NCBI RefSeq assembly: GCF_000025305.1
Contig: NC_013740.1
Location: 2,108,001-2,172,000, forward strand
Direction of reading: 5' to 3'
Length of the DNA stretch: 64,000 nt
DNA from: Acidaminococcus fermentans DSM 20731
GTDB lineage: Bacteria; Bacillota; Negativicutes; Acidaminococcales; Acidaminococcaceae
In this document: piece after piece, positions 1-64,000 of the stretch
Layout: every line of letters begins with the position of its first letter
Numbering within the stretch: the first letter of the stretch is position 1
Translations under genes and position numbers: made by a program
Notes under the pieces: model-generated
Told to the model about the DNA's origin: nothing
The model's input: only the letters and a program-made list of their open reading frames with translations
Database searches by the model: none

Positions 1-1147
1 GGGCGCTGACCAGCCGTTCCAGATCCTGGATCCGGTCCCCCATGGACAGGTAGGCCAGGATGTTGCCGATATCCCCGAACTCGATCTGGATGTCGTAGTC
101 ATCCCGGAGGATGTCGTACACTTCGATGCCGGCCAGGCCGATGTCCAGGGTGTGGATGCTCAGTTTTGTGTTGTCGAAATCAAAGACGGAATCCCCGTTC
201 ATCAGTTCCCGGCCGAAGGCGTAGTAGCCCCCGATGTTGTTGATTTCCTGCCGGGCGTATTCCGCCATATCCACCACTTTGTGGAAGATCTCCCGGCCGT
301 GGAGGGCCAGCCGCCGGCGGCTGATGTCCAGGCTGGACATCAGCAGGTAGCTGCCGGAGGTGGTCTGGGTCAGGTTGATGATCTGCCGCACATACCCGGC
401 GTGGACCTTGGGCCCGGTGAGCAGGAAGCTGGACTGGGTCAGGCTGCCCCCGCTTTTGTGCATGGAGATGGCGGCCATGTCGGCGCCGGCGGCCATGGCG
501 GATACGGGCAGGCCGCTGCCGAAGTAGAAGTGGGTGCCGTGGGCTTCATCCGCCAGGCACAGCATCCCCGCGTCATGGGCCATTTTCACAATGGCCCGGA
601 GATCGCTGCACACCCCGTAATAGGTGGGGTTGTTCACCACCACCGCCACCGCGTCCGGATTTTCCCGGATGGCCTTGGCCACTGCATCCCGTTTCATCCC
701 CAGGCTGATTCCCAGCCGCTTGTCCACATCCGGGTTCACGTACACCGGGATGGCCCCGCAGAGCACCAGGGCGTTGATCATGCTTTTGTGGACATTCCGG
801 GGCAGGATGATCTTGTCCCCCCGTTTGCAGGCGGACAGGATCATGGACTGGACAGCGCTGGTGGTCCCCCCCACCATCAGGAAAGCCTGGCTGGCCCCAA
901 AGGCGTCGGCGGCCAGCTGTTCCGCCTCCCGGATCACCGACACCGGATGGCACAGGTTGTCCAGGGGCTTCATGCTGTTTACATCCACCCCCACGCATTT
1001 TTCTCCCAGAAAATCCGTCAGTTCCGGATTTCCCCGGCCCCGTTTGTGGCCGGGCACGTCAAAGGGCACCACCCGCATCTTCCGGAACCGTTCCAGGGCC
1101 TCATAGATGGGGGCCCGATCCTGCTTCAACCGATATTGTTTTTCCAA
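1..1147 (-). CDS. Orn/Lys/Arg decarboxylase family protein, 3' end outside window
   Basis: PLP-dependent decarboxylase of the fold-type I Orn/Lys/Arg decarboxylase major-domain family (SpeA/LdcC-like); expected to make a polyamine or its precursor from a basic amino acid in the cytoplasm. About 382 residues are visible. Family signatures seen: VPGHKRG near residue 31, GGTTSA near 93, DEAHG near 200 (cofactor-ring Asp and His), and SMHKSGG with the Schiff-base lysine at about residue 231. The start is a TTG at 1147 with GGAGGG about 8 nt upstream; no better start exists because a terminator hairpin lies just upstream. The C-terminal domain is cut off by the window edge. Substrate (arginine, lysine or ornithine) cannot be decided from what is visible. 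The long leader upstream suggests regulated expression. Confidence 0.88.
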   Translation of the reverse strand, partial: MEKQYRLKQDRAPIYEALERFRKMRVVPFDVPGHKRGRGNPELTDFLGEKCVGVDVNSMKPLDNLCHPVSVIREAEQLAADAFGASQAFLMVGGTTSAVQSMILSACKRGDKIILPRNVHKSMINALVLCGAIPVYVNPDVDKRLGISLGMKRDAVAKAIRENPDAVAVVVNNPTYYGVCSDLRAIVKMAHDAGMLCLADEAHGTHFYFGSGLPVSAMAAGADMAAISMHKSGGSLTQSSFLLTGPKVHAGYVRQIINLTQTTSGSYLLMSSLDISRRRLALHGREIFHKVVDMAEYARQEINNIGGYYAFGRELMNGDSVFDFDNTKLSIHTLDIGLAGIEVYDILRDDYDIQIEFGDIGNILAYLSMGDRIQDLERLVSA

Positions 1148-1189
1148 GCTCTTTCCCTCCCCAGTATTGCTGCTGTCTCTGCTTCCTGC

Positions 1190-1224
1190 AAAAAAAACGC
1201 AAGCTGCCTCTTTGCAGCTTGCGT
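1190..1224 (-). terminator. Intrinsic terminator/attenuator before the decarboxylase
   Basis: On the minus strand an 11-bp stem (ACGCAAGCTGC, loop AAAGAG, GCAGCTTGCGT) runs straight into eight Ts. It ends about 25-30 nt before the ribosome binding site of the decarboxylase, so it either ends a separate small RNA or attenuates the decarboxylase mRNA. Confidence 0.85.
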
Positions 1225-1519
1225 AATAAGGTCTCATCCGGTATGGCGGTTTGCTTCTTTTCAGGGAATCTCCCCGTTACGAACGACTCTTATTGACCGT
1301 TTCACAAGTCTGCGCACAGACGCATTGCGGTTATGAAGTAACCAACTTATAAAAGTTGAACCCACAGGTTCAATCAATAAGGCTGCAAACCAGTTGCCGC
1401 CAGTTCGGCAGTGGACCCGGCTGTCCGTATGGCCTTGACCGGACAGCCGTCCCGAAAGACGTAATCTTGTCCAGTGGTCCGATGAAGGTTTTGAAAACAC
1501 GTGACCGAATTTTCAAATC
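1190..1519 (-). ncRNA. Structured leader RNA or small RNA upstream of the decarboxylase (unclassified)
   Basis: A strong promoter (1526-1554) and an intrinsic terminator (1190-1224) delimit a ~330-nt transcript with no convincing ORF. Internal stems include a perfect 9-bp GGCTGTCCG/CGGACAGCC pair, TTGAACC/GGTTCAA with a 4-nt loop, and TTTGAAAA/TTTTCAAA near the 5' end. I looked for consensus boxes of T-box, lysine, TPP, FMN, cobalamin, guanidine-I riboswitches, RNase P, tmRNA and SRP RNA and saw none. The TTGAACC hairpin resembles one in 6S RNA, but that is weak. It could be a cis-regulatory leader controlling the decarboxylase by termination, or an independent sRNA. Confidence 0.5.
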
Positions 1520-1525
1520 GTAAAA

Positions 1526-1554
1526 ATTTTAACATACCCCCACCCCGTTGTCAA
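1526..1554 (-). promoter_or_regulatory. Sigma-70-type promoter of the leader RNA
   Basis: Minus strand: -35 TTGACA (1549-1554), 17-nt spacer, -10 TAAAAT (1526-1531) preceded by TGT, giving an extended -10. Predicted transcription start near 1519. Confidence 0.75.
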
Positions 1555-1622
1555 TTTCATCTTGTCTTTCTCCCTTCCCCCGTGCTACCATGGGGACAGA
1601 CTTTTTGAAGGGAGCTGGTTGG

Positions 1623-2159
1623 ATGACACGGGAGGAATGGATACGGGCCCAGGTGCGGAACCCCTGGCACTGGGGGAGCCTGCTGGCCCTGTGGGGACTG
1701 GGGTATTACACCCTGGGCTGGGCGGGCCGGGGCCACTATACCGCCGCCATTGCGGGCTGGGTGCTGTTCCTTCTGGTGGAAACCGCCCCCATGCTCTGGA
1801 CCATGCTGGTCTTCACCGGGGCCATCCTGTTCCTGTCCCGGTTCTTTCCTCCGGCGGCCCTGATTTTCCTCATCATCGGCATCGTGTTCTTCATCCTCCG
1901 GATCCGGTACGTGATCCAGAACGCCCAGCTGCTGGCCAGCGGCTTCCTGGTCTATCTGCTGTACTACCATCTGTTTGCCGACCGGATGCGGCTGGGCTGG
2001 GCGCTGGTGGAAGCCTGCTACAAACTGGTGACTCTGAACCACCTGTTTGCCCTGGCAGCTCCGGCATTTCCTGGCCTACCCGGCCCTGCTCCTGGCCGCC
2101 GGTCTCCCGGTGCTCCTGGTCCACCTGCTGCTTTGGCTGGCCTACCGGAGGGGGTATGA
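1623..2159 (+). CDS. Membrane protein, N-terminal part (probably frameshifted)
   Basis: Unrecognised membrane protein. Starting at ATG 1623 (GAAGGGAGC upstream) it opens MTREEWIRAQ and then carries several hydrophobic segments (about residues 18-35, 40-80, 85-105, 110-125), consistent with four or so transmembrane helices. Hydrophobic, membrane-like sequence stops near base 2055, after which this frame becomes Pro/Gly/Ala-rich with no hydrophobic pattern and ends at 2159. The membrane-like sequence continues in the next frame (see 2047-2640). I therefore read 1623-2640 as one gene broken by a single frameshift or an indel error. An upstream in-frame start near 1590 is possible but less well spaced from a ribosome binding site. 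Confidence 0.6.
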   Translation: MTREEWIRAQVRNPWHWGSLLALWGLGYYTLGWAGRGHYTAAIAGWVLFLLVETAPMLWTMLVFTGAILFLSRFFPPAALIFLIIGIVFFILRIRYVIQNAQLLASGFLVYLLYYHLFADRMRLGWALVEACYKLVTLNHLFALAAPAFPGLPGPAPGRRSPGAPGPPAALAGLPEGV

Positions 2160-2640
2160 AAGCCGCAATGCCCTGACGGTGCTGTTCGGCCTGCCCCTGG
2201 TGGTGCTTTCCTTCCTGCTGCCCTTCCTGAAAATCCTGGGCGCCTTTGACGGGGCCGCTTTTACCGACGCCGGCCACACCGGGCACATGGGCGGGGACGG
2301 ATTCCATGGCACGGACGGATTCCATGGCACCCACGGGATCCAGACCACCGACGGCTTCCACGGCACCGGCGAGGTCCCTATGCCGGCAGATGGCCACCCG
2401 GTGCCCATACACCATGTGAACGGCTACTTCCGTTCCACCCCTGACGGGGGCACCACCTATGTGCAGCCCCATGTGGCCACCAATCCGGACGGCATCGTGG
2501 AAAACAACCTGTCCTGGCACGGTCTCCATCCCGCGACCGGACCGGAAGGAACCCCCCAGGCCCCATCAGCCGCCGGCCATCCGGTCCATATTCCCCACGT
2601 GGATACGGTGCCAGGGGTGGGAAAGGAGAAGAAGGAATAA
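2047..2640 (+). CDS. Membrane protein, C-terminal part with His/Gly repeats (probably frameshifted)
   Basis: Continues the upstream membrane protein in the +1 frame. It opens with a strongly hydrophobic stretch (FLAYPALLLAAGLPVLLV, then a second helix around FGLPLVVLSFLLPFLKIL), so it lacks a proper N-terminus, and the only nearby start is a TTG at 2047 without a clear ribosome binding site. After the membrane part come short degenerate repeats of the type GFHGT (DGFHGTDGFHGTHG and DGFHGTG), then a His/Pro-rich tail predicted to be soluble and possibly metal binding. Function unknown. Read together with 1623-2159 the intact product would be about 340 residues. Confidence 0.55.
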   Translation: MPWQLRHFLAYPALLLAAGLPVLLVHLLLWLAYRRGYESRNALTVLFGLPLVVLSFLLPFLKILGAFDGAAFTDAGHTGHMGGDGFHGTDGFHGTHGIQTTDGFHGTGEVPMPADGHPVPIHHVNGYFRSTPDGGTTYVQPHVATNPDGIVENNLSWHGLHPATGPEGTPQAPSAAGHPVHIPHVDTVPGVGKEKKE

Positions 2641-2691
2641 AAAAAAAGGCTGTGAAAAAATGATTTCTCATTTTTTCACAGCCCCTTTTTT
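2641..2691. terminator. Bidirectional intrinsic terminator
   Basis: A 16-bp perfect stem (2648-2663 with 2668-2683, core GGCTGTGAAAAAATGA) is flanked by an A-run on the left and a T-run on the right. It separates the convergent membrane-protein gene (+) and hydrogenase-like gene (-) and overlaps the stop region of the latter. Confidence 0.9.
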
Positions 2692-3946
2692 AATCAAACT
2701 TCCGGTCGTACAGATCACTCTTGGCCAGGAATTCCTCCACCGTAGCGAAGCCCAGCTTTTTCAGCAGCTCGATCACGTAGGGATTTTCCGCCGGGGTGTT
2801 GTACTGGGCCTCATCGCTGTAGGCCTGTACGTTCTTCTTGCCTTCCTCCCGGTTCACCAGGGCCTTGGGGCCGCCTACGCAGCCGCCCTTGCAGCCCATG
2901 CCTTCGAAGAAGTTCCCTTCATGGTTCCCCTTCAGGATGTTGTCGATCATGGCCCGGCATTCCGGCACGCTGTCCGCCCGGCGGATCTTCATTTCGATCT
3001 TCCGGTGGGGATTCAGCTTCTTCACCGTGGCATCCACAGCCGCCGCCACCCCGCCGGCATAGGCGTAGCGGATCCCGGCCTTGGAAGCGTGGGGCACATT
3101 GTCCTCTTCCAGGGAAGCCAGATCCAGTTTGGTGGTGGAGAACAGATCCCGGAGTTCTTCATAGGTGAGCACGTAGTCGATGGCACCCTTCAGATCCGGT
3201 TCCTTGATTTCCGCCTTCTTGGCCATGCAGGGCCCGATGAACACGGTCTTGGCTTCCGGATGGAGCACTTTTACCGTCCGGCCCCCGGCGATCATGGGAG
3301 ATACGGAACCGGGAACATTGGGCATCAGCTGATGGTACAGCCGGCGGATCATGGCGATCCACATGGGGCAGCAGCAGCTGGTCAGCTGGAAGTCCCCTTC
3401 CTTGTTGACGTTCTTGTCAAATTCAAGGGCTTCCTTCAACGTCAGGATATCGGCGAACACCGCCACTTCCAGCATCCCGGAAAAGCCCAGCAGCTTCAGG
3501 GCCGTCCGCAGCTTGCCGGCAGTGACTTCCGGACCGAACTGGCCGGAAAAAGCCGGTGCCACCAGGGCGTAGATGGGGGTATCCCCCTTCTTCAGTTCTT
3601 CCACCACCGGGATGATGTCCTTCTTGGTCTTCAGGGATTCCAGTTTGCAGGCATCCACACAGGCCTGGCAGCCCACGCATTTGTCCGGATCGATCTGGAC
3701 CCCGTCAGCGCTGGGGTGCATGGCATCCCACTGACACACCTTCACGCAGTCCGCCTGTTTGTCTTCAGAACAGGTGCAGGGTTTCACCCGCCACACCAGG
3801 CTGGTGTCTTCCGGATGGGCCAGACATTCGATCATCTTGGGATCGGCGTTTTCGATGTCTTCCACATTCTTCCCTTCCGCCGCCCGCTTCAGCATCTTGT
3901 GATACAGTTCATCCAGAGTCAGGTTCTTCGCTTTGCTTTCTTCCAT
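2690..3946 (-). CDS. [FeFe]-hydrogenase-like iron-sulfur protein (TSCCCPMW type)
   Basis: Cytoplasmic 418-residue protein with two N-terminal [4Fe-4S] motifs (C57, C59, C67, C71; then C90, C93, C96, C100) followed by the H-cluster domain. The three H-cluster signatures are present in variant form: L1 TSCCCPMW at 189-196, L2 IGPCMAKKAE at 237-246, L3 EGMGCKGGCVGG at 347-358. All four cysteines expected to hold the H-cluster are kept, but L1 has an extra Cys and L2 has GPC in place of the MPC of prototypical group A enzymes; the HydA at 50.4 kb has the standard motifs. It could be a group B-type hydrogenase working with ferredoxin, or a redox sensor. Start ATG 3946 has GGGGAG 6 nt upstream. It stands alone, with no partner subunit beside it. 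Confidence 0.82.
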   Translation of the reverse strand: MEESKAKNLTLDELYHKMLKRAAEGKNVEDIENADPKMIECLAHPEDTSLVWRVKPCTCSEDKQADCVKVCQWDAMHPSADGVQIDPDKCVGCQACVDACKLESLKTKKDIIPVVEELKKGDTPIYALVAPAFSGQFGPEVTAGKLRTALKLLGFSGMLEVAVFADILTLKEALEFDKNVNKEGDFQLTSCCCPMWIAMIRRLYHQLMPNVPGSVSPMIAGGRTVKVLHPEAKTVFIGPCMAKKAEIKEPDLKGAIDYVLTYEELRDLFSTTKLDLASLEEDNVPHASKAGIRYAYAGGVAAAVDATVKKLNPHRKIEMKIRRADSVPECRAMIDNILKGNHEGNFFEGMGCKGGCVGGPKALVNREEGKKNVQAYSDEAQYNTPAENPYVIELLKKLGFATVEEFLAKSDLYDRKFD

Positions 3947-4011
3947 GTTTTTCTCCCCTCATGCAGCGGGCTGCCGGTTGTACAGCCCCTATGGTTCCGC
4001 TTTACACATTC

Positions 4012-4035
4012 AAAAAATCTGCCAGCAGATTTTTT
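4012..4035. terminator. Intrinsic terminator after the ABC-F gene
   Basis: AAAAAATCTG, loop CCAG, CAGATTTTTT: a symmetrical 10-bp stem with T/A runs on both sides. It lies about 10 nt beyond the four-heptamer array 4046-4073 in the direction of the ABC-F gene and also faces the upstream region of the hydrogenase-like gene. Confidence 0.75.
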
Positions 4036-4045
4036 CATCCGGCCG

Positions 4046-4073
4046 CTGACCGTTGACAGCTGACCGTTGACAA
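4046..4073 (-). repeat. Four-heptamer array A
   Basis: Four consecutive 7-nt units on the + strand: CTGACCG, TTGACAG, CTGACCG, TTGACAA, preceded by GGCCG. It begins directly after the stop codon of the ABC-F gene and is followed (minus direction) by the terminator at 4012-4035. Same family as arrays at 5689, 31814 and 62738, which share the YTGACMG unit. Confidence 0.8.
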
Positions 4074-4074
4074 T

Positions 4075-5631
4075 TTATACGATTTTCGTGGACCATCCCT
4101 CAATGTTCCACACCTGGTCCACCCAGTCTTCGTAGAATTCCGGTTCGTGGGACACCAGCAGCAGGGTTCCCTTGTATTCCCGGAGGGCCCGCTGGAGTTC
4201 CTCCTTGGCCTCCACATCCAGGTGGTTGGTGGGTTCGTCCAGCACCAGCAGGTTGGCCGGCCGCTGCATGATCTTGCACAGCCGCACCTTGGCCGCCTCG
4301 CCCCCGGAAAGGGCGGTCATCCTGGTGGTGATGTGGTCATTGGTAAGCCCGCAGGCCGCCAGGGCTGCCCGGACTTCCGAATTGCTCATCCCCGGATATT
4401 CCTGCCACAGTTCCTCCAGGGCAGTGTTCTGGTTCCCCTTGGCGCTTTCCTGTTCGAAATACCCTACGGAAACAAAATCTCCCTGTTCCACGCTGCCGGC
4501 CACCGGGGGGATCATTCCCAGCAGGGTCTTCAGCAGGGTGGATTTCCCCAGGCCGTTGGTGCCCCGGATGGCGATTTTCTGTCCCCGTTCCAGCTTCAGG
4601 TCCACCTGTTTGGTGAGAGGTACATCGTACCCCAGCACCAGGTTGGAGGCCGTGAGCACGAACCGGGACGGGGTCCGGTCCTCCAGGAACCGGAAATGGG
4701 GTTTGGGTTTCTCCGCCCGTTTGGTGAGAAGCTCCATTTTGTCCAGCTTCTTCTGCCGGCTGTTGGCCATGCCCCGGGTGGCCACCCGGGCTTTGTTCCG
4801 GGCGATGAAATCCTGTTCCTTCTTGATTTCCGCCTGCTGCCGTTCATAGGCTGCTTCTTCCTGGCGCCGTTTCAGGGCCGCCATTTCCTCGAACTTTTCA
4901 TAGTTCCCGGTATACCGGTCCAGCTTCAGGTTGTCCACATGCCAGATGATGTTGGTCACCGCATTCAGGAAGGGCACGTCATGGGAAATCAGGATAAAGG
5001 CGTTTTCATAATCCTGGAGGTACCGGGTAAGCCACTGGATGTGTTCCGCATCCAGATAGTTGGTGGGTTCGTCCAGCAGCAGGATGTCCGGATTCTCCAG
5101 CAGCAGTTTGGTCAGGAGCACCTTGGTCCGCTGGCCCCCGGACAGTTCGTCCACCTTATGTTCCAGGCCGATGTCCCGGAGCCCCAGACCCCCGGCCACT
5201 TCCTCGATCTTGGCATCCAGGTTGTAGTAGTCCGCCGCTTCCAGCCGTTCCTGGATTTCTCCCACTTCTTCCATGAGCCGGTCCATTTCCTCCGGGGAAG
5301 CGCTTTCCATTTTGTCGTAATCCGCCAGCATCTCCTGTTCCTGTTCCACCAGGTCCTGGAAGGCGGTGCGTAGGGTTTCCCGGATGGTCATCCCGGGCAC
5401 CAGCACGGAATGCTGGTCCAGATAGCCAACCTTGGTCCGCCGGGCCCAGGTGACCTTCCCTTCATCCGGACTCAGTTTGCCGGTGATGATGGACATAAAG
5501 GTGGATTTTCCTTCCCCGTTGGCCCCCACCAGGGCCACGTGCTCCCCTTTTTCCAGGCGGAAAGAAACATCGTCGAAAATATCCCGTCCCCCATAACTGT
5601 GGGACAGATGGGCAACATCCAAAACGCTCAT
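4075..5631 (-). CDS. ABC-F family ATPase (YbiT/YkpA-like)
   Basis: Soluble 518-residue protein with two ABC ATPase domains and no membrane segment, the ABC-F layout; such proteins act on the ribosome (translation factors or antibiotic protection). Domain 1: Walker A GANGEGKST near residue 36, signature LSGGQ near 163, Walker B ILLLDEPT near 185. A charged linker with long helices (about 255-310, KRRQEEAAYERQQAEIKK) is the inter-domain P-site tRNA-interaction motif. Domain 2: GTNGLGKST near 358, LSGGE near 437, LVLDEPTNHLD near 460. It is monocistronic by appearance: a terminator and heptamer array follow, and the next gene upstream is divergent. Which ABC-F subfamily it belongs to, and whether it confers resistance, cannot be told from sequence reading alone. 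Confidence 0.9.
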   Translation of the reverse strand: MSVLDVAHLSHSYGGRDIFDDVSFRLEKGEHVALVGANGEGKSTFMSIITGKLSPDEGKVTWARRTKVGYLDQHSVLVPGMTIRETLRTAFQDLVEQEQEMLADYDKMESASPEEMDRLMEEVGEIQERLEAADYYNLDAKIEEVAGGLGLRDIGLEHKVDELSGGQRTKVLLTKLLLENPDILLLDEPTNYLDAEHIQWLTRYLQDYENAFILISHDVPFLNAVTNIIWHVDNLKLDRYTGNYEKFEEMAALKRRQEEAAYERQQAEIKKEQDFIARNKARVATRGMANSRQKKLDKMELLTKRAEKPKPHFRFLEDRTPSRFVLTASNLVLGYDVPLTKQVDLKLERGQKIAIRGTNGLGKSTLLKTLLGMIPPVAGSVEQGDFVSVGYFEQESAKGNQNTALEELWQEYPGMSNSEVRAALAACGLTNDHITTRMTALSGGEAAKVRLCKIMQRPANLLVLDEPTNHLDVEAKEELQRALREYKGTLLLVSHEPEFYEDWVDQVWNIEGWSTKIV

Positions 5632-5661
5632 GCAGGAACTCCTTCATCTTTGTTCATTCAT

Positions 5662-5676
5662 GCCAGCTTTGCTGGC
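5662..5676. other. Hairpin beside array B
   Basis: GCCAGC, loop TTT, GCTGGC. The same GCCAGC/GCTGGC stem occurs beside array E (8796-8811), suggesting it belongs to the repeated module. Confidence 0.5.
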
Positions 5677-5688
5677 CTCCTTGGGCCG

Positions 5689-5716
5689 TTGACAGTTGAC
5701 AGCTGACCGTTGACAG
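5689..5716 (+). repeat. Four-heptamer array B
   Basis: Units TTGACAG, TTGACAG, CTGACCG, TTGACAG, preceded by GGCCG as in arrays A and C. It sits between the divergent ABC-F and asrA genes rather than after a stop codon, and is followed by a GGTTGCTGC/GCAGCAGCC hairpin (5717-5737). Confidence 0.8.
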
Positions 5717-5737
5717 GGTTGCTGCCCCGCAGCAGCC
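5717..5737 (+). other. GCTGC/GCAGC hairpin of the heptamer module
   Basis: GGTTGCTGC, loop CCC, GCAGCAGCC: a 9-bp stem with one G-T wobble. Near-identical stems accompany arrays at 12411, 47897, 52191 and 62738. Confidence 0.55.
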
Positions 5738-5827
5738 TTTATAATCGATTTAGTATACCATAAAACCCCCGCCGGGTCCAATCCTCCCATCCGTTGCCGG
5801 GACAACAGACATCTGCCTGTACCGTAT

Positions 5828-5835
5828 GCTATACT
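5828..5835 (+). promoter_or_regulatory. Extended -10 promoter element for asrABC
   Basis: TGC TATACT (TG at 5827-5828, TATACT at 5830-5835), an extended -10 about 80 nt before asrA. No good -35 is seen at the normal distance, so an activator may be needed. Confidence 0.5.
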
Positions 5836-5914
5836 GTCCCCGATAGGGGTCTGCCGCATGGGCGGCGGGCCTGTGACCCACAACAGGATTCATGGAAAAC
5901 AAGGGGAGAAAAAC

Positions 5915-6934
5915 ATGGGTTATCAACTGACAAAGGAAGGGCTCCGGCAGGTCTTTGCCGCCTGGAGCCGGGAGTACGACATCTACGCTCCCAAACGGTT
6001 CGAAGGCACTGGCCGGTTCTCGGAAACCGACGTGATCCGCTATGGCACGGTTTCCGATCCGGAAGAAGTGATCTGGGACCAGCGGTCCGACTATTCCTGG
6101 AAGGAAGCGCTGCTGCCGGTGTGCCAGACCCTGCTGTACTTTACGGAAGACACGGTCACCGAAGCCCAGGACCCGGACCGGGGCAAGATTGTCCTGCTCC
6201 GGAGCTGCGACCTGGCGGCAGTGGAACGGTTCGACTACATCTTCCTCCAGAACGGGCCGGAGGATTCCTACTACAAAGCCCGCCGGGACAAGATCAAATT
6301 CGTCCTCATGGGCTGTGCGGAGTCCTTTGAGGGCTGTTTCTGCTGCTCCATGGGCACCAACCATGCCGATGGCTGGGACGGGGCCCTGAACCGGCGCCCT
6401 GAAGGATACCTGGCAGAAGCCCGGGACGGCTTCCTGGCGGACGCTCTGGCAAAAGCCGGCACCTCCTGTGGGGAGGTGGCCCCGGATGCGGTGGAAACCA
6501 ACGATTTCACCGTCACCGTACCGGACAACCTGACGGAAGCGGTGGCCAAAAGCACCATCTGGGACGAATACGACAAACGGTGCATCAAATGCGGCCGGTG
6601 CACCCTGGTGTGCCCCACCTGCACCTGCTGGTCCATGCAGGATCTCTACTACACGGAAAACGGCCAGGCCGGGGAACGGCGCCGGGTCCAGGCTTCCTGC
6701 ATGATCGACGGCTACACCGACGTGGCCGGGGGCCTGAAGTTCCGCCAGAAGGGCGGGGAACGGATGCGCTTCAAGGTGCTCCACAAGGTCCTGGACTTCA
6801 AGAAACGGGCCGGCTACCAGATGTGCGTGGGCTGCGGCCGCTGTGACGCCATCTGTCCGGAATACATTTCCTTTGTCCGCTGCATCGAAAAACTGGCGGA
6901 CGGCATGACGGAGGTTACGAAAGATGAAAAATAA
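5915..6934 (+). CDS. asrA: Anaerobic sulfite reductase subunit A
   Basis: Ferredoxin-like electron-transfer subunit of the AsrABC sulfite reductase (sulfite to sulfide, cytoplasmic). The 339-residue product has an N-terminal domain typical of the family (LRSCDLAAVERFDYIFL, where the AsrA/Hdr-type proteins keep RSCD) and two C-terminal [4Fe-4S] motifs: CIKCGRCTLVCPTC near 228 and CVGCGRCDAICPE near 305. The start at 5915 is chosen because AAGGGGAG lies at the right distance and the protein then begins MGYQLTKEG; the longer frame from 5858 adds 19 unconserved residues. Its 3' end overlaps asrB by 11 nt, so the two are translationally coupled. Confidence 0.92.
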   Translation: MGYQLTKEGLRQVFAAWSREYDIYAPKRFEGTGRFSETDVIRYGTVSDPEEVIWDQRSDYSWKEALLPVCQTLLYFTEDTVTEAQDPDRGKIVLLRSCDLAAVERFDYIFLQNGPEDSYYKARRDKIKFVLMGCAESFEGCFCCSMGTNHADGWDGALNRRPEGYLAEARDGFLADALAKAGTSCGEVAPDAVETNDFTVTVPDNLTEAVAKSTIWDEYDKRCIKCGRCTLVCPTCTCWSMQDLYYTENGQAGERRRVQASCMIDGYTDVAGGLKFRQKGGERMRFKVLHKVLDFKKRAGYQMCVGCGRCDAICPEYISFVRCIEKLADGMTEVTKDEK

Positions 6935-7739
6935 CACCTATCTGCCTTTCCGGTCCGAGATCCTGGAAGTGATCAAACATGCGGACCTGGAATATACCTT
7001 CCGGATGGCCTATGACCGGGGTGCGGAACATCCGGTGAAGCCGGGCCAGTTCTTCGAGATTTCCATCCCCAAATACGGGGAGGCCCCCATTTCCGTCAGC
7101 GGCATCACCGACCATTCCCTGGATTTCACCATCCGGAAAGTGGGCAGCCTGACCAACGAAATCTTTGAAAACTACGTGGGCAGCCATTTCTTTCTCCGTG
7201 GACCCTACGGCAACGGGTTCGATGTGGACATGTTCAAGGGAAAGGAAATCATCCTGGTGGCCGGGGGCTCCGGCCTGTCCCCCATCCACGGGGTCATCGA
7301 CTACTTTGCGGACCATATGGATGAATGTGAACGGCTGACGGTAATCGTGGGCTTCAAGTCCCCCCATGACATCCTGTTCCGGGATGACCTGAAACGGTGG
7401 AAAGCAAGCGGCATGAACCTGATCTACACCGTGGACAAGGCCGATGACGACCCGGACTATGACGGCCATGTGGGCCTGGTGACCCAGTACATCCCGGAAA
7501 TGAACCTCCAGGATCCGGACAACGCCATCGCCGTGGTGGTGGGCCCGCCCATGATGATCAAATTCTCCATCAAGACCCTGCTGGGCCTGGGCTTCGACGA
7601 AGAAAAAGTCTGGGTCTCCGAATCCCGGAAGATGTGCTGCGGCGTAGGCAAATGCGGCCACTGCCGGATTGGGGAAATCTACGTGTGCCAGGATGGACCG
7701 GTGTTCAAATACACCCAGGTCCGTTCCTTCATTGACTAG
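6924..7739 (+). CDS. asrB: Anaerobic sulfite reductase subunit B
   Basis: FAD/NAD(P)H-binding reductase subunit that passes electrons to AsrA and AsrC. The 271-residue protein has the ferredoxin-reductase layout: an FAD-binding barrel with GQFFEISIP (about 39-47) and RGPYGNGF (about 92-99), an NAD-binding domain opening with IILVAGGSGLSPI (about 108-120), and a C-terminal [2Fe-2S] cluster loop CCGVGKCGHC (about 239-248) plus a later Cys in YVCQDGP, as in dihydroorotate dehydrogenase PyrK and AsrB. It overlaps asrA by 11 nt and is followed 10 nt later by asrC. Confidence 0.93.
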   Translation: MKNNTYLPFRSEILEVIKHADLEYTFRMAYDRGAEHPVKPGQFFEISIPKYGEAPISVSGITDHSLDFTIRKVGSLTNEIFENYVGSHFFLRGPYGNGFDVDMFKGKEIILVAGGSGLSPIHGVIDYFADHMDECERLTVIVGFKSPHDILFRDDLKRWKASGMNLIYTVDKADDDPDYDGHVGLVTQYIPEMNLQDPDNAIAVVVGPPMMIKFSIKTLLGLGFDEEKVWVSESRKMCCGVGKCGHCRIGEIYVCQDGPVFKYTQVRSFID

Positions 7740-7749
7740 GAGGCGTGCC

Positions 7750-8727
7750 ATGCTGGATATGGATTGTGGAAAACTGAAAAAGAACGCCTACCGGGTCACC
7801 AAGCACCGGGGCGTCACCTCTTCCCGGGTACGGGTGCCCGGAGGGCATCTCACCGCCGATGTGCTGGGAAAGATCCAGGAAATCGCCGAAACCTACGGCA
7901 ACGGCCAGGTCCATCTGACCATCCGCCAGGGCTTCGAGATCCTGGGCATCCCCTTTGAAAAAGTTCCGGAAGTGAACAAGGCTCTCCAGCCCATCATCGA
8001 GGAACTGGACATCAACCAGGAAGCCCCCGGCACCGGCTACCCGGCTTCCGGTACCCGGAACATCATGGCCTGCGTGGGGAACCGGGTGTGCCCCTTCGGG
8101 AACTATGACACCACTGCCCTGGCCAAACGGATCGAAAAGGCCATCTTCCCCAACGACCTCCATGTGAAGGTGGCCCTTACCGGTTGTCCCAACGACTGCT
8201 GCAAGGTGCGGATGCACGATTTCGGGATCATCGGCATGACCGAGCCCCAGTTCGACCCGTCCCGGTGCATCAGCTGTGGGGCCTGCGTGAAGAAATGCAA
8301 ACAGCTTTCCGTGGAAGCCCTGCATATGGACAAATTCCGGCCGGTTCGGAACGTGGAAAAATGCATCGGCTGCGGGGTCTGCGCCCATGCCTGTCCCAAC
8401 CGGGCCTGGACCCGGAGCAGGACCCAGTACTTCCGGATCACCCTCCTGGGCCGCAGCGGCAAGAAGAATCCCCGGATGGGCGTGGACTTCATCAAATGGG
8501 CGGATGCGGACAGCGTGGTAAAGATCGTCAGCAATGTGTATGATTACGCCCGGAAGTACATCGACCCGGAAGCCCCTGGCGGCAAGGAACACATCGGGTA
8601 CATGGTGGACCGGACCGGTCCGGAAGAATTCCTCCGGTACATCCTCCGGGACGTGCACCTGCCGGAAAAGGCGGAAGTGTACAAGCCTCTCTACTGGAAC
8701 GGGATCCGGTATTGGGGGTTGAAGTAA
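7750..8727 (+). CDS. asrC: Anaerobic sulfite reductase subunit C (siroheme subunit)
   Basis: Catalytic siroheme-[4Fe-4S] subunit reducing sulfite to sulfide. The 325-residue product begins MLDMDCGKLKKNAY after GGAGGCGTGCC; the longer open frame from 7669 is ignored because it runs inside asrB. Visible: the nitrite/sulfite reductase ferredoxin-like half domain (HLTIRQGFEILGIP), siroheme/cluster ligands CVGNRVCPFG and LTGCPNDCCKVRMHDFG near residues 97-160, and an inserted ferredoxin pair CISCGACVKKCK and CIGCGVCAHACP near 176-218. This combination is diagnostic for AsrC. A terminator follows 4 nt after the stop. Confidence 0.93.
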   Translation: MLDMDCGKLKKNAYRVTKHRGVTSSRVRVPGGHLTADVLGKIQEIAETYGNGQVHLTIRQGFEILGIPFEKVPEVNKALQPIIEELDINQEAPGTGYPASGTRNIMACVGNRVCPFGNYDTTALAKRIEKAIFPNDLHVKVALTGCPNDCCKVRMHDFGIIGMTEPQFDPSRCISCGACVKKCKQLSVEALHMDKFRPVRNVEKCIGCGVCAHACPNRAWTRSRTQYFRITLLGRSGKKNPRMGVDFIKWADADSVVKIVSNVYDYARKYIDPEAPGGKEHIGYMVDRTGPEEFLRYILRDVHLPEKAEVYKPLYWNGIRYWGLK

Positions 8728-8731
8728 TAAA

Positions 8732-8756
8732 GGGTGTGAAAATGCTTTTCACACCC
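8732..8756 (+). terminator. Hairpin after asrC
   Basis: GGGTGTGAAAA, loop TGC, TTTTCACACCC starting 4 nt after the asrC stop; no long T-run follows. It is the first hairpin of the module hairpin - four heptamers - terminator. Confidence 0.7.
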
Positions 8757-8784
8757 TGTCACTAGTCTCTAGTCACTAGTCTCT
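8757..8784 (+). repeat. Four-heptamer array E
   Basis: Units TGTCACT, AGTCTCT, AGTCACT, AGTCTCT (the last three nearly perfect), placed immediately after the asrC hairpin. A GCCAGC/GCTGGC hairpin (8796-8811) and the T-tailed terminator 8819-8853 follow. Confidence 0.8.
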
Positions 8785-8818
8785 AGCTGATGGAAGCCAG
8801 CTATCGCTGGCAAATATA

Positions 8819-8853
8819 GGAGTTGTGAATTATTTTTTCACAGCTCCTTTTTT
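8819..8853 (+). terminator. Intrinsic terminator of the asr operon
   Basis: GGAGTTGTGAA, loop of about 7 nt, TTCACAGCTCC, then six Ts. An 11-bp stem with one wobble, placed immediately before the -10 of the next gene. Confidence 0.88.
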
Positions 8854-8861
8854 GTTATAAT
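8853..8861 (+). promoter_or_regulatory. Extended -10 promoter for the phosphodiesterase-TonB receptor pair
   Basis: TGT TATAAT (TATAAT at 8856-8861) directly after the terminator T-run, about 25 nt before the chosen start codon. The -35 would fall in a T-run and is poor. Confidence 0.6.
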
Positions 8862-8885
8862 GGACCCATGAAAGGACTGATACTC

Positions 8886-9404
8886 ATGAAATGGCTCATT
8901 GCTTCTGATATCCATGGGTCCGCCTTGTTCACCCGGCAGCTGCTGGAACGGTTCCGTGCCGAAGGGGCCGACCGACTGCTTCTTTTGGGCGACCTGCTGT
9001 ACCACGGGCCCCGGAACGACCTGCCCGAAGGCTATGCCCCCAAAGAGGTCATCCGGCTGCTGAACAGCGTCAAGGACCGGATTTTCTGCGTCCGGGGAAA
9101 CTGTGAAGCGGAAGTGGACCAGATGGTGCTCCAGTTTCCGGTGCTGGCAGATTATGCCCTGCTGGAATGGAACCATCACCTGATTTTTGTGACCCACGGC
9201 CACCTCTACAACACCCAGAACCCGCCGCCCCTCCAGCCCGGAGACATCCTGCTCCACGGCCATACCCACATCCCCGCTGACGAACCCTGGGGCCGGGACA
9301 ACCGGTACTGGAACCCGGGCTCCGTATCCCTGCCCAAAGCCGGCAGCGCCCACGGATATATGGTGCTGGAAAAGGACCGGCCCCTCTGGAAAGCACTGGA
9401 ATAG
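8886..9404 (+). CDS. yfcE: YfcE-type metallophosphoesterase
   Basis: Cytoplasmic phosphodiesterase of the calcineurin-like family, hydrolysing small phosphodiesters with two metal ions. Motifs seen: ASDIHGS (metal I), LLLLGDLLYHGPRN (metal II), VRGNCEAEVD, THGHLYN and HGHTHIP, then WNPGSVSLPK, the full YfcE set in about 172 residues. Start ATG 8886 is preferred over 8868: AAAGGA lies 8 nt upstream, it gives the conserved MKWLIASDIHG start, and the promoter -10 is too close to 8868. The TonB-dependent receptor begins 13 nt downstream, so both genes are probably co-transcribed. Confidence 0.88.
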   Translation: MKWLIASDIHGSALFTRQLLERFRAEGADRLLLLGDLLYHGPRNDLPEGYAPKEVIRLLNSVKDRIFCVRGNCEAEVDQMVLQFPVLADYALLEWNHHLIFVTHGHLYNTQNPPPLQPGDILLHGHTHIPADEPWGRDNRYWNPGSVSLPKAGSAHGYMVLEKDRPLWKALE

Positions 9405-9417
9405 GAGGACCACCACC

Positions 9418-11463
9418 ATGCTTCTTTCCCGAAAAGTTTCTCTTTCCCTTTTCCTGGCCATCCTGGCCCTGGCTCCCCTGGGTTTCCGGCCCCTTCCTGC
9501 CCTGGCGGCGGAGGCCGGTCCCTCCCATGCCCAAAAGGCCGCGCCCCATCCCCAAAAAGCCCCGGCGCTCCTGGGCCGCCCCCACGGCAAAATCTCCCCG
9601 GTCATCGACGCCCACAGCGCCGTGGCCAACACGGATCTGATGCCGGTGGCGGCCGGCGTCACGGTGATCACCCGGCAGGAAATCGCCGCCAACCACTATG
9701 ACAGCGTGGCCGAAGCCCTGACCTATGCACCGGGAATCACCGTCACCGGCGGGGTGGTGAACACCTCCCAGCGGATCGTCCGGATCGACGGGGACGAGCG
9801 GGTGGCGGTATTCATCGACGGCCACCGGAGGAACCTGGAAAGCGGCCTGACCAACGGCCGCAGCACCTACGACCTGGACATGGCCGTGCCCCCTTCCGCC
9901 ATTGAACGGATCGAAGTGATCCGCGGGATGGCGGACGGCGGCTATCTGAACTATGATACCCCCGGCGGGGCCATCAACATCGTCACCCGGAAGGGCCGGG
10001 ACCATCAGGTCCGGCTGGAAGGAGCCCGGGGTCCCTATGACGGCTGGCGCTGGAGCGCCCATCTGGAAGGCAGCGTCGAAGGCTGGAGCTGGCTGGCCAC
10101 CGGAGGCCGTTCCAACCTGGATGCCCTCCACTACCGGGACGCTTCCGGCAGCCGGCACACCATGCCCGATTCCGCCCGGAACCGGCGGGAAATGTTCTAC
10201 CGATTCGACCGGCAGTTCACCGATTCCACCTCCCTGACCCTCTCCTACGCCCATTTCAGCAACAGCCGGGGGCTCTGGCTGGGCCGTTCCTACTGGGACA
10301 GCCACCGGGAGGACTATGAGGCGGAAAAGCTGGCCAACAACGTGAACCTGACCTACAACTACAAGGAAGACGCTCCGGTGCCGGCCTGGATTTCCTTCTC
10401 CCACAACTACAACCAGGCGGATTCCTACTATCCTGCCGGGACGGAGGAACAGGACCGGCTCCCCAGCTACAGCCGGTGGAAAGCCCGGACCAACAGTCTG
10501 GACTGGCGGGACGGGTGGAAAGTGGGCCGGAATCTGACGGTTTCCGCTGGGGCCTCCTGGCAGCACACCTCCCTGGATACGGAGCAGAACCTGCTGGATG
10601 CACACAACTTTGCCAAGGACTACAACAAGGGCATCAGCAACCTGTCCGCCTTTGTGACCACCAAGACCCGGTACGGCAAACTGTCCCTCCAGAGCACCTC
10701 CCTGTTCAACCACAACACCCGGTTCGACAATGAATACGTATATGGGAATTCCCTGGAATACCATCCCGATGACCGGCTGACCCTCTACGGATCCCTCCAG
10801 CGGATCTATTCCGTCCCCACCCTGGATGAGCTGTATTACAACAATGCCAACCGGGATTCCAACGGTGCCTGGAAGATTCGGGGCAATGAGCATCTCCAGC
10901 CGGAAACGGGCCTCAAATGGAACGGGGGCATCCGATACCGGCTCAATGATCACAGCACCCTGGACGCCAATGCCTTTGTGTCCCACATCAACAATCCCAT
11001 TGTCTGGTACAAGGAGGCCGGAGCCTGGACTCCGAAGAATCTGGAAAGCCAGAACAAATCGGGGCTCCAGCTCACCTGGGAAGACCGGTTCAGTCCCCGG
11101 TACGGGCTCACTGCTTCCTATGCCTGGACCCGGACGGACACCACCTGCGGCGGGGGCATCGATCCCCGGTACACCGATGAGGTGGCTCCCCATGCCTTCA
11201 AGACGGCCCTGACCTACCAGGACAGCCGCTGGACCAACAGCCTGCTGTTCCAGGCCGCCTGGGGCCGGGACAAGGGATGGTACACCGGCAATGCCTATAC
11301 CCTGGACGCCAATTTCAACTACCGGTTCAACAGCCGCTGGAGCGCCTGGCTGAAGCTCCGGAACCTGCTGGACGAAAGTTACGAAGACGTGGGCTCCCGG
11401 GCCCTGGGAGACTGTCCCGCCTACGGCCGCACGGCCCTGATGGGAGTGACGTATACGTTGTAA
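9418..11463 (+). CDS. TonB-dependent outer-membrane receptor
   Basis: A 681-residue outer-membrane gated porin. Residues 1-31 form a signal peptide (Arg/Lys start, hydrophobic core SLFLAILALAPLG, cleavage after PALA). A plug domain follows (about 60-185: VTVITRQEIAA, SVAEALTYAPGI, RIDGDERVAVFIDG, ERIEVIRGMADGGY, PGGAINIVTRKG). The remainder is a 22-strand-type beta-barrel rich in aromatic/Gly alternation with a C-terminal LRNLLDESYEDVG box, ending in a short strand GVTYTL. The substrate (siderophore, corrin, sugar) is not deducible. No tonB/exbBD or ABC importer lies beside it; its operon partner is the phosphodiesterase. This gene is the clearest evidence that the host has an outer membrane. 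Confidence 0.92.
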   Translation: MLLSRKVSLSLFLAILALAPLGFRPLPALAAEAGPSHAQKAAPHPQKAPALLGRPHGKISPVIDAHSAVANTDLMPVAAGVTVITRQEIAANHYDSVAEALTYAPGITVTGGVVNTSQRIVRIDGDERVAVFIDGHRRNLESGLTNGRSTYDLDMAVPPSAIERIEVIRGMADGGYLNYDTPGGAINIVTRKGRDHQVRLEGARGPYDGWRWSAHLEGSVEGWSWLATGGRSNLDALHYRDASGSRHTMPDSARNRREMFYRFDRQFTDSTSLTLSYAHFSNSRGLWLGRSYWDSHREDYEAEKLANNVNLTYNYKEDAPVPAWISFSHNYNQADSYYPAGTEEQDRLPSYSRWKARTNSLDWRDGWKVGRNLTVSAGASWQHTSLDTEQNLLDAHNFAKDYNKGISNLSAFVTTKTRYGKLSLQSTSLFNHNTRFDNEYVYGNSLEYHPDDRLTLYGSLQRIYSVPTLDELYYNNANRDSNGAWKIRGNEHLQPETGLKWNGGIRYRLNDHSTLDANAFVSHINNPIVWYKEAGAWTPKNLESQNKSGLQLTWEDRFSPRYGLTASYAWTRTDTTCGGGIDPRYTDEVAPHAFKTALTYQDSRWTNSLLFQAAWGRDKGWYTGNAYTLDANFNYRFNSRWSAWLKLRNLLDESYEDVGSRALGDCPAYGRTALMGVTYTL

Positions 11464-11500
11464 AAAAGGGGGGTGAATTTTTTCACACCCCCTTTTTTCA
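11464..11500. terminator. Bidirectional terminator between receptor and secreted-protein gene
   Basis: GGGGGTGaAATTTTTTCACACCCCC-type stem with an A-run before and six Ts after, between convergent genes ending at 11463 and 11498. Confidence 0.85.
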
Positions 11501-12271
11501 CTTCCTCCCCATCTCCTTCAGATTCTTGAAAAACCGGTCGATGATCCGGTTGTAGACTCCAAGGGGATCGTTTTCGCTGTTCCGGACCCGGGCGTCTTCG
11601 CTGGAAGCCACCAGCTTCCCGGTTTTGGTGTCGAACCACAGGAACCGGACAGTGACGCTGGCATAGGGCACATAGTAGTCCGGGATATACTCCGGATAGG
11701 TAATGGTCCGGTAAAAGGTGTTCCAGTTGCCCTTGTCATCCCGGTAGCTGTCGTCGATTTCCCGGGTCTTCCACTCTGTGTGGGCGGGCACCAGATAGGA
11801 ATCCACCTGGCATTTGTCCAGCAGGGCCAGGATATACAGCTGGGCCCCGGCATCCAGGGCCTGCTGGGGGATGGTCACTGCCTTCCGCTCTCCGCTTTCC
11901 GCCGGATGGACCGACTTCTCTGTTTCCTGTTCCCCGGCTTTTTCTCCTGTCCCCGGAGCAGGCAGGGAGGCTTTTGTTTTCCCTTCCCCCGGCAGCAGGG
12001 CCCGGAACTGGGCCGCCGATTCCATCACCACTTTGGGAGATTTCACTTTCCCCGCCTTTTTCCGGTATTCCTGGAGCATTTTCTGGGCCTTGGTCCCGCT
12101 TTCCAGCCCATACCCGCTCAGATCCATCTCCGACAGATACACCGTCTTCACCTGGCTGAAATCATACTCCGTATCCTGCCAGCTGGTGTATTCCGCCAGC
12201 GCCCCGGAAGCCCCGGCCACCGTCAGGAATCCCGCCAGCAGCACCGTGCGGATGCCTTGCAGCAGTTTCAT
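11498..12271 (-). CDS. Secreted protein of unknown function (DUF4136-like; paralogue of 39697-40251)
   Basis: A 257-residue exported protein with a signal peptide (MKLLQGIRTVLLAGFLTVAG, cleavage after ALA at about 27). The mature start W-DTEYDFSQVKTVYLSEMD matches the mature start of the protein at 39.7 kb (W-SSTFAFKNVQVVYLKDLS), so the two are paralogues. A low-complexity insert (about 98-130) is followed by a conserved-looking core with SYLVPAHTEWKTREIDDSY and VTVRFLWFDTKTGKLVASSEDARV, reminiscent of DUF4136/GNA1162-like envelope proteins in which the fold assembles around a YDFSxxKT strand. There is no lipobox Cys, so it is probably periplasmic. Function unknown. Monocistronic by appearance. 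Confidence 0.75.
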   Translation of the reverse strand: MKLLQGIRTVLLAGFLTVAGASGALAEYTSWQDTEYDFSQVKTVYLSEMDLSGYGLESGTKAQKMLQEYRKKAGKVKSPKVVMESAAQFRALLPGEGKTKASLPAPGTGEKAGEQETEKSVHPAESGERKAVTIPQQALDAGAQLYILALLDKCQVDSYLVPAHTEWKTREIDDSYRDDKGNWNTFYRTITYPEYIPDYYVPYASVTVRFLWFDTKTGKLVASSEDARVRNSENDPLGVYNRIIDRFFKNLKEMGRK

Positions 12272-12372
12272 GGTGTCTCACCCTTTCTGTTTTTTCTGAT
12301 TTCTTGTATTCTGCCATCTCCACATGAATCTCCCATGAAGCAGCAGCCTTCATCGTCAGTATACCATAAAAA

Positions 12373-12398
12373 AGAACCCGTCCCAAAGGGCGGGTTCT
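12373..12398 (-). terminator. Intrinsic terminator of the ribosomal superoperon
   Basis: Minus strand: AGAACCCG, small inner CCC/GGG stem, CGGGTTCT, then six Ts. It ends the rplQ transcript about 80 nt after the stop and is preceded by hairpin 12438-12461 and array 12411-12438. Confidence 0.88.
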
Positions 12399-12410
12399 CT
12401 CCACAGGCCC

Positions 12411-12438
12411 GAGACGCGAGACTCGAAACCCGAAACCG
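12411..12438 (-). repeat. Four-heptamer array F
   Basis: Plus-strand units GAGACGC, GAGACTC, GAAACCC, GAAACCG. In the direction of rplQ the order is stop codon, GTTGC/GCAAC hairpin (12438-12461), array, terminator (12373-12398). Here the array would be part of the 3'-UTR of the whole ribosomal operon. Confidence 0.8.
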
Positions 12439-12461
12439 GGGGGTTGCCGCAGCAACACCCC
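12438..12461 (-). other. GTTGC/GCAAC hairpin of the heptamer module after rplQ
   Basis: GGGGTTGC, loop CGCA, GCAA with a 2-nt bulge, CCCC. Same position and similar loop-closing sequence as the hairpins beside arrays B, G, H and D. Confidence 0.55.
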
Positions 12462-12473
12462 TTCTTGCAGAAC

Positions 12474-12812
12474 TCAGATCAGTTCCAGGATAGCCATTTC
12501 AGCTGCATCGCCGCGGCGGGGAGCCGTTTTGTAAATACGGGTATAACCGCCGTTGCGGTCAGCGTATTTGGGGGCGATTACATCAAACAGCTTCTTGGTG
12601 GCATCTTCATCCACGAGGAATGCCAGAACCTGACGACGGGCGCTCAGATCACCTTTTTTGGCCAGGGTGATCATCTTATCAGCCAGACCGCTGATTTCTT
12701 TGGCCTTCGTTTCGGTGGTTTCAATTCTCTCGTTTTTGAAGAAGGCGGTCAAGACGCTGCGGAACATAGCTTTCCGGTTGCTGGTGTTCCGGTTGAATTT
12801 TCTGTAGGACAT
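12474..12812 (-). CDS. rplQ: 50S ribosomal protein L17
   Basis: A 112-residue large-subunit protein; [20 protein letters not shown]-terminus and [15 protein letters not shown] are classic bacterial L17. Last gene of the spc-alpha run, 14 nt after rpoA, with its own Shine-Dalgarno. In many Firmicutes ecf transporter genes, truA and rplM follow; here transcription ends at once in a terminator. Confidence 0.97.
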
Positions 12813-12826
12813 CTTTCGTCTTCCTC

Positions 12827-13798
12827 CTATTCTTCGTCAGCATTGCGCAGGTGCAATCCCAACTCCTCGATTTTGTTCTTGACTTCTTCCAAGGATTTGC
12901 TGCCCAGGTTCCGGACGCAAATCAGCTCGTCTTCCGTCTTGTTGATGATATCTTCTACCGTGTTGATGCCGGCCCGTCTCAAGCAGTTGTTGGAACGGAC
13001 AGTCAGATCCAGATCATCGATGGACATCTGCAGCACAGAAGACTTGCTGCCTTCGTCGCTGGTCTTGGTACCATCTTCGTCCCCCTGGATGCGGGGCACG
13101 TTGGTGGTCTTGAACAGAGCCAGATACTTGATCAGGATTTCGGCTGCAGAAGTCACAGCTTCATCCGGCCCCAGGCTCCCGTCGGTCCACACTTCAAGGG
13201 TCAGCCGGTCATAGTTGGTCACGTTGCCCACCCGGGTATCGGTAACACCGAATTTCACACGGGTAATGGGAGAATAGATGGAATCCACAGGGATGAAGCC
13301 GATGGGCTGATCCTTGGATTTGTTCTTCTCCGCCTGCACGTAGCCGCGGCCCACGTCAACGTAGATTTCCATGTTCAGGGCGCCGTTCTTGTCCAGGGTT
13401 GCAATGTGCAGCTCAGGGTTCAGAACTTCCGTATCCTGATCGGTGATCACGTCAGCGCCGGTCACTTCGCCTTCGCCGGCCTTCTTGATGTAGAACGTCT
13501 TGGGCTCAAAGGAGGCCTGGTCATCCAGACCCACTTTGAAGCACAGGGCTTTAATGTTTAATACGATATCCGCAACGTCTTCTCTGACTCCCTCAATGGT
13601 AGAGAACTCATGGAGAACTCCATCGATTTTGATGCCCGTCACAGCCATGCCGGACAAGGAAGAAAGCAGTACACGACGCAGACTGTTACCTAAAGTAATA
13701 CCGTATCCACGTTCCAAAGGTTCCCAGACGAACTTGCCATAACGTCCGTCAGGAGAAATTTCGTCGACAACCAGGCTAGGTTTTTCGATTTCCTTCAT
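12827..13798 (-). CDS. rpoA: RNA polymerase alpha subunit
   Basis: A 323-residue alpha subunit. The N-terminal assembly domain has the conserved [23 protein letters not shown] (written in parts: [16 protein letters not shown]) near residues 30-48; the C-terminal domain contains [15 protein letters not shown] and LGSKSLEEV, which in homologues bind UP-element DNA and activators. A flexible acidic linker ([11 protein letters not shown]) lies between. It follows rpsD by 64 nt, the largest gap in this part of the operon, which could host an internal promoter or autoregulatory site, though none is obvious. Confidence 0.98.
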
Positions 13799-13862
13799 GC
13801 GGAAGCCTCCTTTCGCGCATTACCACAATACGCGGTATAAGTAAGTGGAGAACAGTATCGGA

Positions 13863-14456
13863 TTACTTGGAGTACAATTCGACGATCATCTGTTCTTCAA
13901 CAGGAACGTCGATGTCTTCCCGAACCGGCAGACGGTCAACCTTTCCGCAGAGGTTCTGAGCGTCCACAGAGATCCAGGCAGGAACGGAGGTCTTGCCCAG
14001 GACTTCAGCCATGCCCTTGAAGTAGGCAGAGCTGCGGCTGTTTTCCATTACGGAGACTACATCCCCGGCTTTTACCAGAGCAGAGGGGATGTCCAGGCGC
14101 TTGCCGTTGACGGCAATGTGGCCGTGGGTCACCAGCTGGCGAGCCTGACGGCGGGTGTGGGCCAGGCCCATGCGATACACCACGTTGTCCAGTCTGCGTT
14201 CCAGCAGGATCAGCAGGTTGGCACCAGCGATGCCTTCCATTTTCTTGGCTTTTTCGTAGTAGCCGCGGAACTGTTTTTCCAGAACGCCATAGATGAACTT
14301 GGCTTTCTGTTTTTCAGCCAGCTGCATACCATATTCGCTCTTCTTTTTGAACTGGCGTTTCGGCTGACGGTTGGATTCTTTCATAACCCCAACGAATGCC
14401 GGAGACATGCCCAGAGATCTGCATCTTTTCAGAACAGGAGTCTTATCAATAGCCAT
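13863..14456 (-). CDS. rpsD: 30S ribosomal protein S4
   Basis: A 197-residue primary 16S-binding protein. The S4 RNA-binding domain ([23 protein letters not shown]) lies near 88-110. The usual zinc-binding Cys cluster of many Firmicute S4 proteins is absent (only one Cys near the N-terminus, in KRCRSLGM), so this is a zinc-free form. 18 nt after rpsK. Confidence 0.97.
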
Positions 14457-14474
14457 CTAGTCTTTCACCTCCAA

Positions 14475-14867
14475 TTATACTCTTCTGCGTTTCGGCGGAC
14501 GGCAGCCATTGTGAGGAATCGGAGTCACATCTTTGATGGATTCCACTTCCAGGCCTGCAGCCTGCAGAGCGCGGATGGCAGCTTCACGGCCAGCGCCGGG
14601 TCCCTTTACGAATACTTCGATCCGTTTCAGGCCATGTTCCATAGCGGCTTTGGCAGCGGTTTCAGCAGCCATCTGAGCTGCGAAAGGAGTGCTTTTCCGG
14701 GAACCGCGGAAGCCCTGACCGCCGGCAGAAGCCCAGCTCAGGACAGCCCCGTTCAGGTCGGAAATCGTTACGATCGTGTTATTAAAGGTGGAGCGGATAT
14801 GTGCTACACCAGCTTCAATGTTCTTGCTTACTTTCCGTTTGTTACGGACAACTTTTTTACCAGCCAC
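14475..14867 (-). CDS. rpsK: 30S ribosomal protein S11
   Basis: A 130-residue platform protein. Conserved [28 protein letters not shown] and the C-terminal [18 protein letters not shown] tail are visible in the expected order. Placed between rpsM and rpsD, as in the standard alpha operon. Confidence 0.97.
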
Positions 14868-14892
14868 TCGTCTAATCCCTCCTTAGACAAAC

Positions 14893-15258
14893 TTACTTCT
14901 TAGCACCGGCCACTTTTTTCGGGCCTTTACGGGTACGAGCATTGTTTTTGGTGTTCTGACCGCGCACAGGCAGGCCTGCACGATGTCTGCGGCCGCGGTA
15001 GCAGCCGATTTCCACCAGGCGTTTGATGTTCAGGGATTCTTCACGGCGAAGGTCCCCTTCCACTTTATATTCATGATCCAGGATTTCACGCAGCTTGGCA
15101 ATTTCCGCTTCCGTCAGATCCCGGACACGGGTGTCCGGATTGATCCCGGTCTTGGCCAGGATTTCCCGGGACAGGGTCAGACCAATCCCGTAAATGTACG
15201 GCAGGGCATATTCGATACGTTTATCTCTAGGCAAATCTACACCGGCGATACGAGCCAT
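14893..15258 (-). CDS. rpsM: 30S ribosomal protein S13
   Basis: A 121-residue head protein contacting P-site tRNA and the B1 bridges. [19 protein letters not shown], the helix-two-turn-helix EIAKLREIL and the basic tail [15 protein letters not shown] are all typical. Starts 13 nt after rpmJ. Confidence 0.97.
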
Positions 15259-15271
15259 TCAAAGCACCTCC

Positions 15272-15385
15272 TTATCCTTGTCTCTGTTTATGTTTCGGGT
15301 TTTCGCAAATGACCATAACGCGGCCTTTGCGTTTGATAATCTTGCATTTTTCGCAAATGCGTTTTACAGACGGTCTTACTTTCAT
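15272..15385 (-). CDS. rpmJ: 50S ribosomal protein L36 (zinc form)
   Basis: A 37-residue protein, [20 protein letters not shown] and then [17 protein letters not shown], with the C-C-C-H zinc ligand set (C11, C14, C27, H32). It is short enough to be missed by length-filtered ORF calling. Start ATG 15385 follows GAGGTTC; stop TAA at 15272-15274. Sits between infA and rpsM as expected. Confidence 0.96.
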
Positions 15386-15414
15386 GTTGCTTGAACCTCC
15401 TCTTGCCAATCCTC

Positions 15415-15633
15415 TTATTTGAACCGATAAGTAATCCGGCCCCGGTTCAGGTCATAGGGCGTCAGCTCTACGGTAACCTTGTCCCCTGGGAGGATCTTAA
15501 TAAAGTTCATACGTATTTTTCCGGAAATATGTGCCAGGATTTCATGATCGTTTTCCAGTTTTACCCGGAACATCGCATTGGGTAAAGATTCCAAGACAGT
15601 ACCTTCTACTTCGATCGCATCTTGTTTTGACAC
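15415..15633 (-). CDS. infA: Translation initiation factor IF-1
   Basis: A 72-residue OB-fold protein that occupies the A site during initiation. [38 protein letters not shown] and the end [11 protein letters not shown] match IF-1 throughout. It follows adk directly (12 nt); the methionine aminopeptidase gene (map) that commonly sits between adk and infA in Firmicutes is absent here. Confidence 0.97.
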
Positions 15634-15645
15634 GCTAATGCCTCC

Positions 15646-17558
<1,913 letters not shown>

Positions 17559-17999
17559 TTAGATCACCTCTACCTTACCGCCGGCAGCTTCGATCTTGGA
17601 TTGAGCAGTTTTGCTGAAGCCCATGGCTTTTACCGTGACCTTTTTGGTCAGTTCGCCATTGCCCAGGACACGAATGCCGTCACGGATGTTTTTCACCAGA
17701 CCGGCTTCGATCAGGGCCACAGGATCGATTACAGCACCGTCGTCAAAGCAGTTGAATACTTCCACGTTGATTTCAGTGTAATGTTTGCCGAATTTATTGT
17801 AGAAACCGCGTTTCGGCAGACGCAGGTACAACGGCTTTTGGCCACCTTCAAATCCAGGACGTTTCACCCCGCCGCTACGGGATTTCTGACCTTTTTGGCC
17901 TTTGCCGGATGTTTTGCCCAGGCCGGAACCAAGACCGCGGCCTACACGGACGCGAGCTTTTTTGGAGCCGGCAGCGGGAGCCAATTCATGCAAATACAT
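17559..17999 (-). CDS. rplO: 50S ribosomal protein L15
   Basis: A 146-residue assembly protein; Gly-rich basic N-terminus ([20 protein letters not shown]) and [18 protein letters not shown] are diagnostic. Directly upstream of secY, zero spacing. Confidence 0.97.
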
Positions 18000-18014
18000 T
18001 TGCAGACCTCCTTA

Positions 18015-18203
18015 TTACGCCTTGACTTCTTCTACTTTGACCATATGTTCCACTTTGTGGATCATACCGCGCAGAGCAGGGCAGTCTTCTTTCACAACGC
18101 TGGTACGGATCTTGGTCAGACCCAGAGCCTTGACAGTAGCGCGTTGGTCTTTGGGATACCCGATCAAGCTACGGGTCAGCGTGATTTTTACCTGTGCCAT
18201 CAT
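18015..18203 (-). CDS. rpmD: 50S ribosomal protein L30
   Basis: A 62-residue protein, [20 protein letters not shown], with [21 protein letters not shown] in the middle. The start could be the second Met (MAQVKI), which fits L30 conservation equally well. Between rpsE and rplO. Confidence 0.95.
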
Positions 18204-18212
18204 GCTACCTCC

Positions 18213-18713
18213 TTAGCCCAACAGTTCTTCAACAGTTTTGCCGCGCAGAGCAGCAACGTCTTTGGCATTCTTCAGGGATTTCAGCCCTTCCAGGGTAGCC
18301 CGGACCACATTGTTGGGGTTGGAAGTCCCCTGGGATTTGGTCAGGATGTCCCGAACGCCAGCCAGTTCCAGGACCGCACGGACAGGACCGCCGGCGATAA
18401 CCCCGGTACCTTCCATAGCCGGTTTCAGCAGAACACGGCCTGCACCGAACACACCGATTACTTCGTGAGGAATGGTGGTGCCCTTCAGGGGAACGGTGAT
18501 CAGGTTCTTTTTGGCATCATCCACACCTTTGCGGATGGCTTCGGGAACTTCGGCAGCTTTGCCCAGGCCCATGCCAACCTTGCCGTTTTCATCACCAACA
18601 ACAACCAAAGCAGAGAAGGAGAAACGACGTCCGCCTTTTACGACCTTAGCTACGCGGTTGATGAAGACTACTCTTTCTTTGAAGCCATCATCTTGTTTTT
18701 CGTAATTAGCCAC
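18213..18713 (-). CDS. rpsE: 30S ribosomal protein S5
   Basis: A 166-residue protein at the mRNA entry site. The dsRBD-like N-terminal domain ([35 protein letters not shown]) and C-terminal domain ([22 protein letters not shown]) are intact. The loop around residues 20-28, where spectinomycin resistance maps in other species, has the usual VVKGG sequence. Confidence 0.97.
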
Positions 18714-18731
18714 TCTTATGTCCTCCCTCTG

Positions 18732-19103
18732 TTAAAATTCCAGACCAGCTTCACGGGCTGCTTCAGCCAGAGCTGCCACACGGCCGTGATACAGGTAGCC
18801 GCCACGGTCGAATACAACCGTCTTGATGCCCTTTTCCAGAGCCTTTTTGGCGATTTCGGTGCCCACAGCTTTGGCAGCTTCGATGTTGCCGCCGTAGTTG
18901 GCTTTGTTGGCCTTTTCCACGGTGCTGGCGGATACCAGAGTTTCACCAGTTTCATCGTTGATAATCTGAGCGTAGATGTTGCTCAGGCTGCGATATACAT
19001 TGAAACGGGGTTTTTCAGCCGTTCCCACAATATTTCTGCGCATACGCAGGTGACGTTTCTGACGTGCTGCGTTTTTATCTTTCTTGTTCAGCAAGAGATT
19101 CAC
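18732..19103 (-). CDS. rplR: 50S ribosomal protein L18
   Basis: A 123-residue 5S rRNA-binding protein: [41 protein letters not shown] and the end [21 protein letters not shown]. The start given is the ATG at 19103 ([11 protein letters not shown]); a later start is possible but would remove basic residues typical of the family. Confidence 0.96.
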
Positions 19104-19119
19104 TCCTTCCTATTAGAAA

Positions 19120-19668
19120 TTATTTCTTGCCTTTGGCGCCGGCTTTACCAACCTTGCGGATGATATGTTCGCCTACATAGCGGATCCCTTTGCCTTTGTA
19201 GGGTTCGGGAGCCCGCAGGCTGCGGATTTCAGCAGCAACAGCACCAACTTTTTCCTTGTCGATACCGGAAACGATGATTTCCGTGGAGTTCGGGCAGTCG
19301 AAGGAAATGCCTTCGGGAGGATCCATCACGCAGGGATGGGAGAAGCCCAGGGTGAAGCTCAGGGCTTTGCCCTTCTTGGCTACACGGTACCCAACGCCCT
19401 GGATTTCCAGGTGTTTGGAATACCCTTCCGTAACACCGATGATCATGTTGTTGATCAGGGTACGGGACAGGCCGTGGAGGCTGCGGTGCACCTTGTCGTC
19501 GGAAGGACGGGTCACGGTGATCACCCCATCATTCAGGGCCACGGTCAGTTCTTTGCTGATTTGACGGCTCAGTTCGCCTTTCGGTCCCTTAACGGAGACC
19601 AGGTTATCTTCCACCGTTACCGTAACTTTATCAGGGACGGTAATCGGAGCTTTTCCAATTCTTGACAC
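19120..19668 (-). CDS. rplF: 50S ribosomal protein L6
   Basis: A 182-residue protein near the sarcin-ricin loop. [15 protein letters not shown] start, the duplicated fold, and the C-terminal signature [18 protein letters not shown] are present. The basic tail ends GKAGAKGKK. Confidence 0.97.
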
Positions 19669-19697
19669 TTATAAGCACCTCCGGTCTAGGGAATATC

Positions 19698-20096
19698 TTA
19701 CCAAACGTAAGCCACTACTTCGCCGCCCAATCCAGCTTTCCGGGCAGCCTTGTCGGTCATCATGCCCTTGGAAGTGGAGATTACGGCGATGCCCAGGCCG
19801 CCCAGTACGCGAGGCAGCTGGTCTTTCTGGGTGTAGACTCTCAAACCGGGTTTGGAGATACGCTTAATGCCAGAAATAACTTTTTCCTTGTTGGGACCGT
19901 ATTTCAGCTGTACACGGATCACATTCTGGTGTTCACCGGCTACGACTTCGAAATCTTTAATGAATCCTTCGCTCTTCAAAATCTCTGCAATGGCAGTTTT
20001 GATTTTGGAGCAGGGGATTTCAACTTTATCGTGATGAACCGAATTGGCATTACGGATTCTCGTAAGCATATCGGCAATCGGATCAGTCATGGTCAT
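19698..20096 (-). CDS. rpsH: 30S ribosomal protein S8
   Basis: A 132-residue 16S-binding protein that in other bacteria also represses the spc operon. [13 protein letters not shown] near the start and [26 protein letters not shown] at the end. GGAGGG is 9 nt before ATG 20096; a second ATG six nt later is less well spaced. Confidence 0.97.
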
Positions 20097-20126
20097 TTAT
20101 AAAAGCCCTCCTTCCTTTTTCCGCTC

Positions 20127-20312
20127 TTACCAGCTTGCTTTCGTTACGCCGGGAATAGCGCCTTCGTAAGCATACTTCCGGAAGCAGATACGGCAAATGC
20201 CGAATTTGCGCATGTAAGCATGCGGTCTGCCACAGATTTTGCAGCGATTATATTTGCGGACCTTGAACTTCGGTTCCGCTTTCCATTTTTCAATCAATGC
20301 GGTCTTTGCCAC
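20127..20312 (-). CDS. rpsZ: 30S ribosomal protein S14, zinc-binding type Z
   Basis: A 61-residue short S14 with four zinc Cys (CKICGRPH and CRICFRKYA). This short form is the one usual in Gram-positive-type spc operons and supports a Firmicute host. Between rplE and rpsH. Confidence 0.97.
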
Positions 20313-20324
20313 GGTTTTCCCTCC

Positions 20325-20867
20325 TTATGCCCCAAACGGCATACCCAGAAGCTTCAGCAGTTCTCTGCCTTCTTCGTCGGTTTTCGCAGTCGTTACGATG
20401 ATAACATCCATGCCGCGGACTTTGTCGACTTTATCGTAGTCGATTTCAGGGAAAATCAGCTGTTCTTTCAGGCCGATGGAGTAGTTGCCACGGCCGTCGA
20501 AGGACTTGGGGTTGACCCCTCTGAAGTCACGTACCCGGGGCAGGGCAATGTTCATGAATTTATCCAGGAATTCGTACATCCGGTTGCCCCGCAGGGTAAC
20601 TTTCACGCCGATGGGCATGCCTTCACGGAGTTTGAATGCAGCGATGGATTTCTTTGCTTTGGTGATGATGGGTTTCTGACCGGCGATCATGGTCATGTCA
20701 GCCACAGCAGATTCAATGGCTTTGCTGTTGGTCACTGCTTCACCGCAGCCAATATTCAAAACAACTTTTTCCAGTTTCGGAATTTCGTTGACGTTCTTGT
20801 AATTGAATTTTTCCATTAAGCCTTTCACAGCTTCGGAATTGTATTTGTCTTGCAGTCTCGTTGCCAT
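20325..20867 (-). CDS. rplE: 50S ribosomal protein L5
   Basis: A 180-residue 5S rRNA- and P-site-contacting protein. The start is placed at ATG 20867 ([18 protein letters not shown]), which is preceded by GGAGGAAAACAG; the open frame reaches back to 20915 but that adds 16 residues running over the ribosome binding site. Conserved [27 protein letters not shown] and the end [18 protein letters not shown]. Confidence 0.96.
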
Positions 20868-20890
20868 CTGTTTTCCTCCTTTCCCGAAGA

Positions 20891-21220
20891 TTATTTGTCG
20901 ATGACTTCCCCGCATTTTTTGCAGGCTCTGACAAAACCGTTGCCAGCGGCCACTTTCTTAATACGGGTCGGTTTCTTGCAGGACGGGCATACCAGCATTA
21001 CGTTGGAAACGCTGATGGGAGCTTCCTTGGTAATGATCCCACCCTGAGGGTTGCTCTGGGAAGGTTTCGTGTGCCGTTTTACCTGGTTCACGCCTTCCAC
21101 AGTCACCTTGGATTTCTTCGGGAAAGCAGCGGTCACTTTGCCTTCCTTGCCTTTATCTTTACCGGCCAATACCACAACGGTATCGCCTTTTTTTACGTGC
21201 AATTTTACGGCTTCAGCCAT
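20891..21220 (-). CDS. rplX: 50S ribosomal protein L24
   Basis: A 109-residue assembly-initiator protein. KOW motif [21 protein letters not shown] near the N-terminus. The C-terminal half carries a CPSC...CKKCGE pair (four Cys, about residues 83-105), a zinc-ribbon form of L24. Confidence 0.96.
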
Positions 21221-21241
21221 TTCTGCAACACCTCCTTGTTC

Positions 21242-21610
21242 TTAGAGCACTTCCGGTGCCAGGGAAATGATCTTCATGAAGTCTTTATCACGGAGTTCCC
21301 GGGCAACAGGCCCAAAAATACGAGTGCCCTGAGGGGTCTTATCGTCTTTGATCAGAACCGCAGCGTTTTCGTCGAAACGGATGTAAGAACCATCCGGACG
21401 GCGGGTGCCTTTTACGGAGCGCACCACAACGGCCTTCACTACGTCACCTTTTTGGACAACGCCACCGGGTGTAGCATCTTTGACAGAAGCCACGATGATG
21501 TCACCGATGTTGGCGTATCTCCGATAGGAACCGCCCAGCACACGGATGCACATAATCTTTTTGGCGCCGGTATTGTCCCCAACATTCAGCACAGTCTGCT
21601 GTTGAATCAT
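21242..21610 (-). CDS. rplN: 50S ribosomal protein L14
   Basis: A 122-residue protein: [35 protein letters not shown] and [20 protein letters not shown] are canonical. Binds 23S rRNA and forms intersubunit bridges B5/B8. Confidence 0.97.
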
Positions 21611-21649
21611 GGTTTACCTCCCTTGCCAAGCTATGCTCAGCAGTCTATC

Positions 21650-21910
21650 TTATTTTGCCCGTTCTACGATTTCAACTACGCGCCAGCATTTATCCTTGGA
21701 CAGGGGCCGGGTCTGGGCGATCTTTACGATATCGCCAGTATGAGCGTCGTTGTTTTCGTCATGAGCCTTCAGTTTAATGGTATGCATTACGCCTTTTTTG
21801 TAAAGAGGGTGTTGAACCAGACGTTCAATAGCGACCACAACGGTTTTCTGCATTTTGTCGCTTACGACTTTACCAGTACGCGTAACACGCAAGTTTCTCT
21901 CTTCAGCCAC
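21650..21910 (-). CDS. rpsQ: 30S ribosomal protein S17
   Basis: An 86-residue OB-fold protein: [26 protein letters not shown] and the end [14 protein letters not shown]. 39 nt before rplN. Confidence 0.97.
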
Positions 21911-21946
21911 GGAATGTATCCTCCTTCGCTTAGGGTATAACCCGGA

Positions 21947-22141
21947 TTAAGCGTTCACTTCGCGTTCCCGCTGGATCGTTTTGATCTGGGCAATGGATTT
22001 CTTGACTTCTCTGATTTTCATCGGATTGTCCAGTTGTCCGGTTGCCATTTGAAAACGCAAATTAAAAAGTTCATCTTTTAAGCCTGCCAGCTTCGTTTCC
22101 AGCTCTTCAACAGACATTTCTCTGATTTCGTTAGTTTTCAT
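21947..22141 (-). CDS. rpmC: 50S ribosomal protein L29
   Basis: A 64-residue two-helix protein at the exit tunnel ([18 protein letters not shown], then [16 protein letters not shown]). Its ATG overlaps the rplP stop by one nucleotide. Confidence 0.97.
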
Positions 22142-22599
22142 TAAGCTTCACCACCTACTCCATTTTCACGCGCGGTGACTTCGGCATCCAGCTGTTCCTT
22201 CGTTACGAAGCGGGTCTTGATCGGCAGCTTGTTGCCGGCCAGACGCATGGCTTCCTTGGCGATTTCTTCAGTAACGCCTGCCATTTCGAACAGAACACGG
22301 CCGGGTTTAACCACGGCAACCCAGTATTCGGGAGAACCTTTACCACTACCCATACGGCTGCCAGCAGCTTTGGCAGTTACAGGTTTGTCAGGGAAAATCT
22401 GGATCCATACCTGACCGCCACGTTTGATGTAACGGGTCATGGCGATACGGGCAGCTTCAATCTGCCGGTTGGTGATCCAGGACGGTTCCAGAGCCACCAG
22501 GCCGAACTGGCCATGAGCCACTCTGTTGCCCCGCATTGCACGGCCTTTCATACGGCCTCTATGCTGTTTACGATGCTGTACTCTCTTCGGTAATAACAT
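22141..22599 (-). CDS. rplP: 50S ribosomal protein L16
   Basis: A 152-residue protein: [38 protein letters not shown] and [20 protein letters not shown]. Start and stop each overlap the neighbouring gene by one nucleotide (rpsC at 22599, rpmC at 22141). Confidence 0.97.
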
Positions 22600-23276
22600 T
22601 ATTTCGCCCCTCCTTCTTGCGCTTCAGGAGCTTCCTTCTTCACAGCCTTGGTCGGCAGGACTTCGCCTTTGTAGATCCATACCTTGATGCCGATACGGCC
22701 ATAAGTGGTATGAGCTTCAGCGGTTCCATAGTCGATGTTGGCCCGCAGGGTGTGCAGAGGAATGCTGCCATCACGATAGCTTTCGGTACGGGCGATTTCA
22801 GCTCCGCCCAGACGGCCGGCACACTGGATCTTGATCCCTTTGGCGCCCAGACGCATGGTACGGCCCACGCACTGTTTCATGGCACGGCGGAAAGCGATCC
22901 GGCGTTCCAGCTGGGAAGCCACGTTTTCAGCAACCAGGGTGGCATCCATATCGGGTTGTTTTACCTCGATGATGTTGATGTCCAGTTTGCTGTCGGTCAT
23001 TTTGGCCAGGTCTTTTTTCAGCAGTTCGATGTTGCTGCCCTGACGGCCGATCACGATACCAGGTTTTGCGGTGTAGATGCTGATGCGCATCTTCTGTTCC
23101 GTTCTTTCGATGGTAACCCGAGAGATACCAGCCTGGAATTGTTTATCTTTAATGAAATCACGAATCTTGATGTCTTCCAACAGATTCTTTTGATAGTCTT
23201 TGTCGGCGAACCATTTGGAATCCCAATCAGCGATTACGCCCACTCTGAAACCATGTGGATTAACTTTTTGACCCAC
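22599..23276 (-). CDS. rpsC: 30S ribosomal protein S3
   Basis: A 225-residue mRNA-entry protein. [22 protein letters not shown] domain with [14 protein letters not shown], and [20 protein letters not shown] are present. The C-terminal tail is Glu/Lys-rich ([13 protein letters not shown]). Confidence 0.97.
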
Positions 23277-23304
23277 TATTCATTCCCTCCTTCTGTCAGG
23301 ATGA

Positions 23305-23640
23305 TTATTTTTCGGAAACAGCCACAGTGACATGGCTGGAACGTTTCAGGATCTTGAAGGCCTGTCCACGGGACCGCGGATGGATTCTCTTCATGGTGGG
23401 ACCCTGGTCAACGAAAGCGTTGGAAACGACCAGTTTGTCAACGTTCATGTCAAAATTGTGTTCAGCGTTCGCAACAGCGGAGCGAAGAACTTTTTCAATA
23501 ACCTCAGAACCAACTTTCGGGGTGAACTTGAGGATTGCAAAGGCTTCGTTCACAGACTTGCCCCGGATCAGGTTGATCACGATGCGCAGTTTGCGAGGTG
23601 CGATACGGATGTATTTGGCAACAGCTTTAGCTTCTTGCAT
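23305..23640 (-). CDS. rplV: 50S ribosomal protein L22
   Basis: A 111-residue exit-tunnel protein: [20 protein letters not shown], an intact beta-hairpin with [20 protein letters not shown], and a short [10 protein letters not shown] tail. No macrolide-type hairpin deletion is seen. Confidence 0.97.
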
Positions 23641-23664
23641 CTATTTATATCCTCCTTCCCCTGA

Positions 23665-23940
23665 TTATTTCACGGCAGCAGCTTTATCGCCATGGCCCTT
23701 GAACAGACGGGTGGGAGCGAATTCGCCTAATTTATGGCCGACCATATCTTCGGTGATATACACAGGCACATGTTTGCGGCCATCATGGACAGCAATGGTG
23801 TGACCCAGGAAATCAGGGAGAATCGTGGAGCTGCGGGACCAAGTCTTGACGACTTTCTTTTCCTGAGCAGCGTTCAGCGCTTCGATTTTTTTCAGCAGAC
23901 TAGCTTGGACATAAGGTCCTTTTTTAACGGATCTGGACAC
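23665..23940 (-). CDS. rpsS: 30S ribosomal protein S19
   Basis: A 91-residue head protein: [42 protein letters not shown] and [14 protein letters not shown]. Confidence 0.97.
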
Positions 23941-23968
23941 TCTGTATGCCTCCTTTCAACAAACTCTA

Positions 23969-24799
23969 TTATTTCGTTCTGCGTTTCAGAATCAGTTTGG
24001 AAGATGCTTTCTTGTTCTTCCGGGTCCGGGTACCAAAAGCACTCTTGCCCCAAGGAGTAACAGGACGCTTACGACCAACAGGGGAGTGACCTTCACCGCC
24101 GCCATGAGGATGGTCGTTCGGGTTCATTGCCACACCGCGGTTGGCAGGACGGACACCCAGCCAACGGGACCGGCCGGCTTTACCCAGAGTCAGGTTTTCA
24201 TGATCCAGATTGCCGATCTGACCGATGGTGGCACGGCAGTTGATGTGTACCTGGCGCAGTTCACCGGAAGGCATACGCAGCAGAGCATAGCTGCCTTCTT
24301 TGGCCATCAGCTGGATGGCAGCACCGGCGCTCCGGCCCATCTGGCCGCCTTTGCCGATCTTCAGTTCCACATTGTGGACCATGGTACCCAGAGGGATGTT
24401 CAGCAGAGGCAGAGCGTTGCCCACTTTGATATCAGCTTCGGGACCGCTGACAACAACGTCGCCCACCTTCAGGCCCTGAGGAGCCAGGATGTAGCGTTTT
24501 TCACCGTCAGCATAGTTCAGCAGAGCAATGTTGGCGCTGCGGTTGGGATCATATTCGATGGTCGCAACTTTTGCAGGGATGTTGTCTTTATTCCGTTTGA
24601 AATCGATGATACGATACTGTCTTTTGTGACCGCCGCCCTGATGACGAACCGTCATTTTACCGGTGTTGTTGCGGCCGGCATGCTGGTTCAGTTTAACAAC
24701 TAAAGGGCGATGGGGCTTGTCCGTAGTGATCTCTTCAAAGGTGGACACAGTCATGCTGCGTCTGGAAGGAGAATACGGATTAAAGCTTTTAATAGCCAT
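23969..24799 (-). CDS. rplB: 50S ribosomal protein L2
   Basis: A 276-residue protein near the peptidyl-transferase centre. [38 protein letters not shown] (the catalytic-vicinity histidine loop) and [14 protein letters not shown] at the end. Confidence 0.97.
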
Positions 24800-24820
24800 T
24801 GTTTGACCTCCTTAGACGAA

Positions 24821-25111
24821 TTACATTCCTTCGAAGAGCGGAATTGTATTACCTTCAGCCAGTTTTACAATTGCTTTCTTGTAATCGGAACGCTTGCCTT
24901 CATATTTGCCCATACGCTTGGTTTTGCCCAGAACGCGGATGGTATTGACATTCACAACCTTCACATTGAAGATGGCTTCAATGGCCTGGCGGATTTCAGT
25001 CTTGTTTGCGCCCATTGCCACCTGGAAAGTGTATTTGTTGTCCTTCATCATGTCAGAAGTCTTTTCGGTCACAATGGGTCTGATGATAATGTCGCGAGGA
25101 TTGGCAGCCAT
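24821..25111 (-). CDS. rplW: 50S ribosomal protein L23
   Basis: A 96-residue exit-site protein that docks trigger factor and [23 protein letters not shown] and [18 protein letters not shown]. Overlaps the rplD stop by one nucleotide. Confidence 0.97.
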
Positions 25112-25740
25112 TATGCGAGCACCTCCTCAATTCTTGCTACGGCATCTTTAGCCAGCAGTACTTTTTCCGCATTCAGGATATCGTAAACGTTCAGGCAGTC
25201 GTTGGACAGGGCCTTTACCTTTTCGATGTTGCGGGAAGATTTTTCTACGTTTTCGTTTTCCCCGTCAGTGATGATCAGGGCTTTTTTGTCAGCGGCTTCA
25301 AAACCAGTCAGCATGGCAACAGCATCTTTGGTCTTGGGAGCATCGAAGGTCAGGTTGTCCACCACGACCAGTGCACCTTCTGCCACTTTCGCGCTCAGTG
25401 CGCAGCGGATTGCCAGACGGCGTGCTTTCCGGGGCATATCTTTGGCATGGCTCCGGGGAGCAGGACCGAAGACGGTACCACCGCCTACCCACAGAGGAGA
25501 ACGGACGGAACCGGCACGAGCCCGGCCAGTACCTTTCTGTTTCCAGGGTTTTCTGCCACCGCCCCGTACCATACCGCGGGTCTTGGTTGCATGAGTGCCC
25601 TGACGTTCGTTGGCTTGCTGCATCACTACAGCCTGATGAACAACGGCTTCGTTGAATTCTACGCCAAAGACGTAATCCATCAATTCTATTTCTTCACCGG
25701 TCTGTTTGCCGGTGATATCGTAAACTGCTACTTTCGGCAT
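25111..25740 (-). CDS. rplD: 50S ribosomal protein L4
   Basis: A 209-residue protein; in other bacteria it also regulates the S10 operon by attenuation. The tunnel loop [19 protein letters not shown] is intact (no macrolide-resistance change obvious). Confidence 0.97.
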
Positions 25741-25765
25741 TGAAACGCCCTCCTTTCGTTAAACC

Positions 25766-26425
25766 TTATTTTTGTTCTGCTTTCACGACATCGGGACGAA
25801 CCGTGTCTCTCAGCAGCAGGAAGGTACCAGCGGCACCAGGTACAGAACCTTTCACCATAATCAGGTTGCGGTCCTTGTCCACTTTTGCGATCGTCAAGCG
25901 CTGCACAGTTGCGCTGATTCCACCCATACGGCCAGGCAGTTTCTTGCCTTTGATCACGCGGCCGCCAGGACCGGAATGCATAGGACCATTGGAACCGGGT
26001 TCACGATGAGATTTGGAACCGTGTTTCATAGGCCCGCGAGCGAAGTTGTGGCGTTTGATCGTACCAGCGAACCCTTTACCGCGGGAAACGCCGACAGCGT
26101 CAACCAGATCGCCGGCTGCGAAAATGTCAGCAGCAATCTTGTCACCGACTTTATATTCAGAAGGAGCGTCCAGACGAACTTCACGGACAACCTTTACAGG
26201 AGCCACGCCAGCTTTGTCAAAGAAGCCCTTCATGGGTTTGTTGACTTGTTTTTCTTTGATATCCCCAAAACCCAGCTGAACAGCATTGTAACCGTCTTTT
26301 TCTTCCGTTTTGTTCTGCAGTACGACGCAGGGACCCGCTTCAACAACCGTTACGGGAACCAAAGTACCGTCAGCTTCAAAAATTTGGGTCATACCTAATT
26401 TCTTGCCTAAGATTCCTTTAGCCAT
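25766..26425 (-). CDS. rplC: 50S ribosomal protein L3
   Basis: A 219-residue assembly-initiator protein. [20 protein letters not shown] start; tandem ATGATG allows 26428 too, but 26425 gives the conserved MAKG with AGGAGG 7 nt away. [19 protein letters not shown] and [11 protein letters not shown] form the central extension reaching the peptidyl-transferase centre. Confidence 0.95.
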
Positions 26426-26437
26426 CATCGCACCTCC

Positions 26438-26749
26438 TTACGCTTTGATCTCGATATCTACACCAGCAGGAAGATCCAAGCGAGTCAGTGCATCGATCGT
26501 CTTAGCTGTAGGTTCCAGGATGTCAACCAGTCTCTTGTGGGTCCGCATTTCGAACTGTTCACGAGAGTCTTTGTTCACATGAGGGGAACGCAGAATCGTA
26601 TAGATGTTTTTTTCCGTAGGCAGGGGAATCGGGCCGGATACCTGAGCACCGGTACGTTTCGCCGTTTCTACGATTTTGGAAGCACTCTGATCCAGTGCTT
26701 TGTAGTCATACGCTTTCAGGCGTATACGGATTTTTTGAGTCTTTGCCAT
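26438..26749 (-). CDS. rpsJ: 30S ribosomal protein S10
   Basis: A 103-residue protein beginning [20 protein letters not shown] at ATG 26749; the longer frame from 26782 would add 11 residues and use the ribosome-binding region. [20 protein letters not shown] is the NusE-like core. First gene of the S10 segment, 180 nt after tuf. Confidence 0.96.
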
Positions 26750-26872
26750 TGTTTTTAATTCCTCCATTCGCCACGTTTCCAAGAACGGACATACTCAGCA
26801 GAAGTTCCCTTCTTTGCCAGCGGGCCAGAAGCCATCTTCTGCCTCATCGCGGGCCCTGTAAAGCATAAGAAT

Positions 26873-26901
26873 ATGAGGGGCTTTGGCCAAGCCCCTCATA
26901 T
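26873..26901 (-). terminator. Hairpin between tuf and rpsJ
   Basis: Minus strand: ATATGAGGGGCTT, loop GGCC, AAGCCCCTCATAT, followed by TCTTATGCTTT. A long stem without a clean T-run, so it may be a partial terminator or an mRNA processing/stability hairpin separating the str and S10 segments. Confidence 0.55.
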
Positions 26902-26929
26902 GGGCTTTCTTTAGATTGAATCGAAAGGA

Positions 26930-28123
26930 TTAGCCTTCGATTTCGGTAACAACACCGGCGCCAACGGTATGGCCGCCTTCGCGGATAGCGAAACGCAGAC
27001 CTTGTTCGATAGCGATCGGGGTGATCAGTTCAACATCCATCACCACGTTGTCCCCAGGCATAACCATTTCGGTGCCTTCAGGCAGGTGAGCAACACCGGT
27101 AACGTCGGTGGTACGGAAGTAGAACTGCGGACGGTAGCCGTTGAAGAACGGAGTATGACGGCCGCCTTCTTCTTTGGTCAGTACGTAAACCTGGCCTTTG
27201 AATTTGGTATGAGGATGGATGGTGCCCGGTTTGGCCAGTACCTGACCTCTTTCGATTTCGGTACGGTCGATACCACGCAGCAGGCAGCCGATGTTGTCGC
27301 CGGCTTCAGCCTGATCCAGGGTCTTCCGGAACATTTCCAGACCGGTGGCTACGGACTGTTTCTTTTCTTCGGACAGGCCGACGATTTCAACAGTGTCGCC
27401 AACTTTGATCACGCCACGTTCCACACGGCCGGTAGCTACGGTACCACGGCCGGTGATGGTGAACACGTCTTCGATAGGCATCAGGAACGGTTTGGCCAGA
27501 TCGTGTTCCGGAGTGGGGATGTATTCGTCAACAGCCTTCATCAGTTTCCGGATGTTGTCTTCCTGTTCCTTGTCCCCTTCCAGGGCTTTCAGAGCGGAGC
27601 CAACAACGATGGGAATATCATCTCCGGGATAGCCGTACTGGCTCAGCAGGTCACGGACTTCCATTTCAACCAGTTCGATCAGTTCGGGATCGTCAACCTG
27701 GTCGGATTTGTTCAGGAACACAACGATGGCAGGAACGCCAACCTGGCGGGCCAGCAGGATGTGTTCACGGGTCTGAGGCATGGGGCCGTCAGCAGCGGAA
27801 ACAACCAGGATGGCACCGTCCATCTGAGCAGCACCGGTGATCATGTTCTTTACATAGTCAGCGTGCCCCGGGCAGTCAACGTGTGCATAGTGTCTGGTTT
27901 CGGTTTCATATTCAACGTGGGCAGTGTTGATGGTGATACCACGTTCTCTTTCTTCCGGAGCCTTATCGATATCGGCATAAGCTTCGAAAGTGGCTTTGCA
28001 GCCCGGAGTTTCGGACAGGACTTTGGTGATAGCCGCAGTCAGAGTGGTCTTGCCGTGATCGACGTGACCAATGGTACCAATGTTAACATGGGGTTTGGTT
28101 CTTTCAAATTTCTCTTTAGCCAT
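26930..28123 (-). CDS. tuf: Elongation factor Tu
   Basis: A 397-residue GTPase delivering aminoacyl-tRNA. G1 GHVDHGKTT (19-27), G2 RGITI, G3 [13 protein letters not shown]4 NKSDQ (a Ser where many EF-Tu have NKxD with other residues; NKSD still satisfies the motif), G5 GSAL. It follows fusA by 30 nt in the classic str order. Confidence 0.97.
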
Positions 28124-28153
28124 TGTTAATATCCTCCTAGTGATGCCAGGACC

Positions 28154-30241
28154 TTAGTCCTGTGCGGTCCCCTTATTTTTAGCAACGATCGCTTCCGCGA
28201 TGTTCTTGGGAACTTCTTCGTAATGGTCTACTTCCATGGAGTAGTTGCCGCGGCCCTGGGTCTTGGAACGCAGGTCCGTTGCATACCCGAACATTTCGGA
28301 CAGGGGAACATAAGCCGTGATAACCTGTGCACCGCTTCTTGCTTCCATGCCTTCGATGCGGCCCCGGCGGGAGTTCAGGTCGCCGATAACGTCGCCCATG
28401 TACTCTTCGGGGATGGTGACTTCCACTTTCATGTACGGTTCCAGCAGAACAGGGTTGGCTTTCAGAGCACCGCTCTTGAAGCCCATGGAACCGGCAATCT
28501 TAAATGCCATTTCAGAGGAGTCGACTTCGTGGTAGGAGCCGTCGAATACGGTAACAGCGATATCCACCATGGGATACCCGGCGATGACACCGTTTTCCAT
28601 AGCTTCCTTGACACCGGCTTCAACAGGAGCGATGTATTCTTTGGGAATGGCACCGCCAACGATCTTGTTTTCGAACTTGAAGCCTTCGCCCGGCTGCAGC
28701 GGAGTCAGTTTCAGCCAGCAATCGCCGTACTGCCCTTTACCACCGGACTGCCGTACGAATTTACCCTGGCTTTCCACTTCCTTGCGGATGGTTTCTCTGT
28801 AAGCTACCTGCGGGTTGCCCACGGTGCAGTCTACATGGAATTCTCTCTTCAGCCGGTCAACAATGATGTCCAGGTGAAGTTCACCCATCCCGGAGATGAT
28901 GGTCTGGGAAGATTCCGGATCCGTGCGCACACGGAAGGTGGGGTCTTCTTCAGCCAGCTTGCCCAGGGCAATGCCCATTTTTTCCTGGTCAGCCTTGGTT
29001 TTGGGTTCGATGGCCACGGAAATAACCGGTTCAGGGAACACCATGGATTCCAGGATGATGGGGGCTTTATCGTCGCACAGGGTATCACCGGTGCCGGTGT
29101 CTTTCAGACCAACGGCTGCCGCGATGTCCCCGGCAAATACTTCGTCGATTTCCGTTCTGTGGTTGGAGTGCATCCGCAGGATACGGCCGATCCGTTCTCT
29201 CTTGTCTTTGTTGGAGTTATAGACATAGGAGCCGGCGGTCAGGGTACCAGAGTACACTCTGAAGAATGCCAGACGGCCTACATAGGGGTCAGTGGCAATC
29301 TTGAAGGCCAGAGCCGCGAAGGGAGCCTTGTCATCGGAAGGCCGTTCTTCTTCTTCCCCGGTTTCCGGGTTGGTCCCTTTGATGGCGGGAACATCCAGAG
29401 GAGACGGCATGTAGTCGATGATGGCATCCAGCAGCGGCTGTACGCCTTTGTTCTTGTAGGAAGAACCGCAGGTCACAGGGAAGAGCTTGCACTGGCAGGT
29501 CATCTTCCGGATGGCGGCCTTGATTTCTTCTTCCGTCAGGTCTTCGCCTTCCAGATATTTTTCCATCAGATCGTCATCGCTTTCTGCAACGGCTTCCAGC
29601 AGGATCTGACGGTATTTCTGGGCTTCTTCCACGTATTCTTCAGGGATGGGTTCGAATTCTTCATCCTTGCCCAGTTTGTCCCCGTAAATAACGGCCTGCA
29701 TCTTCACCAGGTCGATCAGACCCACGAAGCTGTCTTCAGCGCCCATGGGAACCTGGATGGCAACCGCATTGGCACCCAGACGGTCTTTCATCATCTGGAT
29801 TACGTTGAAGAAGTCGGCCCCGGTGGTGTCCATTTTGTTCACATAAGCGATACGGGGAACATTGTATTCTTCCGCCTGACGCCATACGGTTTCGGACTGG
29901 GGTTCAACACCGCCCTTGGCGCTGAATACAGCCACAGAGCCATCCAGTACACGCAGGGAACGTTCTACTTCAACGGTGAAGTCAACGTGGCCCGGGGTGT
30001 CGATGATGTTAATGGAATGGCCTTTCCAATGGCAGGTCGTAGCAGCGGAAGTAATCGTAATACCACGTTCTTGTTCCTGTACCATCCAGTCCATGGTGGC
30101 AGCCCCATCATGAACTTCACCGATCTTGTGAGTCTTGCCGGTGTAGAACAGGATACGTTCCGTGGTCGTAGTTTTACCGGCATCGATGTGAGCCATGATA
30201 CCGATGTTTCTGATTTTATCTAAGGGAAACTCTCTACCCAC
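28154..30241 (-). CDS. fusA: Elongation factor G
   Basis: A 695-residue translocase GTPase. G1 [38 protein letters not shown] and NKMD near the N-terminus, domain [14 protein letters not shown], and the C-terminal [20 protein letters not shown]. Standard length and order between rpsG and tuf. Confidence 0.97.
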
Positions 30242-30264
30242 GAATTACTCCTCCTTAAGGAATC

Positions 30265-30765
<501 letters not shown>

Positions 30766-30781
30766 CTACAGCGGCAGCTGA

Positions 30782-31165
30782 TTATTTCTTGGCTGCTTTC
30801 GGGCGTTTGGCACCGTATTTGGAACGGCCCTGGTTGCGGTCAGCAACACCGGCGGTATCCAATGCGCCGCGAATGATGTGATAACGAACACCGGGAAGAT
30901 CCTTGACTCTTCCGCCTCTGATCAGAACAACACTGTGTTCCTGCAGGTTATGGCCAATACCAGGAATGTAAGCGGTAACTTCAATACCATTGGTCAGACG
31001 GACACGAGCAACCTTCCGCAGAGCAGAGTTAGGTTTCTTCGGAGTGGTGGTGTACACTCTCGTGCAGACACCGCGTTTTTGCGGTGAATTTTTCAATGCT
31101 GGCGCCGTGGATTTTTGAGTAATGACTTGTCTACCTTTACGAACCAATTGGTTGATTGTAGGCAT
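30782..31165 (-). CDS. rpsL: 30S ribosomal protein S12
   Basis: A 127-residue decoding-centre protein: [37 protein letters not shown] (wild-type lysine in PKKPNSA, the streptomycin site) and [17 protein letters not shown]. Ends KRPKAAKK. Confidence 0.97.
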
Positions 31166-31230
31166 TCCGGCACCTCCTTTCTCGAGAATAAGATTTAATG
31201 AGTATGAAAACCTGCCGTTTCCGGCAGATT

Positions 31231-31485
31231 CTACCGGGTTTTGAGCACAGCGGCGACGGATGCACCCACATGGATGCCGCAGGTCTTTCCCAGCTCAGCC
31301 ATGGTCTCCACGGTTTCCACCGGAACACTCTTGGCTTCGCACAGGTCCTTGACAGGCCCCGTCACGTGTTCATCCGCATCCCGGGCAATCATGACCCCTG
31401 CGGCCTGATCCCGGGCAATGGCCTTTTGGGACTGCTTCACACCGACTACAACCGGCGAACCGTTCTTTACGTCTGCGAGAAACAT
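31231..31485 (-). CDS. L7Ae/L30e/Gadd45-family RNA-binding protein (YbxF/RplGB-like)
   Basis: An 84-residue small RNA-binding protein of the bacterial L7Ae-like group, which sits at the head of the str operon in many Firmicutes and binds kink-turns. It has [21 protein letters not shown] near residues 12-32, [19 protein letters not shown], and the end [16 protein letters not shown]. First gene after the strong promoter at 31529-31557, with GGAGGTG just before ATG 31485. rpoB/rpoC, which commonly precede it, are not present upstream. Confidence 0.85.
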
Positions 31486-31528
31486 TTCACACCTCCAAAA
31501 GACATACTACCCTCTGTGACACTGTGGT

Positions 31529-31557
31529 ATTGTAACATTACTGACACCGGATGTCAA
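31529..31557 (-). promoter_or_regulatory. Promoter of the str-S10-spc-alpha superoperon
   Basis: Minus strand: -35 TTGACA (31552-31557), exactly 17 nt, -10 TACAAT (31529-31534). Near-consensus and placed about 45 nt before the first gene. Confidence 0.88.
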
Positions 31558-31778
31558 TATTTTTTAGGGATTTTTTTCTGTTTTAGCCCACATTTTATGC
31601 GCTTCTTTCTTTACACAGTTCCTGGTGTTTCTTTTTCTGTAAACCGGGGCAAAAATCCTCGCTTTCCGGACACTGGTACTGCAGTAAAGCAGGAAAGTTT
31701 TCTCGTTTTTGCCGTCAATTCCACAAAGAAACCGGTAAATTTTATACAGAAGTTCACAATCTTTTTACAAATAAAAAT
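31558..31778. other. Gene-free region, nothing recognised
   Basis: About 220 T-rich bases between the ribosomal promoter and the cupin terminator. I see no supported ORF, tRNA or repeat; a possible UP-element-like A/T tract lies just upstream of the -35. Confidence 0.5.
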
Positions 31779-31801
31779 GGAACCCGCGGGAAGCGGGTTC
31801 C
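31779..31801 (-). terminator. Terminator of the 39.5-31.8 kb minus-strand cluster
   Basis: GGAACCCGC, loop of 5 nt, GCGGGTTCC, followed in the minus direction by ATTTTT. It comes just after array 31814-31841. Confidence 0.82.
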
Positions 31802-31813
31802 TTCCATCGGCCG

Positions 31814-31841
31814 CTGCCAGTTGACAGCTGACCGTTGACGT
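31814..31841 (-). repeat. Four-heptamer array C
   Basis: Units CTGCCAG, TTGACAG, CTGACCG, TTGACGT, preceded by CATCGGCCG as in array A (CATCCGGCCG). Starts 4 nt after the cupin stop codon and is followed by the terminator. Confidence 0.8.
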
Positions 31842-31845
31842 TCTT

Positions 31846-32199
31846 TTATCTCTTGTACCCCGGGGTATTGCTGATCAGGGCGATGAACACCAGATCCTCT
31901 TTCCCCGTGTTCAGCAGGCCATGGGTGCCTCCGTCGGCACAGAAAGTCACGTCTCCGGCCTTCACGGCCACTTTTTTGTCTTCGTCCGTGTATTCCCCTT
32001 CCCCTTTCAGCAGGTAATAGGTTTCGTTGTTCCCCAGATGCTGGTGGACGGGAACGGCACAGCCCGGATGCAGGGTAATCCGGGCGAACAGGTCGTTGGT
32101 CCCCTGGAACAGGGCCGGATCCACCAGGATTTCCTTTTCGATGGTCCCGGTTCCCGGATTGGTGACCACCTGTTTTGCTTTTTCCGTAAATACTGCCAT
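31846..32199 (-). CDS. Small cupin-domain protein
   Basis: A 117-residue single-domain cupin (MAVFTEKAKQVVTNPG). Cupin motif 1 is PGCAVPVHQHLGNNETYYLLKGEGEY (split: PVHQHLGNNE, YYLLKGEG), giving metal ligands His/His/Glu; motif 2 region is VKAGDVTFCADGGTHGLLNTG with the fourth His. Ligand and reaction unknown; such proteins are often small-molecule isomerases, oxygenases or sensors. Start ATG 32199 has GGAGGAG 7 nt upstream; the longer open frame back to 32502 is an out-of-context extension over the neighbouring gene. Last gene of the cluster. Confidence 0.8.
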   Translation of the reverse strand: MAVFTEKAKQVVTNPGTGTIEKEILVDPALFQGTNDLFARITLHPGCAVPVHQHLGNNETYYLLKGEGEYTDEDKKVAVKAGDVTFCADGGTHGLLNTGKEDLVFIALISNTPGYKR

Positions 32200-32255
32200 A
32201 AGAATCTCCTCCTTCACGTTTCCTGCCTGTATTATAAGCCCGGTGGACGGATTCC

Positions 32256-32732
32256 TCAACGGCCGGACCGGCGCTTGTCCCGGACCATCTTCTTGCTGGT
32301 CTTGTACACCTTGGCCAGGCCGGATACCAGCAGGATCCCCATGGCGATGGCGGTGGCGTCCAGGGCCGCGGATACAAAAGTGTGCATCCCCAGGCTGTAG
32401 GCATTGAGCATGGTGTAGTTCATGGCCCGGTACAGGGGCAGTCCGGGCACCAGGGGGATGATCCCCGGAATGGAAAAAATGGGCACCGGCTGCCGGTACC
32501 ACCGGGCAAAGATCTCACTGCAGATGGAGAGGGCCACCGTCCCGGCAAAGTTGCTGAGCATGGAACTGAGCCCGAAGCCGCTCAGCAGGATGATGTACAC
32601 CCCGAAGCCCACCATGCCCACGAAGCCCGCCTTGTACAGACAGCTTTCCGGACATTTGAACAGTTTGCCGAAAGCCACGGTGGCAAAGAACGAAAATACG
32701 GTTTTGATGAAAATGGTTGCTGCCAGCGGCAT
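32256..32732 (-). CDS. Threonine/serine exporter family protein, C-terminal-type subunit (ThrE_2/YjjB-like)
   Basis: A 158-residue inner-membrane protein with about five transmembrane helices (around 5-22, 33-52, 58-75, 85-105, 118-145) and the conserved IFSIPGIIPLVPGLPLYRAM motif of the YjjB/ThrE C-terminal half. It pairs with the ThrE N-terminal-type protein encoded 9 nt upstream; in split ThrE systems both halves make one exporter for threonine, serine or small carboxylates. The substrate is inferred from family only. Confidence 0.85.
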   Translation of the reverse strand: MPLAATIFIKTVFSFFATVAFGKLFKCPESCLYKAGFVGMVGFGVYIILLSGFGLSSMLSNFAGTVALSICSEIFARWYRQPVPIFSIPGIIPLVPGLPLYRAMNYTMLNAYSLGMHTFVSAALDATAIAMGILLVSGLAKVYKTSKKMVRDKRRSGR

Positions 32733-32741
32733 AGGCCCCTC

Positions 32742-33512
32742 CTACAAGTACAGAATGCCCAGGACGGTGGCAATGCCGATGGCCACCCCGCCCACCAGGA
32801 AAATGGCTTCCCCGGCCCGGCAGGTGCCGCTGAGCAGATCTCCGGCCATGAAATCCCGGATCCCGTTGGTAAAGGCCATCCCCGGCAGGTAGGGCATCAC
32901 GCCCCCGGCAATGGCCAGTTCCATCACCAGGTCCGGACAGGCCATCCGGAACAGCACCACGGTCAGACAGATGATGGCCCCGGCCATGGTGGTCTCCCAG
33001 AAACTGCTGGGCCGGAAGGGGGACACCGCCTTTACAAAGGCCATGGACAGCAGGGAGCCCAGAAGGGCCGCCAGGAATTCCAGAGGGCCTCCCCCCAGCA
33101 CCACGGCAAAGAAAGCCCCGGCCAGGCCGGACCAGAAGATTTCCTCCCGGGCCGGACGGGGTTTCCGCATGGTCTTTTCCTCCAGGATGGCCATGGTGTC
33201 CTGGAAGCTCTTCCCCCAGGTGGGCATGTGGAAGCTCATGTCGTTCACTTCGCTGATGAGGGTCAGGTCCGTGCCCCGGTGGGTCACCCGGTACATCAGG
33301 CTGGCCCCTTCCATGGTCTCCTCCCCGATCATGATCAGAGAGGGGGTGCAGAAGGCCGCAATGGTGGTCATACCCCCCTCCCGGCAGATCCGCAGCATGG
33401 TGTCCTCCACCCGGTAGGTCTCCGCCCCGCTGACCAGGAGGATCTTCCCGGCGGTCAGGGCGATTTTCAGCACCTGTTCCTTGCTCATGGATGCTAAGGT
33501 ACTCTTCGCCAT
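32742..33512 (-). CDS. Threonine/serine exporter family protein, N-terminal-type subunit (ThrE/YjjP-like)
   Basis: A 256-residue protein: a cytosolic N-terminal domain with the family signature SGAETYRVEDTM (about 28-39) followed by about five membrane helices from residue 118. GGVMPYLPGMAFTNGIRDFMAGDLLSG mirrors the IPGIIPLVPG motif of its partner subunit. Start ATG 33512 (MAKSTLASMSKEQ) follows AGAGGTGAA; the longer frame to 33692 lies inside the uracil-DNA glycosylase gene. Likely exports small polar amino acids or succinate-like acids together with 32256-32732. Confidence 0.87.
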   Translation of the reverse strand: MAKSTLASMSKEQVLKIALTAGKILLVSGAETYRVEDTMLRICREGGMTTIAAFCTPSLIMIGEETMEGASLMYRVTHRGTDLTLISEVNDMSFHMPTWGKSFQDTMAILEEKTMRKPRPAREEIFWSGLAGAFFAVVLGGGPLEFLAALLGSLLSMAFVKAVSPFRPSSFWETTMAGAIICLTVVLFRMACPDLVMELAIAGGVMPYLPGMAFTNGIRDFMAGDLLSGTCRAGEAIFLVGGVAIGIATVLGILYL

Positions 33513-33522
33513 AATTTCACCT

Positions 33523-34212
33523 CTATTGGGCAAACAGCGCCGCCACAGCTGCCCGGAACCGGTTGGCCCCGCCCATGGAGGGATGGGGCACCGCCGCACA
33601 GGGCACCCCGTATTTTTCCAGGGTGCCGGCGCTTTTCCGGCCGATGGCGATGACCCGGAGGCCGGGGACCAGCCCCAGCAGCATCCGGGCATAGACGATT
33701 CCCTGATCCAGTTCCGGCCCGGTGGGGGTCCGGTTGGTCAGGATGCCGGAAGGTTTGTAGGGATGGAAGGGAAAGATGTTCCACAGGATGGTCTGGAAGG
33801 GTGCCAGCCCCTGGTTGGCCAGTTCTCCCCACACAATGGTGGCAGTGGGCTCGTTGAACCCCTCTTCCCGCTGTTTCCGGTTCAGCAGGGGACTGTCCGG
33901 ATTGCTGGTCCGCCGGTAGTCCCAGCCTTCCCCCAGCACCACTTCCGGCCGCACCGTGGGATGATGCCCCAGCAGGATCCGTTCGCTGGTCATGGCCATG
34001 CCGGAAAAATGCCCCCCCTGGTACCCCAGGCCTTCGGCGATGAACAGGAACCGGGCCTTTTGCCGCAGTTCCAGGTACCGGCGGAAATTGGCCGCCCGGA
34101 TCACCGGGGCTTCCGGTCCGATGTCGCAGGAGGGGTCGTATTCCCTCCAGGGATTGAAGCAGCCGTCCCCCTGGAACTGCTGCAGTGCATGCAGAAATTC
34201 GTTGATGGTCAT
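33523..34212 (-). CDS. Uracil-DNA glycosylase superfamily protein
   Basis: A 229-residue protein of the uracil-DNA glycosylase fold, probably removing uracil or a related damaged base. FLFIAEGLGYQGGHFSGMAMTSERIL resembles the catalytic-loop region (GxxPG-type loop replaced by EGLGYQG), ILWNIFPFHPY the core, and VPHPSMGGANRFR the HPS(P)-type leucine-loop motif. The subfamily is atypical and the activity is inferred. Its ATG overlaps the stop of the ABC-F gene (ATGA), so translation is coupled. Confidence 0.72.
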   Translation of the reverse strand: MTINEFLHALQQFQGDGCFNPWREYDPSCDIGPEAPVIRAANFRRYLELRQKARFLFIAEGLGYQGGHFSGMAMTSERILLGHHPTVRPEVVLGEGWDYRRTSNPDSPLLNRKQREEGFNEPTATIVWGELANQGLAPFQTILWNIFPFHPYKPSGILTNRTPTGPELDQGIVYARMLLGLVPGLRVIAIGRKSAGTLEKYGVPCAAVPHPSMGGANRFRAAVAALFAQ

Positions 34213-36152
34213 TCCAGTGACTCCATGAGCTTTTCCCATTTGTCCATGAGCCCGTCCAGGATCTTTTCCTGTTCCGCGTACTCCTCCGCCAGCCTGGTGC
34301 TGGTTTCCAGGTCCTGCTGGTTGGCCGGGTCGGCGATCCGGTCACTGAGCACCTTCTGGAGGGCTTCATATTCCCGGATCTTCAGTTCCACCTGGGGCAG
34401 CAGCTTCTGGGCTTCCGCCGGGCTGTAGGGCTTTTTCTCCGTTTTCTTTTCCGTTTTGGCAGCTTCCGGCGCCGTTTTTTCCGGGGCCGGCTTTGCCGCC
34501 TTCTTCTCCTCTTTCCGGGGCGCCGCCGGAGCATCAGCCCCTTCCCGGGCCCGGTTCTTGTCCCGCTCCTCCAGATAGAAGTCGTAGTTGCCTTTGTAAT
34601 CGGTTACATGGCCGTTTTCCACCGCCCAGATCCGGCCGGCCACCTCGTTCACCAGGTACCGGTCGTGGCTCACCAGGAGCACGGTGCCGTCAAAGGTCTC
34701 CAGGGCCGCTTCCACCGCTTCCTTGGCGGCGATGTCCAGATGGTTGGTGGGTTCGTCCAGGAGCAGGCAGTTGGCCCCGTCCAGCACCAGTTTCAGCAGC
34801 ACCAGCCGGGCCTTCTGGCCCCCGGAGAGGGTCCCGATCACTTTGAACACGTCCTCCCCGTGGAACATCATGCTCCCCAGGAGCCGGCGGGTCTGTTCAT
34901 CGGTCATGCCGTATTCCGTCAGGAAGTTTTCCATGATGGTCTGTTTTTCGTCCAGCCGTTCATAGCTCTGGGAAAAATAGCCGATCTTCACCCGGTTCCC
35001 GATCCGGGCCTCCCCTTTCAGAGGGGGCAGTTCCTGGAGGATGGTCTTCAGCAGGGTGGATTTCCCGCAGCCGTTGGGACCGATGATGGCCACCTTCTCC
35101 CCCCGGCGCAGGGTCAGATCCACATCCTGGAGCAGCCGGTGCTGGGGATACCCCACATCCAGATGTTCCAGCATGATCACCTTTTCCGCACATTCCGCCG
35201 CAGGGGGCAGCCGCAGCTCAAATTCCTCCTCCTGCACCGGTGCGTCGATCCGCTCCAGCCGGTCCAGCTGGGACTGGCGTCCCCGGGCCATCTTGCTCTT
35301 GATCCCCGCCTTGAACCGGCGGATGTAGGCTTCCTGCCGGGCGATGTATTCCTGCTGGGCCTCGTAGGCCCGGGTCTGGGTCAGCACCTGGATTTCCTTC
35401 TGTTCCAGGTACCGGGAATAATTCCCCTTGAACCGGTGGATGGTGCCCCCTTCCATTTCCAGGATCTCTTCCACCACATTGTCCAGGAAGGCCCGGTCAT
35501 GGGAAATCACCAGCACGCCCCCCCGGAATTCCCGGAGGTATTTTTCCAGCCATTCGCTCATGACGATATCCAGATGGTTGGTGGGTTCGTCCAGGATCAA
35601 AAGGTCCGGAGAATTCACCAGGGCCGCCGCCAGCTGGAGACGGGTCTTCTGTCCCCCGGAGAGCTTGTCCGCACGCCACTGCCAGGTGTCTTCCGGATAC
35701 CCCAGCCCCAGCAGCACCCGCTTGATGTTGCTTTCGTAATGGTACCCGTCCAGATGGGCATACCGGCTTTCCGTCCGGGCATACTGGTCCAGGATCCCCT
35801 GGAGTTCCTCTCCCTGAGCCCGGCCGCTGGCTTCCTCCAGCCGGCGCATCTTCTCCCGCAGGTCCAGGATATCCGGACAGGCGTGTTCCATGAATTCCCG
35901 GACCGTTTCCTCCCGGAAATCATCGAATCCCTGTTCCACATAACCCAGACGCAGTTCCCCGGCAAACTTCACCGACCCTCCGTCGGCAAAATCCGGGTTC
36001 AGCAGACACCGGAGCAGGGTGGTCTTGCCGCTGCCGTTTACCCCCACTAAGCCCACTTTCTCCCCCTGCCGGAGAGTAAAACTCACATTCTGAAAAATAT
36101 CGTGGACGCCGAAACTTTTTTTCAGGCCGTCCACGGTCAGCAAAATATCCAT
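34209..36152 (-). CDS. ABC-F family ATPase, long form with C-terminal coiled coil (Uup/YkpA-like)
   Basis: A 647-residue soluble twin-ATPase. Domain 1: GVNGSGKTT near 37, LSGGQ near 170, LLILDEPTNHLD near 190. Linker near 250-320 (RAYEAQQEYIARQEAYIRRF). Domain 2: GPNGCGKST near 363, LSGGQKARL, LLLDEPTNHLD near 470. An Ala/Lys/Pro-rich spacer (about 540-580) leads to a predicted coiled coil of about 60 residues at the C-terminus, the Uup-like feature that binds DNA or rRNA in relatives. Different enough from the 4075-5631 ABC-F to be a separate subfamily. It is the fourth gene of the minus-strand cluster. Confidence 0.9.
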   Translation of the reverse strand: MDILLTVDGLKKSFGVHDIFQNVSFTLRQGEKVGLVGVNGSGKTTLLRCLLNPDFADGGSVKFAGELRLGYVEQGFDDFREETVREFMEHACPDILDLREKMRRLEEASGRAQGEELQGILDQYARTESRYAHLDGYHYESNIKRVLLGLGYPEDTWQWRADKLSGGQKTRLQLAAALVNSPDLLILDEPTNHLDIVMSEWLEKYLREFRGGVLVISHDRAFLDNVVEEILEMEGGTIHRFKGNYSRYLEQKEIQVLTQTRAYEAQQEYIARQEAYIRRFKAGIKSKMARGRQSQLDRLERIDAPVQEEEFELRLPPAAECAEKVIMLEHLDVGYPQHRLLQDVDLTLRRGEKVAIIGPNGCGKSTLLKTILQELPPLKGEARIGNRVKIGYFSQSYERLDEKQTIMENFLTEYGMTDEQTRRLLGSMMFHGEDVFKVIGTLSGGQKARLVLLKLVLDGANCLLLDEPTNHLDIAAKEAVEAALETFDGTVLLVSHDRYLVNEVAGRIWAVENGHVTDYKGNYDFYLEERDKNRAREGADAPAAPRKEEKKAAKPAPEKTAPEAAKTEKKTEKKPYSPAEAQKLLPQVELKIREYEALQKVLSDRIADPANQQDLETSTRLAEEYAEQEKILDGLMDKWEKLMESLE

Positions 36153-36157
36153 ACAGC

Positions 36158-37147
36158 TTATTTCTCGTATCCTTTGGGATGCCCTTCATGCCACCGCCAG
36201 GCAGTTTCCACGATTTCCTCGATCTGGCTGTGGCGGGGCTCCCAATGGAGCTCCTTCTTGATTTTTTCCGAAGAGGCGATCAGTTTCGCCGGATCCCCGG
36301 CCCGCCGTGCCTCTTCCTTCACGGTAAAGTTCCGGCCGGTGACCGTCTTCACCGCATCGATGATTTCCCGGACGGAGAAGCCGTTTTCCGTCCCCAGATT
36401 GTAGGTCCGGCAGCCGCCTCCGTTCCGGAGATGGTCCATGGCCAGTACATGGGCGCTGGCCAGATCCTTCACATGGATGTAGTCCCGGAGACAGGTGCCG
36501 TCCGGAGTGGGATAGTCCGTCCCGAAAATGGACACACTTTCCCGCTGGCCCAGGGCCGCCTGGATGATCAGGGGGATCAGATGGGTCTCCGGCCGGTGAT
36601 TCTCCCCGATGTTCCCCAGAAGGGACGCACCAGCCGCGTTGAAGTACCGCAGGGCCACATAGCGCAGACCATAGGCGTGGCTGTAGTCCTCCATCATCTT
36701 TTCGATCATCAGCTTGGTCCGGCCGTATACATTGGTGGGCTGGAGAGGCATGTCTTCCGTAATGGGCACCCGGTCCGGTTCCCCGTACACCGCGGCGGTG
36801 GAGGAGAACACCAGCTGTTCCACCCCGGCTTCCCGCATGGCATCCAGCAGGCCCAGGGTCCCTGCCACATTGTTGTAGTAGTATTTCCCCGGGTTCACCA
36901 TGGATTCTCCCACCTGGCTGCTGGCGGCGAAATGGAGCACCCCGTCGATTTCATATTCTCCCAGGATATGCTTCAGGAAATTGAAATCGTGGATATCCCC
37001 TTCGATGAGCTGGACCTTGTCCGACACCGCATCCACGTGGCCAGTGCTGAAATTGTCATAAACGATGGGGGTATACCCGTTGGCCGTCAGTTCTTCCACC
37101 ACATGGGAGCCGATATAGCCGGCTCCCCCTGTTACCAGTACATTCAT
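36158..37147 (-). CDS. galE: UDP-glucose 4-epimerase
   Basis: A 329-residue short-chain dehydrogenase-type epimerase interconverting UDP-glucose and UDP-galactose in the cytoplasm, NAD-dependent. GGAGYIGSH (NAD loop, 7-15), SSTAAVYGEP with the catalytic Ser region near 120, and YGRTKLMIE with catalytic Tyr/Lys near 145-150. KGYEK ends the protein at a normal length. Directly follows the phosphohexomutase gene, so both probably supply nucleotide sugars for surface polysaccharide. Confidence 0.94.
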   Translation of the reverse strand: MNVLVTGGAGYIGSHVVEELTANGYTPIVYDNFSTGHVDAVSDKVQLIEGDIHDFNFLKHILGEYEIDGVLHFAASSQVGESMVNPGKYYYNNVAGTLGLLDAMREAGVEQLVFSSTAAVYGEPDRVPITEDMPLQPTNVYGRTKLMIEKMMEDYSHAYGLRYVALRYFNAAGASLLGNIGENHRPETHLIPLIIQAALGQRESVSIFGTDYPTPDGTCLRDYIHVKDLASAHVLAMDHLRNGGGCRTYNLGTENGFSVREIIDAVKTVTGRNFTVKEEARRAGDPAKLIASSEKIKKELHWEPRHSQIEEIVETAWRWHEGHPKGYEK

Positions 37148-37160
37148 CCGTTTCTGCCTC

Positions 37161-38525
37161 CTATGCTCTTTCTCCGCCGATCAGTTCCAGCATTTCCCGG
37201 GTCTTCTGCTTCAGCAGATCCTTGTCCCCCCGGGTTTCCACATTCAGCCGCACCACCGGTTCCGTATTGGATTTCCGCAGGTTGAACCGCCATTCATTGT
37301 ACACCACGCTGAGCCCGTCCATCCGGTCCTGGATGCCGGAGCGGAAATGGCTGGACAGCCGTTCCAGCACTTCGTCCGCATCCTTCACCTTCAGGTTGAT
37401 CTCCCCGCTGCAGGGATACTCATTGATCCGGGCATCCACCAGCTGGGACAGGGTCATGCCGGAGGTGGACAGCAGGGAAATCAGCAGCAGCCAGGGGATC
37501 ATCCCGCTGTCGCAGTAGGAGAAATCCCGGAAATAATGATGGGCGCTCATTTCGCCCCCGTAGAGCACGCCCTGCCGGCGCATGCATTCCTTGATGAAGG
37601 CATGGCCGCTCTTGCAGCGCACCGGCTGGCCGTCGTACCGGGCAATGATATCTTCCGTGTTCCAGGTGAGCCGGGGATCGTAGAGGATCTTGCTCCCGGG
37701 ATGCTTCTGGAGGAAATACTGGGCAAAGAGCCCCACCAGATAGTACCCTTCGATGAACCGGCCGTTTTCGTCAAAGAAAAAGCACCGGTCGAAATCCCCG
37801 TCCCAGGCAATCCCCAGGTCGGCGCCATTTTCCTTGACCGCTTCCGAAGTGGCCGCCCGGTTTTCCGTCAGCAGCGGATTGGGGACTCCGTTGGGGAAGG
37901 TGCCGTCCGGAGTGTCGTTGATCAGGATGAACTGGCAGGGCAGGTGCTTGGCCAGTTCCTTCACAATGGGACCGGCACCCCCGTTCCCCGGATTGGCCAC
38001 GATCCTCAGAGGCAGCAGGGTCTTCACATTGATATAGGAAAGAAGATGGTCCACATAGCTGGGGACGATGTCCACTTCTTCATAGGATCCCCGGGTTTCC
38101 GCCTTGGGCACCCGGGTCTCGAAATCCTCCGCCGCCACCAGTTCCGCCAGCTCCTTCAGCCCCGTATCCGCAGAAATGGGCCGGGCTTCGGAGCGGACCA
38201 GTTTCATACCGTTGTAGTCCTTGGGATTGTGGCTGGCGGTGATCATCATGCCCCCATCGGTTTTCAGGTGGGCGGTGGCAAAATAGATCATTTCCGTACC
38301 GCACTGGCCCAGGTCCAGCACATCCGCACCGGCATCCCGCATGCCCCGGACCGCCGCTTCGCTGAGGGACGGTCCGCTGAGCCGGATGTCATGGCCCACC
38401 ACCAGTTTCTTTGCCTGGAGTTTCCAGGCCAGGGCACGGCCCAGCCGGTACGCCAGTTCCTCGTTCACTTCACTGGGGACGATTCCCCGGATGTCATAGG
38501 CTTTGAATGCTTTGGTACTGATCAT
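37161..38525 (-). CDS. Phosphomannomutase/phosphoglucomutase
   Basis: A 454-residue alpha-D-phosphohexomutase converting hexose 6- and 1-phosphates. Active-site phosphoserine loop TASHNPKDYNG (near 100), metal loop DGDFDRC (near 240), sugar-specificity loop GGEMSAHHYFRD (near 322) and phosphate-binding RKSNTEPVVRL (near 418). GEMSAHHYF is the PMM/PGM (ManB/AlgC-like) version. Start ATG 38525 follows GGGAGGGAATCATT; the frame from 38543 adds six residues over that site. Symbol left open between manB and pgm. Confidence 0.92.
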   Translation of the reverse strand: MISTKAFKAYDIRGIVPSEVNEELAYRLGRALAWKLQAKKLVVGHDIRLSGPSLSEAAVRGMRDAGADVLDLGQCGTEMIYFATAHLKTDGGMMITASHNPKDYNGMKLVRSEARPISADTGLKELAELVAAEDFETRVPKAETRGSYEEVDIVPSYVDHLLSYINVKTLLPLRIVANPGNGGAGPIVKELAKHLPCQFILINDTPDGTFPNGVPNPLLTENRAATSEAVKENGADLGIAWDGDFDRCFFFDENGRFIEGYYLVGLFAQYFLQKHPGSKILYDPRLTWNTEDIIARYDGQPVRCKSGHAFIKECMRRQGVLYGGEMSAHHYFRDFSYCDSGMIPWLLLISLLSTSGMTLSQLVDARINEYPCSGEINLKVKDADEVLERLSSHFRSGIQDRMDGLSVVYNEWRFNLRKSNTEPVVRLNVETRGDKDLLKQKTREMLELIGGERA

Positions 38526-38543
38526 AATGATTCCCTCCCACAC

Positions 38544-39539
38544 TTAGTCATTTTCATCCAGCAGTGCCAGATTTTCCACCGGCAGCAGATCCTGGGCCTT
38601 GCCCAGAGGCACCCGCAGACCGCTCCGGTTCAGGATGGCCATGCTGCCATTCTTCAGTACAATATCCGTACGGGCCAGTTCCCGGAGTACAAACCCCAGG
38701 GCCACCAGGAAATTCAGCCGGTCCTTTTCCTCCAGGGTGAAGGTCTGGTAATCCGTCTTGGTCTCCAGGAGCCGCTGCATGAACTGGATTTGTTCCCGCT
38801 GCTCGTTCTTCAGGGTTTCCGTGGTCCTGTACACATGGCGGACCACTTCCAGCAGCCGTTCTCCCCGGGCTTCCGCATCCGCCAGGAGCAGGGACTGGGT
38901 GTCCGTGTCCGTCTTGAACCGGACCGCCTCATCCTTGGTCATCTTGGACCCGTCCTTGTCGGAAAAATACCCGGGCCGCAGCACCTTGGGGAAGCACATG
39001 ATGGATTCCAGCACGCTCATTTCGTCCAGGGCCGTCACTTCCGAAGTGTACAGCGGCTGGTCCATGATCTTTTCCATCACCAGCTTGGCCTCATCCCGTT
39101 CCAGTTCCGACTGGCTGTAGGAACTGGCCGCGCCCCCCTGGAGAGCCACCACCGTCAGCATCCCGGTGCCTTCCGTATCCAGCTTCTTTTCCTGGATCCG
39201 GTCCACCACCCGGCGGATCCGCTTCAGTTTCCGCACATCCTGGGGCAGCAGATGGAGGTTTTTGTGGCTTTTGTAGGTATAATGGCCCGGTTTGTTCTCG
39301 ATCCGGTCCAGGATGGCATAGACCTTGTCGTAACAGCCCCAGATATGGAGCTTCATCCGGCCCAGTTCCTCCACTTCCGGCATCAGCCGTTCCAGCACCT
39401 TGTAGAACTTGAACCTCTCTTCATTATACCGTTCAATGGCATTTTTCACCATATTTGCAGAGCTGGTGGCACTTTTATACAGTTTCAGTCCGGCAGCCCC
39501 GATCCCGGCAGCCGCCCATACCACAAGAGGTATTGGCAT
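38544..39539 (-). CDS. Hypothetical protein with N-terminal hydrophobic segment and helical C-terminus
   Basis: Not recognised. The 331-residue protein opens with a short hydrophobic segment (MPIPLVVWAAAGIGAAGL) that may anchor it or serve as a signal; the rest is charged and mostly helical, with a 'Tyr-Asn-Glu-Glu-Arg-Phe-Lys-Phe-Tyr' stretch near 38, LKRIRRVVDRIQEKK near 104 and ALDEMSVLESIMCFPKVLRPGYFSDKDGSKMTKDE near 165-200 (read in parts). Its tail lists AILNRSGLRVPLGKAQDLLPVENLALL. First gene of the cluster behind promoter 39596-39624, followed at once by the phosphohexomutase, so it may be linked to envelope biogenesis by context only. Confidence 0.7.
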   Translation of the reverse strand: MPIPLVVWAAAGIGAAGLKLYKSATSSANMVKNAIERYNEERFKFYKVLERLMPEVEELGRMKLHIWGCYDKVYAILDRIENKPGHYTYKSHKNLHLLPQDVRKLKRIRRVVDRIQEKKLDTEGTGMLTVVALQGGAASSYSQSELERDEAKLVMEKIMDQPLYTSEVTALDEMSVLESIMCFPKVLRPGYFSDKDGSKMTKDEAVRFKTDTDTQSLLLADAEARGERLLEVVRHVYRTTETLKNEQREQIQFMQRLLETKTDYQTFTLEEKDRLNFLVALGFVLRELARTDIVLKNGSMAILNRSGLRVPLGKAQDLLPVENLALLDEND

Positions 39540-39595
39540 AATGATTCCCTCACTTCCTGCACTGTACCCACAGCGGATACAAGATAACTCTACAA

Positions 39596-39624
39596 ATTAT
39601 AGCCCGATTCCCCGGGTTAGTCAA
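39596..39624 (-). promoter_or_regulatory. Promoter of the 39.5-31.8 kb cluster
   Basis: Minus strand: -35 TTGACT (39619-39624), 17 nt, -10 TATAAT (39596-39601), about 57 nt before the first gene. Confidence 0.82.
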
Positions 39625-39636
39625 AATGAAAAGCCG

Positions 39637-39665
39637 TTGAAAGCCGGCCTTTTCCGTTGTAAAAT
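39637..39665 (+). promoter_or_regulatory. Promoter of the small secreted protein
   Basis: -35 TTGAAA (39637-39642), 17 nt, -10 TAAAAT (39660-39665). Back-to-back with the divergent promoter at 39596-39624; the two -35 boxes are 12 nt apart. Confidence 0.7.
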
Positions 39666-39696
39666 GGGAAGACAGAACCAAAGAGGAGGAACACCC

Positions 39697-40251
39697 ATGA
39701 AAAAATTCCTGACCCTGGCCACCCTGCTCCTGACCCTGCTGGCCCTGCCCCTGACGGCGGGCGCGGAACGCAGCGGCTGGAAGAGCAGCACCTTTGCTTT
39801 CAAAAATGTCCAAGTCGTTTATCTCAAAGATCTCAGCCGGCAGGATATGGACTTCCGGAAAGCCCATCCCGCCTTTACCCGGGATGATGATGCAGTCCGC
39901 AAGACCCTGCTGACCCTGGAGCGGGACTTCAAAAGAGAAGGCGTCACCGTGTACAGCAATCCGGTGATGCTGCCGGACAAAAAACTCCGGAACACCATCA
40001 CCCTCCAGGTGCAGGTGAACCCGGTGGGCATTGAAACCGCCGACGGCACCGAACCTGCCGCCCGGAAGGGGAACAGACTGGCCAAAGGGGAAACCGCCTA
40101 CGCCGGCGTCAGCTTCCTGGCCACCAAAAACGGACAGACCATCTACCAGGTCACCGACAGCCGGACCAGCACCGAATACGATTCCGACACCCTGCTGGCC
40201 GGAATCATCCGCACCGCCACGGACGAAATGACGAAGAACGCGAAAAAGTAA
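39697..40251 (+). CDS. Small secreted protein (paralogue of 11498-12271)
   Basis: A 184-residue exported protein: signal peptide MKKFLTLATLLLTLLALPLT with cleavage after AGA, then a mature start W-SSTFAFKNVQVVYLKDLS that lines up with the 11.5-kb protein. Further blocks: DAVRKTLLTLERDFKREGVTVYSN, TITLQVQVNPVGIE, TAYAGVSFLATKNGQTIYQVTDSR. Probably periplasmic, DUF4136-like by the YxFxxVxxVY pattern; function unknown. Start ATG 39697 has GAGGAGG 8 nt upstream; the open frame reaches 39409 but that part lies inside the divergent gene. Confidence 0.78.
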   Translation: MKKFLTLATLLLTLLALPLTAGAERSGWKSSTFAFKNVQVVYLKDLSRQDMDFRKAHPAFTRDDDAVRKTLLTLERDFKREGVTVYSNPVMLPDKKLRNTITLQVQVNPVGIETADGTEPAARKGNRLAKGETAYAGVSFLATKNGQTIYQVTDSRTSTEYDSDTLLAGIIRTATDEMTKNAKK

Positions 40252-40303
40252 AAAAAGACGTCAGACCGACGTACAGAGAGGGGATTAATCCCTGACAAAA
40301 TCC

Positions 40304-40332
40304 TTGCACACTTTCTCCGGAAGCGCTATAAT
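40304..40332 (+). promoter_or_regulatory. Promoter of tRNA-Ala
   Basis: -35 TTGCAC (40304-40309), 17 nt, -10 TATAAT (40327-40332), 10 nt before the mature tRNA. Confidence 0.82.
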
Positions 40333-40342
40333 ATTATGTATT

Positions 40343-40418
40343 GGGGCACTAGCTCAGCTGGGAGAGCGCAAGGTTCGCAATCTTGAGGTCAGGGGTTCGA
40401 TCCCCCTGTGCTCCACCA
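40343..40418 (+). tRNA. tRNA-Ala (anticodon CGC)
   Basis: A 76-nt tRNA with encoded CCA. Acceptor GGGGCAC/GTGCTCC pairs fully and has the G3-U70 alanine identity pair. D stem GCTC/GAGC, anticodon stem CAAGG/TCTTG with loop TTCGCAA (anticodon CGC, reads GCG), variable AGGTC, T stem AGGGG/CCCCT with loop TTCGATC. Its last 18 nt form attL of the adjacent integrative element, and the gene remains intact. Confidence 0.96.
40401..40418 (+). other. attL (tRNA 3' end)
   Basis: TCCCCCTGTGCTCCACCA, repeated with one difference (TCCCCCTATGCTCCACCA) at 47635-47652. Since the tRNA stem needs the G, the crossover probably lies to its right, within TGCTCCACCA. Confidence 0.9.
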
Positions 40419-40442
40419 ATTATTAAGCCGAAACGGTGAAAT

Positions 40443-40517
40443 GTTTCAAAGTGTTTCAAACCGTGTTTCCATGCGGGGTTAGCGGTTTTCAAGACAGTTT
40501 GAAGCGTTTCAAACCGT
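40443..40517. repeat. GTTTCAAA direct repeats near attL
   Basis: GTTTCAAA at 40443-40450, 40453-40460 and 40506-40513; the last two are extended to GTTTCAAACCGT. Spacing of 10 nt between the first two puts them on one DNA face. Candidate arm-type sites or excisionase sites. Confidence 0.5.
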
Positions 40518-40536
40518 TTCTTTTTTTTACCCTTTT

Positions 40537-40683
40537 TTGCCAACTTTTTGCCAACTTTCCTAAAATCAGCATGAGAAAAATTTGCCAACTTTTTTCAAAG
40601 CCGGGGGGCCGCTTCCTGTCTAGGGTTGCGGCCTTTTTTTGCTGATTTTTTTCAAAGGGTATTGGGCCAAAGTCGCCAACTTT
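40537..40683. repeat. TTGCCAACTTT arm-site-like repeats, left
   Basis: TTGCCAACTTT at 40537-40547 and 40548-40558 (tandem), 40582-40592, and a one-mismatch copy at 40673-40683. The same word recurs near attR (47574-47596), the arrangement expected for integrase arm-binding sites flanking the core. Confidence 0.7.
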
Positions 40684-40684
40684 T

Positions 40685-41878
40685 TCATACGGTAATTTTT
40701 TCCAGACATTCGTCAAGCTGTTCCTTCATCTCTTGTGTGACATGGGTATAAACCGACAAGGTAACTTTTGGATCTGAATGGCCTACCCTTTCCATAATTG
40801 CCTTTACAGGTACCCCCATGGCCGCAAGCATGGAAATATGCGTGTGTCTGAAAATATGGGTGCTGATATGCTTCCCCGGGATCTGCACAGCCCGTAACAG
40901 GCGGTTTATATATTGCCGATTCAATGGAAACCCCGTATCCGTGGTAAATATATAGCCCCTGTCCTTGTACTTGCTGCAAAGGCTGTTCCCTTGCTTCCCC
41001 CATCGTTCCATGCGCTTGTTGTCGGTATTGAACCATTCCAGGATCTGAACAGCCCGCATACTTAAATCAATGGTACGATAGGACGTTCTTGTTTTGGGCG
41101 TTCCCCTTTGAATGGATTCCCCGTTTTTGGCTGTTACCAGGATGGTTCCCGTGACTGAAAGTTGCCGCTTATCCAGGTTCACGTCTTGACGGCGCAAAGC
41201 AAGCATTTCCCCGCACCGTAGCCCCGTGAGTGAAATAAATTCCATGGCCAGGCCAACACGGAAATTCCGTTCTTTGAGTTGATCCAGGCAATTTTTTAAT
41301 TCTTCCTTGTCCAGGAACTTGTTGTTCTTTTTGGCCAGTTCTTCCGGGGTATCCGGGCGGCGTTTCAAGTCAATTTCTTCAAAGTCGGTTACATTGTCGG
41401 TGTAACCGGCTTTTTTCGCATACCGCATAATCGCTTTTACAGTAATCAGCAGGGACTTGCAATAGTTAAAAGAAAGTTTGTCCACGTAGTAATAACGGAA
41501 CAGCATTTTTTCCGCTATTGGGGCGGTGAAGTCTTTGAATAGGATCCCTTCCGGCAATCCGGCCAGGATCTTCCGTATATACAAGTCATGGTTTATCCTG
41601 GTTGCTTCTTTGATCCGCATATCCGTAATTTCTTGCCATTCCTGCAAGACGGTAGACAGGGCCAGGGATTCAAGGCGGCTAGCCTTTCTGGCTTCCCCCT
41701 TGTCTGCTTTTTCTTCAAACTTTTCCCGCAGCATTTGCGCTGCCACCTTTTGGGCATGGGCGTTCTTGCTGTTCAAAGTAACAGAAACAGTTAATTTAAG
41801 CCCCGTTTTCTTATCTTCAAACCGTTCTTGATAAACATACCGTGTTCCCTTGCTGTTCGTTCTTTTGGTTATCCACAT
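40685..41878 (-). CDS. int: Tyrosine-type site-specific integrase
   Basis: A 397-residue Tn916/phage-type integrase that would recombine attP with the tRNA-Ala 3' end. N-terminal arm-binding region (RYVYQERFEDKKTGLKL), SAM-like core-binding domain about 75-180, catalytic domain with R221 (TGLRCGE), H341 and R344 (HIFRHTH), H367 (RVGHSD) and nucleophile Y377 (VYTHVT). All catalytic residues are present and the frame is intact, so it should be active. Lies next to the intact tRNA with attL and arm repeats downstream of its stop. Lower GC than its chromosomal neighbours. Confidence 0.94.
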   Translation of the reverse strand: MWITKRTNSKGTRYVYQERFEDKKTGLKLTVSVTLNSKNAHAQKVAAQMLREKFEEKADKGEARKASRLESLALSTVLQEWQEITDMRIKEATRINHDLYIRKILAGLPEGILFKDFTAPIAEKMLFRYYYVDKLSFNYCKSLLITVKAIMRYAKKAGYTDNVTDFEEIDLKRRPDTPEELAKKNNKFLDKEELKNCLDQLKERNFRVGLAMEFISLTGLRCGEMLALRRQDVNLDKRQLSVTGTILVTAKNGESIQRGTPKTRTSYRTIDLSMRAVQILEWFNTDNKRMERWGKQGNSLCSKYKDRGYIFTTDTGFPLNRQYINRLLRAVQIPGKHISTHIFRHTHISMLAAMGVPVKAIMERVGHSDPKVTLSVYTHVTQEMKEQLDECLEKITV

Positions 41879-41911
41879 ACAAAATACCTTCTTTCCCGTT
41901 ACTCATTGTGC

Positions 41912-41937
41912 CCCTGTCAGTGCTTATTGAGTCGGGA
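41912..41937. repeat. 26-nt direct repeat, copy 1 (upstream of int)
   Basis: Identical over 26 nt to 42903-42928; core CAGTGCTTATTGAGTCGGG. Lies between the int start (about 34 nt away, antisense to int) and the repressor stop. May be a shared regulatory or protein-binding site. Confidence 0.75.
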
Positions 41938-41946
41938 GAAAAAAGG

Positions 41947-42540
41947 TTATTTATCTGGGTTTTCCTGCAAGGCGTCAAGATTTTCTTGAATCGCGTTTTT
42001 CGCTTTTGACGGCAAAGCACCTGCCTTTAAACTCTCAATATCAACATTGATATTCCCCGCGCTTTTAGCGTATTTTTGCAATATGCTAGCGTATACATAC
42101 ATTTTCAACAAGTCTTTTTTCGCGGCCTGGTAATTGGGATTATTCGCGCCTGCAATGACCGCCGCGATAAATTCATCCTTGCCCAAAACAGGAACGTCTA
42201 ATGAGCCCTTGTCTTGTTTGGCTTCTTCCTTGTTCTGATATACAAAAACAGCGGTACTCCCCCGAAATTGCCAGGGATCCGTGAAAAGTCCCGCCTCCTT
42301 GCATACGTCCAAACACCTGGTTAATTCGTCCGGCTGTTCCGGATCATATCCCAGGAGATTGTCCACAGATACATGAAGAAGGCGGGCAATTTTCACCAAT
42401 AAAGAATATTTAGGTTCCCGCCCTTTGTTTTCGTACCCCATATAAGTTGTGTAGTTTATGCCTAGTTTTTCGGAAAAATCTTTTGCGGATTTATACCCGG
42501 CCTTTTCTCTGTAATGAATTAAGTTTTCTTGAAATCCCAC
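41947..42540 (-). CDS. CI-like repressor (HTH_3)
   Basis: A 198-residue regulator with an N-terminal XRE HTH domain (FQENLIHYREKAGYKSAKDF, LGINYTTYMGYENKGREPKYSLLVKIARLL, read in parts; about residues 2-60) and DNLLGYD typical of phage repressors. The C-terminal half is not a LexA-type peptidase (no Ser-Lys dyad region seen) but a helical domain rich in Ala/Lys. Start: GTG 42540 with AAAGGGGG 7 nt upstream; upstream ATGs at 42558 and 42621 have no ribosome binding site. It probably holds the element silent by acting on the divergent promoters in 42560-42650. Confidence 0.8.
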   Translation of the reverse strand: MGFQENLIHYREKAGYKSAKDFSEKLGINYTTYMGYENKGREPKYSLLVKIARLLHVSVDNLLGYDPEQPDELTRCLDVCKEAGLFTDPWQFRGSTAVFVYQNKEEAKQDKGSLDVPVLGKDEFIAAVIAGANNPNYQAAKKDLLKMYVYASILQKYAKSAGNINVDIESLKAGALPSKAKNAIQENLDALQENPDK

Positions 42541-42565
42541 GGAAAAGCCCCCTTTCATATCTAGT

Positions 42566-42594
42566 ATTATATCCATAAAGTGAATATAAGTAAA
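42566..42594 (-). promoter_or_regulatory. Promoter of the repressor gene
   Basis: Minus strand: -35 TTTACT (42589-42594), 17 nt, -10 TATAAT (42566-42571). Faces the cro promoter 20 nt away. Confidence 0.65.
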
Positions 42595-42614
42595 GTATAT
42601 TTCCAATATAGCTA

Positions 42615-42643
42615 TTGACATATATTTGAGAATCGGCTATACT
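42615..42643 (+). promoter_or_regulatory. Promoter of the Cro-like gene (early lytic-type promoter)
   Basis: -35 TTGACA (42615-42620), 17 nt, -10 TATACT (42638-42643). Near-consensus and divergent from the repressor promoter; the region between is AT-rich and likely holds operators. Confidence 0.82.
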
Positions 42644-42689
42644 TCTCTTGAAAATTGATTTTATGGACATTTTAAGAGGAGGGAACCAT

Positions 42690-42896
42690 ATGAAAACTTT
42701 CAATGTTGATATGCGGAAGGTTAAGGAAACAGCCTACAAAAAATACATGAGCCTGCAAGACCTGGCAATTAAATCCCATGTTTCCGCGGCTTCTCTGTTT
42801 GCATATCAAGCAAAGCGGCGTAAGGCTAGTGAAAGAGCCGTGTACAAGATTGCCGCGGCCCTGGATGTATCCCCGGCCGATATTATCGAAAAATAA
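42690..42896 (+). CDS. Cro-like small HTH regulator
   Basis: A 68-residue XRE-type HTH protein: SLQDLAIKSHVSAASLFAYQAKRRKASERAVYKIAAALDVSPADII (in parts: LQDLAIKSHVS, AVYKIAAALDVSP). Start ATG 42690 has AGGAGGG 7 nt upstream; the frame opens earlier but without a site. Divergent from the repressor, the normal place for Cro. Confidence 0.82.
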   Translation: MKTFNVDMRKVKETAYKKYMSLQDLAIKSHVSAASLFAYQAKRRKASERAVYKIAAALDVSPADIIEK

Positions 42897-42902
42897 CAAG
42901 TA

Positions 42903-42928
42903 CCCTGTCAGTGCTTATTGAGTCGGGA
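42903..42928. repeat. 26-nt direct repeat, copy 2 (upstream of the excisionase-like gene)
   Basis: Identical to 41912-41937. Here it lies directly upstream of the ribosome binding site (GGAAGG) of the HTH gene at 42943. The two copies are in the same orientation and flank the repressor-cro region. Confidence 0.75.
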
Positions 42929-42942
42929 AAGGAAGGATGAAC

Positions 42943-43182
42943 ATGTTACAAGTCAAAACGGTTTGCGTTGATGATTACGGCGAGCGTTGGTTGAGCCGCA
43001 CAGAGATTGCGGAAATACTTTCTATTTCAAGGCCTACTGCCTGGCGGCTATTGAACAAAATGCGGGCAATTCCGAAATACCGGGGCGCGTTCCTGGATTT
43101 AAGCAGCACTCTGAAACGTGTTCGGGAACGGGATCTAAAGGAATTTCTGAAAGAACAGAACCTGGCGTATTTGAAGAAATAA
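42943..43182 (+). CDS. Excisionase-like winged-helix/MerR-type HTH protein
   Basis: A 79-residue DNA-binding protein with WLSRTEIAEILSISRPTAWRLLNKM (read as WLSRTEIAEILSIS, PTAWRLLN), the HTH_17/AlpA-Xis class. It probably directs excision with Int or activates the replication genes, as AlpA does in phage satellites; role inferred from size and position. Start ATG 42943 preferred (GGAAGG 6 nt upstream) over ATG 42937, which lies on top of the site. Confidence 0.72.
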   Translation: MLQVKTVCVDDYGERWLSRTEIAEILSISRPTAWRLLNKMRAIPKYRGAFLDLSSTLKRVRERDLKEFLKEQNLAYLKK

Positions 43183-43305
43183 ACCCCGTTTTTCGGCAAC
43201 GAAATAAAGCCCCTATGGGATTCCATCCGGGGCGGGGATTTATTGGCATTGCGGCGGCTTTAACCCGTTGCAGATTCACACAACAAGTGGAAAGAAGGTG
43301 AAACC

Positions 43306-43554
43306 ATGAGCAAGAAACAAACGGTTGTAATTTTGGACGTTAAAACCCCTTCAATGGCCCGGGCTATTCGGGCAAAATGTTTAAACTGTTCTGGTTATCA
43401 GCGGGCGGAAGTCCGGGATTGTGTTTTGACAGATTGCCCCCTGTTCCCCTATCGGTTCGGTAAGGGGCCAAAGGCGGCCATAAACAGCCTGGGAAAATCC
43501 TACACGGTAAAAGTTGTAAAAGGAGAGTGTGCAACATGGAAAGAATCAGAGTAA
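43306..43554 (+). CDS. Small Cys-containing element protein
   Basis: An 82-residue protein of unknown function found in many Firmicute prophages and satellites, recognised by AKCLNCSGYQRAEVRDC and TDCPLFPYRFGKGP: four Cys in a CxxC...C....C pattern likely binding zinc. GGTGAAACC precedes ATG 43306. Ends overlapping the next gene by 19 nt. Confidence 0.75.
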   Translation: MSKKQTVVILDVKTPSMARAIRAKCLNCSGYQRAEVRDCVLTDCPLFPYRFGKGPKAAINSLGKSYTVKVVKGECATWKESE

Positions 43555-43751
43555 CGCGGGAACAGATGAAAGCCGTAACGGCTTACATTGAACAGGTTCT
43601 GAAATCGGCGGAACTATGGAATACCATGGGGGACATTGCGGGCAATGAGAATTATCCGGAAGTTGTCGAATTCATGAAGAAAGTAGCAGTACGGGAAGAA
43701 TTAAAGGCAGACAGCATGAAAAAGGCCCTGTTTGAAATCGTTGAAAAATAA
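43536..43751 (+). CDS. Small hypothetical protein of the element
   Basis: A 71-residue mostly helical protein (MERIRVTREQMKAVTAYIEQ ... KKALFEIVEK), not recognised. Start 43536 has AAAGGAGAG 9 nt upstream inside the previous gene. Overlapping start suggests translational coupling with 43306-43554. Confidence 0.65.
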   Translation: MERIRVTREQMKAVTAYIEQVLKSAELWNTMGDIAGNENYPEVVEFMKKVAVREELKADSMKKALFEIVEK

Positions 43752-43756
43752 AAACA

Positions 43757-43788
43757 GCCGTCATGAATGAGCGACCATTCACAACGGC
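43757..43788 (+). other. Hairpin after the small-gene cluster
   Basis: GCCGT and TGAATG pair with CATTCA and ACGGC around loop AGCGAC; no T-run. May be an RNA stability or processing element, or an operator. Confidence 0.5.
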
Positions 43789-43791
43789 AAG

Positions 43792-43828
43792 GGACAAAAT
43801 TCCGGCCAGGGGTTTTGTCCTTGTTCTT
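43792..43828 (+). terminator. Terminator before the primase gene
   Basis: GGACAAAA, ~11-nt loop, TTTTGTCC, then TTGTTCTTT. Ends the small-gene transcript about 60 nt before the primase-helicase. Confidence 0.65.
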
Positions 43829-43887
43829 TATTATAGCGATTTTAACAGTATGTAACAATAAAAAACACTAACGATGAAAGGAGAAAC

Positions 43888-46566
43888 ATGAACAAGAAAT
43901 TATATTCTCTGAATGAAATTCTATCAAAGTGTGGGGAATGGCACAAGAGGGGCGAGAACGAATGGGAAACCGCTTGTCCTGTATGCGGAAGTGACCACCA
44001 TTTATATATAAAAGAAGTAGAAGACGGAAAAGTTCTGGCCTTTTGCCACAAGTGCCACGCGTCCCTCCCTGCTGTACTGAAAGCCCTGGGCATGAACAAC
44101 GGCGGAAACCCCGTTGCCGCAAAGCCCCCGGCCCCTGCTGAACCTAAAAAGCCCAAAGACCATGGAAAACAAGTAGAACGGATTGTATATACCTATCGGG
44201 ATCCAGACGGCAGGGAAGCCTATTGCAAGATTCGGGAAAAGTTCGCGGATGGTCATAAGAAATTCAGCTTTCTCTACACGGACGCGGACGGGAACCTGGT
44301 TTATAAAAAGCCGAAACATTGCAACAATCTGTATAACCTGGATAAACTGGATAAACTGGCCAAAGCGGCCCCGGATACGCCTTTATATATCGTTGAGGGC
44401 GAAAAATGCGCGGATTCAATGACGGCGGCGGGCTTTCTGGCAACGAGTACCAACACGGGCGCGGAAAGCCCGAACCTGTCAGAAACGGACAAGGAAATCC
44501 TGGGTAAATTTTCCAATAAAATCGTGATACCCGACTATGACGACCCGGGCCGCGCTTATGCGGAATTTTGGCAGCAGAAACAAGGGGCCAGGATCCTTCC
44601 TTTACCGGAAATCTGGCCAGAGTGCCCGGTAAAGGGTGACGTTGCCGACTATTTCCAGGCAGACGGGGATCCGGAAAAAATTAGAAACTATCAGTTCCCC
44701 GCACAGGAAGAAGCAGCGGCCCCGGATTTAGAAACATGCCAGGAAGAACAGATAGTAGAGTATTTTAAAACCCTGGACAAAGCACAACTGACAAGCCCGA
44801 AACTGTTTGCAAGGATCTGTGCTATTGAAGACACGGCGAAACGGCAACGAGTGGAAAGCCTGGCCACGTTCCGTGCCAGTGACCTGTCTATAAAGCGGGA
44901 ATTTGACAAGAATTACAGAGCCTTCATGCATGAACAGGCAAAGAAAGGGAACGGAAACCAGGAAGAACACTACACACAATTTCCGGGCCAGCCGTTACAA
45001 TTGCGGTGTGGTGACTGGATCGCGGATGAAGAAGGGGTGCGGAAATTCGTTCTTTTAGGCAACGGAAACACGAAAAGAGAAGACGCGTCCTCTATTCCCC
45101 TGTTACCTTCGGCAATCTATGAGAACCAGGAAACAGGAACGGAAAAAATTGAACTGTCATTCTTTAAATATGGCAAATGGAAGCAAATACTTGTACCCCG
45201 TTCGATTGTAGCCAACAAAACAAAAATTATTGCCCTGGCTGACGATGGTATAGAGGTTACCAGTGAAAATTCTAGTTTCCTGGTTAAATATATTTCTGAC
45301 GTAGTAAACAGCAACCAGGATACGTTGCCGCGCGTTGCCAGTATTGGGCACATGGGCTGGGATCCCAAAGAGGAATACGGGGAATTTGTCCCCTACTCTG
45401 ATTCTATTCAACCAGATGTTGGCGATCAATTCGGCGCATTACTGAAAGCCCTGGAACCAAAAGGAACGTTGCCAGAATGGTATAAGATTGTGTGTCCCCT
45501 GCTAAAAAGCCCCTACATGCGCATGACCATAGCCGCAAGCCTGGCCAGTGTACTTATAGGCCCCATGCACGCGTTGCCCTTTATCCTTCATTTATGGGGC
45601 GGCACGGGCGCGGGAAAAACAGTTGCGCTCAAAGTTGCGGCCAGTATATGGGGAAATCCAGACGAGGGAAAAATGGTGGACACCATGAACAACACCATAA
45701 ATTACATTATGGACAAGGCCGGGGTTTTATACAGTATCCCGTTTTTCGGGGATGAATTGCAGACCATCAAAGGAAACGGCGGAAACTATGATAGTCTGAT
45801 TTACCGGGTAACCGGCCAGACTAACAGGGGAAGATTGCGGGCCAACGGATCTATGGTGCGGCGGCTGTCCTGGCAAAACAGTTTCCTTTTCACAGGGGAA
45901 GAACCCATTACGCAGAGCAACAGCGGCGGCGGGGCTATCAACCGGGTTATTGAACTGGAATGTACGGAGAAGATTATTCAAGACGGCAACGGCACGGTTG
46001 CGGCAATTGCTGACTGTCACGGCGTATTGGGGCGGGCCTTCGTTGCACAAGCAAGGCAAAGCCAGGACACCAATAGAAAGGTATTCAAACAGTTTGAAAA
46101 GGAACTACAGGACATGGGCGGAACAGGAAAACAGGTGCAAGCCCTGGCACTAATGCTGACCGCCTACGATCTTCTTCAGAGCATGGCCCCGGCTGGCTGT
46201 CCCGTGTTGACCGTAGGGGACGTAAAAGGGTGTATAAAAACAGAACAAGAAGTGGATGTACCGCAGCGGGCCTATGAGTATGTTTGCGGCCAGATTGGAA
46301 TCAACCAAAACAAGTTTGTGATGAATGGTATCAACCCGAAAGGCGAAACATGGGGCGAAGTGTTTGGTGATAACACCGTGGATATTTTTAGGGAAGCCCT
46401 GGAAGGGATCCTAAAGGAAGCAGGCTATTCATTGCGGGCCGTCAAGCGGGAATGGTTAAAACGGGGCTACATGAAACGTTACAGGAAAGACGGGATTTTT
46501 GGACGCGGCTCTATTGCCGGTATTACAAGTAACCATATAGGAACATTGGTATTAGACCGTGAATAA
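43888..46566 (+). CDS. Primase-helicase, DUF927/TOPRIM type
   Basis: An 892-residue replication protein. N-terminal CHC2-like zinc ribbon (C30, C33, C53, C56: CPVCGSDHH, CHKCH); TOPRIM domain with YIVEGEKCADS (167-177) and IPDYDDPG (214-221), expected to make primers; C-terminal DUF927 helicase domain with Walker A GGTGAGKT (571-578) and Walker B-like FFGDEL (619-624). The frame is intact. It would replicate the element after excision from the iteron region immediately downstream, the pri-rep plus ori layout of phage satellites. Expressed in the same direction as cro and the excisionase-like gene; own start context AAAGGAGAAAC before ATG 43888. Confidence 0.88.
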   Translation: MNKKLYSLNEILSKCGEWHKRGENEWETACPVCGSDHHLYIKEVEDGKVLAFCHKCHASLPAVLKALGMNNGGNPVAAKPPAPAEPKKPKDHGKQVERIVYTYRDPDGREAYCKIREKFADGHKKFSFLYTDADGNLVYKKPKHCNNLYNLDKLDKLAKAAPDTPLYIVEGEKCADSMTAAGFLATSTNTGAESPNLSETDKEILGKFSNKIVIPDYDDPGRAYAEFWQQKQGARILPLPEIWPECPVKGDVADYFQADGDPEKIRNYQFPAQEEAAAPDLETCQEEQIVEYFKTLDKAQLTSPKLFARICAIEDTAKRQRVESLATFRASDLSIKREFDKNYRAFMHEQAKKGNGNQEEHYTQFPGQPLQLRCGDWIADEEGVRKFVLLGNGNTKREDASSIPLLPSAIYENQETGTEKIELSFFKYGKWKQILVPRSIVANKTKIIALADDGIEVTSENSSFLVKYISDVVNSNQDTLPRVASIGHMGWDPKEEYGEFVPYSDSIQPDVGDQFGALLKALEPKGTLPEWYKIVCPLLKSPYMRMTIAASLASVLIGPMHALPFILHLWGGTGAGKTVALKVAASIWGNPDEGKMVDTMNNTINYIMDKAGVLYSIPFFGDELQTIKGNGGNYDSLIYRVTGQTNRGRLRANGSMVRRLSWQNSFLFTGEEPITQSNSGGGAINRVIELECTEKIIQDGNGTVAAIADCHGVLGRAFVAQARQSQDTNRKVFKQFEKELQDMGGTGKQVQALALMLTAYDLLQSMAPAGCPVLTVGDVKGCIKTEQEVDVPQRAYEYVCGQIGINQNKFVMNGINPKGETWGEVFGDNTVDIFREALEGILKEAGYSLRAVKREWLKRGYMKRYRKDGIFGRGSIAGITSNHIGTLVLDRE

Positions 46567-46575
46567 AACCCTTTT

Positions 46576-46862
46576 CGTTAAAATCGTTAAACTTTTGGCC
46601 AGTTTCGTTAAACCCGAAAACCCGCATGAATCCTTGCTGCATGAGTAAAATTTAACGAATTTAACATTTTTAACAATAAATAATATATATATATGATCCA
46701 ATTTATTATGCGGGTATATTCCAATCCCCCGCCGCAATAAATTAAATATATATAGTGTTATTGTGCAGAAAAACTGTTAAATTCGTTAAAAAACCCGTAG
46801 AGCAAGGCGGGGAGCGGGTTTTCGGTTTAACGAAAGCCCCAAAATACCGTTAAATTTTAACG
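46576..46862. other. Putative replication origin with CGTTAAA iterons
   Basis: CGTTAAA or its complement TTTAACG occurs eight times: 46576, 46585, 46606, 46651, 46784, 46826, 46848 and 46856, mostly within TTCGTTAAA. The last two make a 15-nt palindrome CGTTAAATTTTAACG. A very AT-rich stretch (46676-46760, ATATATATAT runs) lies between the two clusters, as expected for an unwinding element. It follows the replication gene directly. Confidence 0.8.
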
Positions 46863-46891
46863 AAAAAACGGTAAACAGCCAGGGAGGGCGA

Positions 46892-47047
46892 ATGAATCAG
46901 CGTAATTTTTACGTTGTTAGGCAACGGGATCCCCCTGCAATGGGGGGTATAGTCCCAAAAATCGGGCGGCAATTTTGCAATTCGGCGGTAGGTTTGTTTC
47001 TTTTTTCACCCGCCCTTAAAAGTCCCTATAAAAAGTGTAATTTCTGA
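46892..47047 (+). CDS. Small hypothetical protein downstream of the origin
   Basis: A 51-residue ORF (MNQRNFYVVRQRDPPAMGGI, then VPKIGRQFCNSAVGLFLF and a basic end). AGGGAGGGCG sits 5 nt before ATG 46892, and its stop lies just before the ribosome binding site of the next gene, so both look like one operon. The DPP...VPKIG pattern recalls small phage proteins, but I cannot name it. Below usual length cut-offs. Confidence 0.5.
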   Translation: MNQRNFYVVRQRDPPAMGGIVPKIGRQFCNSAVGLFLFSPALKSPYKKCNF

Positions 47048-47061
47048 AAGGAGCCAAAAAG

Positions 47062-47250
47062 ATGGATGATATTGAAATGGAAAACGGTGATTATATTGAT
47101 TATGACGATTTTTGCGACAATGCGCAGGAAGAAGCCCTGGAAGATTCGTTAGTGGAAATGCCTAGCGATTCCACCCCGCAGGAAATCTATGATGATTATG
47201 AGGAAAGAACGGACGGCGAATACGCCGAACGGGAATCGTTCGACTGGTAA
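47062..47250 (+). CDS. Small acidic protein
   Basis: A 62-residue very acidic protein (DDIEMENGDYIDYDDFCDN start, IYDDYEERTDGEYAERESFDW end), net charge strongly negative and DNA-mimic-like. AAAGGAG 9 nt before ATG 47062. Function unknown; acidic mini-proteins in phage elements often inhibit DNA-binding host proteins, which is only a possibility here. Confidence 0.65.
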   Translation: MDDIEMENGDYIDYDDFCDNAQEEALEDSLVEMPSDSTPQEIYDDYEERTDGEYAERESFDW

Positions 47251-47368
47251 CACGTGTTTAAGCCCCTTTAAAAAGTACAGAATTGAAAACAGGTATAAGT
47301 ATATAGGGCGGGCGGGTTTCACCCCAAACACCCATATTAAACCCGGTTCAATTCAGCACGCGGGGCGG
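47251..47368. other. Gene-free stretch inside the element
   Basis: No supported ORF; short overlapping open frames here lack ribosome binding sites. Confidence 0.4.
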
Positions 47369-47397
47369 TTGCAATAGAATTAAAAACCGTGTAAAAT
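47369..47397 (+). promoter_or_regulatory. Promoter near the right end of the element
   Basis: -35 TTGCAA (47369-47374), 17 nt, -10 TAAAAT (47392-47397). Would start a transcript at about 47404, on top of the small ORF 47405-47521. Confidence 0.55.
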
Positions 47398-47404
47398 ACA
47401 GAGC

Positions 47405-47521
47405 ATGAGGGCAAGGGGTGTGACCATTGTGGCCTACTGGTGGTTGACAACATGGGCGCCCCTTGTCTTTTTCTTTGCAACGATCTGTCCGGATCCCTTG
47501 CCACCTGCACATAAAAAATAG
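47405..47521 (+). CDS. Candidate 38-residue membrane peptide
   Basis: MRARGVTIVAYWWLTTWAPL, then VFFFATICPDP and a Lys-Lys end: one hydrophobic helix with a positive N-terminus. It would be translated as a leaderless or near-leaderless message from the promoter at 47369-47397, and a hairpin (47518-47541) follows. The size and shape fit a type I toxin-like or holin-like peptide, but without a ribosome binding site this remains tentative. Confidence 0.3.
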   Translation: MRARGVTIVAYWWLTTWAPLVFFFATICPDPLPPAHKK

Positions 47522-47573
47522 ACCTGGTAAAAATCCAGGCCTATTGCAGGGGCACAATGAAATTTTATGTTGG

Positions 47574-47596
47574 TTGCCAACTTTTTACCAACTTTT
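47574..47596. repeat. TTGCCAACTTT arm-site-like repeats, right
   Basis: TTGCCAACTTT at 47574-47584 and the variant TACCAACTTTT at 47586-47596, about 40 nt inside attR. Counterpart of the repeats at 40537-40683. Confidence 0.65.
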
Positions 47597-47634
47597 CTAT
47601 ATAAAGGAGCGCGGAACAAGGAAATATGCGCCCT

Positions 47635-47652
47635 TCCCCCTATGCTCCACCA
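47635..47652 (+). other. attR
   Basis: TCCCCCTATGCTCCACCA, 17 of 18 nt identical to the tRNA-Ala 3' end at 40401-40418. Marks the right boundary of the integrated element. Confidence 0.88.
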
Positions 47653-47662
47653 GACAAAAAGC

Positions 47663-47701
47663 AAGCATCCATGCGGGTTTTGACCGTGTGGATGCTTTTT
47701 T
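47663..47701 (+). terminator. Terminator just beyond attR (original tRNA-Ala terminator)
   Basis: AAGCATCCA and TGCGG pair with CCGTG and TGGATGCTT, followed by six Ts. It starts 10 nt after attR, where a tRNA terminator would be in the empty site; integration has moved it 7.2 kb from the gene it served. Confidence 0.8.
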
Positions 47702-47867
47702 GTTTGCAAAAAATCTTATAAGGGTCATCTAAAAATCAATCAATTTGGCAGCAGAAAAAGGGGGAAAATGGGCGGGCGGCTCTGGCAACATTTTGCCGGA
47801 GGCAAAGGTTTTGAACCGCCCCTACGGCATCCTATTTCATTTCCCAAGTCTTTTTATACACATCAAA
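47702..47867. other. Gene-free region with GTAGGGGC-type repeat
   Basis: No ORF. Contains a nested structure: GGGCGG (about 47772) pairs with CCGCCC (about 47816) around a TTGCC/GGCAA stem, ending in CGCCCCTACGGCATC. The end matches GGCCCCTACGGCATC at about 62860. Confidence 0.45.
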
Positions 47868-47893
47868 AGGACCTGGCCATCAGGCCAGGTCCT
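47868..47893 (-). terminator. Terminator of the rrf2 gene
   Basis: AGGACCTGGCC, loop of 4, GGCCAGGTCCT: a perfect 11-bp stem followed by TTTT in the minus direction. Confidence 0.82.
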
Positions 47894-47896
47894 GTC

Positions 47897-47924
47897 CTGA
47901 GTCTTCTGACTCCAGACTGAGGGA
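47897..47924 (-). repeat. Four-heptamer array G (degenerate)
   Basis: Units CTGAGTC, TTCTGAC, TCCAGAC, TGAGGGA. In the direction of the Rrf2 gene the order is stop, GCTGC/GCAGC hairpin (47921-47946), array, terminator (47868-47893), the same as after rplQ. Confidence 0.6.
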
Positions 47925-47946
47925 CTGCTGCCCAGGCAGCAACCCC
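47921..47946 (-). other. GCTGC/GCAGC hairpin of the heptamer module after rrf2
   Basis: TGCTGC, loop CCAG, GCAGCA, extended by GGG/CCC. Lies 6 nt after the Rrf2 stop. Confidence 0.55.
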
Positions 47947-47951
47947 TCTTT

Positions 47952-48374
47952 TTACATCCCCTTCTTTTCCTGCTTTTTCACCAGGTCTTCCAAGGTGGTG
48001 TTGTCCACGATGTTGTCGATGGCGTCCTGGATTTCTTTCCACAGGTCCAGGGTCACGCAGTGGGCGGCCCGGTCGCAGATGGCATGGCCGGGTTCCAGGC
48101 AGGCCACCGGGGCCAGGGACCCTTCCACCGCCCGGAGGATCTCTCCGGCTGTATAGTCTTTGGGATCACGGACCAGTTTGTACCCGCCCTGGGCTCCTCT
48201 GGCGCTTTTCACCAGTTTGGCGCGGGAGAGCTGGGTAATGATCTGTTCCAGGTATTTTTCTGAGATTTCCTGTCTCTGAGAGACACTTTTAATGGGTACA
48301 TAGGATTCGGTGCCGTTGATGGCCAGATCGATCATCAGGCGCAGGGCGTACCGTCCCTTGGTAGAGATTTTCAT
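47952..48374 (-). CDS. Rrf2-family transcriptional regulator (IscR/RsrR-like)
   Basis: A 140-residue winged-helix regulator: MKISTKGRYALRLMIDLAI, QEISEKYLEQIITQLSRAKLV (recognition helix region) and the wing GAQGGYKLVRDP. Three cysteines in C-x7-C-x5-C spacing (ACLEPGHAICDRAAHC, about 92-106) can hold an Fe-S cluster, so it probably senses redox or Fe-S status. Start ATG 48374 has GGAGG 5 nt upstream. It is divergent from the hydrogenase operon and the intergenic region holds two inverted repeats, suggesting it regulates both. Confidence 0.88.
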   Translation of the reverse strand: MKISTKGRYALRLMIDLAINGTESYVPIKSVSQRQEISEKYLEQIITQLSRAKLVKSARGAQGGYKLVRDPKDYTAGEILRAVEGSLAPVACLEPGHAICDRAAHCVTLDLWKEIQDAIDNIVDNTTLEDLVKKQEKKGM

Positions 48375-48402
48375 GGTTCCTCCTCGCAGCAAGAATAATT
48401 TC

Positions 48403-48464
48403 CTATAATTGTACTATAGAATTTTCCAAAAGGAAAGGTAAATTCCTAGTAATTTTTAGGAATT
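48403..48464. promoter_or_regulatory. Candidate Rrf2 operators in the divergent intergenic region
   Basis: Two dyads: CTATA/TATAG with a 7-nt centre (48403-48419), and AATTCCTA/TAGGAATT with an 8-nt centre (48441-48464, perfect 8-bp arms). They lie around the predicted start of the Rrf2 gene, upstream of the hydrogenase promoter. Confidence 0.55.
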
Positions 48465-48503
48465 TCATCCTTCTTGATTTATCTGATTTTTTCGCCGAAT
48501 CGA

Positions 48504-48533
48504 TTGACACTCTTTGCTTCCGAACGGTAAAAT
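48504..48533 (+). promoter_or_regulatory. Promoter of the hydrogenase operon
   Basis: -35 TTGACA (48504-48509), 18 nt, -10 TAAAAT (48528-48533), about 65 nt before the first gene. Confidence 0.72.
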
Positions 48534-48598
48534 AATATCGTATCTGTTCATTCTGTTTCCGGAATCCATACCGGAAATTCGCAGAGGGGGAAATCATC

Positions 48599-50434
48599 GT
48601 GAGTCGCTTACAGATTGAAACGCCGGGCAGGGCCCAGACGGTCCTGAACAGCCTGTATCAGGATATGCACCGAAGGATCAGTGCCAGTTCGCCGGGGCTT
48701 TGTCCGGTGGACATGGCCCTGAATTTCCTGCGCTTCTGCCATGCCCAGAGCTGCGGCAAATGCGTGCCCTGCCGGGTGGGGCTGGGCCAGCTGGAAGTGC
48801 TGATCGAACAGGTGCTGGATCGGACGGCCAGCCTGGACACCATCACCCTGATCGAAAAGACGGCCCGGAGCATTGCGGATTCTTCGGACTGCGCCATTGG
48901 GTTTGAAGCGGCTTCCATGGTGCTGAAGGGAGTCCGGGGCTTCCGGGAGGACTATGAGGAACACGTGCTCACCGGCCGGTGCATCTGCGGTCTCAGCCAC
49001 CCGGTGCCCTGTGTGTCCACCTGCCCGGCCCATGTGGATATCCCGGGCTACGTGGCCCTGATCCGGGACGGCCGCTACGAGGATGCCCTGGAACTGATCC
49101 GGAAGGACAATCCCTTCCCGGCGGCCTGCGCCTATGTATGTGAACATCCCTGCGAGCACCACTGCCGCCGGGGCATGGTGGATGCTCCGGTGAACATCTG
49201 CGGCCTGAAGCGGTTTGCGGTGGACCATGCCAGACCGGCCAAGGCTCCGGCTCCCGCCCCGGCCACGGGAAAGACGGTGGCGGTGATCGGAGGGGGCCCC
49301 GGAGGCCTGACGGCGGCCTATTACCTTTCCCTGATGGGCCACAGTGTCACGGTGTACGAACAGCGGCCCCGGCTGGGCGGCATGCTCCGGTACGGGATCC
49401 CCGATTACCGGCTGCCCCTGGAGGTGCTGGACCGGGATCTTTCCTACATCCTGTCCGCAGGCATCCAGGTCCGCACCGGCGTCTCCATCGGCACGGATAT
49501 CCCGGTGGCTCAGCTCCAGCAGCAGTACGATGCGGTGTACATCGCCATCGGGGCCCACAGCGACAAAAAACTGCACCTGCCCGGGGAAGAGGCCCAGGGA
49601 GTGTTCAGCGCCGTCCGGCTGCTCCGGGACATCGGGGAAGGCCGGATTCCGGATTTTACCGGGAAACGGGTATGCATCATCGGCGGCGGCAACGTGTCCA
49701 TGGACGCCACCCGCACGGCCAAACGGCTGGGCGCTGCTTCCGTCCAGTGCATTTACCGGCGCCGGCTGGAAGACATGACGGCCCTGCCGGAAGAAATCCA
49801 GGATGCCATGGCGGAGGGCTGCGAGATTGTCACCCTGGAAGCCCCCAGCCGGATCGAAACCAACGAACAGGGCCAGGTGACGGCCCTGTGGACCCAGCCC
49901 CAGCACATCGGTCCCTACAATGGAAAGGACCGGCCCAATCCGGTGAAGGCGGCTCTTCCTGAACGGCGGTTCCCCTGCGATGTGCTGATCGTGGCCATCG
50001 GTCAGTCCATTGTCACCCAGCCCTTTGAGGCGGTGGGGGTCACCATCCGTCGGGGCACCATCCAGGCGGACCTGTCCAGCAGCGTCCCGGGCCTGGGGAA
50101 CCTGTTTGCCGGCGGGGATGCCGTCTCCGGTCCGGCCACGGTGATCCGGGCGGTGGCGGCCGGCAAGGTGGCAGCGGACAACATCGATTCCTTCCTGGGA
50201 TTCCACCACCGGATTTCCTGCGGGGTGGAGATTCCTCCGGCCTATTTCACCCACACCCCGCCCTGCGGCCGGGTGAACCTGAAGCAGCACTGCACCCCGG
50301 ACTGTGTGGGAGATTTCCACCTGGTCTCGGAAGGGATGACGCCGGAAGAGGCCCGGCAGGAAGCCAGCCGCTGTCTGCGCTGTGACCACTTTGGCTACGG
50401 CAGCTTCAAAGGAGGGAGGAATCGGGAATGGTAA
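48599..50434 (+). CDS. NuoF-tail/GltD-like NAD(P)H oxidoreductase partner of [FeFe]-hydrogenase
   Basis: A 611-residue cytoplasmic flavoprotein that should feed NAD(P)H electrons to HydA encoded just downstream. Residues 50-110 match the C-terminal cluster domain of NuoF/HydB (SCGKCVPCRVG with C52, C55, C58 and C98). Residues 125-215 are the GltD/NfnB N-terminal [4Fe-4S] domain (CPAHVDIPGYV, NPFPAACAYVCEHPCEHHCRRG). Then a Rossmann pair: FAD site VAVIGGGPGGLTAAYYLS (about 229-246) and NAD(P) site VCIIGGGNVSMDATRTAKRLGA (about 358-379), and GNLFAGGDAV near 502. A C-terminal CLRCDH adds a cluster ligand pair. Starts at GTG 48599 after AGAGGGGG. Overlaps hydA by 7 nt. Fusion of NuoF-type and GltD-type parts points to a bifurcating or NAD(P)H-linked hydrogenase. 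Confidence 0.85.
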   Translation: MSRLQIETPGRAQTVLNSLYQDMHRRISASSPGLCPVDMALNFLRFCHAQSCGKCVPCRVGLGQLEVLIEQVLDRTASLDTITLIEKTARSIADSSDCAIGFEAASMVLKGVRGFREDYEEHVLTGRCICGLSHPVPCVSTCPAHVDIPGYVALIRDGRYEDALELIRKDNPFPAACAYVCEHPCEHHCRRGMVDAPVNICGLKRFAVDHARPAKAPAPAPATGKTVAVIGGGPGGLTAAYYLSLMGHSVTVYEQRPRLGGMLRYGIPDYRLPLEVLDRDLSYILSAGIQVRTGVSIGTDIPVAQLQQQYDAVYIAIGAHSDKKLHLPGEEAQGVFSAVRLLRDIGEGRIPDFTGKRVCIIGGGNVSMDATRTAKRLGAASVQCIYRRRLEDMTALPEEIQDAMAEGCEIVTLEAPSRIETNEQGQVTALWTQPQHIGPYNGKDRPNPVKAALPERRFPCDVLIVAIGQSIVTQPFEAVGVTIRRGTIQADLSSSVPGLGNLFAGGDAVSGPATVIRAVAAGKVAADNIDSFLGFHHRISCGVEIPPAYFTHTPPCGRVNLKQHCTPDCVGDFHLVSEGMTPEEARQEASRCLRCDHFGYGSFKGGRNREW

Positions 50435-52158
50435 CCTGTACCATCGACGGAAAAATCATCCAGGTGCCGGAAGGGACCACCATCATGGAAGCGGCCCGGC
50501 AGGCCCACATCCGGATCCCCCACCTGTGCTACCTGAAAGGGCTGAACGAGATTGCCGCCTGCCGGGTGTGCTGTGTGGAGGTGGAAGGGGAACCGGCCAT
50601 GGTCACCGCCTGCAACAGCCCGGTGAAAGAAGGCATGGTGGTCCGCACCAATTCGCCCCGGGTCCGGGAAACCCGGAAAATCAATGTGGAACTGATCCTG
50701 TCCCAGCATGACTGCCGGTGCGCCACCTGCGTCCGCAGCGGCAACTGCCGGCTCCAGTCCCTGGCCAACAGCCTGGGGATCCACGACAATCCCTATGAGG
50801 AACAGCTGCCCAAAGGGCTCCGCCGGGCCTGGACCACCACCTATCCCCTGTTCCACGACTACAACAAATGCATCAAGTGCATGCGCTGCATCCAGGTGTG
50901 CGACAAAATCCAGGCCATGCACATCTGGGATGTGGCGGGCACCGGGGGACGGACCACCGTGGATGTGTCCGGGAACCGGGTGATCAAGGATTCGGACTGC
51001 ACCCTGTGCGGCCAGTGCATCATCCACTGCCCGGTGGCCGGGCTCCGGGAGCGGGACGACACGGACCGGCTCTATGAAGCCCTGGCAGACCCGGACAAGG
51101 TGACCCTGGTCCAGGTGGCTCCGGCGGTGCGGACGGCCTGGTGCGAAGCCTTCGGCCTGCCCCGGGAGGAAGGGACCATCGGCCGGATGGCGGCAGCCCT
51201 GCGTCAGCTGGGGTTCGACCATGTGTACGACACCACCTTTGCCGCGGATCTGACCATTATGGAAGAAGCCAACGAATTCCTGGAACGGTTCCTGGCAGGG
51301 GATACCCGGGAATTCCCCATGTTCACCAGCTGCTGTCCCGGCTGGGTCCGGTTCCTGAAAGGACAGTATCCGGAGCTGACGGACCGGCTGTCCACCTCCA
51401 AATCCCCCCAGCAGATGTTCGGGGCCATAGCCAAGACCTGGCTGGCGGACAAGCTGCAGGTGATCCCGGAAAAACTGTACTGCGTATCCATCATGCCCTG
51501 CCTGGCCAAGAAGGCGGAATGTGCCCTGCCCACCATGCGCACGGACCACGGGCCCGATGTGGACCTGGCCCTGACCACCCGGGAATTCATCCGTGTGCTC
51601 CGTGCGGACCATCTGGATCCGTCCCTGCTGCCGGAAGAGCCCCTGGATGATCCCATGGGGACCTTTACCGGTGCCGGGACCATTTTCGGAACCACCGGCG
51701 GGGTGCTGGAGGCGGCGCTCCGGACGGCCTATGCCAAACTCACCGGGGAAAATCCCGACCCGGAACTGTTTGCTCCTTTGCGGAACGGCATCGGGCTCCG
51801 GGATGCGGTGTACACCATCGCCGGCAAAGAGATCCGCTGTGCGGTGGTCAGCGGTCTGGGGAACACCCGGCAGCTGATCCAGGCCCTGAAGCGGAAGGAA
51901 GTCCATTACGATTTCGTGGAAGTGATGGCCTGCCCGGGCGGATGCGCCGGCGGGGGCGGCCAGCCCATTCCCCAGGAGGACGAGGAACTGGAAGGCGTGC
52001 GGGGTGAACAGCTCCGGACCCTGGACAAGCGCAGCCGCTTCCGGTTCTCCCACGAAAATCCCCAGATCCAGCGGCTGTACCGGGAATTCCTGGGCAAGCC
52101 CCTGAGCCCCAAAGCAGAAGCCCTGCTCCATACGGACCATTTTGGGTGGAAGATGTAA
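50428..52158 (+). CDS. hydA: [FeFe]-hydrogenase catalytic subunit, group A
   Basis: A 576-residue M3-type enzyme that evolves or oxidises H2. In order: [2Fe-2S] domain (C34, C45, C48, C62), His-ligated [4Fe-4S] (H94, C98, C101, C107), two [4Fe-4S] (C148/151/154/158 and C191/194/197/201), then the H-cluster with L1 TSCCPGW (300-306), L2 MPCLAKKAE (356-364) and L3 EVMACPGGCAGGGGQP (498-513). All ligands are intact. Translationally coupled to the upstream oxidoreductase (7-nt overlap). No HydC (NuoE-like) subunit and no maturases HydEFG are in this window, so they must lie elsewhere. Ends in a hairpin-array-terminator module. Confidence 0.95.
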   Translation: MVTCTIDGKIIQVPEGTTIMEAARQAHIRIPHLCYLKGLNEIAACRVCCVEVEGEPAMVTACNSPVKEGMVVRTNSPRVRETRKINVELILSQHDCRCATCVRSGNCRLQSLANSLGIHDNPYEEQLPKGLRRAWTTTYPLFHDYNKCIKCMRCIQVCDKIQAMHIWDVAGTGGRTTVDVSGNRVIKDSDCTLCGQCIIHCPVAGLRERDDTDRLYEALADPDKVTLVQVAPAVRTAWCEAFGLPREEGTIGRMAAALRQLGFDHVYDTTFAADLTIMEEANEFLERFLAGDTREFPMFTSCCPGWVRFLKGQYPELTDRLSTSKSPQQMFGAIAKTWLADKLQVIPEKLYCVSIMPCLAKKAECALPTMRTDHGPDVDLALTTREFIRVLRADHLDPSLLPEEPLDDPMGTFTGAGTIFGTTGGVLEAALRTAYAKLTGENPDPELFAPLRNGIGLRDAVYTIAGKEIRCAVVSGLGNTRQLIQALKRKEVHYDFVEVMACPGGCAGGGGQPIPQEDEELEGVRGEQLRTLDKRSRFRFSHENPQIQRLYREFLGKPLSPKAEALLHTDHFGWKM

Positions 52159-52161
52159 AAA

Positions 52162-52187
52162 GGAGCTGCTGCATAGGCAGCAGCTCC
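52162..52187 (+). other. GCTGC/GCAGC hairpin of the heptamer module after hydA
   Basis: GGAGCTGCTGC, loop ATAG, GCAGCAGCTCC: perfect 11-bp stem 3 nt after the hydA stop. No T-run follows. Confidence 0.7.
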
Positions 52188-52190
52188 GGT

Positions 52191-52218
52191 CACGAGCCAC
52201 GGGTCACGGGTCGCGGGC
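52191..52218 (+). repeat. Four-heptamer array H
   Basis: Units CACGAGC, CACGGGT, CACGGGT, CGCGGGC, starting 3 nt after the hydA hairpin. Followed by TTGTTGGT..ACCGAA, which also follows array J at 54344. Confidence 0.8.
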
Positions 52219-52313
52219 TTGTTGGTGCGAACCGAAGATTCTGTTTTTCAGAGTCCATCCCGATTTTATCCTTTCATCTTATAGAAAAAGAACAGACGGC
52301 TTGAACGTCCAGG

Positions 52314-52341
52314 CTCGCGACTCACGACTCGCGACCCGCGA
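52314..52341 (-). repeat. Four-heptamer array I
   Basis: Units CTCGCGA, CTCACGA, CTCGCGA, CCCGCGA. Related to array H in inverted orientation; the two enclose a 95-nt spacer (52219-52313). Followed 2 nt later by the terminator 52344-52374. Confidence 0.82.
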
Positions 52342-52343
52342 CC

Positions 52344-52374
52344 GGGGTGTGAATTTTTCACACCCCGCTTTTTT
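52344..52374 (+). terminator. Intrinsic terminator of the hydrogenase operon
   Basis: GGGGTGTGAA, loop TTT, TTCACACCCC, then GC and six Ts. It is oriented for the + strand operon and abuts the stop codon of the convergent pcp gene. Confidence 0.85.
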
Positions 52375-53018
52375 CAGCACTCCGTTCCCCCTGTCACTTT
52401 GGCGTCTTCCTGGTTTTCCACCGCCGTTTCCACGGCCGTTTTCAAGCCTTCCACAATAGTCTCCAGGGCCATGCTGGGCTGATCTTTCAGCCGGGCCGCC
52501 TGTTCCGGCAGATAGGGCACGTGGATGAAGCCGCCCCGGCGCTGCCGGCTGTCGTGGGCCAACAGGTCCATGAGGCCGTAGAACACATGGTTGCACACAA
52601 AGGTGCCCGCAGTGTTGGAAACCTTGGCCGGGATACCTCTGGCCTGGAGGGCGGCCACCATTTTCTTGATGGGCAGGGTGGCAAAATAAGCTGCCGGACC
52701 GCCCGGCACCACGGGCTCATCCACCGGCTGGTTCCCTTCGTTGTCCCCGATCCGGAAATCATCGCAGTTGATGGCCACCCGTTCCACCGTCAGGTCCGTC
52801 CGGCCTCCGGCCTGGCCGATGCAGATCACGATGTCCGGATTGAAGGCGGCAATGGCGTCCTTCACTCTGGCAATGGCCTTCCCCCGGACTGTGGGGATTT
52901 CCACCGTGTGGACCCGGGCCCCGGCCAGGAGCAGCCCGTCCAGTTTTTTCACCGCTTCCAGCGCCGGATTCACCGGTTCCCCGCCAAAGGGATCAAAACC
53001 TGTCAGCAATACGTTCAT
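52374..53018 (-). CDS. pcp: Pyroglutamyl-peptidase I (pyrrolidone-carboxylate peptidase)
   Basis: A 214-residue cytosolic cysteine peptidase removing N-terminal pyroglutamate from peptides. LTGFDPFGGEPVNP (5-18), catalytic Glu in VERVAIN (about 80), Cys in SNTAGTFVCNHVFY (about 143) and His in GGFIHVPYLPEQ (about 166). The C-terminal 35 residues after PSMALETI are extended and low-complexity compared with the family. Convergent with hydA; capA diverges upstream. Confidence 0.93.
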   Translation of the reverse strand: MNVLLTGFDPFGGEPVNPALEAVKKLDGLLLAGARVHTVEIPTVRGKAIARVKDAIAAFNPDIVICIGQAGGRTDLTVERVAINCDDFRIGDNEGNQPVDEPVVPGGPAAYFATLPIKKMVAALQARGIPAKVSNTAGTFVCNHVFYGLMDLLAHDSRQRRGGFIHVPYLPEQAARLKDQPSMALETIVEGLKTAVETAVENQEDAKVTGGTEC

Positions 53019-53152
53019 GATGCATTCCTCCTCTTCTCTGTTGTTCTCCCCCGAAAGGAAAATCCCTGCAAACAGGAGGCAACGGGTGAACCAGGCGGCA
53101 CGGCTGCGCCGGTCTTGATTCGCCCCTGCGGATTTCTACCGCACACACACAC

Positions 53153-53182
53153 TGGACAAGCAGTCCGGTTCCATCGTATGAT
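53153..53182 (+). promoter_or_regulatory. Possible promoter of the capA-like gene
   Basis: -35 TGGACA (53153-53158), 18 nt, -10 TATGAT (53177-53182), 35 nt before the start codon. Moderate match only. Confidence 0.35.
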
Positions 53183-53216
53183 AGGTACTGAAATTTCTGA
53201 GAAAGGAACCTGCTGT

Positions 53217-54362
53217 ATGACCCATTCCATTTCTGCCCTTTTCATTTCCCTTCTGGCATCCCTGGCCCTGTTGGCAATGCCCGCTCCTTCCTTTGCTTCT
53301 CCGGCGGTCCCGGGGACCCGGAAGCCGGCGCCGGTCCAGGCCAAGGCCCCGGTGCCGGCCGCCCCTGCCCAGCCGGCTGCCGCTCCGGCTGTTTCTCCAA
53401 CAGCCCCCTCCGCCCCCGCTGCACCTGCTCCGGCGCCCCAGCCTCCGGCAGACCCCGTCACCACAGTGACCCTCAGCGCTGCCGGTGATTGCACCCTGGG
53501 CACGGAGGAAAGTTTCGGCTATGAAGGGACTTTTCCGGAAGCCTGGGATGCCGCCGGGGGTGACGGCTCCGTATTCCTGGCCGGGGTCCGGTCCGTTTTC
53601 GTCCAGGACGACCTGACCCTGGTGAACATGGAAGGCCCCCTCACCACCCGGGGAGAACGTCAGGACAAGACCTTCGCCTTCCGGGGAGACCCGGCCTATG
53701 TGGAAGTGCTGAAAACCGGCAGCGTGGAAGCCGCCTCCCTGGCCAACAACCACAGTTACGACTACGGGAACGACGGATACTGGGACACCTTCAAAACCCT
53801 GGGAGACAACGGGATCATGCCCTTCGGCTATGAAGAAAGCCAGATCCTCACCGTGAAAGGGATCCCGGTGGGGCTGGTAGGAATCAACGCCCTGGAAGCC
53901 GGGGCCCCCGACCAGCTCCAGGAGGAACTGGCCAAAGTGAAGGAACGGGGTGCCCGGCTGACGGTGGTGTTTTTCCATTGGGGCAGTGAACTGGAGACCC
54001 GTCCGGACGAGGATCAGGTGTGGCTGGCCCACCTGGCCGTGGACCAGGGAGCGGACCTGGTGCTGGGGGCCCATCCCCATGTGATCCAGCCCCTGGAAAC
54101 CTACAAGGGCAGGACCATCTGCTACAGCCTGGGGAATTTCTGCTTCGGTGGCAACAGCAACCCCCGGGACAAGGACACCTTCATCTACCAGCAGACCTTC
54201 CGGTTCCAGAAAGGCCGTCTGCTGGGAGCGGATCCGGGAAAAGTGATTCCCTGCCGGATTTCCTCCACCCCGGACTGGAACGATTTCTGTCCCACCCTGG
54301 TGGAAGGGGAAGAAGCGGAACGGATCAGGGAAAAAGCAGGTGTCGCGGATCGCGAGTCGTGA
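53217..54362 (+). CDS. CapA/PgsA-like secreted metallophosphoesterase-fold protein
   Basis: A 381-residue exported protein. Signal peptide 1-28 (ALFISLLASLALLAMPAPSFA), then an Ala/Pro-rich linker (about 30-80), then a CapA domain: AAGDCTLGTE (about 88-97), NMEGPLTTRG (about 139-148), SLANNHSYDYG (about 178-188), VVFFHWGSE (about 250-258), GAHPHVIQPLE (about 287-297) and YSLGNFCFGGN (about 304-314). These are the metal-ligand motifs of the family acting in poly-gamma-glutamate or capsule biology; the actual substrate is unknown and no capBC lies nearby. The last codons (GVADRES) are encoded by heptamer array J, so the original C-terminus may have been altered by insertion of that repeat. Confidence 0.85.
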   Translation: MTHSISALFISLLASLALLAMPAPSFASPAVPGTRKPAPVQAKAPVPAAPAQPAAAPAVSPTAPSAPAAPAPAPQPPADPVTTVTLSAAGDCTLGTEESFGYEGTFPEAWDAAGGDGSVFLAGVRSVFVQDDLTLVNMEGPLTTRGERQDKTFAFRGDPAYVEVLKTGSVEAASLANNHSYDYGNDGYWDTFKTLGDNGIMPFGYEESQILTVKGIPVGLVGINALEAGAPDQLQEELAKVKERGARLTVVFFHWGSELETRPDEDQVWLAHLAVDQGADLVLGAHPHVIQPLETYKGRTICYSLGNFCFGGNSNPRDKDTFIYQQTFRFQKGRLLGADPGKVIPCRISSTPDWNDFCPTLVEGEEAERIREKAGVADRES

Positions 54363-54371
54363 GTCGCGGGC
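54344..54371 (+). repeat. Four-heptamer array J, spanning the capA-like stop codon
   Basis: Units CGCGGAT, CGCGAGT, CGTGAGT, CGCGGGC. The stop codon TGA of the CapA-like gene lies inside unit 3. Downstream sequence TTGTTGGT....ACCGAA matches that after array H. Confidence 0.82.
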
Positions 54372-54544
54372 TTGTTGGTACAGACCGAAAATTCCGTTTC
54401 ACAGTTTCCAGTCCGATTAATTCTTCCTGTTCATATGGAAATGGATTCATAAACAGCATCCTTCCTTGTTTTTCATTCTTTGCATACATCCACCCAGGGG
54501 TCTTGTCCCACCAGGCTTTCCAGTTTTTCCAGGGTCAGTCGGAC

Positions 54545-55462
54545 TCACCGTCCCGTTCTTCCCTCTTTACTCTTCACTCTGCACTTATTTTTCCCCAGCG
54601 CCCATACCATGGAAGCGCCCTGGCACAGGGCCAGGATCAGCAGCAGATGGAAGGCATGGGCAGTGCCCAGGCTGGTACCTTCTCCCAGGGCCCGTCCCAC
54701 CTGGCCGGCCGCCACCAGGGCCGCGCAGACGGAAGTCCCCACCGCCCCAGCCAGCTGCTGGAGGGTATTGCACACCGCATTCCCATCCGGCTGGATGGAT
54801 TCCGGCAGGTTCTCCAGGGCATAGGTAAGGATGTTCCCGGCAGACAGCCCCTGACCCAGGGTGAACACCACATAAATGGCCGTAAGCCCGGAAATTCCCA
54901 CCCGGCCCAGGGCCAGCTGATACAGCACAAAGCTGAGGACAATGGCACAGCTCCCCAAAAGCAGCGGTTTCCGGGCTCCCAGCCGGTCATAGAGCCGGCC
55001 GCTCACAGGGGCCAGGGCCGCCCCCACCAGGCACCCGGGCAGCAGGATGCACCCGGCGGCAAAAGGATCAGACCCCAGGACGATCTGGGCATAGTTGGGC
55101 AGCAGGAACCCCACCCCCAGACACAGGAACTGGATCAGAAGCAGTCCCAGCACCGCTCCATCAAAAGCCGGCACCTGGAACACCTGGAGGTTCAGCAGCG
55201 GGGTGACCCCAACCTTTTGGAGCAAGTTTTCCTGCCAGCCGAATACCGCCAGAGCCAGCACCAGCAGATACCCGGTGGTCAGCCACTGGACCGTGGAAGT
55301 GCTGATGGAAAATTCCTCCATCAGGGTGGGAAAGGTCACATTCATGGCGGTTTCGATCACCACCCCGGTAAAGGACAGCAGTCCCGCCGCCACTATGGAC
55401 AGAAACAGCCGGGCATCGGCCCGGCGCACAAAAGTATTGGATTCATTTTTCACAGGCTTCAC
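54545..55462 (-). CDS. MFS drug-efflux-type permease with internal deletion (DHA2/EmrB-like), probably non-functional
   Basis: A 305-residue protein where intact DHA2 permeases have about 450-500. N-terminal part keeps TM1 and TM2 (FLSIVAAGLLSFTGVVIETA, FPTLMEEFSISTSTVQWLTTGYLLVLAL) but then jumps at about residue 74 to a segment (LLNLQVFQVPAF) that in relatives lies before TM9, followed by five to six helices and the motif GARKPLLLGS. The region carrying TM3 to about TM8 (some 150-170 residues) is missing in frame. GTG 55462 is the first in-frame start; GTG 55453 is also possible. The C-terminal NKCRVKSKEG is encoded by heptamer array K. Likely a decayed gene. Confidence 0.75.
   Translation of the reverse strand: MKPVKNESNTFVRRADARLFLSIVAAGLLSFTGVVIETAMNVTFPTLMEEFSISTSTVQWLTTGYLLVLALAVFGWQENLLQKVGVTPLLNLQVFQVPAFDGAVLGLLLIQFLCLGVGFLLPNYAQIVLGSDPFAAGCILLPGCLVGAALAPVSGRLYDRLGARKPLLLGSCAIVLSFVLYQLALGRVGISGLTAIYVVFTLGQGLSAGNILTYALENLPESIQPDGNAVCNTLQQLAGAVGTSVCAALVAAGQVGRALGEGTSLGTAHAFHLLLILALCQGASMVWALGKNKCRVKSKEGRTGR
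54558..54585 (-). repeat. Four-heptamer array K, inside the MFS 3' end
   Basis: Plus-strand units CTTCCCT, CTTTACT, CTTCACT, CTGCACT (minus strand AGTGCAG, AGTGAAG, AGTAAAG, AGGGAAG). It is translated as part of the C-terminus, ending 13 nt before the stop codon. Confidence 0.78.
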
Positions 55463-55495
55463 CTTCGGATAGAAAAAATAGACTTTGAAAATACA

Positions 55496-55524
55496 TGGTA
55501 GACAACATACCGGAAAAAGTCAAG
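55496..55524 (-). promoter_or_regulatory. Promoter of the MFS remnant
   Basis: Minus strand: -35 TTGACT (55519-55524), 17 nt, -10 TACCAT (55496-55501). Confidence 0.55.
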
Positions 55525-55529
55525 GAAAA

Positions 55530-55575
55530 GGGGGCTGTTGCGTGTGTGGGGTTTTCACACATGCAACAGCTTTCT
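55530..55575. terminator. Hairpin/terminator between MFS and transposase remnant
   Basis: GCTGTTGC and GTGTGTG pair with CACACA and TGCAACAGC around a GGGTTTT loop, followed by TTTCTTTTTTC. Works on the + strand; also resembles the GTTGC hairpins of the heptamer modules. Confidence 0.7.
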
Positions 55576-55708
55576 TTTTTCTTCAGTTTTAAAGTCTTCA
55601 ATGGAAAATCGAAAAAAACATCTCGAATTCCCTAAAATTGGATACAACAATATAAACCGTCCATTTTGGTGGCTTTTTTCTTGCTCACTTTTTAGTTATG
55701 CAGGCGGG

Positions 55709-56017
55709 TTAGGCAAGCTTTTGCAAGGGAAACAGATATCTGCCCTGGGTTCCGTTCTGTATCTTGTGGTGCAATTTGTTGAAGTTGTGGGCCAGAACAC
55801 AGATCACGGTCTCTGTAAGCGCATTCAGATGCCCAGTCCCCAGGAAGCGGCGGAACAGCTGAGTTTCTTTCACATCTGCAAAGGCACCTTCAGCCTGGAT
55901 CGACCGGTTCATCCTCAGCAGTTTTCCCTCTTCCGACGTTATCCGTTTCTTATCTTCTGCCCGCAATTCCAGGAGCCGTTTTGAAACCTCAAGAAGTTCT
56001 TTTTTTTTTAGTTTTTT
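55709..56017 (-). pseudogene. IS1182-type transposase, C-terminal remnant
   Basis: About 100 residues that match only the C-terminus of DDE transposases of the IS1182 group: ITSEEGKLLRMNRSIQAEGA, FADVKETQLFRRFLGTGHLN, then VLAHNFNKLHHKI. The catalytic Asp residues and the N-terminal domain are missing; upstream the frame enters a Lys-rich low-complexity run (AAAAAAAAAGAA) and then unrelated GC-rich DNA. No terminal inverted repeats were found. A decayed insertion sequence. Confidence 0.75.
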
Positions 56018-56040
56018 AGAAAACAGCAGGCAAGAGCCAG

Positions 56041-56300
56041 GCGGGGAACCGCTGAACGACCCTTGAGCGGAGCGTGAAGAAATTTCCGGTTTCGCTCATC
56101 CGCTGGGAGCCTCGTTCAATCGCCAGCGCGTTGGCGGGAAGCGGATTCGAATGGCGAGGCCGAAAATTTTAGTGACGGGAAACGGCGTCGGGCAGGGGTG
56201 CCCCGACTGGCGGTGACAGTAACGGAGACAACCGGCGTTACTCGACAGCACCCCCACCACCGGGCAAGCCCGGTCCCCCGCCCCCAAGGGAGCGGACTGA
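56041..56300. repeat. GC-rich intergenic repeat-like block
   Basis: No coding signal. Contains palindromic stretches: GTCGGG..CCCCGAC (about 56190-56211), ACCGGGCAAGCCCGGT-type stem, and CCCCCACCACCGGGC. Reads like the GC-rich REP-type intergenic repeats common in gut Firmicutes, next to the transposase remnant. Classification needs a genome-wide search. Confidence 0.4.
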
Positions 56301-56305
56301 AAATA

Positions 56306-56356
56306 AAGAAAGAGGCATCGAAAAATGATGGATCATTTTTTGATGCCTCTTTTAGT
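56306..56356. terminator. Bidirectional intrinsic terminator
   Basis: AAGAGGCATC and AAAAATGAT pair with ATCATTTTTT and GATGCCTCTT around GG; A-run before and T-run after. Lies between the GC-rich block and the 3' end of the hydrolase gene. Confidence 0.75.
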
Positions 56357-56457
56357 CCATAATGACAGGACACAGATAAAAGGGCTTTCAAGAGGTCTCA
56401 TCGACCATTAACGTGCAACAGTCCCTTCTTTCGCAGTCAAGGGGCCTGGCCAGAAAA

Positions 56458-57729
56458 TCAGGCGCCCTTTTTCTGCCCGAAGATCCACTCCTTGACCGGG
56501 GTGATATCATAGGCGTGCTGCCAGGTGCTCCGATGGCTGCCTCCCTGGTACAGCAGATAATACGCATGGACTCCAGGCTGGATCATCTGTTCCGTCAGCT
56601 GATCCACCTGGGTTTCCGGAGCATCCTGGGCGATGGTTCCTCTGATGACCCGATCTCCGTCCGCATCCAGCTGGGTCATGATGGTATCCATGGAAGGTTT
56701 GGCTCCCGGATCCCCCGCAGCCGCCACTGCCCAGATGTTCTGCCGGGCAAGGGGCGCCGTCACCCGGGGATTCCATTTGCCGGCTACCAGATAGGAAGCC
56801 CCAAAGAAATCCGGGTACTTCACATCCATGGCAATGGAGGTCATGCATCCCATGGATTGCCCTGTATTGTAGATCCGTTGGGTATCAATGGGATACTGGC
56901 TGGACAGACTTTCCACCAGATGGATGGTCCGATCCAGTTCCGGTCCGTACTGGTACTGGTCATTCACGATCACCGTATCATACTGGGGTGCCAGCACAAA
57001 GCAGGGATGTTCCTTCTGCCATTCCGGTTCCACCCAGGTCACAGCGCCCCGGCCCTGGCTCAGGGTGGCCTTCACTTCCGGAGACACCGTCCCCGCATCA
57101 TGCATGAAAAGGACCAGCGGGTACACCTTGCCCTTTTCCAGTTTTTCCGGCACATACAAATTGTACTGCAGTTTTTTCCCATCCTGATCAGTGAAAGTGT
57201 GTTGGGTGAATTTCTCGATCAGCAGCTGGCGGGTATGGGAACTGCTCATTTCCGGTTCTCCTCCGTACAGCCGTCCCTCTGCCGTCTTGACCAGACCCTT
57301 CTGGCTGATTTTGCCCGTAACAGGAACCAGAGGCTGGGGATTTCCATGGCTCCCCAGCTGGGGTCCTCCCACTCCCACAGGAGCCTTGTGCTTATCTTCC
57401 GGATGGGGATCCACCATCTGGTCGGACAGGGGAAGGGGTGCCAGTTCCACCTGGACATAGCGCCCTTTTTCCGCTGCCTTTCCATACGGTACTGCGGAAA
57501 CGAAGGCTTTTGCCACCGTCCGTCCCGGTACAGCATAATCTTCTGCGGTCACGGACGAGCCCAAAAGATCGGCGTCATACCTGAGCTGGACTTCTGCCAG
57601 CTTTTCTCCATCCCCATAGACCTGAGAGATGGCTTCCACATCCTCCACATGCCCGGCAGCAAAAGCCCCCGCAGAAAAACAACAGGCGGCCAGCAGCCCG
57701 GTCCCCAGGCACAGTTTCCATTTCACCAT
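56458..57729 (-). CDS. Secreted alpha/beta-hydrolase (putative esterase/peptidase)
   Basis: A 423-residue exported hydrolase. Signal peptide about 1-24 (KWKLCLGTGLLAACCFSAGA, cleavage after FAA). An N-terminal beta-rich domain (about 25-190) precedes the catalytic domain with LVLFMHDAG (oxyanion region), nucleophile Ser in NTGQSMGCMTS (about 295) and a late His in YQGGSHRSTWQHAY (about 400); the Asp is probably in the AAAGDPGAKP loop. Resembles the COG4099-type predicted peptidases; target unknown. Start ATG 57729 has AGGAGG 7 nt upstream; the frame from 57786 has none. Confidence 0.78.
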   Translation of the reverse strand: MVKWKLCLGTGLLAACCFSAGAFAAGHVEDVEAISQVYGDGEKLAEVQLRYDADLLGSSVTAEDYAVPGRTVAKAFVSAVPYGKAAEKGRYVQVELAPLPLSDQMVDPHPEDKHKAPVGVGGPQLGSHGNPQPLVPVTGKISQKGLVKTAEGRLYGGEPEMSSSHTRQLLIEKFTQHTFTDQDGKKLQYNLYVPEKLEKGKVYPLVLFMHDAGTVSPEVKATLSQGRGAVTWVEPEWQKEHPCFVLAPQYDTVIVNDQYQYGPELDRTIHLVESLSSQYPIDTQRIYNTGQSMGCMTSIAMDVKYPDFFGASYLVAGKWNPRVTAPLARQNIWAVAAAGDPGAKPSMDTIMTQLDADGDRVIRGTIAQDAPETQVDQLTEQMIQPGVHAYYLLYQGGSHRSTWQHAYDITPVKEWIFGQKKGA

Positions 57730-57826
57730 GATCTGCCTCCTTATCCAATCGTATAGATTATTGTACCTGGAGCAAATGAAAAGCAAATGAAAACTTGTAT
57801 CGGATTCCCCGCCCTGGAAAGATAAA

Positions 57827-57864
57827 AAATGCCCGGGAGATTGCTCTCCCAGGCATTTTTTCTT
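57827..57864 (-). terminator. Intrinsic terminator of clpB
   Basis: AATGCCTGGGAGA and TCTCCCGGGCATT pair (one wobble) around GCAA, followed by TTTTTT on the minus strand. Confidence 0.88.
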
Positions 57865-60408
57865 TTATTTCTTCACCACATCGATGTTCCCGTCCTTGAA
57901 TACCACTTCGATATGATCCCCTCTCTGGATCTCGCCCCGGACGATCTTGTTGCTCACCACGGTTTCCACTGTGTGGACAATCAGTCTCTTCAGGGGACGG
58001 GCCCCGAAGGCAGGGTCGAACCCGGCTTTGGCCAGGTAGGCAATGGCGTCGTCGGTGGCCGTCAGGGTCAGTTCCAGCTGGCTGTGCAGCCGGCTGCCCA
58101 GATGGTTCAGAATCAGCCGTACAATGTCCTTCAGCTGTTCTTCCTGCAGGGGTTTGAACACCACAATGTCGTCCACCCGGTTCAGGAATTCCGGCCGGAA
58201 GAACTTCATCAGCATGCTCCGGACTTCGTCCTTGCTGATGGCCCCCTTCTTTTCCATAATCTCATGGGACCCCAGGTTGCTGGTCATGATGATCAGGGTG
58301 TTCTTGAAATCCACCATCCGGCCCTGACCGTCGGTCAGACGGCCGTCGTCCAGCACCTGCAGCAGCACGTTGAACACATCCGGGTGAGCCTTTTCGATTT
58401 CATCGAACAGGATCACGGAATACGGATGGCGCCGCACGGCTTCCGTCAGCTGGCCGCCCTCTTCATAGCCCACATAGCCAGGAGGGGCACCGATCAGACG
58501 GGACACCGTATGTTTCTCCATGTATTCACTCATATCGATCCGGATGATGCTCTTTTCATCATTGAACAGCACTTCTGCCAGGGCTTTGGCCAGTTCGGTC
58601 TTGCCCACACCGGTGGGCCCCAGGAAGATGAAGGAGCCAATGGGCTTGTTGGGATCCTTGATCCCGGCCCGGGCCCGGATGACGGCTTCGCTGACGGCTT
58701 CCACCGCTTCGTCCTGGCCGATCACCCGTTTGTGGAGGATTTCCGGCAGATGGGCCAGTTTCTTCTTTTCCCCCTCCATCAGACGGTTCACAGGGATCCC
58801 CGTCCAGGTGCTGACCACCTTGGCGATATCATCCTCGTCCACTTCTTCCTTCAGCAGGCGCTTGTCGGAATGTTCCTCTTTTTCCAGGGCCGCCAGCTGT
58901 TTCTGGAGTTCCGGCAACTTGCCGTACTTCAGTTCTGCCAGACGGTTCAGGTCATAGGACCGCTCCGCTTCTTCCATTTCCTTCTTCACATTGTCCATAT
59001 CCTTCTTCACCTGACGGATCTTGGCAATGCCGCCCTTTTCGGCCTTCCACTGGTCCATGAGCTTGTCGTTCTCGCTCTTCAGCTTGGCCAGTTCCTCTTT
59101 GATTTTTTCCAGACGGGCCTTGGAAGCATCGTCCTCTTCCTTGGACAGGGCCTGTTCCTCGATCTGGAGCTGGAGCATCCGCCGGCGGCTTTCATCCAGT
59201 TCCGTGGGCATGGAATCGATTTCCACCCGCAGACGGGCAGCTGCTTCATCCACCAGGTCGATGGCCTTGTCCGGCAGGAACCGGTCGTTGATGTACCGGT
59301 TGCTCAGGGTTGCGGCCGCCACCAGGGCGGAATCCTTGATCCGCACCCCATGATGGACTTCATACCGTTCCTTCAGCCCTCTCAGGATGGAAATGGTGTC
59401 CTCCACACTGGGCTCCTTCACCAGCACCGGCTGGAAACGCCGTTCCAGAGCAGAATCCTTTTCAATGTACTTCCGGTATTCCTTCAGGGTGGTGGCACCG
59501 ATGCACCGGAGTTCCCCTCTGGCCAGCATGGGTTTCAGGATGTTCCCGGCATCCATGGAGCCTTCGGAAGCCCCGGCCCCCACCACCGTGTGCAGTTCAT
59601 CGATGAACATGATGATCTGACCGGCGGAATCGGACACGATCTTCAGGACTTTCTTCAGCCGTTCCTCGAATTCCCCTCTGTACTTGGCCCCGGCCACCAA
59701 AGACGCCAGGTCCAGGGCATACAGGGTCTTGTTCTTCAGGGATTCCGGCACATCTCCGGCCACGATACGGCGGGCAAGACCTTCCACAATGGCGGTTTTG
59801 CCCACGCCGGGTTCACCGATCAGCACCGGGTTGTTCTTTTTCCGGCGGGACAGGATCTCGATGGTCCGACGGATTTCATCGTCACGGCCAATCACCGGAT
59901 CCAGTTTCCCATCCCGGGCTTTCTGGGTCAGGTCCTGGCCGAATTTCTCCAGGGTCTTGCGGTTTTCGTCCGCATCCCCGTTGTTTTCATATTTGTCGAT
60001 CAGACCCCGGATGGCACTGCGGGTGATCCCGTACTTTTTGCACAGGTTCACCACTTCCGTATCCCCGTCCTCACAGAGAGCGGCCAGCAGATGGGATGCG
60101 GTCACCGGGTTCTGGCCGGCAGCCTTTTCCGCCAGGGCGAACACCCGGGCCAGCCCCGTGCTCATGCTCATCTGGTCGGACCCCTTCACAGAGGGGATCT
60201 GTTTCAGCAGCCGGTCCACTTCCCGGCTGAACTGGGCCTCATCCACGTTCAGGCTCTTCAGCACAAACTTGAAGAACCCGTCCGGCTGGCTGCACATGGC
60301 GGACAGCAGATGGACGGTGGTCAGTTCCTGGTTGTAATTCATAACGGCTTGCTGCTGGGCAGCTTCCAACAATCCACGCACTTCATCACTCAAGCGTTCT
60401 GCCTGCAT
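57865..60408 (-). CDS. clpB: ATP-dependent disaggregase ClpB
   Basis: An 847-residue Hsp100 chaperone that, with DnaK, rescues aggregated proteins. N-domain 1-145, AAA-1 with GEPGVGKTA (about 202) and IMFIDELHT, a long coiled-coil middle domain (about 395-520) that separates ClpB from ClpA/ClpC, AAA-2 with GPTGVGKTE (about 600) and [15 protein letters not shown], and sensor-2 GARPLKR near the end. No ClpP-binding loop is evident. Start ATG 60408 follows GGAGGTG; five upstream residues in frame are ignored. The promoter carries CtsR-like heptads, so it is probably heat-regulated. Confidence 0.96.
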
Positions 60409-60477
60409 AACAAACACCTCCAAAAAACCATTGGATCAATGGATAGTATTCTCAATTACGGCTCCTGCAGAAAAAAG

Positions 60478-60512
60478 CAGGGCCCGGGAAGTCTTTTTCT
60501 CACTTCCCGGGT
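60478..60512 (-). other. Strong hairpin in the clpB 5' leader
   Basis: CCCGGGAAGT and ACTTCCCGGG form a perfect 10-bp stem beginning within a few nt of the predicted transcription start, followed by CCCTGCTTTTTT and a second small stem CCTGC/GCAGG. May stabilise the mRNA, attenuate it, or terminate read-through from the CYTH gene. Confidence 0.6.
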
Positions 60513-60515
60513 CTT

Positions 60516-60544
60516 ATTGTACCGCTTAAAAGTCAAAAAGTCAA
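60516..60544 (-). promoter_or_regulatory. clpB promoter
   Basis: Minus strand: -35 TTGACT (60539-60544), 17 nt, -10 TACAAT (60516-60521). The -35 overlaps an AGTCAAA direct repeat. Confidence 0.8.
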
Positions 60545-60577
60545 ATATTATTTTCGTTTTTTTGACTTTTTTTGATT
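60531..60577. promoter_or_regulatory. CtsR-like operator heptads
   Basis: AGTCAAA at 60531-60537 and 60539-60545 (1-nt gap), and TTTGACT-TTT-TTTGATT at 60561-60577, which has the 3-nt spacing of CtsR boxes with one mismatch. They overlap and flank the clpB -35. The class III heat-shock repressor CtsR is the obvious candidate; no ctsR gene lies in this window. Confidence 0.6.
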
Positions 60578-62083
60578 TTATTCTTCCAGGGCCAGGCAGG
60601 ACCATTCCGGATGGCGGGCCATTTCCCGGAAAAAGGCCTTGCCGGCTTCTTCCGTTTTATTCCCCCGCTTTTCTGTCCGGATCCCTTCCTGGCCGCAAAG
60701 AGCCGCCAGGGCCAGGATCAGGCTCCGTTCCCGGCTGCTTTCCGCTCCTTCCGCCAGGGCACCGGTCCGGGCATAGCTGCGGCAGGTCTTCCACCACTGT
60801 TCCTTATAGGCCTGCCCCCGCTTCACCAGACGCTTTTCGCCCAGGCTCCGCTCCAGGGCAAGCAGGCCTGCCAGATTTTCCATCTGTTCCTTCTGTTCCC
60901 AGGGATCCGGGTTCCCGGCGTCTTCCAGCAGCTGCCAGTCCTGCTGCCAGCGGTTCCAGCGCTTCTGGAGGAACGTTTCCAGGGTGGAGTTCTCCCCATC
61001 TTTCCGGGCCAGGGAAACCAGGTACAGCAGCTGCCACAGAGCCCCTGCCGCATCCCGGCCGCACCAGGACGCCCATTCCTGGGCCGCCGCCACCCACCGG
61101 TCTTCCAGCCATTGCCAGGCCGGTTCCAGGGACAGCAACTCTTCCGGAAAGGGTTTTCCCTTCTGCCGGTCAGACACCGCCAGATAGTCCACCGGTTCCA
61201 GCACCTGGAGCAGCCCGTCCAGCAGATCCCGTCCTTTTTTCCAGGAGGTTTGGGACAGGAATCCCTCCCCCAGATTCCACAGCCCGGCGCACTGCTGGAG
61301 CAGCTCCAGGAAAGGCCGGTCCTGGAATTCCCGGTCAGCGTCCGGCACCAACAGATCCAGACCCTGGCTGAGGGTCTGCCGGACCAGAGCCTGCCACACC
61401 TCCGATGGTTCCGTTTCCCGGTTCCATTCCGGCCCTTTGGCCGCTTTGGACGGAGTGCCCTTCCAGCCCAGCAGATCCAGTCCCCGTTTGAACTTGCTCC
61501 GTTCTTCCGGCCACAGGGGGATTTCCCGGGCCAGAACTGCCGTAAACCGCAGCAGGTCCCGTTCCTGGCCCCGTTTGATTTCCAGTTCCAGTTCCTCAAT
61601 GGGTTCCGTTTTGTCCCCAGCGGTAAGGGTTCCCTGGTCCAGGGCCGCTTCCACCACCGTCACCGCCGACAGCTGGAGGAGCGCCGTCTTCCGGGTGAAT
61701 TCCACCGTGCACAAAGGCAGCAGCTCATCCTCCTGGAGCAGGGTCTGGAGTTTCTGGTCCAGCTGGGGAGCAAAGCCCTGGATCACCGGTTCCGGTTTTT
61801 CCAGGGGCACCGTGTACTCCTCCCGGCTGGAGAAGCCGTTCACCGTCTTGCCCTGGCTTTTCACCGTGGCTTCAAAGGCCTTGCCGTTAGTCCGGCGGAT
61901 ACGGTACGCCATGCCGGTCCGGGTCAGTTTCCCATCCCGGGTATCCCTGTACTGATTCCACAGATCCAGAGTATGGCGACTGCCGGGAATGATCTTTTCC
62001 TTCACCAGTGCCAGCTGGAAGAATTTCCGCCGGCCCGCCTTGGTGGAAAGCAGTTTGATTTCCTTTTCCTGTCCTTGTGCCAT
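60578..62083 (-). CDS. CYTH-domain protein with long helical C-terminus (CHAD-like)
   Basis: A 501-residue protein. The CYTH fold (about 1-205) is a tunnel-shaped triphosphate-processing domain: EKEIKLLS (the EXEXK-like start), YRDTRDGKLTRTGMAYRIRR, KSQGKTVNGFSSREEY and EELELEIKRG. The rest (about 220-501) is helical with many Trp/Arg/Glu, the position of a CHAD domain, though His conservation typical of CHAD is low. Inorganic polyphosphate or triphosphate is the probable substrate; activity inferred. ATG 62083 has AGGGAGCG upstream. Co-directional with clpB, which has its own promoter. Confidence 0.82.
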   Translation of the reverse strand: MAQGQEKEIKLLSTKAGRRKFFQLALVKEKIIPGSRHTLDLWNQYRDTRDGKLTRTGMAYRIRRTNGKAFEATVKSQGKTVNGFSSREEYTVPLEKPEPVIQGFAPQLDQKLQTLLQEDELLPLCTVEFTRKTALLQLSAVTVVEAALDQGTLTAGDKTEPIEELELEIKRGQERDLLRFTAVLAREIPLWPEERSKFKRGLDLLGWKGTPSKAAKGPEWNRETEPSEVWQALVRQTLSQGLDLLVPDADREFQDRPFLELLQQCAGLWNLGEGFLSQTSWKKGRDLLDGLLQVLEPVDYLAVSDRQKGKPFPEELLSLEPAWQWLEDRWVAAAQEWASWCGRDAAGALWQLLYLVSLARKDGENSTLETFLQKRWNRWQQDWQLLEDAGNPDPWEQKEQMENLAGLLALERSLGEKRLVKRGQAYKEQWWKTCRSYARTGALAEGAESSRERSLILALAALCGQEGIRTEKRGNKTEEAGKAFFREMARHPEWSCLALEE

Positions 62084-62202
62084 ATGGTTTCACGCTCCCT
62101 GCCTGATCTTGTTCTATCATTCTATTGTAACACAGCTTCCGTGGGCTGAGGATGGTCCAGTTGGTTATGGAGAACATCCGCTTGGCAAAAATACTTATTT
62201 TA

Positions 62203-62231
62203 TTGACATTTTATATATTAAAAGTTATTAT
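62203..62231 (+). promoter_or_regulatory. Promoter of the fur/perR-like gene
   Basis: -35 TTGACA (62203-62208), 17 nt, -10 TATTAT (62226-62231). The surrounding ATTAAAAGTTATTATTAAAG is A/T-rich and may include a PerR/Fur box for autoregulation. Confidence 0.75.
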
Positions 62232-62290
62232 TAAAGAAACTTCTATTTTAACAATTCTTTTCCATGATATACAGGCAAGGAGGACGTGTC

Positions 62291-62710
62291 ATGCTGAGTC
62301 CAAAGGAACTGTCAGAAATCCTGAAAGCCAAAGGGATGAAGATCACCCCCCAGCGTTTGGAAGTGTATCGGGCCTTCACCGGACCGGAGGAACACCCCAC
62401 CGCCACGGAAATCTACGAAAAAGTGCGGCTGCAGATGCCCACCCTGAGTTTTGCCACCATCTACCAGTCCCTGGGCTTTTTCTGCCGGCTGCACCTGCTC
62501 CAGACCATCGATGTGGGAGACGGAGTCATGCGGTATGATGTGGAACCCCGGCCCCATCCCCATTTCCGCTGCGAACAGTGCGGCAAGGTGTTCAACCTGG
62601 ATTTCACCTACCACAAACACCTGGACCAGGATGTGGCCAAGAAGACCGGTTTCACCATCCGCTGCCACCAGACGTATTTTCTGGGGACCTGCAGGGAGTG
62701 CCAGAAGTAG
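62291..62710 (+). CDS. Fur-family regulator (PerR-like)
   Basis: A 139-residue metal-dependent repressor. Winged-helix domain MKITPQRLEVYRAF, HPTATEIYEKVR, PTLSFATIYQSL; dimerisation domain with HPHFRCEQCGKVFNLD and the structural zinc set CEQC and CREC. His and Asp residues of the regulatory site (HxHF region, VGDGVMRYD) fit PerR/Fur, and PerR-type peroxide sensing is likely in an anaerobe, but the deciding Asp/Glu cannot be settled by eye. Start ATG 62291 has AAGGAGG 8 nt upstream. Confidence 0.85.
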   Translation: MLSPKELSEILKAKGMKITPQRLEVYRAFTGPEEHPTATEIYEKVRLQMPTLSFATIYQSLGFFCRLHLLQTIDVGDGVMRYDVEPRPHPHFRCEQCGKVFNLDFTYHKHLDQDVAKKTGFTIRCHQTYFLGTCRECQK

Positions 62711-62712
62711 GA

Positions 62713-62737
62713 GGTTGTTGCACCAGGCGCAGCAGCC
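62713..62737 (+). other. GTTGC/GCAGC hairpin of the heptamer module after the Fur gene
   Basis: GGTTGTTGC, 7-nt loop, GCAGCAGCC with two wobbles, 2 nt after the stop codon. Same place as after rplQ, rrf2 and hydA. Confidence 0.55.
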
Positions 62738-62751
62738 CCGTCAATTGTCAA
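62738..62751 (-). repeat. Heptamer array D (two units only)
   Basis: Minus-strand units TTGACAA and TTGACGG with GGCCA on the outer side; the same YTGACMG unit as arrays A, B and C, but shortened to two copies. Confidence 0.6.
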
Positions 62752-62763
62752 TGGCCGAAGGAA

Positions 62764-62796
62764 AGGACCCGTCCAGAAACAGGCGGGTCCTTTTTG
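62764..62796 (+). terminator. Intrinsic terminator of the Fur gene
   Basis: AGGACCCG, ~12-nt loop, CGGGTCCT, then TTTTT. Resembles the terminator after rplQ (AGAACCCG/CGGGTTCT). Confidence 0.85.
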
Positions 62797-62894
62797 AATG
62801 GAAGAAATGCGTTCCGCATCTGGCATCTCGCTGGCGGGCCGCCCGGCGTGCGGCCCCTACGGCATCGCAATGGGTCATTGGATTTTCATCGTCC

Positions 62895-62922
62895 GTGCTC
62901 TGCGCTCGCACTTTTCACTTCC
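62895..62922 (-). repeat. Possible heptamer array L (weak)
   Basis: GTGCTCT, GCGCTCG, CACTTTT, CACTTCC directly after the stop codon of the permease. Position fits the family; the units are more divergent than elsewhere. Confidence 0.35.
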
Positions 62923-62923
62923 C

Positions 62924-64000
62924 TTACAGCACAAACGCCACAAGGAAGTTGTAGGCCCCGGCTGCCAGGACACTGACGGGAACCGCCCGGAGCAGCAGCT
63001 TGTTGAACAGAGTGGTCCGGTCTTCTTCTTTCGGGGTGGACCCCAGGATCAGGGAGCCGCCGGAAGAGAACGGGCTGATGGCACTGGATTGTGCGCCCAG
63101 CACCGTGCAGGCGAACAGTGCCCCGGCAGAAAGCCCTGTACTTTCCGCCAGCCCCGGAATCAGCGGGAATAACGCAGGAGCCACTACACCGGTGGTGGAA
63201 CTGAAGAAGCTCATGATGGCCGCAATGATGGAGAACGCCAGGGGAATCAGCGGCGTGGGCACATTGGCCCCCACCCAGGCGCTGAGCATCTTGATGGTCC
63301 CGGCTTTCACCGCCACCGCAATCAGCATCCCGGCCCCGGCAATCATGATGATGGTGTTCCAGGGAATCTTGGCAATGGCTTCCTTCTGAGGCGCCAGTTT
63401 CATCAGCAGGGCGATCACCGCAAAGATAATGGCCACCAGCCCCACGTCCACTTTACCCGCCATATAGGCAACGGCCGGGTTTCCGGGCACCAGGATCTTC
63501 AGCAGCGGGAAGATCAGCACTACCACCATCATCACCAGCATCAGAGTCAGGGTCTGGCTCTGGACCTTCGTAAAGGGTTCCGGTTTCTTGAAGGTGACCC
63601 CCTGGCCGATGTTCCGGTTGGCCTTGATGCCGTACCGGAACACCGTGATCAACACCAGGGAAAACACCAGGGACAGCAGGAAGATTTCCATTTCCATGGC
63701 AAAGGAATCCATGGGGGCCTTCAGTTTCAGGGCTTCATAAGCCGTATCCGACAGTCCCCGGAAAATCACCCCCAGGTTGGAAGTGGGGAAGTTACCCCCG
63801 CACAGGGCCCCGCAATTGATGGCCACGGCCCCGGTGAGTTTGTCCATTTTGGATTCATCGCAGATCAGCAGGGTAATGGGCGCCAGGAACGCCAGCACCG
63901 TAAAATAGGTGGCCCCCATCACCGACAGCACCACGGCCACACCGAACAGGGCATAGGGCAGCATGCCCGGAAATTTCCGGCAGGCGTACAGCAGAGAACC
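62924..64000 (-). CDS. SLC13/ion-transporter-superfamily permease, 5' end outside window
   Basis: At least 358 residues of an inner-membrane permease, open to the window edge (the frame continues upstream of the ATG at 63964 without a stop). Around ten transmembrane helices with re-entrant-type loops SNLGVIFRGL and STTGVVAPALFPLIPGL, and VLGAQSSAISPFSSGGSLILG near the C-terminus, the repeated (S/T)-G/N-rich motif of DASS/MatC/ArsB-type transporters. Probably a di- or tricarboxylate or related anion symporter; substrate unknown. Convergent with the Fur gene. Confidence 0.82.
   Translation of the reverse strand, partial: GSLLYACRKFPGMLPYALFGVAVVLSVMGATYFTVLAFLAPITLLICDESKMDKLTGAVAINCGALCGGNFPTSNLGVIFRGLSDTAYEALKLKAPMDSFAMEMEIFLLSLVFSLVLITVFRYGIKANRNIGQGVTFKKPEPFTKVQSQTLTLMLVMMVVVLIFPLLKILVPGNPAVAYMAGKVDVGLVAIIFAVIALLMKLAPQKEAIAKIPWNTIIMIAGAGMLIAVAVKAGTIKMLSAWVGANVPTPLIPLAFSIIAAIMSFFSSTTGVVAPALFPLIPGLAESTGLSAGALFACTVLGAQSSAISPFSSGGSLILGSTPKEEDRTTLFNKLLLRAVPVSVLAAGAYNFLVAFVL

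Follow-up and report, generated by a model that had tools for sequence, protein, structure and literature searches.

The element of 7,234 bp (7.23 kb, attL to attR) that is inserted at tRNA-Ala(CGC) of Acidaminococcus fermentans DSM 20731, within the 64,000-nucleotide stretch analysed here (the window), is quite probably a minimal cos-type PICI-like satellite that is packaged by an HNH-terminase siphophage. The initial annotation had described the way in which the element spreads as not visible, and for this we now have a candidate in the form of a cos-like site (46937-47008) shared with terS-HNH-terL phages. It had also left two readings side by side, a PICI-like satellite or an integrative plasmid; of these the satellite is favoured, because the packaging-like site is shared with terS-HNH-terL prophages.

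Boundaries and gene content

The features of the element and its target are listed below by position in the window. Percentages in the list refer to the sibling element in strain WCA-389-WT-5B, deposited as A. fermentans (genome G004).

40343-40418, plus strand: tRNA-Ala (CGC), integration target (ARAGORN; Rfam RF00005)
40401-40418, plus strand: attL core repeat TCCCCCTGTGCTCCACCA (direct-repeat search; A. massiliensis empty site)
40536-40685, plus strand: left-arm repeats GCCAACTTTTT, candidate arm-type integrase sites by presumed function (repeat search)
40685-41878, minus strand: tyrosine integrase, 397 aa (PF00589, 1.5e-21; phrog_1, 3e-59)
41912-41937, plus strand: 26-nt direct repeat, copy 1 (repeat search)
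41947-42546, minus strand: CI/Stl-type repressor, 199 aa, HTH_3 (start uncertain, frame open to 42621)
42690-42896, plus strand: Cro-type HTH protein, 68 aa (domain and PHROGs searches)
42903-42928, plus strand: 26-nt direct repeat, copy 2 (repeat search)
42937-43182, plus strand: HTH_17 excisionase/AlpA-like protein, 81 aa (PF12728, 29.2 bits at a cut-off of 27; phrog_66 excisionase, 1e-4)
43306-43554, plus strand: Cys-rich small protein, 82 aa (96% identical; relative in element L099)
43536-43751, plus strand: small protein, 71 aa (90% identical)
43888-46566, plus strand: fused primase-helicase, 892 aa (Zn/TOPRIM-type primase part, DUF927 helicase, Cch-type C-terminal HTH, HTH_56)
46574-46864, no strand assigned: replication origin, TCGTTAAA iterons on either side of an AT-rich centre (iteron count; inverted repeats)
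46937-47008, plus strand: putative cos (packaging) site, shared with terS-HNH-terL prophages
47062-47250, plus strand: very acidic protein (orf62), 62 aa (97% identical; dN/dS about 0.04)
47573-47599, plus strand: right-arm repeats TTGCCAACTTTTTACCAACTTTTCTA, candidate arm-type sites (repeat search)
47635-47652, plus strand: attR core repeat TCCCCCTATGCTCCACCA (direct-repeat search; A. massiliensis empty site)
47656-47704, plus strand: host terminator hairpin of tRNA-Ala, just beyond attR (inverted repeat; adjoins the tRNA in the empty site)

The two att core repeats are identical at 17 of 18 nt, and attL represents the last 18 nt of tRNA-Ala(CGC), which the insertion leaves intact. These 18-nt repeats had been proposed as the ends of the element, with an empty site in related genomes named beforehand as the test. 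In the sister species A. massiliensis Marseille-P2828 (genome G003) the tRNA-Ala and its terminator are uninterrupted, the joined flanks of the element match over 178 nt at 95%, and collinearity with this empty site extends along the right flank (47635-52174), showing that the repeats mark true boundaries. Since attL retains the host base, the single A/G difference in the 18-mer would place the crossover to its right. Among nine Acidaminococcus genomes, two carry the satellite at tRNA-Ala(CGC), and in the rest the tRNA is empty or runs straight into other sequence (one case stops at a contig end); the larger prophage at the same tRNA that had been considered as a possible source of the element was seen in none of them. 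No further copy was found elsewhere in this genome, the only candidate being a gene-less relic of ~215 bp at ssrA, which also contains the left-arm repeat and is present in G004 as well.

Eight ORFs of the element were judged to be genes. They run from int and the CI-type gene, both on the minus strand, through the Cro-type gene, the HTH_17 gene and two small ORFs to the 892-aa primase-helicase, followed by the iterons and the 62-aa acidic ORF, which is the only ORF beyond the origin. None of the eight is a terminase, capsid, lysis, relaxase or T4SS gene, the element contains no coupling protein gene and no recognisable interference gene, and besides the tRNA no structured RNA was detected. 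The gene content given in the initial annotation is therefore borne out: the integrase, the excisionase-like protein (as an HTH_17 protein), the DUF927-type primase-helicase and the CI/Cro-type switch are all present, the latter as a CI-type HTH_3 protein with no Peptidase_S24 match in the domain search plus a Cro-type HTH protein, and packaging, capsid, terminase and conjugation genes are absent among the eight. The cos-like site, the arm-type repeats at both ends and the 26-nt repeat around cI-cro had not been described there.

The replication module consists of the primase-helicase gene and, directly 3' of it, the iteron region. The N-terminal part of the 892-aa protein matches phage primases (PHROGs), residues 401-870 match PDB entry 8tch ('Pathogenicity island protein', E 1.7e-27), and residues 522-697 match PDB entry 5dgk ('Active helicase'), which, also in view of an NCBIfam Cch1 match of our protein, we take to be the SCC helicase Cch. 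Judged by these matches, the helicase part is SaPI-Rep/Cch-like. The iteron origin, likewise claimed before, is beyond chance, with 8 copies of CGTTAAA in 334 bp around the AT-rich centre versus 0.07 expected from mononucleotide shuffles, and 11 copies across the whole 64 kb. The SaPI origin likewise adjoins rep.

A cos-like site upstream of phage terminase genes

When the non-coding right end of the element was searched against 59 genomes of the family, the single place found outside the two elements was a full prophage of A. massiliensis, with 58 nt at 78% identity (E 1.7e-5 in that genome) just upstream of terS, an HNH gene and terL. The ~70 non-coding nt at 46937-47008 align ungapped with the gap immediately upstream of terS-HNH-terL, a match seen in full prophages from two sister species as well as in a pair of viral contigs of ~38 kb. 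The prophage in genome G008 carries the site at the homologous place upstream of terS (72 nt at 71%). The prophage genes beside the site matched PHROGs for the large terminase (3.8e-68) and for an HNH protein (3.2e-20), and terS was assigned by its position only. A site pattern allowing up to 3 mismatches gave four matches in the 59 family genomes, namely the two satellites and the two prophages, and no control matches; as the pattern was built from these same sequences their recovery is expected, and the informative part is that there were no others. With a looser pattern, matches in genome contigs were confined to A. massiliensis and A. fermentans WCA-389-WT-5B, and two viral contigs of 38,477 and 38,177 bases were found, both with the site just upstream of terS/HNH/terL. 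Over the genes compared, the 38,477-base contig shows no difference from the A. massiliensis prophage, and is therefore probably not independent of it.

Within the site, the G004 satellite and the A. massiliensis phage share 35 exact consecutive nt, and in the two satellites the site sits inside a 114-nt run that is identical in both. The flanks of the site are unrelated between satellites and phages, thus the sharing is confined to the site itself. In the record of phage phi105, which has a related TerL (25%), a cohesive end (cos) is annotated 53 nt upstream of terS, and the position of our site fits a cos; this putative identity is based on position and conservation. An HNH protein encoded next to the terminase is a usual mark of cos phages. 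Among the TerL-related phage records a cos is annotated in phi105 only, those of GVE2, phiHugo and PT9.1 being without annotated ends, and by eye the Acidaminococcus site was not found at the ends of these records. A blastn comparison of the cos region with isolated phages gave no match. The G039 phage, with a TerL that is 57% identical, has GGGGTATGTTTTG near the same spot, a match too short for significance.

The shared 70 nt could instead be a control region of the helper late operon, which would switch on the 62-aa gene together with the helper late genes, while the satellite would be packaged via another, unseen signal. We consider this improbable. Although the site lies ahead of terS in the phage genomes and ahead of orf62 in both satellites, and an ArpU-like activator is encoded beside an HNH gene in a separate tRNA-Arg element (L044), in the window no promoter-like match or hexamer pair overlaps the site, and no PHROG regulator family matched the 137-aa ORF that precedes it in the phage. 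Moreover, the conserved block contains a G run and several spaced motifs, and its position is that of the annotated phi105 cos, which argues for a packaging site.

The sibling element and the proposed life cycle

The same int and primase at tRNA-Ala in a related genome, a check proposed at the outset, were found in G004, where the tRNA and element are inverted relative to their neighbours. The integrases are 100% identical, Xis (the HTH_17 protein) is 95% and the primase-helicase 86% identical, and the small proteins have the values listed above. The sibling has fewer exact iterons, and its primase-helicase has a frame break near residues 118-147. Between the two elements, the integrase gene has 13 synonymous differences but not one that is nonsynonymous, and the 62-aa gene has 9 synonymous and 2 nonsynonymous differences; by these counts purifying selection is strong on both, and for the Xis, 82-aa and 71-aa genes the changes are too few for a verdict. 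Identity to G004 reaches 98.4% in the left block, which contains int, versus 90.2% in the host flank, and therefore the int module has probably been exchanged recently. The cI-cro region is replaced in G004, with CI only 45% identical, and the perfect 26-nt repeat that brackets this cassette in the window occurs twice in both elements, with 0-1 mismatch in the sibling. We interpret this replacement as a likely exchange of an immunity cassette, as expected for diversifying immunity.

The frame break in G004 bears on whether the element is a degenerate or deletion-derived relic of an Acidaminococcus siphophage, with int, switch, primase and cos kept and the rest lost. Of the intact primase homologues, the nearest (about 50% identity) are encoded by the prophages that bear the site, which also follow the order int-cI / early genes-pri-cos-terS, in line with such a descent. 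However, the integrase is just 29-33% identical to those of the prophages and the integration site differs, no residual phage gene is present, two genomes share this compact layout, with integrase and orf62 under the selection described above, and compact elements with related integrases exist in other Negativicutes, which makes a relic very unlikely; an ancient origin by deletion would be compatible with the satellite reading. Least plausible is that the element is an integrative plasmid, or an integrative mobilizable element, which would replicate once excised and spread through conjugative mobilization or natural transformation, since, although relatives with the Int-CI-Cro-Xis core carry relaxases (MobA/MobL in L096, Relaxase in L099) or a rolling-circle Rep (L097), the element has no match to a relaxase, the relaxase or oriT-processing protein being the criterion for an integrative mobilizable element, no coupling protein or T4SS gene, and a terminase-region site that is shared specifically with phages.

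For the element as a satellite, we propose that Int and the HTH_17 protein would insert and excise it at the 3' end of tRNA-Ala(CGC), and that the CI/Cro pair would hold it silent. By analogy with SaPI Stl, derepression by a helper-phage protein would be likelier than by the SOS response, because the repressor has no recognised self-cleavage domain. The fused primase-helicase would then fire the iteron origin, giving concatemers that TerS/HNH/TerL of a related siphophage would cut at the cos-like site and pack into helper capsids. Five units amount to 36.2 kb, which would nearly fill a helper head of 38.2-38.5 kb (the fit, at about 94-95% of the length of the helper contigs, is post hoc), and therefore no capsid-remodelling gene would be needed. 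The gene content, the boundaries with the empty site, the sibling, the origin structure and the sequence shared with the terminase region are directly observed; the cos identity of the site, helper induction, excision and concatemer packaging we infer. The likely helpers, named by their terminase, are the HNH siphophages of about 38 kb of A. massiliensis and relatives; in the genome of the element itself, neither a TerL of this type nor any PF03354 match was found. In viral contigs (IMG/VR), no close relatives of the primase or integrase were found, and a search for the 26-nt repeat there gave nothing.

Wider group and comparison with known satellites

Relatives of the integrase at 57-39% identity occur in other Negativicutes, as part of compact elements that are mostly linked to a tRNA and differ in content. 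Besides the relaxase and rolling-circle Rep elements mentioned above, L098 has a VapE-like primase, and L101, L103 and L106 combine a D5-type primase with a scaffold and a major head protein, with no terminase seen. The integrase core alone is therefore no proof of satellite status, for which the packaging-like site carries most of the weight. A tentative extension is that these compact elements share, across the Negativicutes, one exchangeable chassis (Int, CI, Cro and Xis), with an immunity cassette swapped between short repeats and varied replication and transfer modules plugged in, such as a cos site, capsid and scaffold without terminase, or relaxases. If true, a single mobile core would switch between spreading with phages and spreading by conjugation. 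We found no relevant report of satellites in Negativicutes, Acidaminococcus or Veillonella among the openly licensed papers searched.

PICIs are recognised by a conserved organisation, their own att site that is never occupied by prophages, the absence of structural and lytic genes, and a size of typically about 12-15 kb (PMC6092414). The element shows the PICI organisation of integrase, replication module and master regulator, its tRNA-Ala(CGC) is free of prophages in the small sample of nine Acidaminococcus genomes, and none of its eight genes is a phage structural or lytic gene. A further mark of PICIs is a helper phage that induces, replicates and packages them and with which they interfere, and here the shared terminase-region site is an indirect pointer. 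Its size is below the published range, a soft criterion given the word 'typically', and hence we call the element PICI-like. Like SaPIbov4 and SaPIbov5 (PMC5052747), it has int, a divergent repressor/cro-type switch, an excisionase-like gene, a SaPI-Rep-like helicase with an iteron origin, and a helper-type cos sequence, putative in our element, with no terminase small subunit. Unlike them, it is half as big, its primase and Rep parts are fused, its helper is putative, and it has no virulence cargo, no Ccm capsid protein and no operon-I-like genes, the 62-aa acidic ORF standing alone beyond the origin in place of the ORF8-12 with ccm of cos-type SaPIs. The E. coli PICI EcCICFT073 uses cos packaging and full-size helper capsids and has no capsid-size genes (PMC6092414). 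Our element, with its putative cos, would resemble it in this respect, whereas EcCICFT073 has other regulators and another host class, is larger, and its cos function has been proven.

The Vibrio PICMIs, whose packaged DNA is a helper-length concatemer (PMC10803314), are likewise very small, with an integrase, an HTH_17/AlpA-class protein, a primase and no capsid remodelling, and concatemer packaging is predicted for our element as well. However, the PICMI model requires an integrase, AlpA (PF05930/PF12728) and a DUF3987/DUF5906 primase beside fis, whereas our element, with its PF12728 protein, lies at tRNA-Ala and has a DUF927/Cch primase-helicase and a CI/Cro switch, and is thus no PICMI. 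The StCI of Streptococcus thermophilus (PMC13376191) are PICI-like islands with a primase and candidate cos sites too, but there the cos evidence consists of two 13-nt matches with one mismatch each, the host class differs, and transfer by competence has been shown. Compared with these systems, the element would be a cos-type satellite of a kind already known and apparently unreported in Negativicutes, extending such satellites to this class of gut bacteria and turning a gene list of unclear mobility into a testable satellite-helper pair. It would also come close to the smallest size at which a satellite can work, which bears on the minimum functions that are needed to hijack a tailed phage.

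The cI-cro cassette and its sibling version

The repressor and Cro-type genes of the element form a cI-cro cassette, which is bordered by two perfect copies of a direct repeat:

41912-41937, 26-nt direct repeat, first copy
42903-42928, 26-nt direct repeat, second copy

The same 26-nt repeats enclose a different cassette in the sibling element of G004, the strain deposited as A. fermentans WCA-389-WT-5B. They may serve as end points for recombination or as a binding site for a regulator. Separately, the block of tRNA-Ala and sibling element in G004 (L033) is flipped relative to its chromosomal neighbours when compared with the genome of the window (G000) and A. massiliensis Marseille-P2828 (G003).

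Related sequences elsewhere in G000 and G004

L007:7306-7520 (G000:C1:1329306-1329520), left-arm relic from a related element, 3' of ssrA
L162:2958-3150, G004 counterpart of this relic, 3' of ssrA
L099:2169-17611, Int/CI/Cro/Xis core with adjoining genes, G004

In both genomes, the tmRNA gene (ssrA) is trailed by a left-arm remnant of ~215 bp without genes, and therefore ssrA was formerly the target of a related element. The core at L099 is the same as in the window's element, and its neighbours are a relaxase gene, a serine recombinase gene and an EF-G-like gene, the latter similar to ribosome-protection tetracycline resistance.

Further elements

L101:2156-9518, L103:2075-9783 and L106:2044-10172, compact elements with related Int, other Negativicutes
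L115:1660-5661, 4-kb element at tRNA-Ser(CGA), an Acidaminococcus genome
L044:5473-18692, 13-kb tRNA-Arg element

The three compact elements encode a scaffold and a major head protein (phrog_422), no terminase was seen among their ORFs, and they are candidate capsid-carrying satellites. The L115 element, bounded by 22-nt repeats, contains an integrase and switch genes and lacks a recognisable replication gene. The L044 element, encoding an integrase, CI, a DUF927-type primase, HNH and an ArpU-like activator, is a PICI-like relative of larger size.
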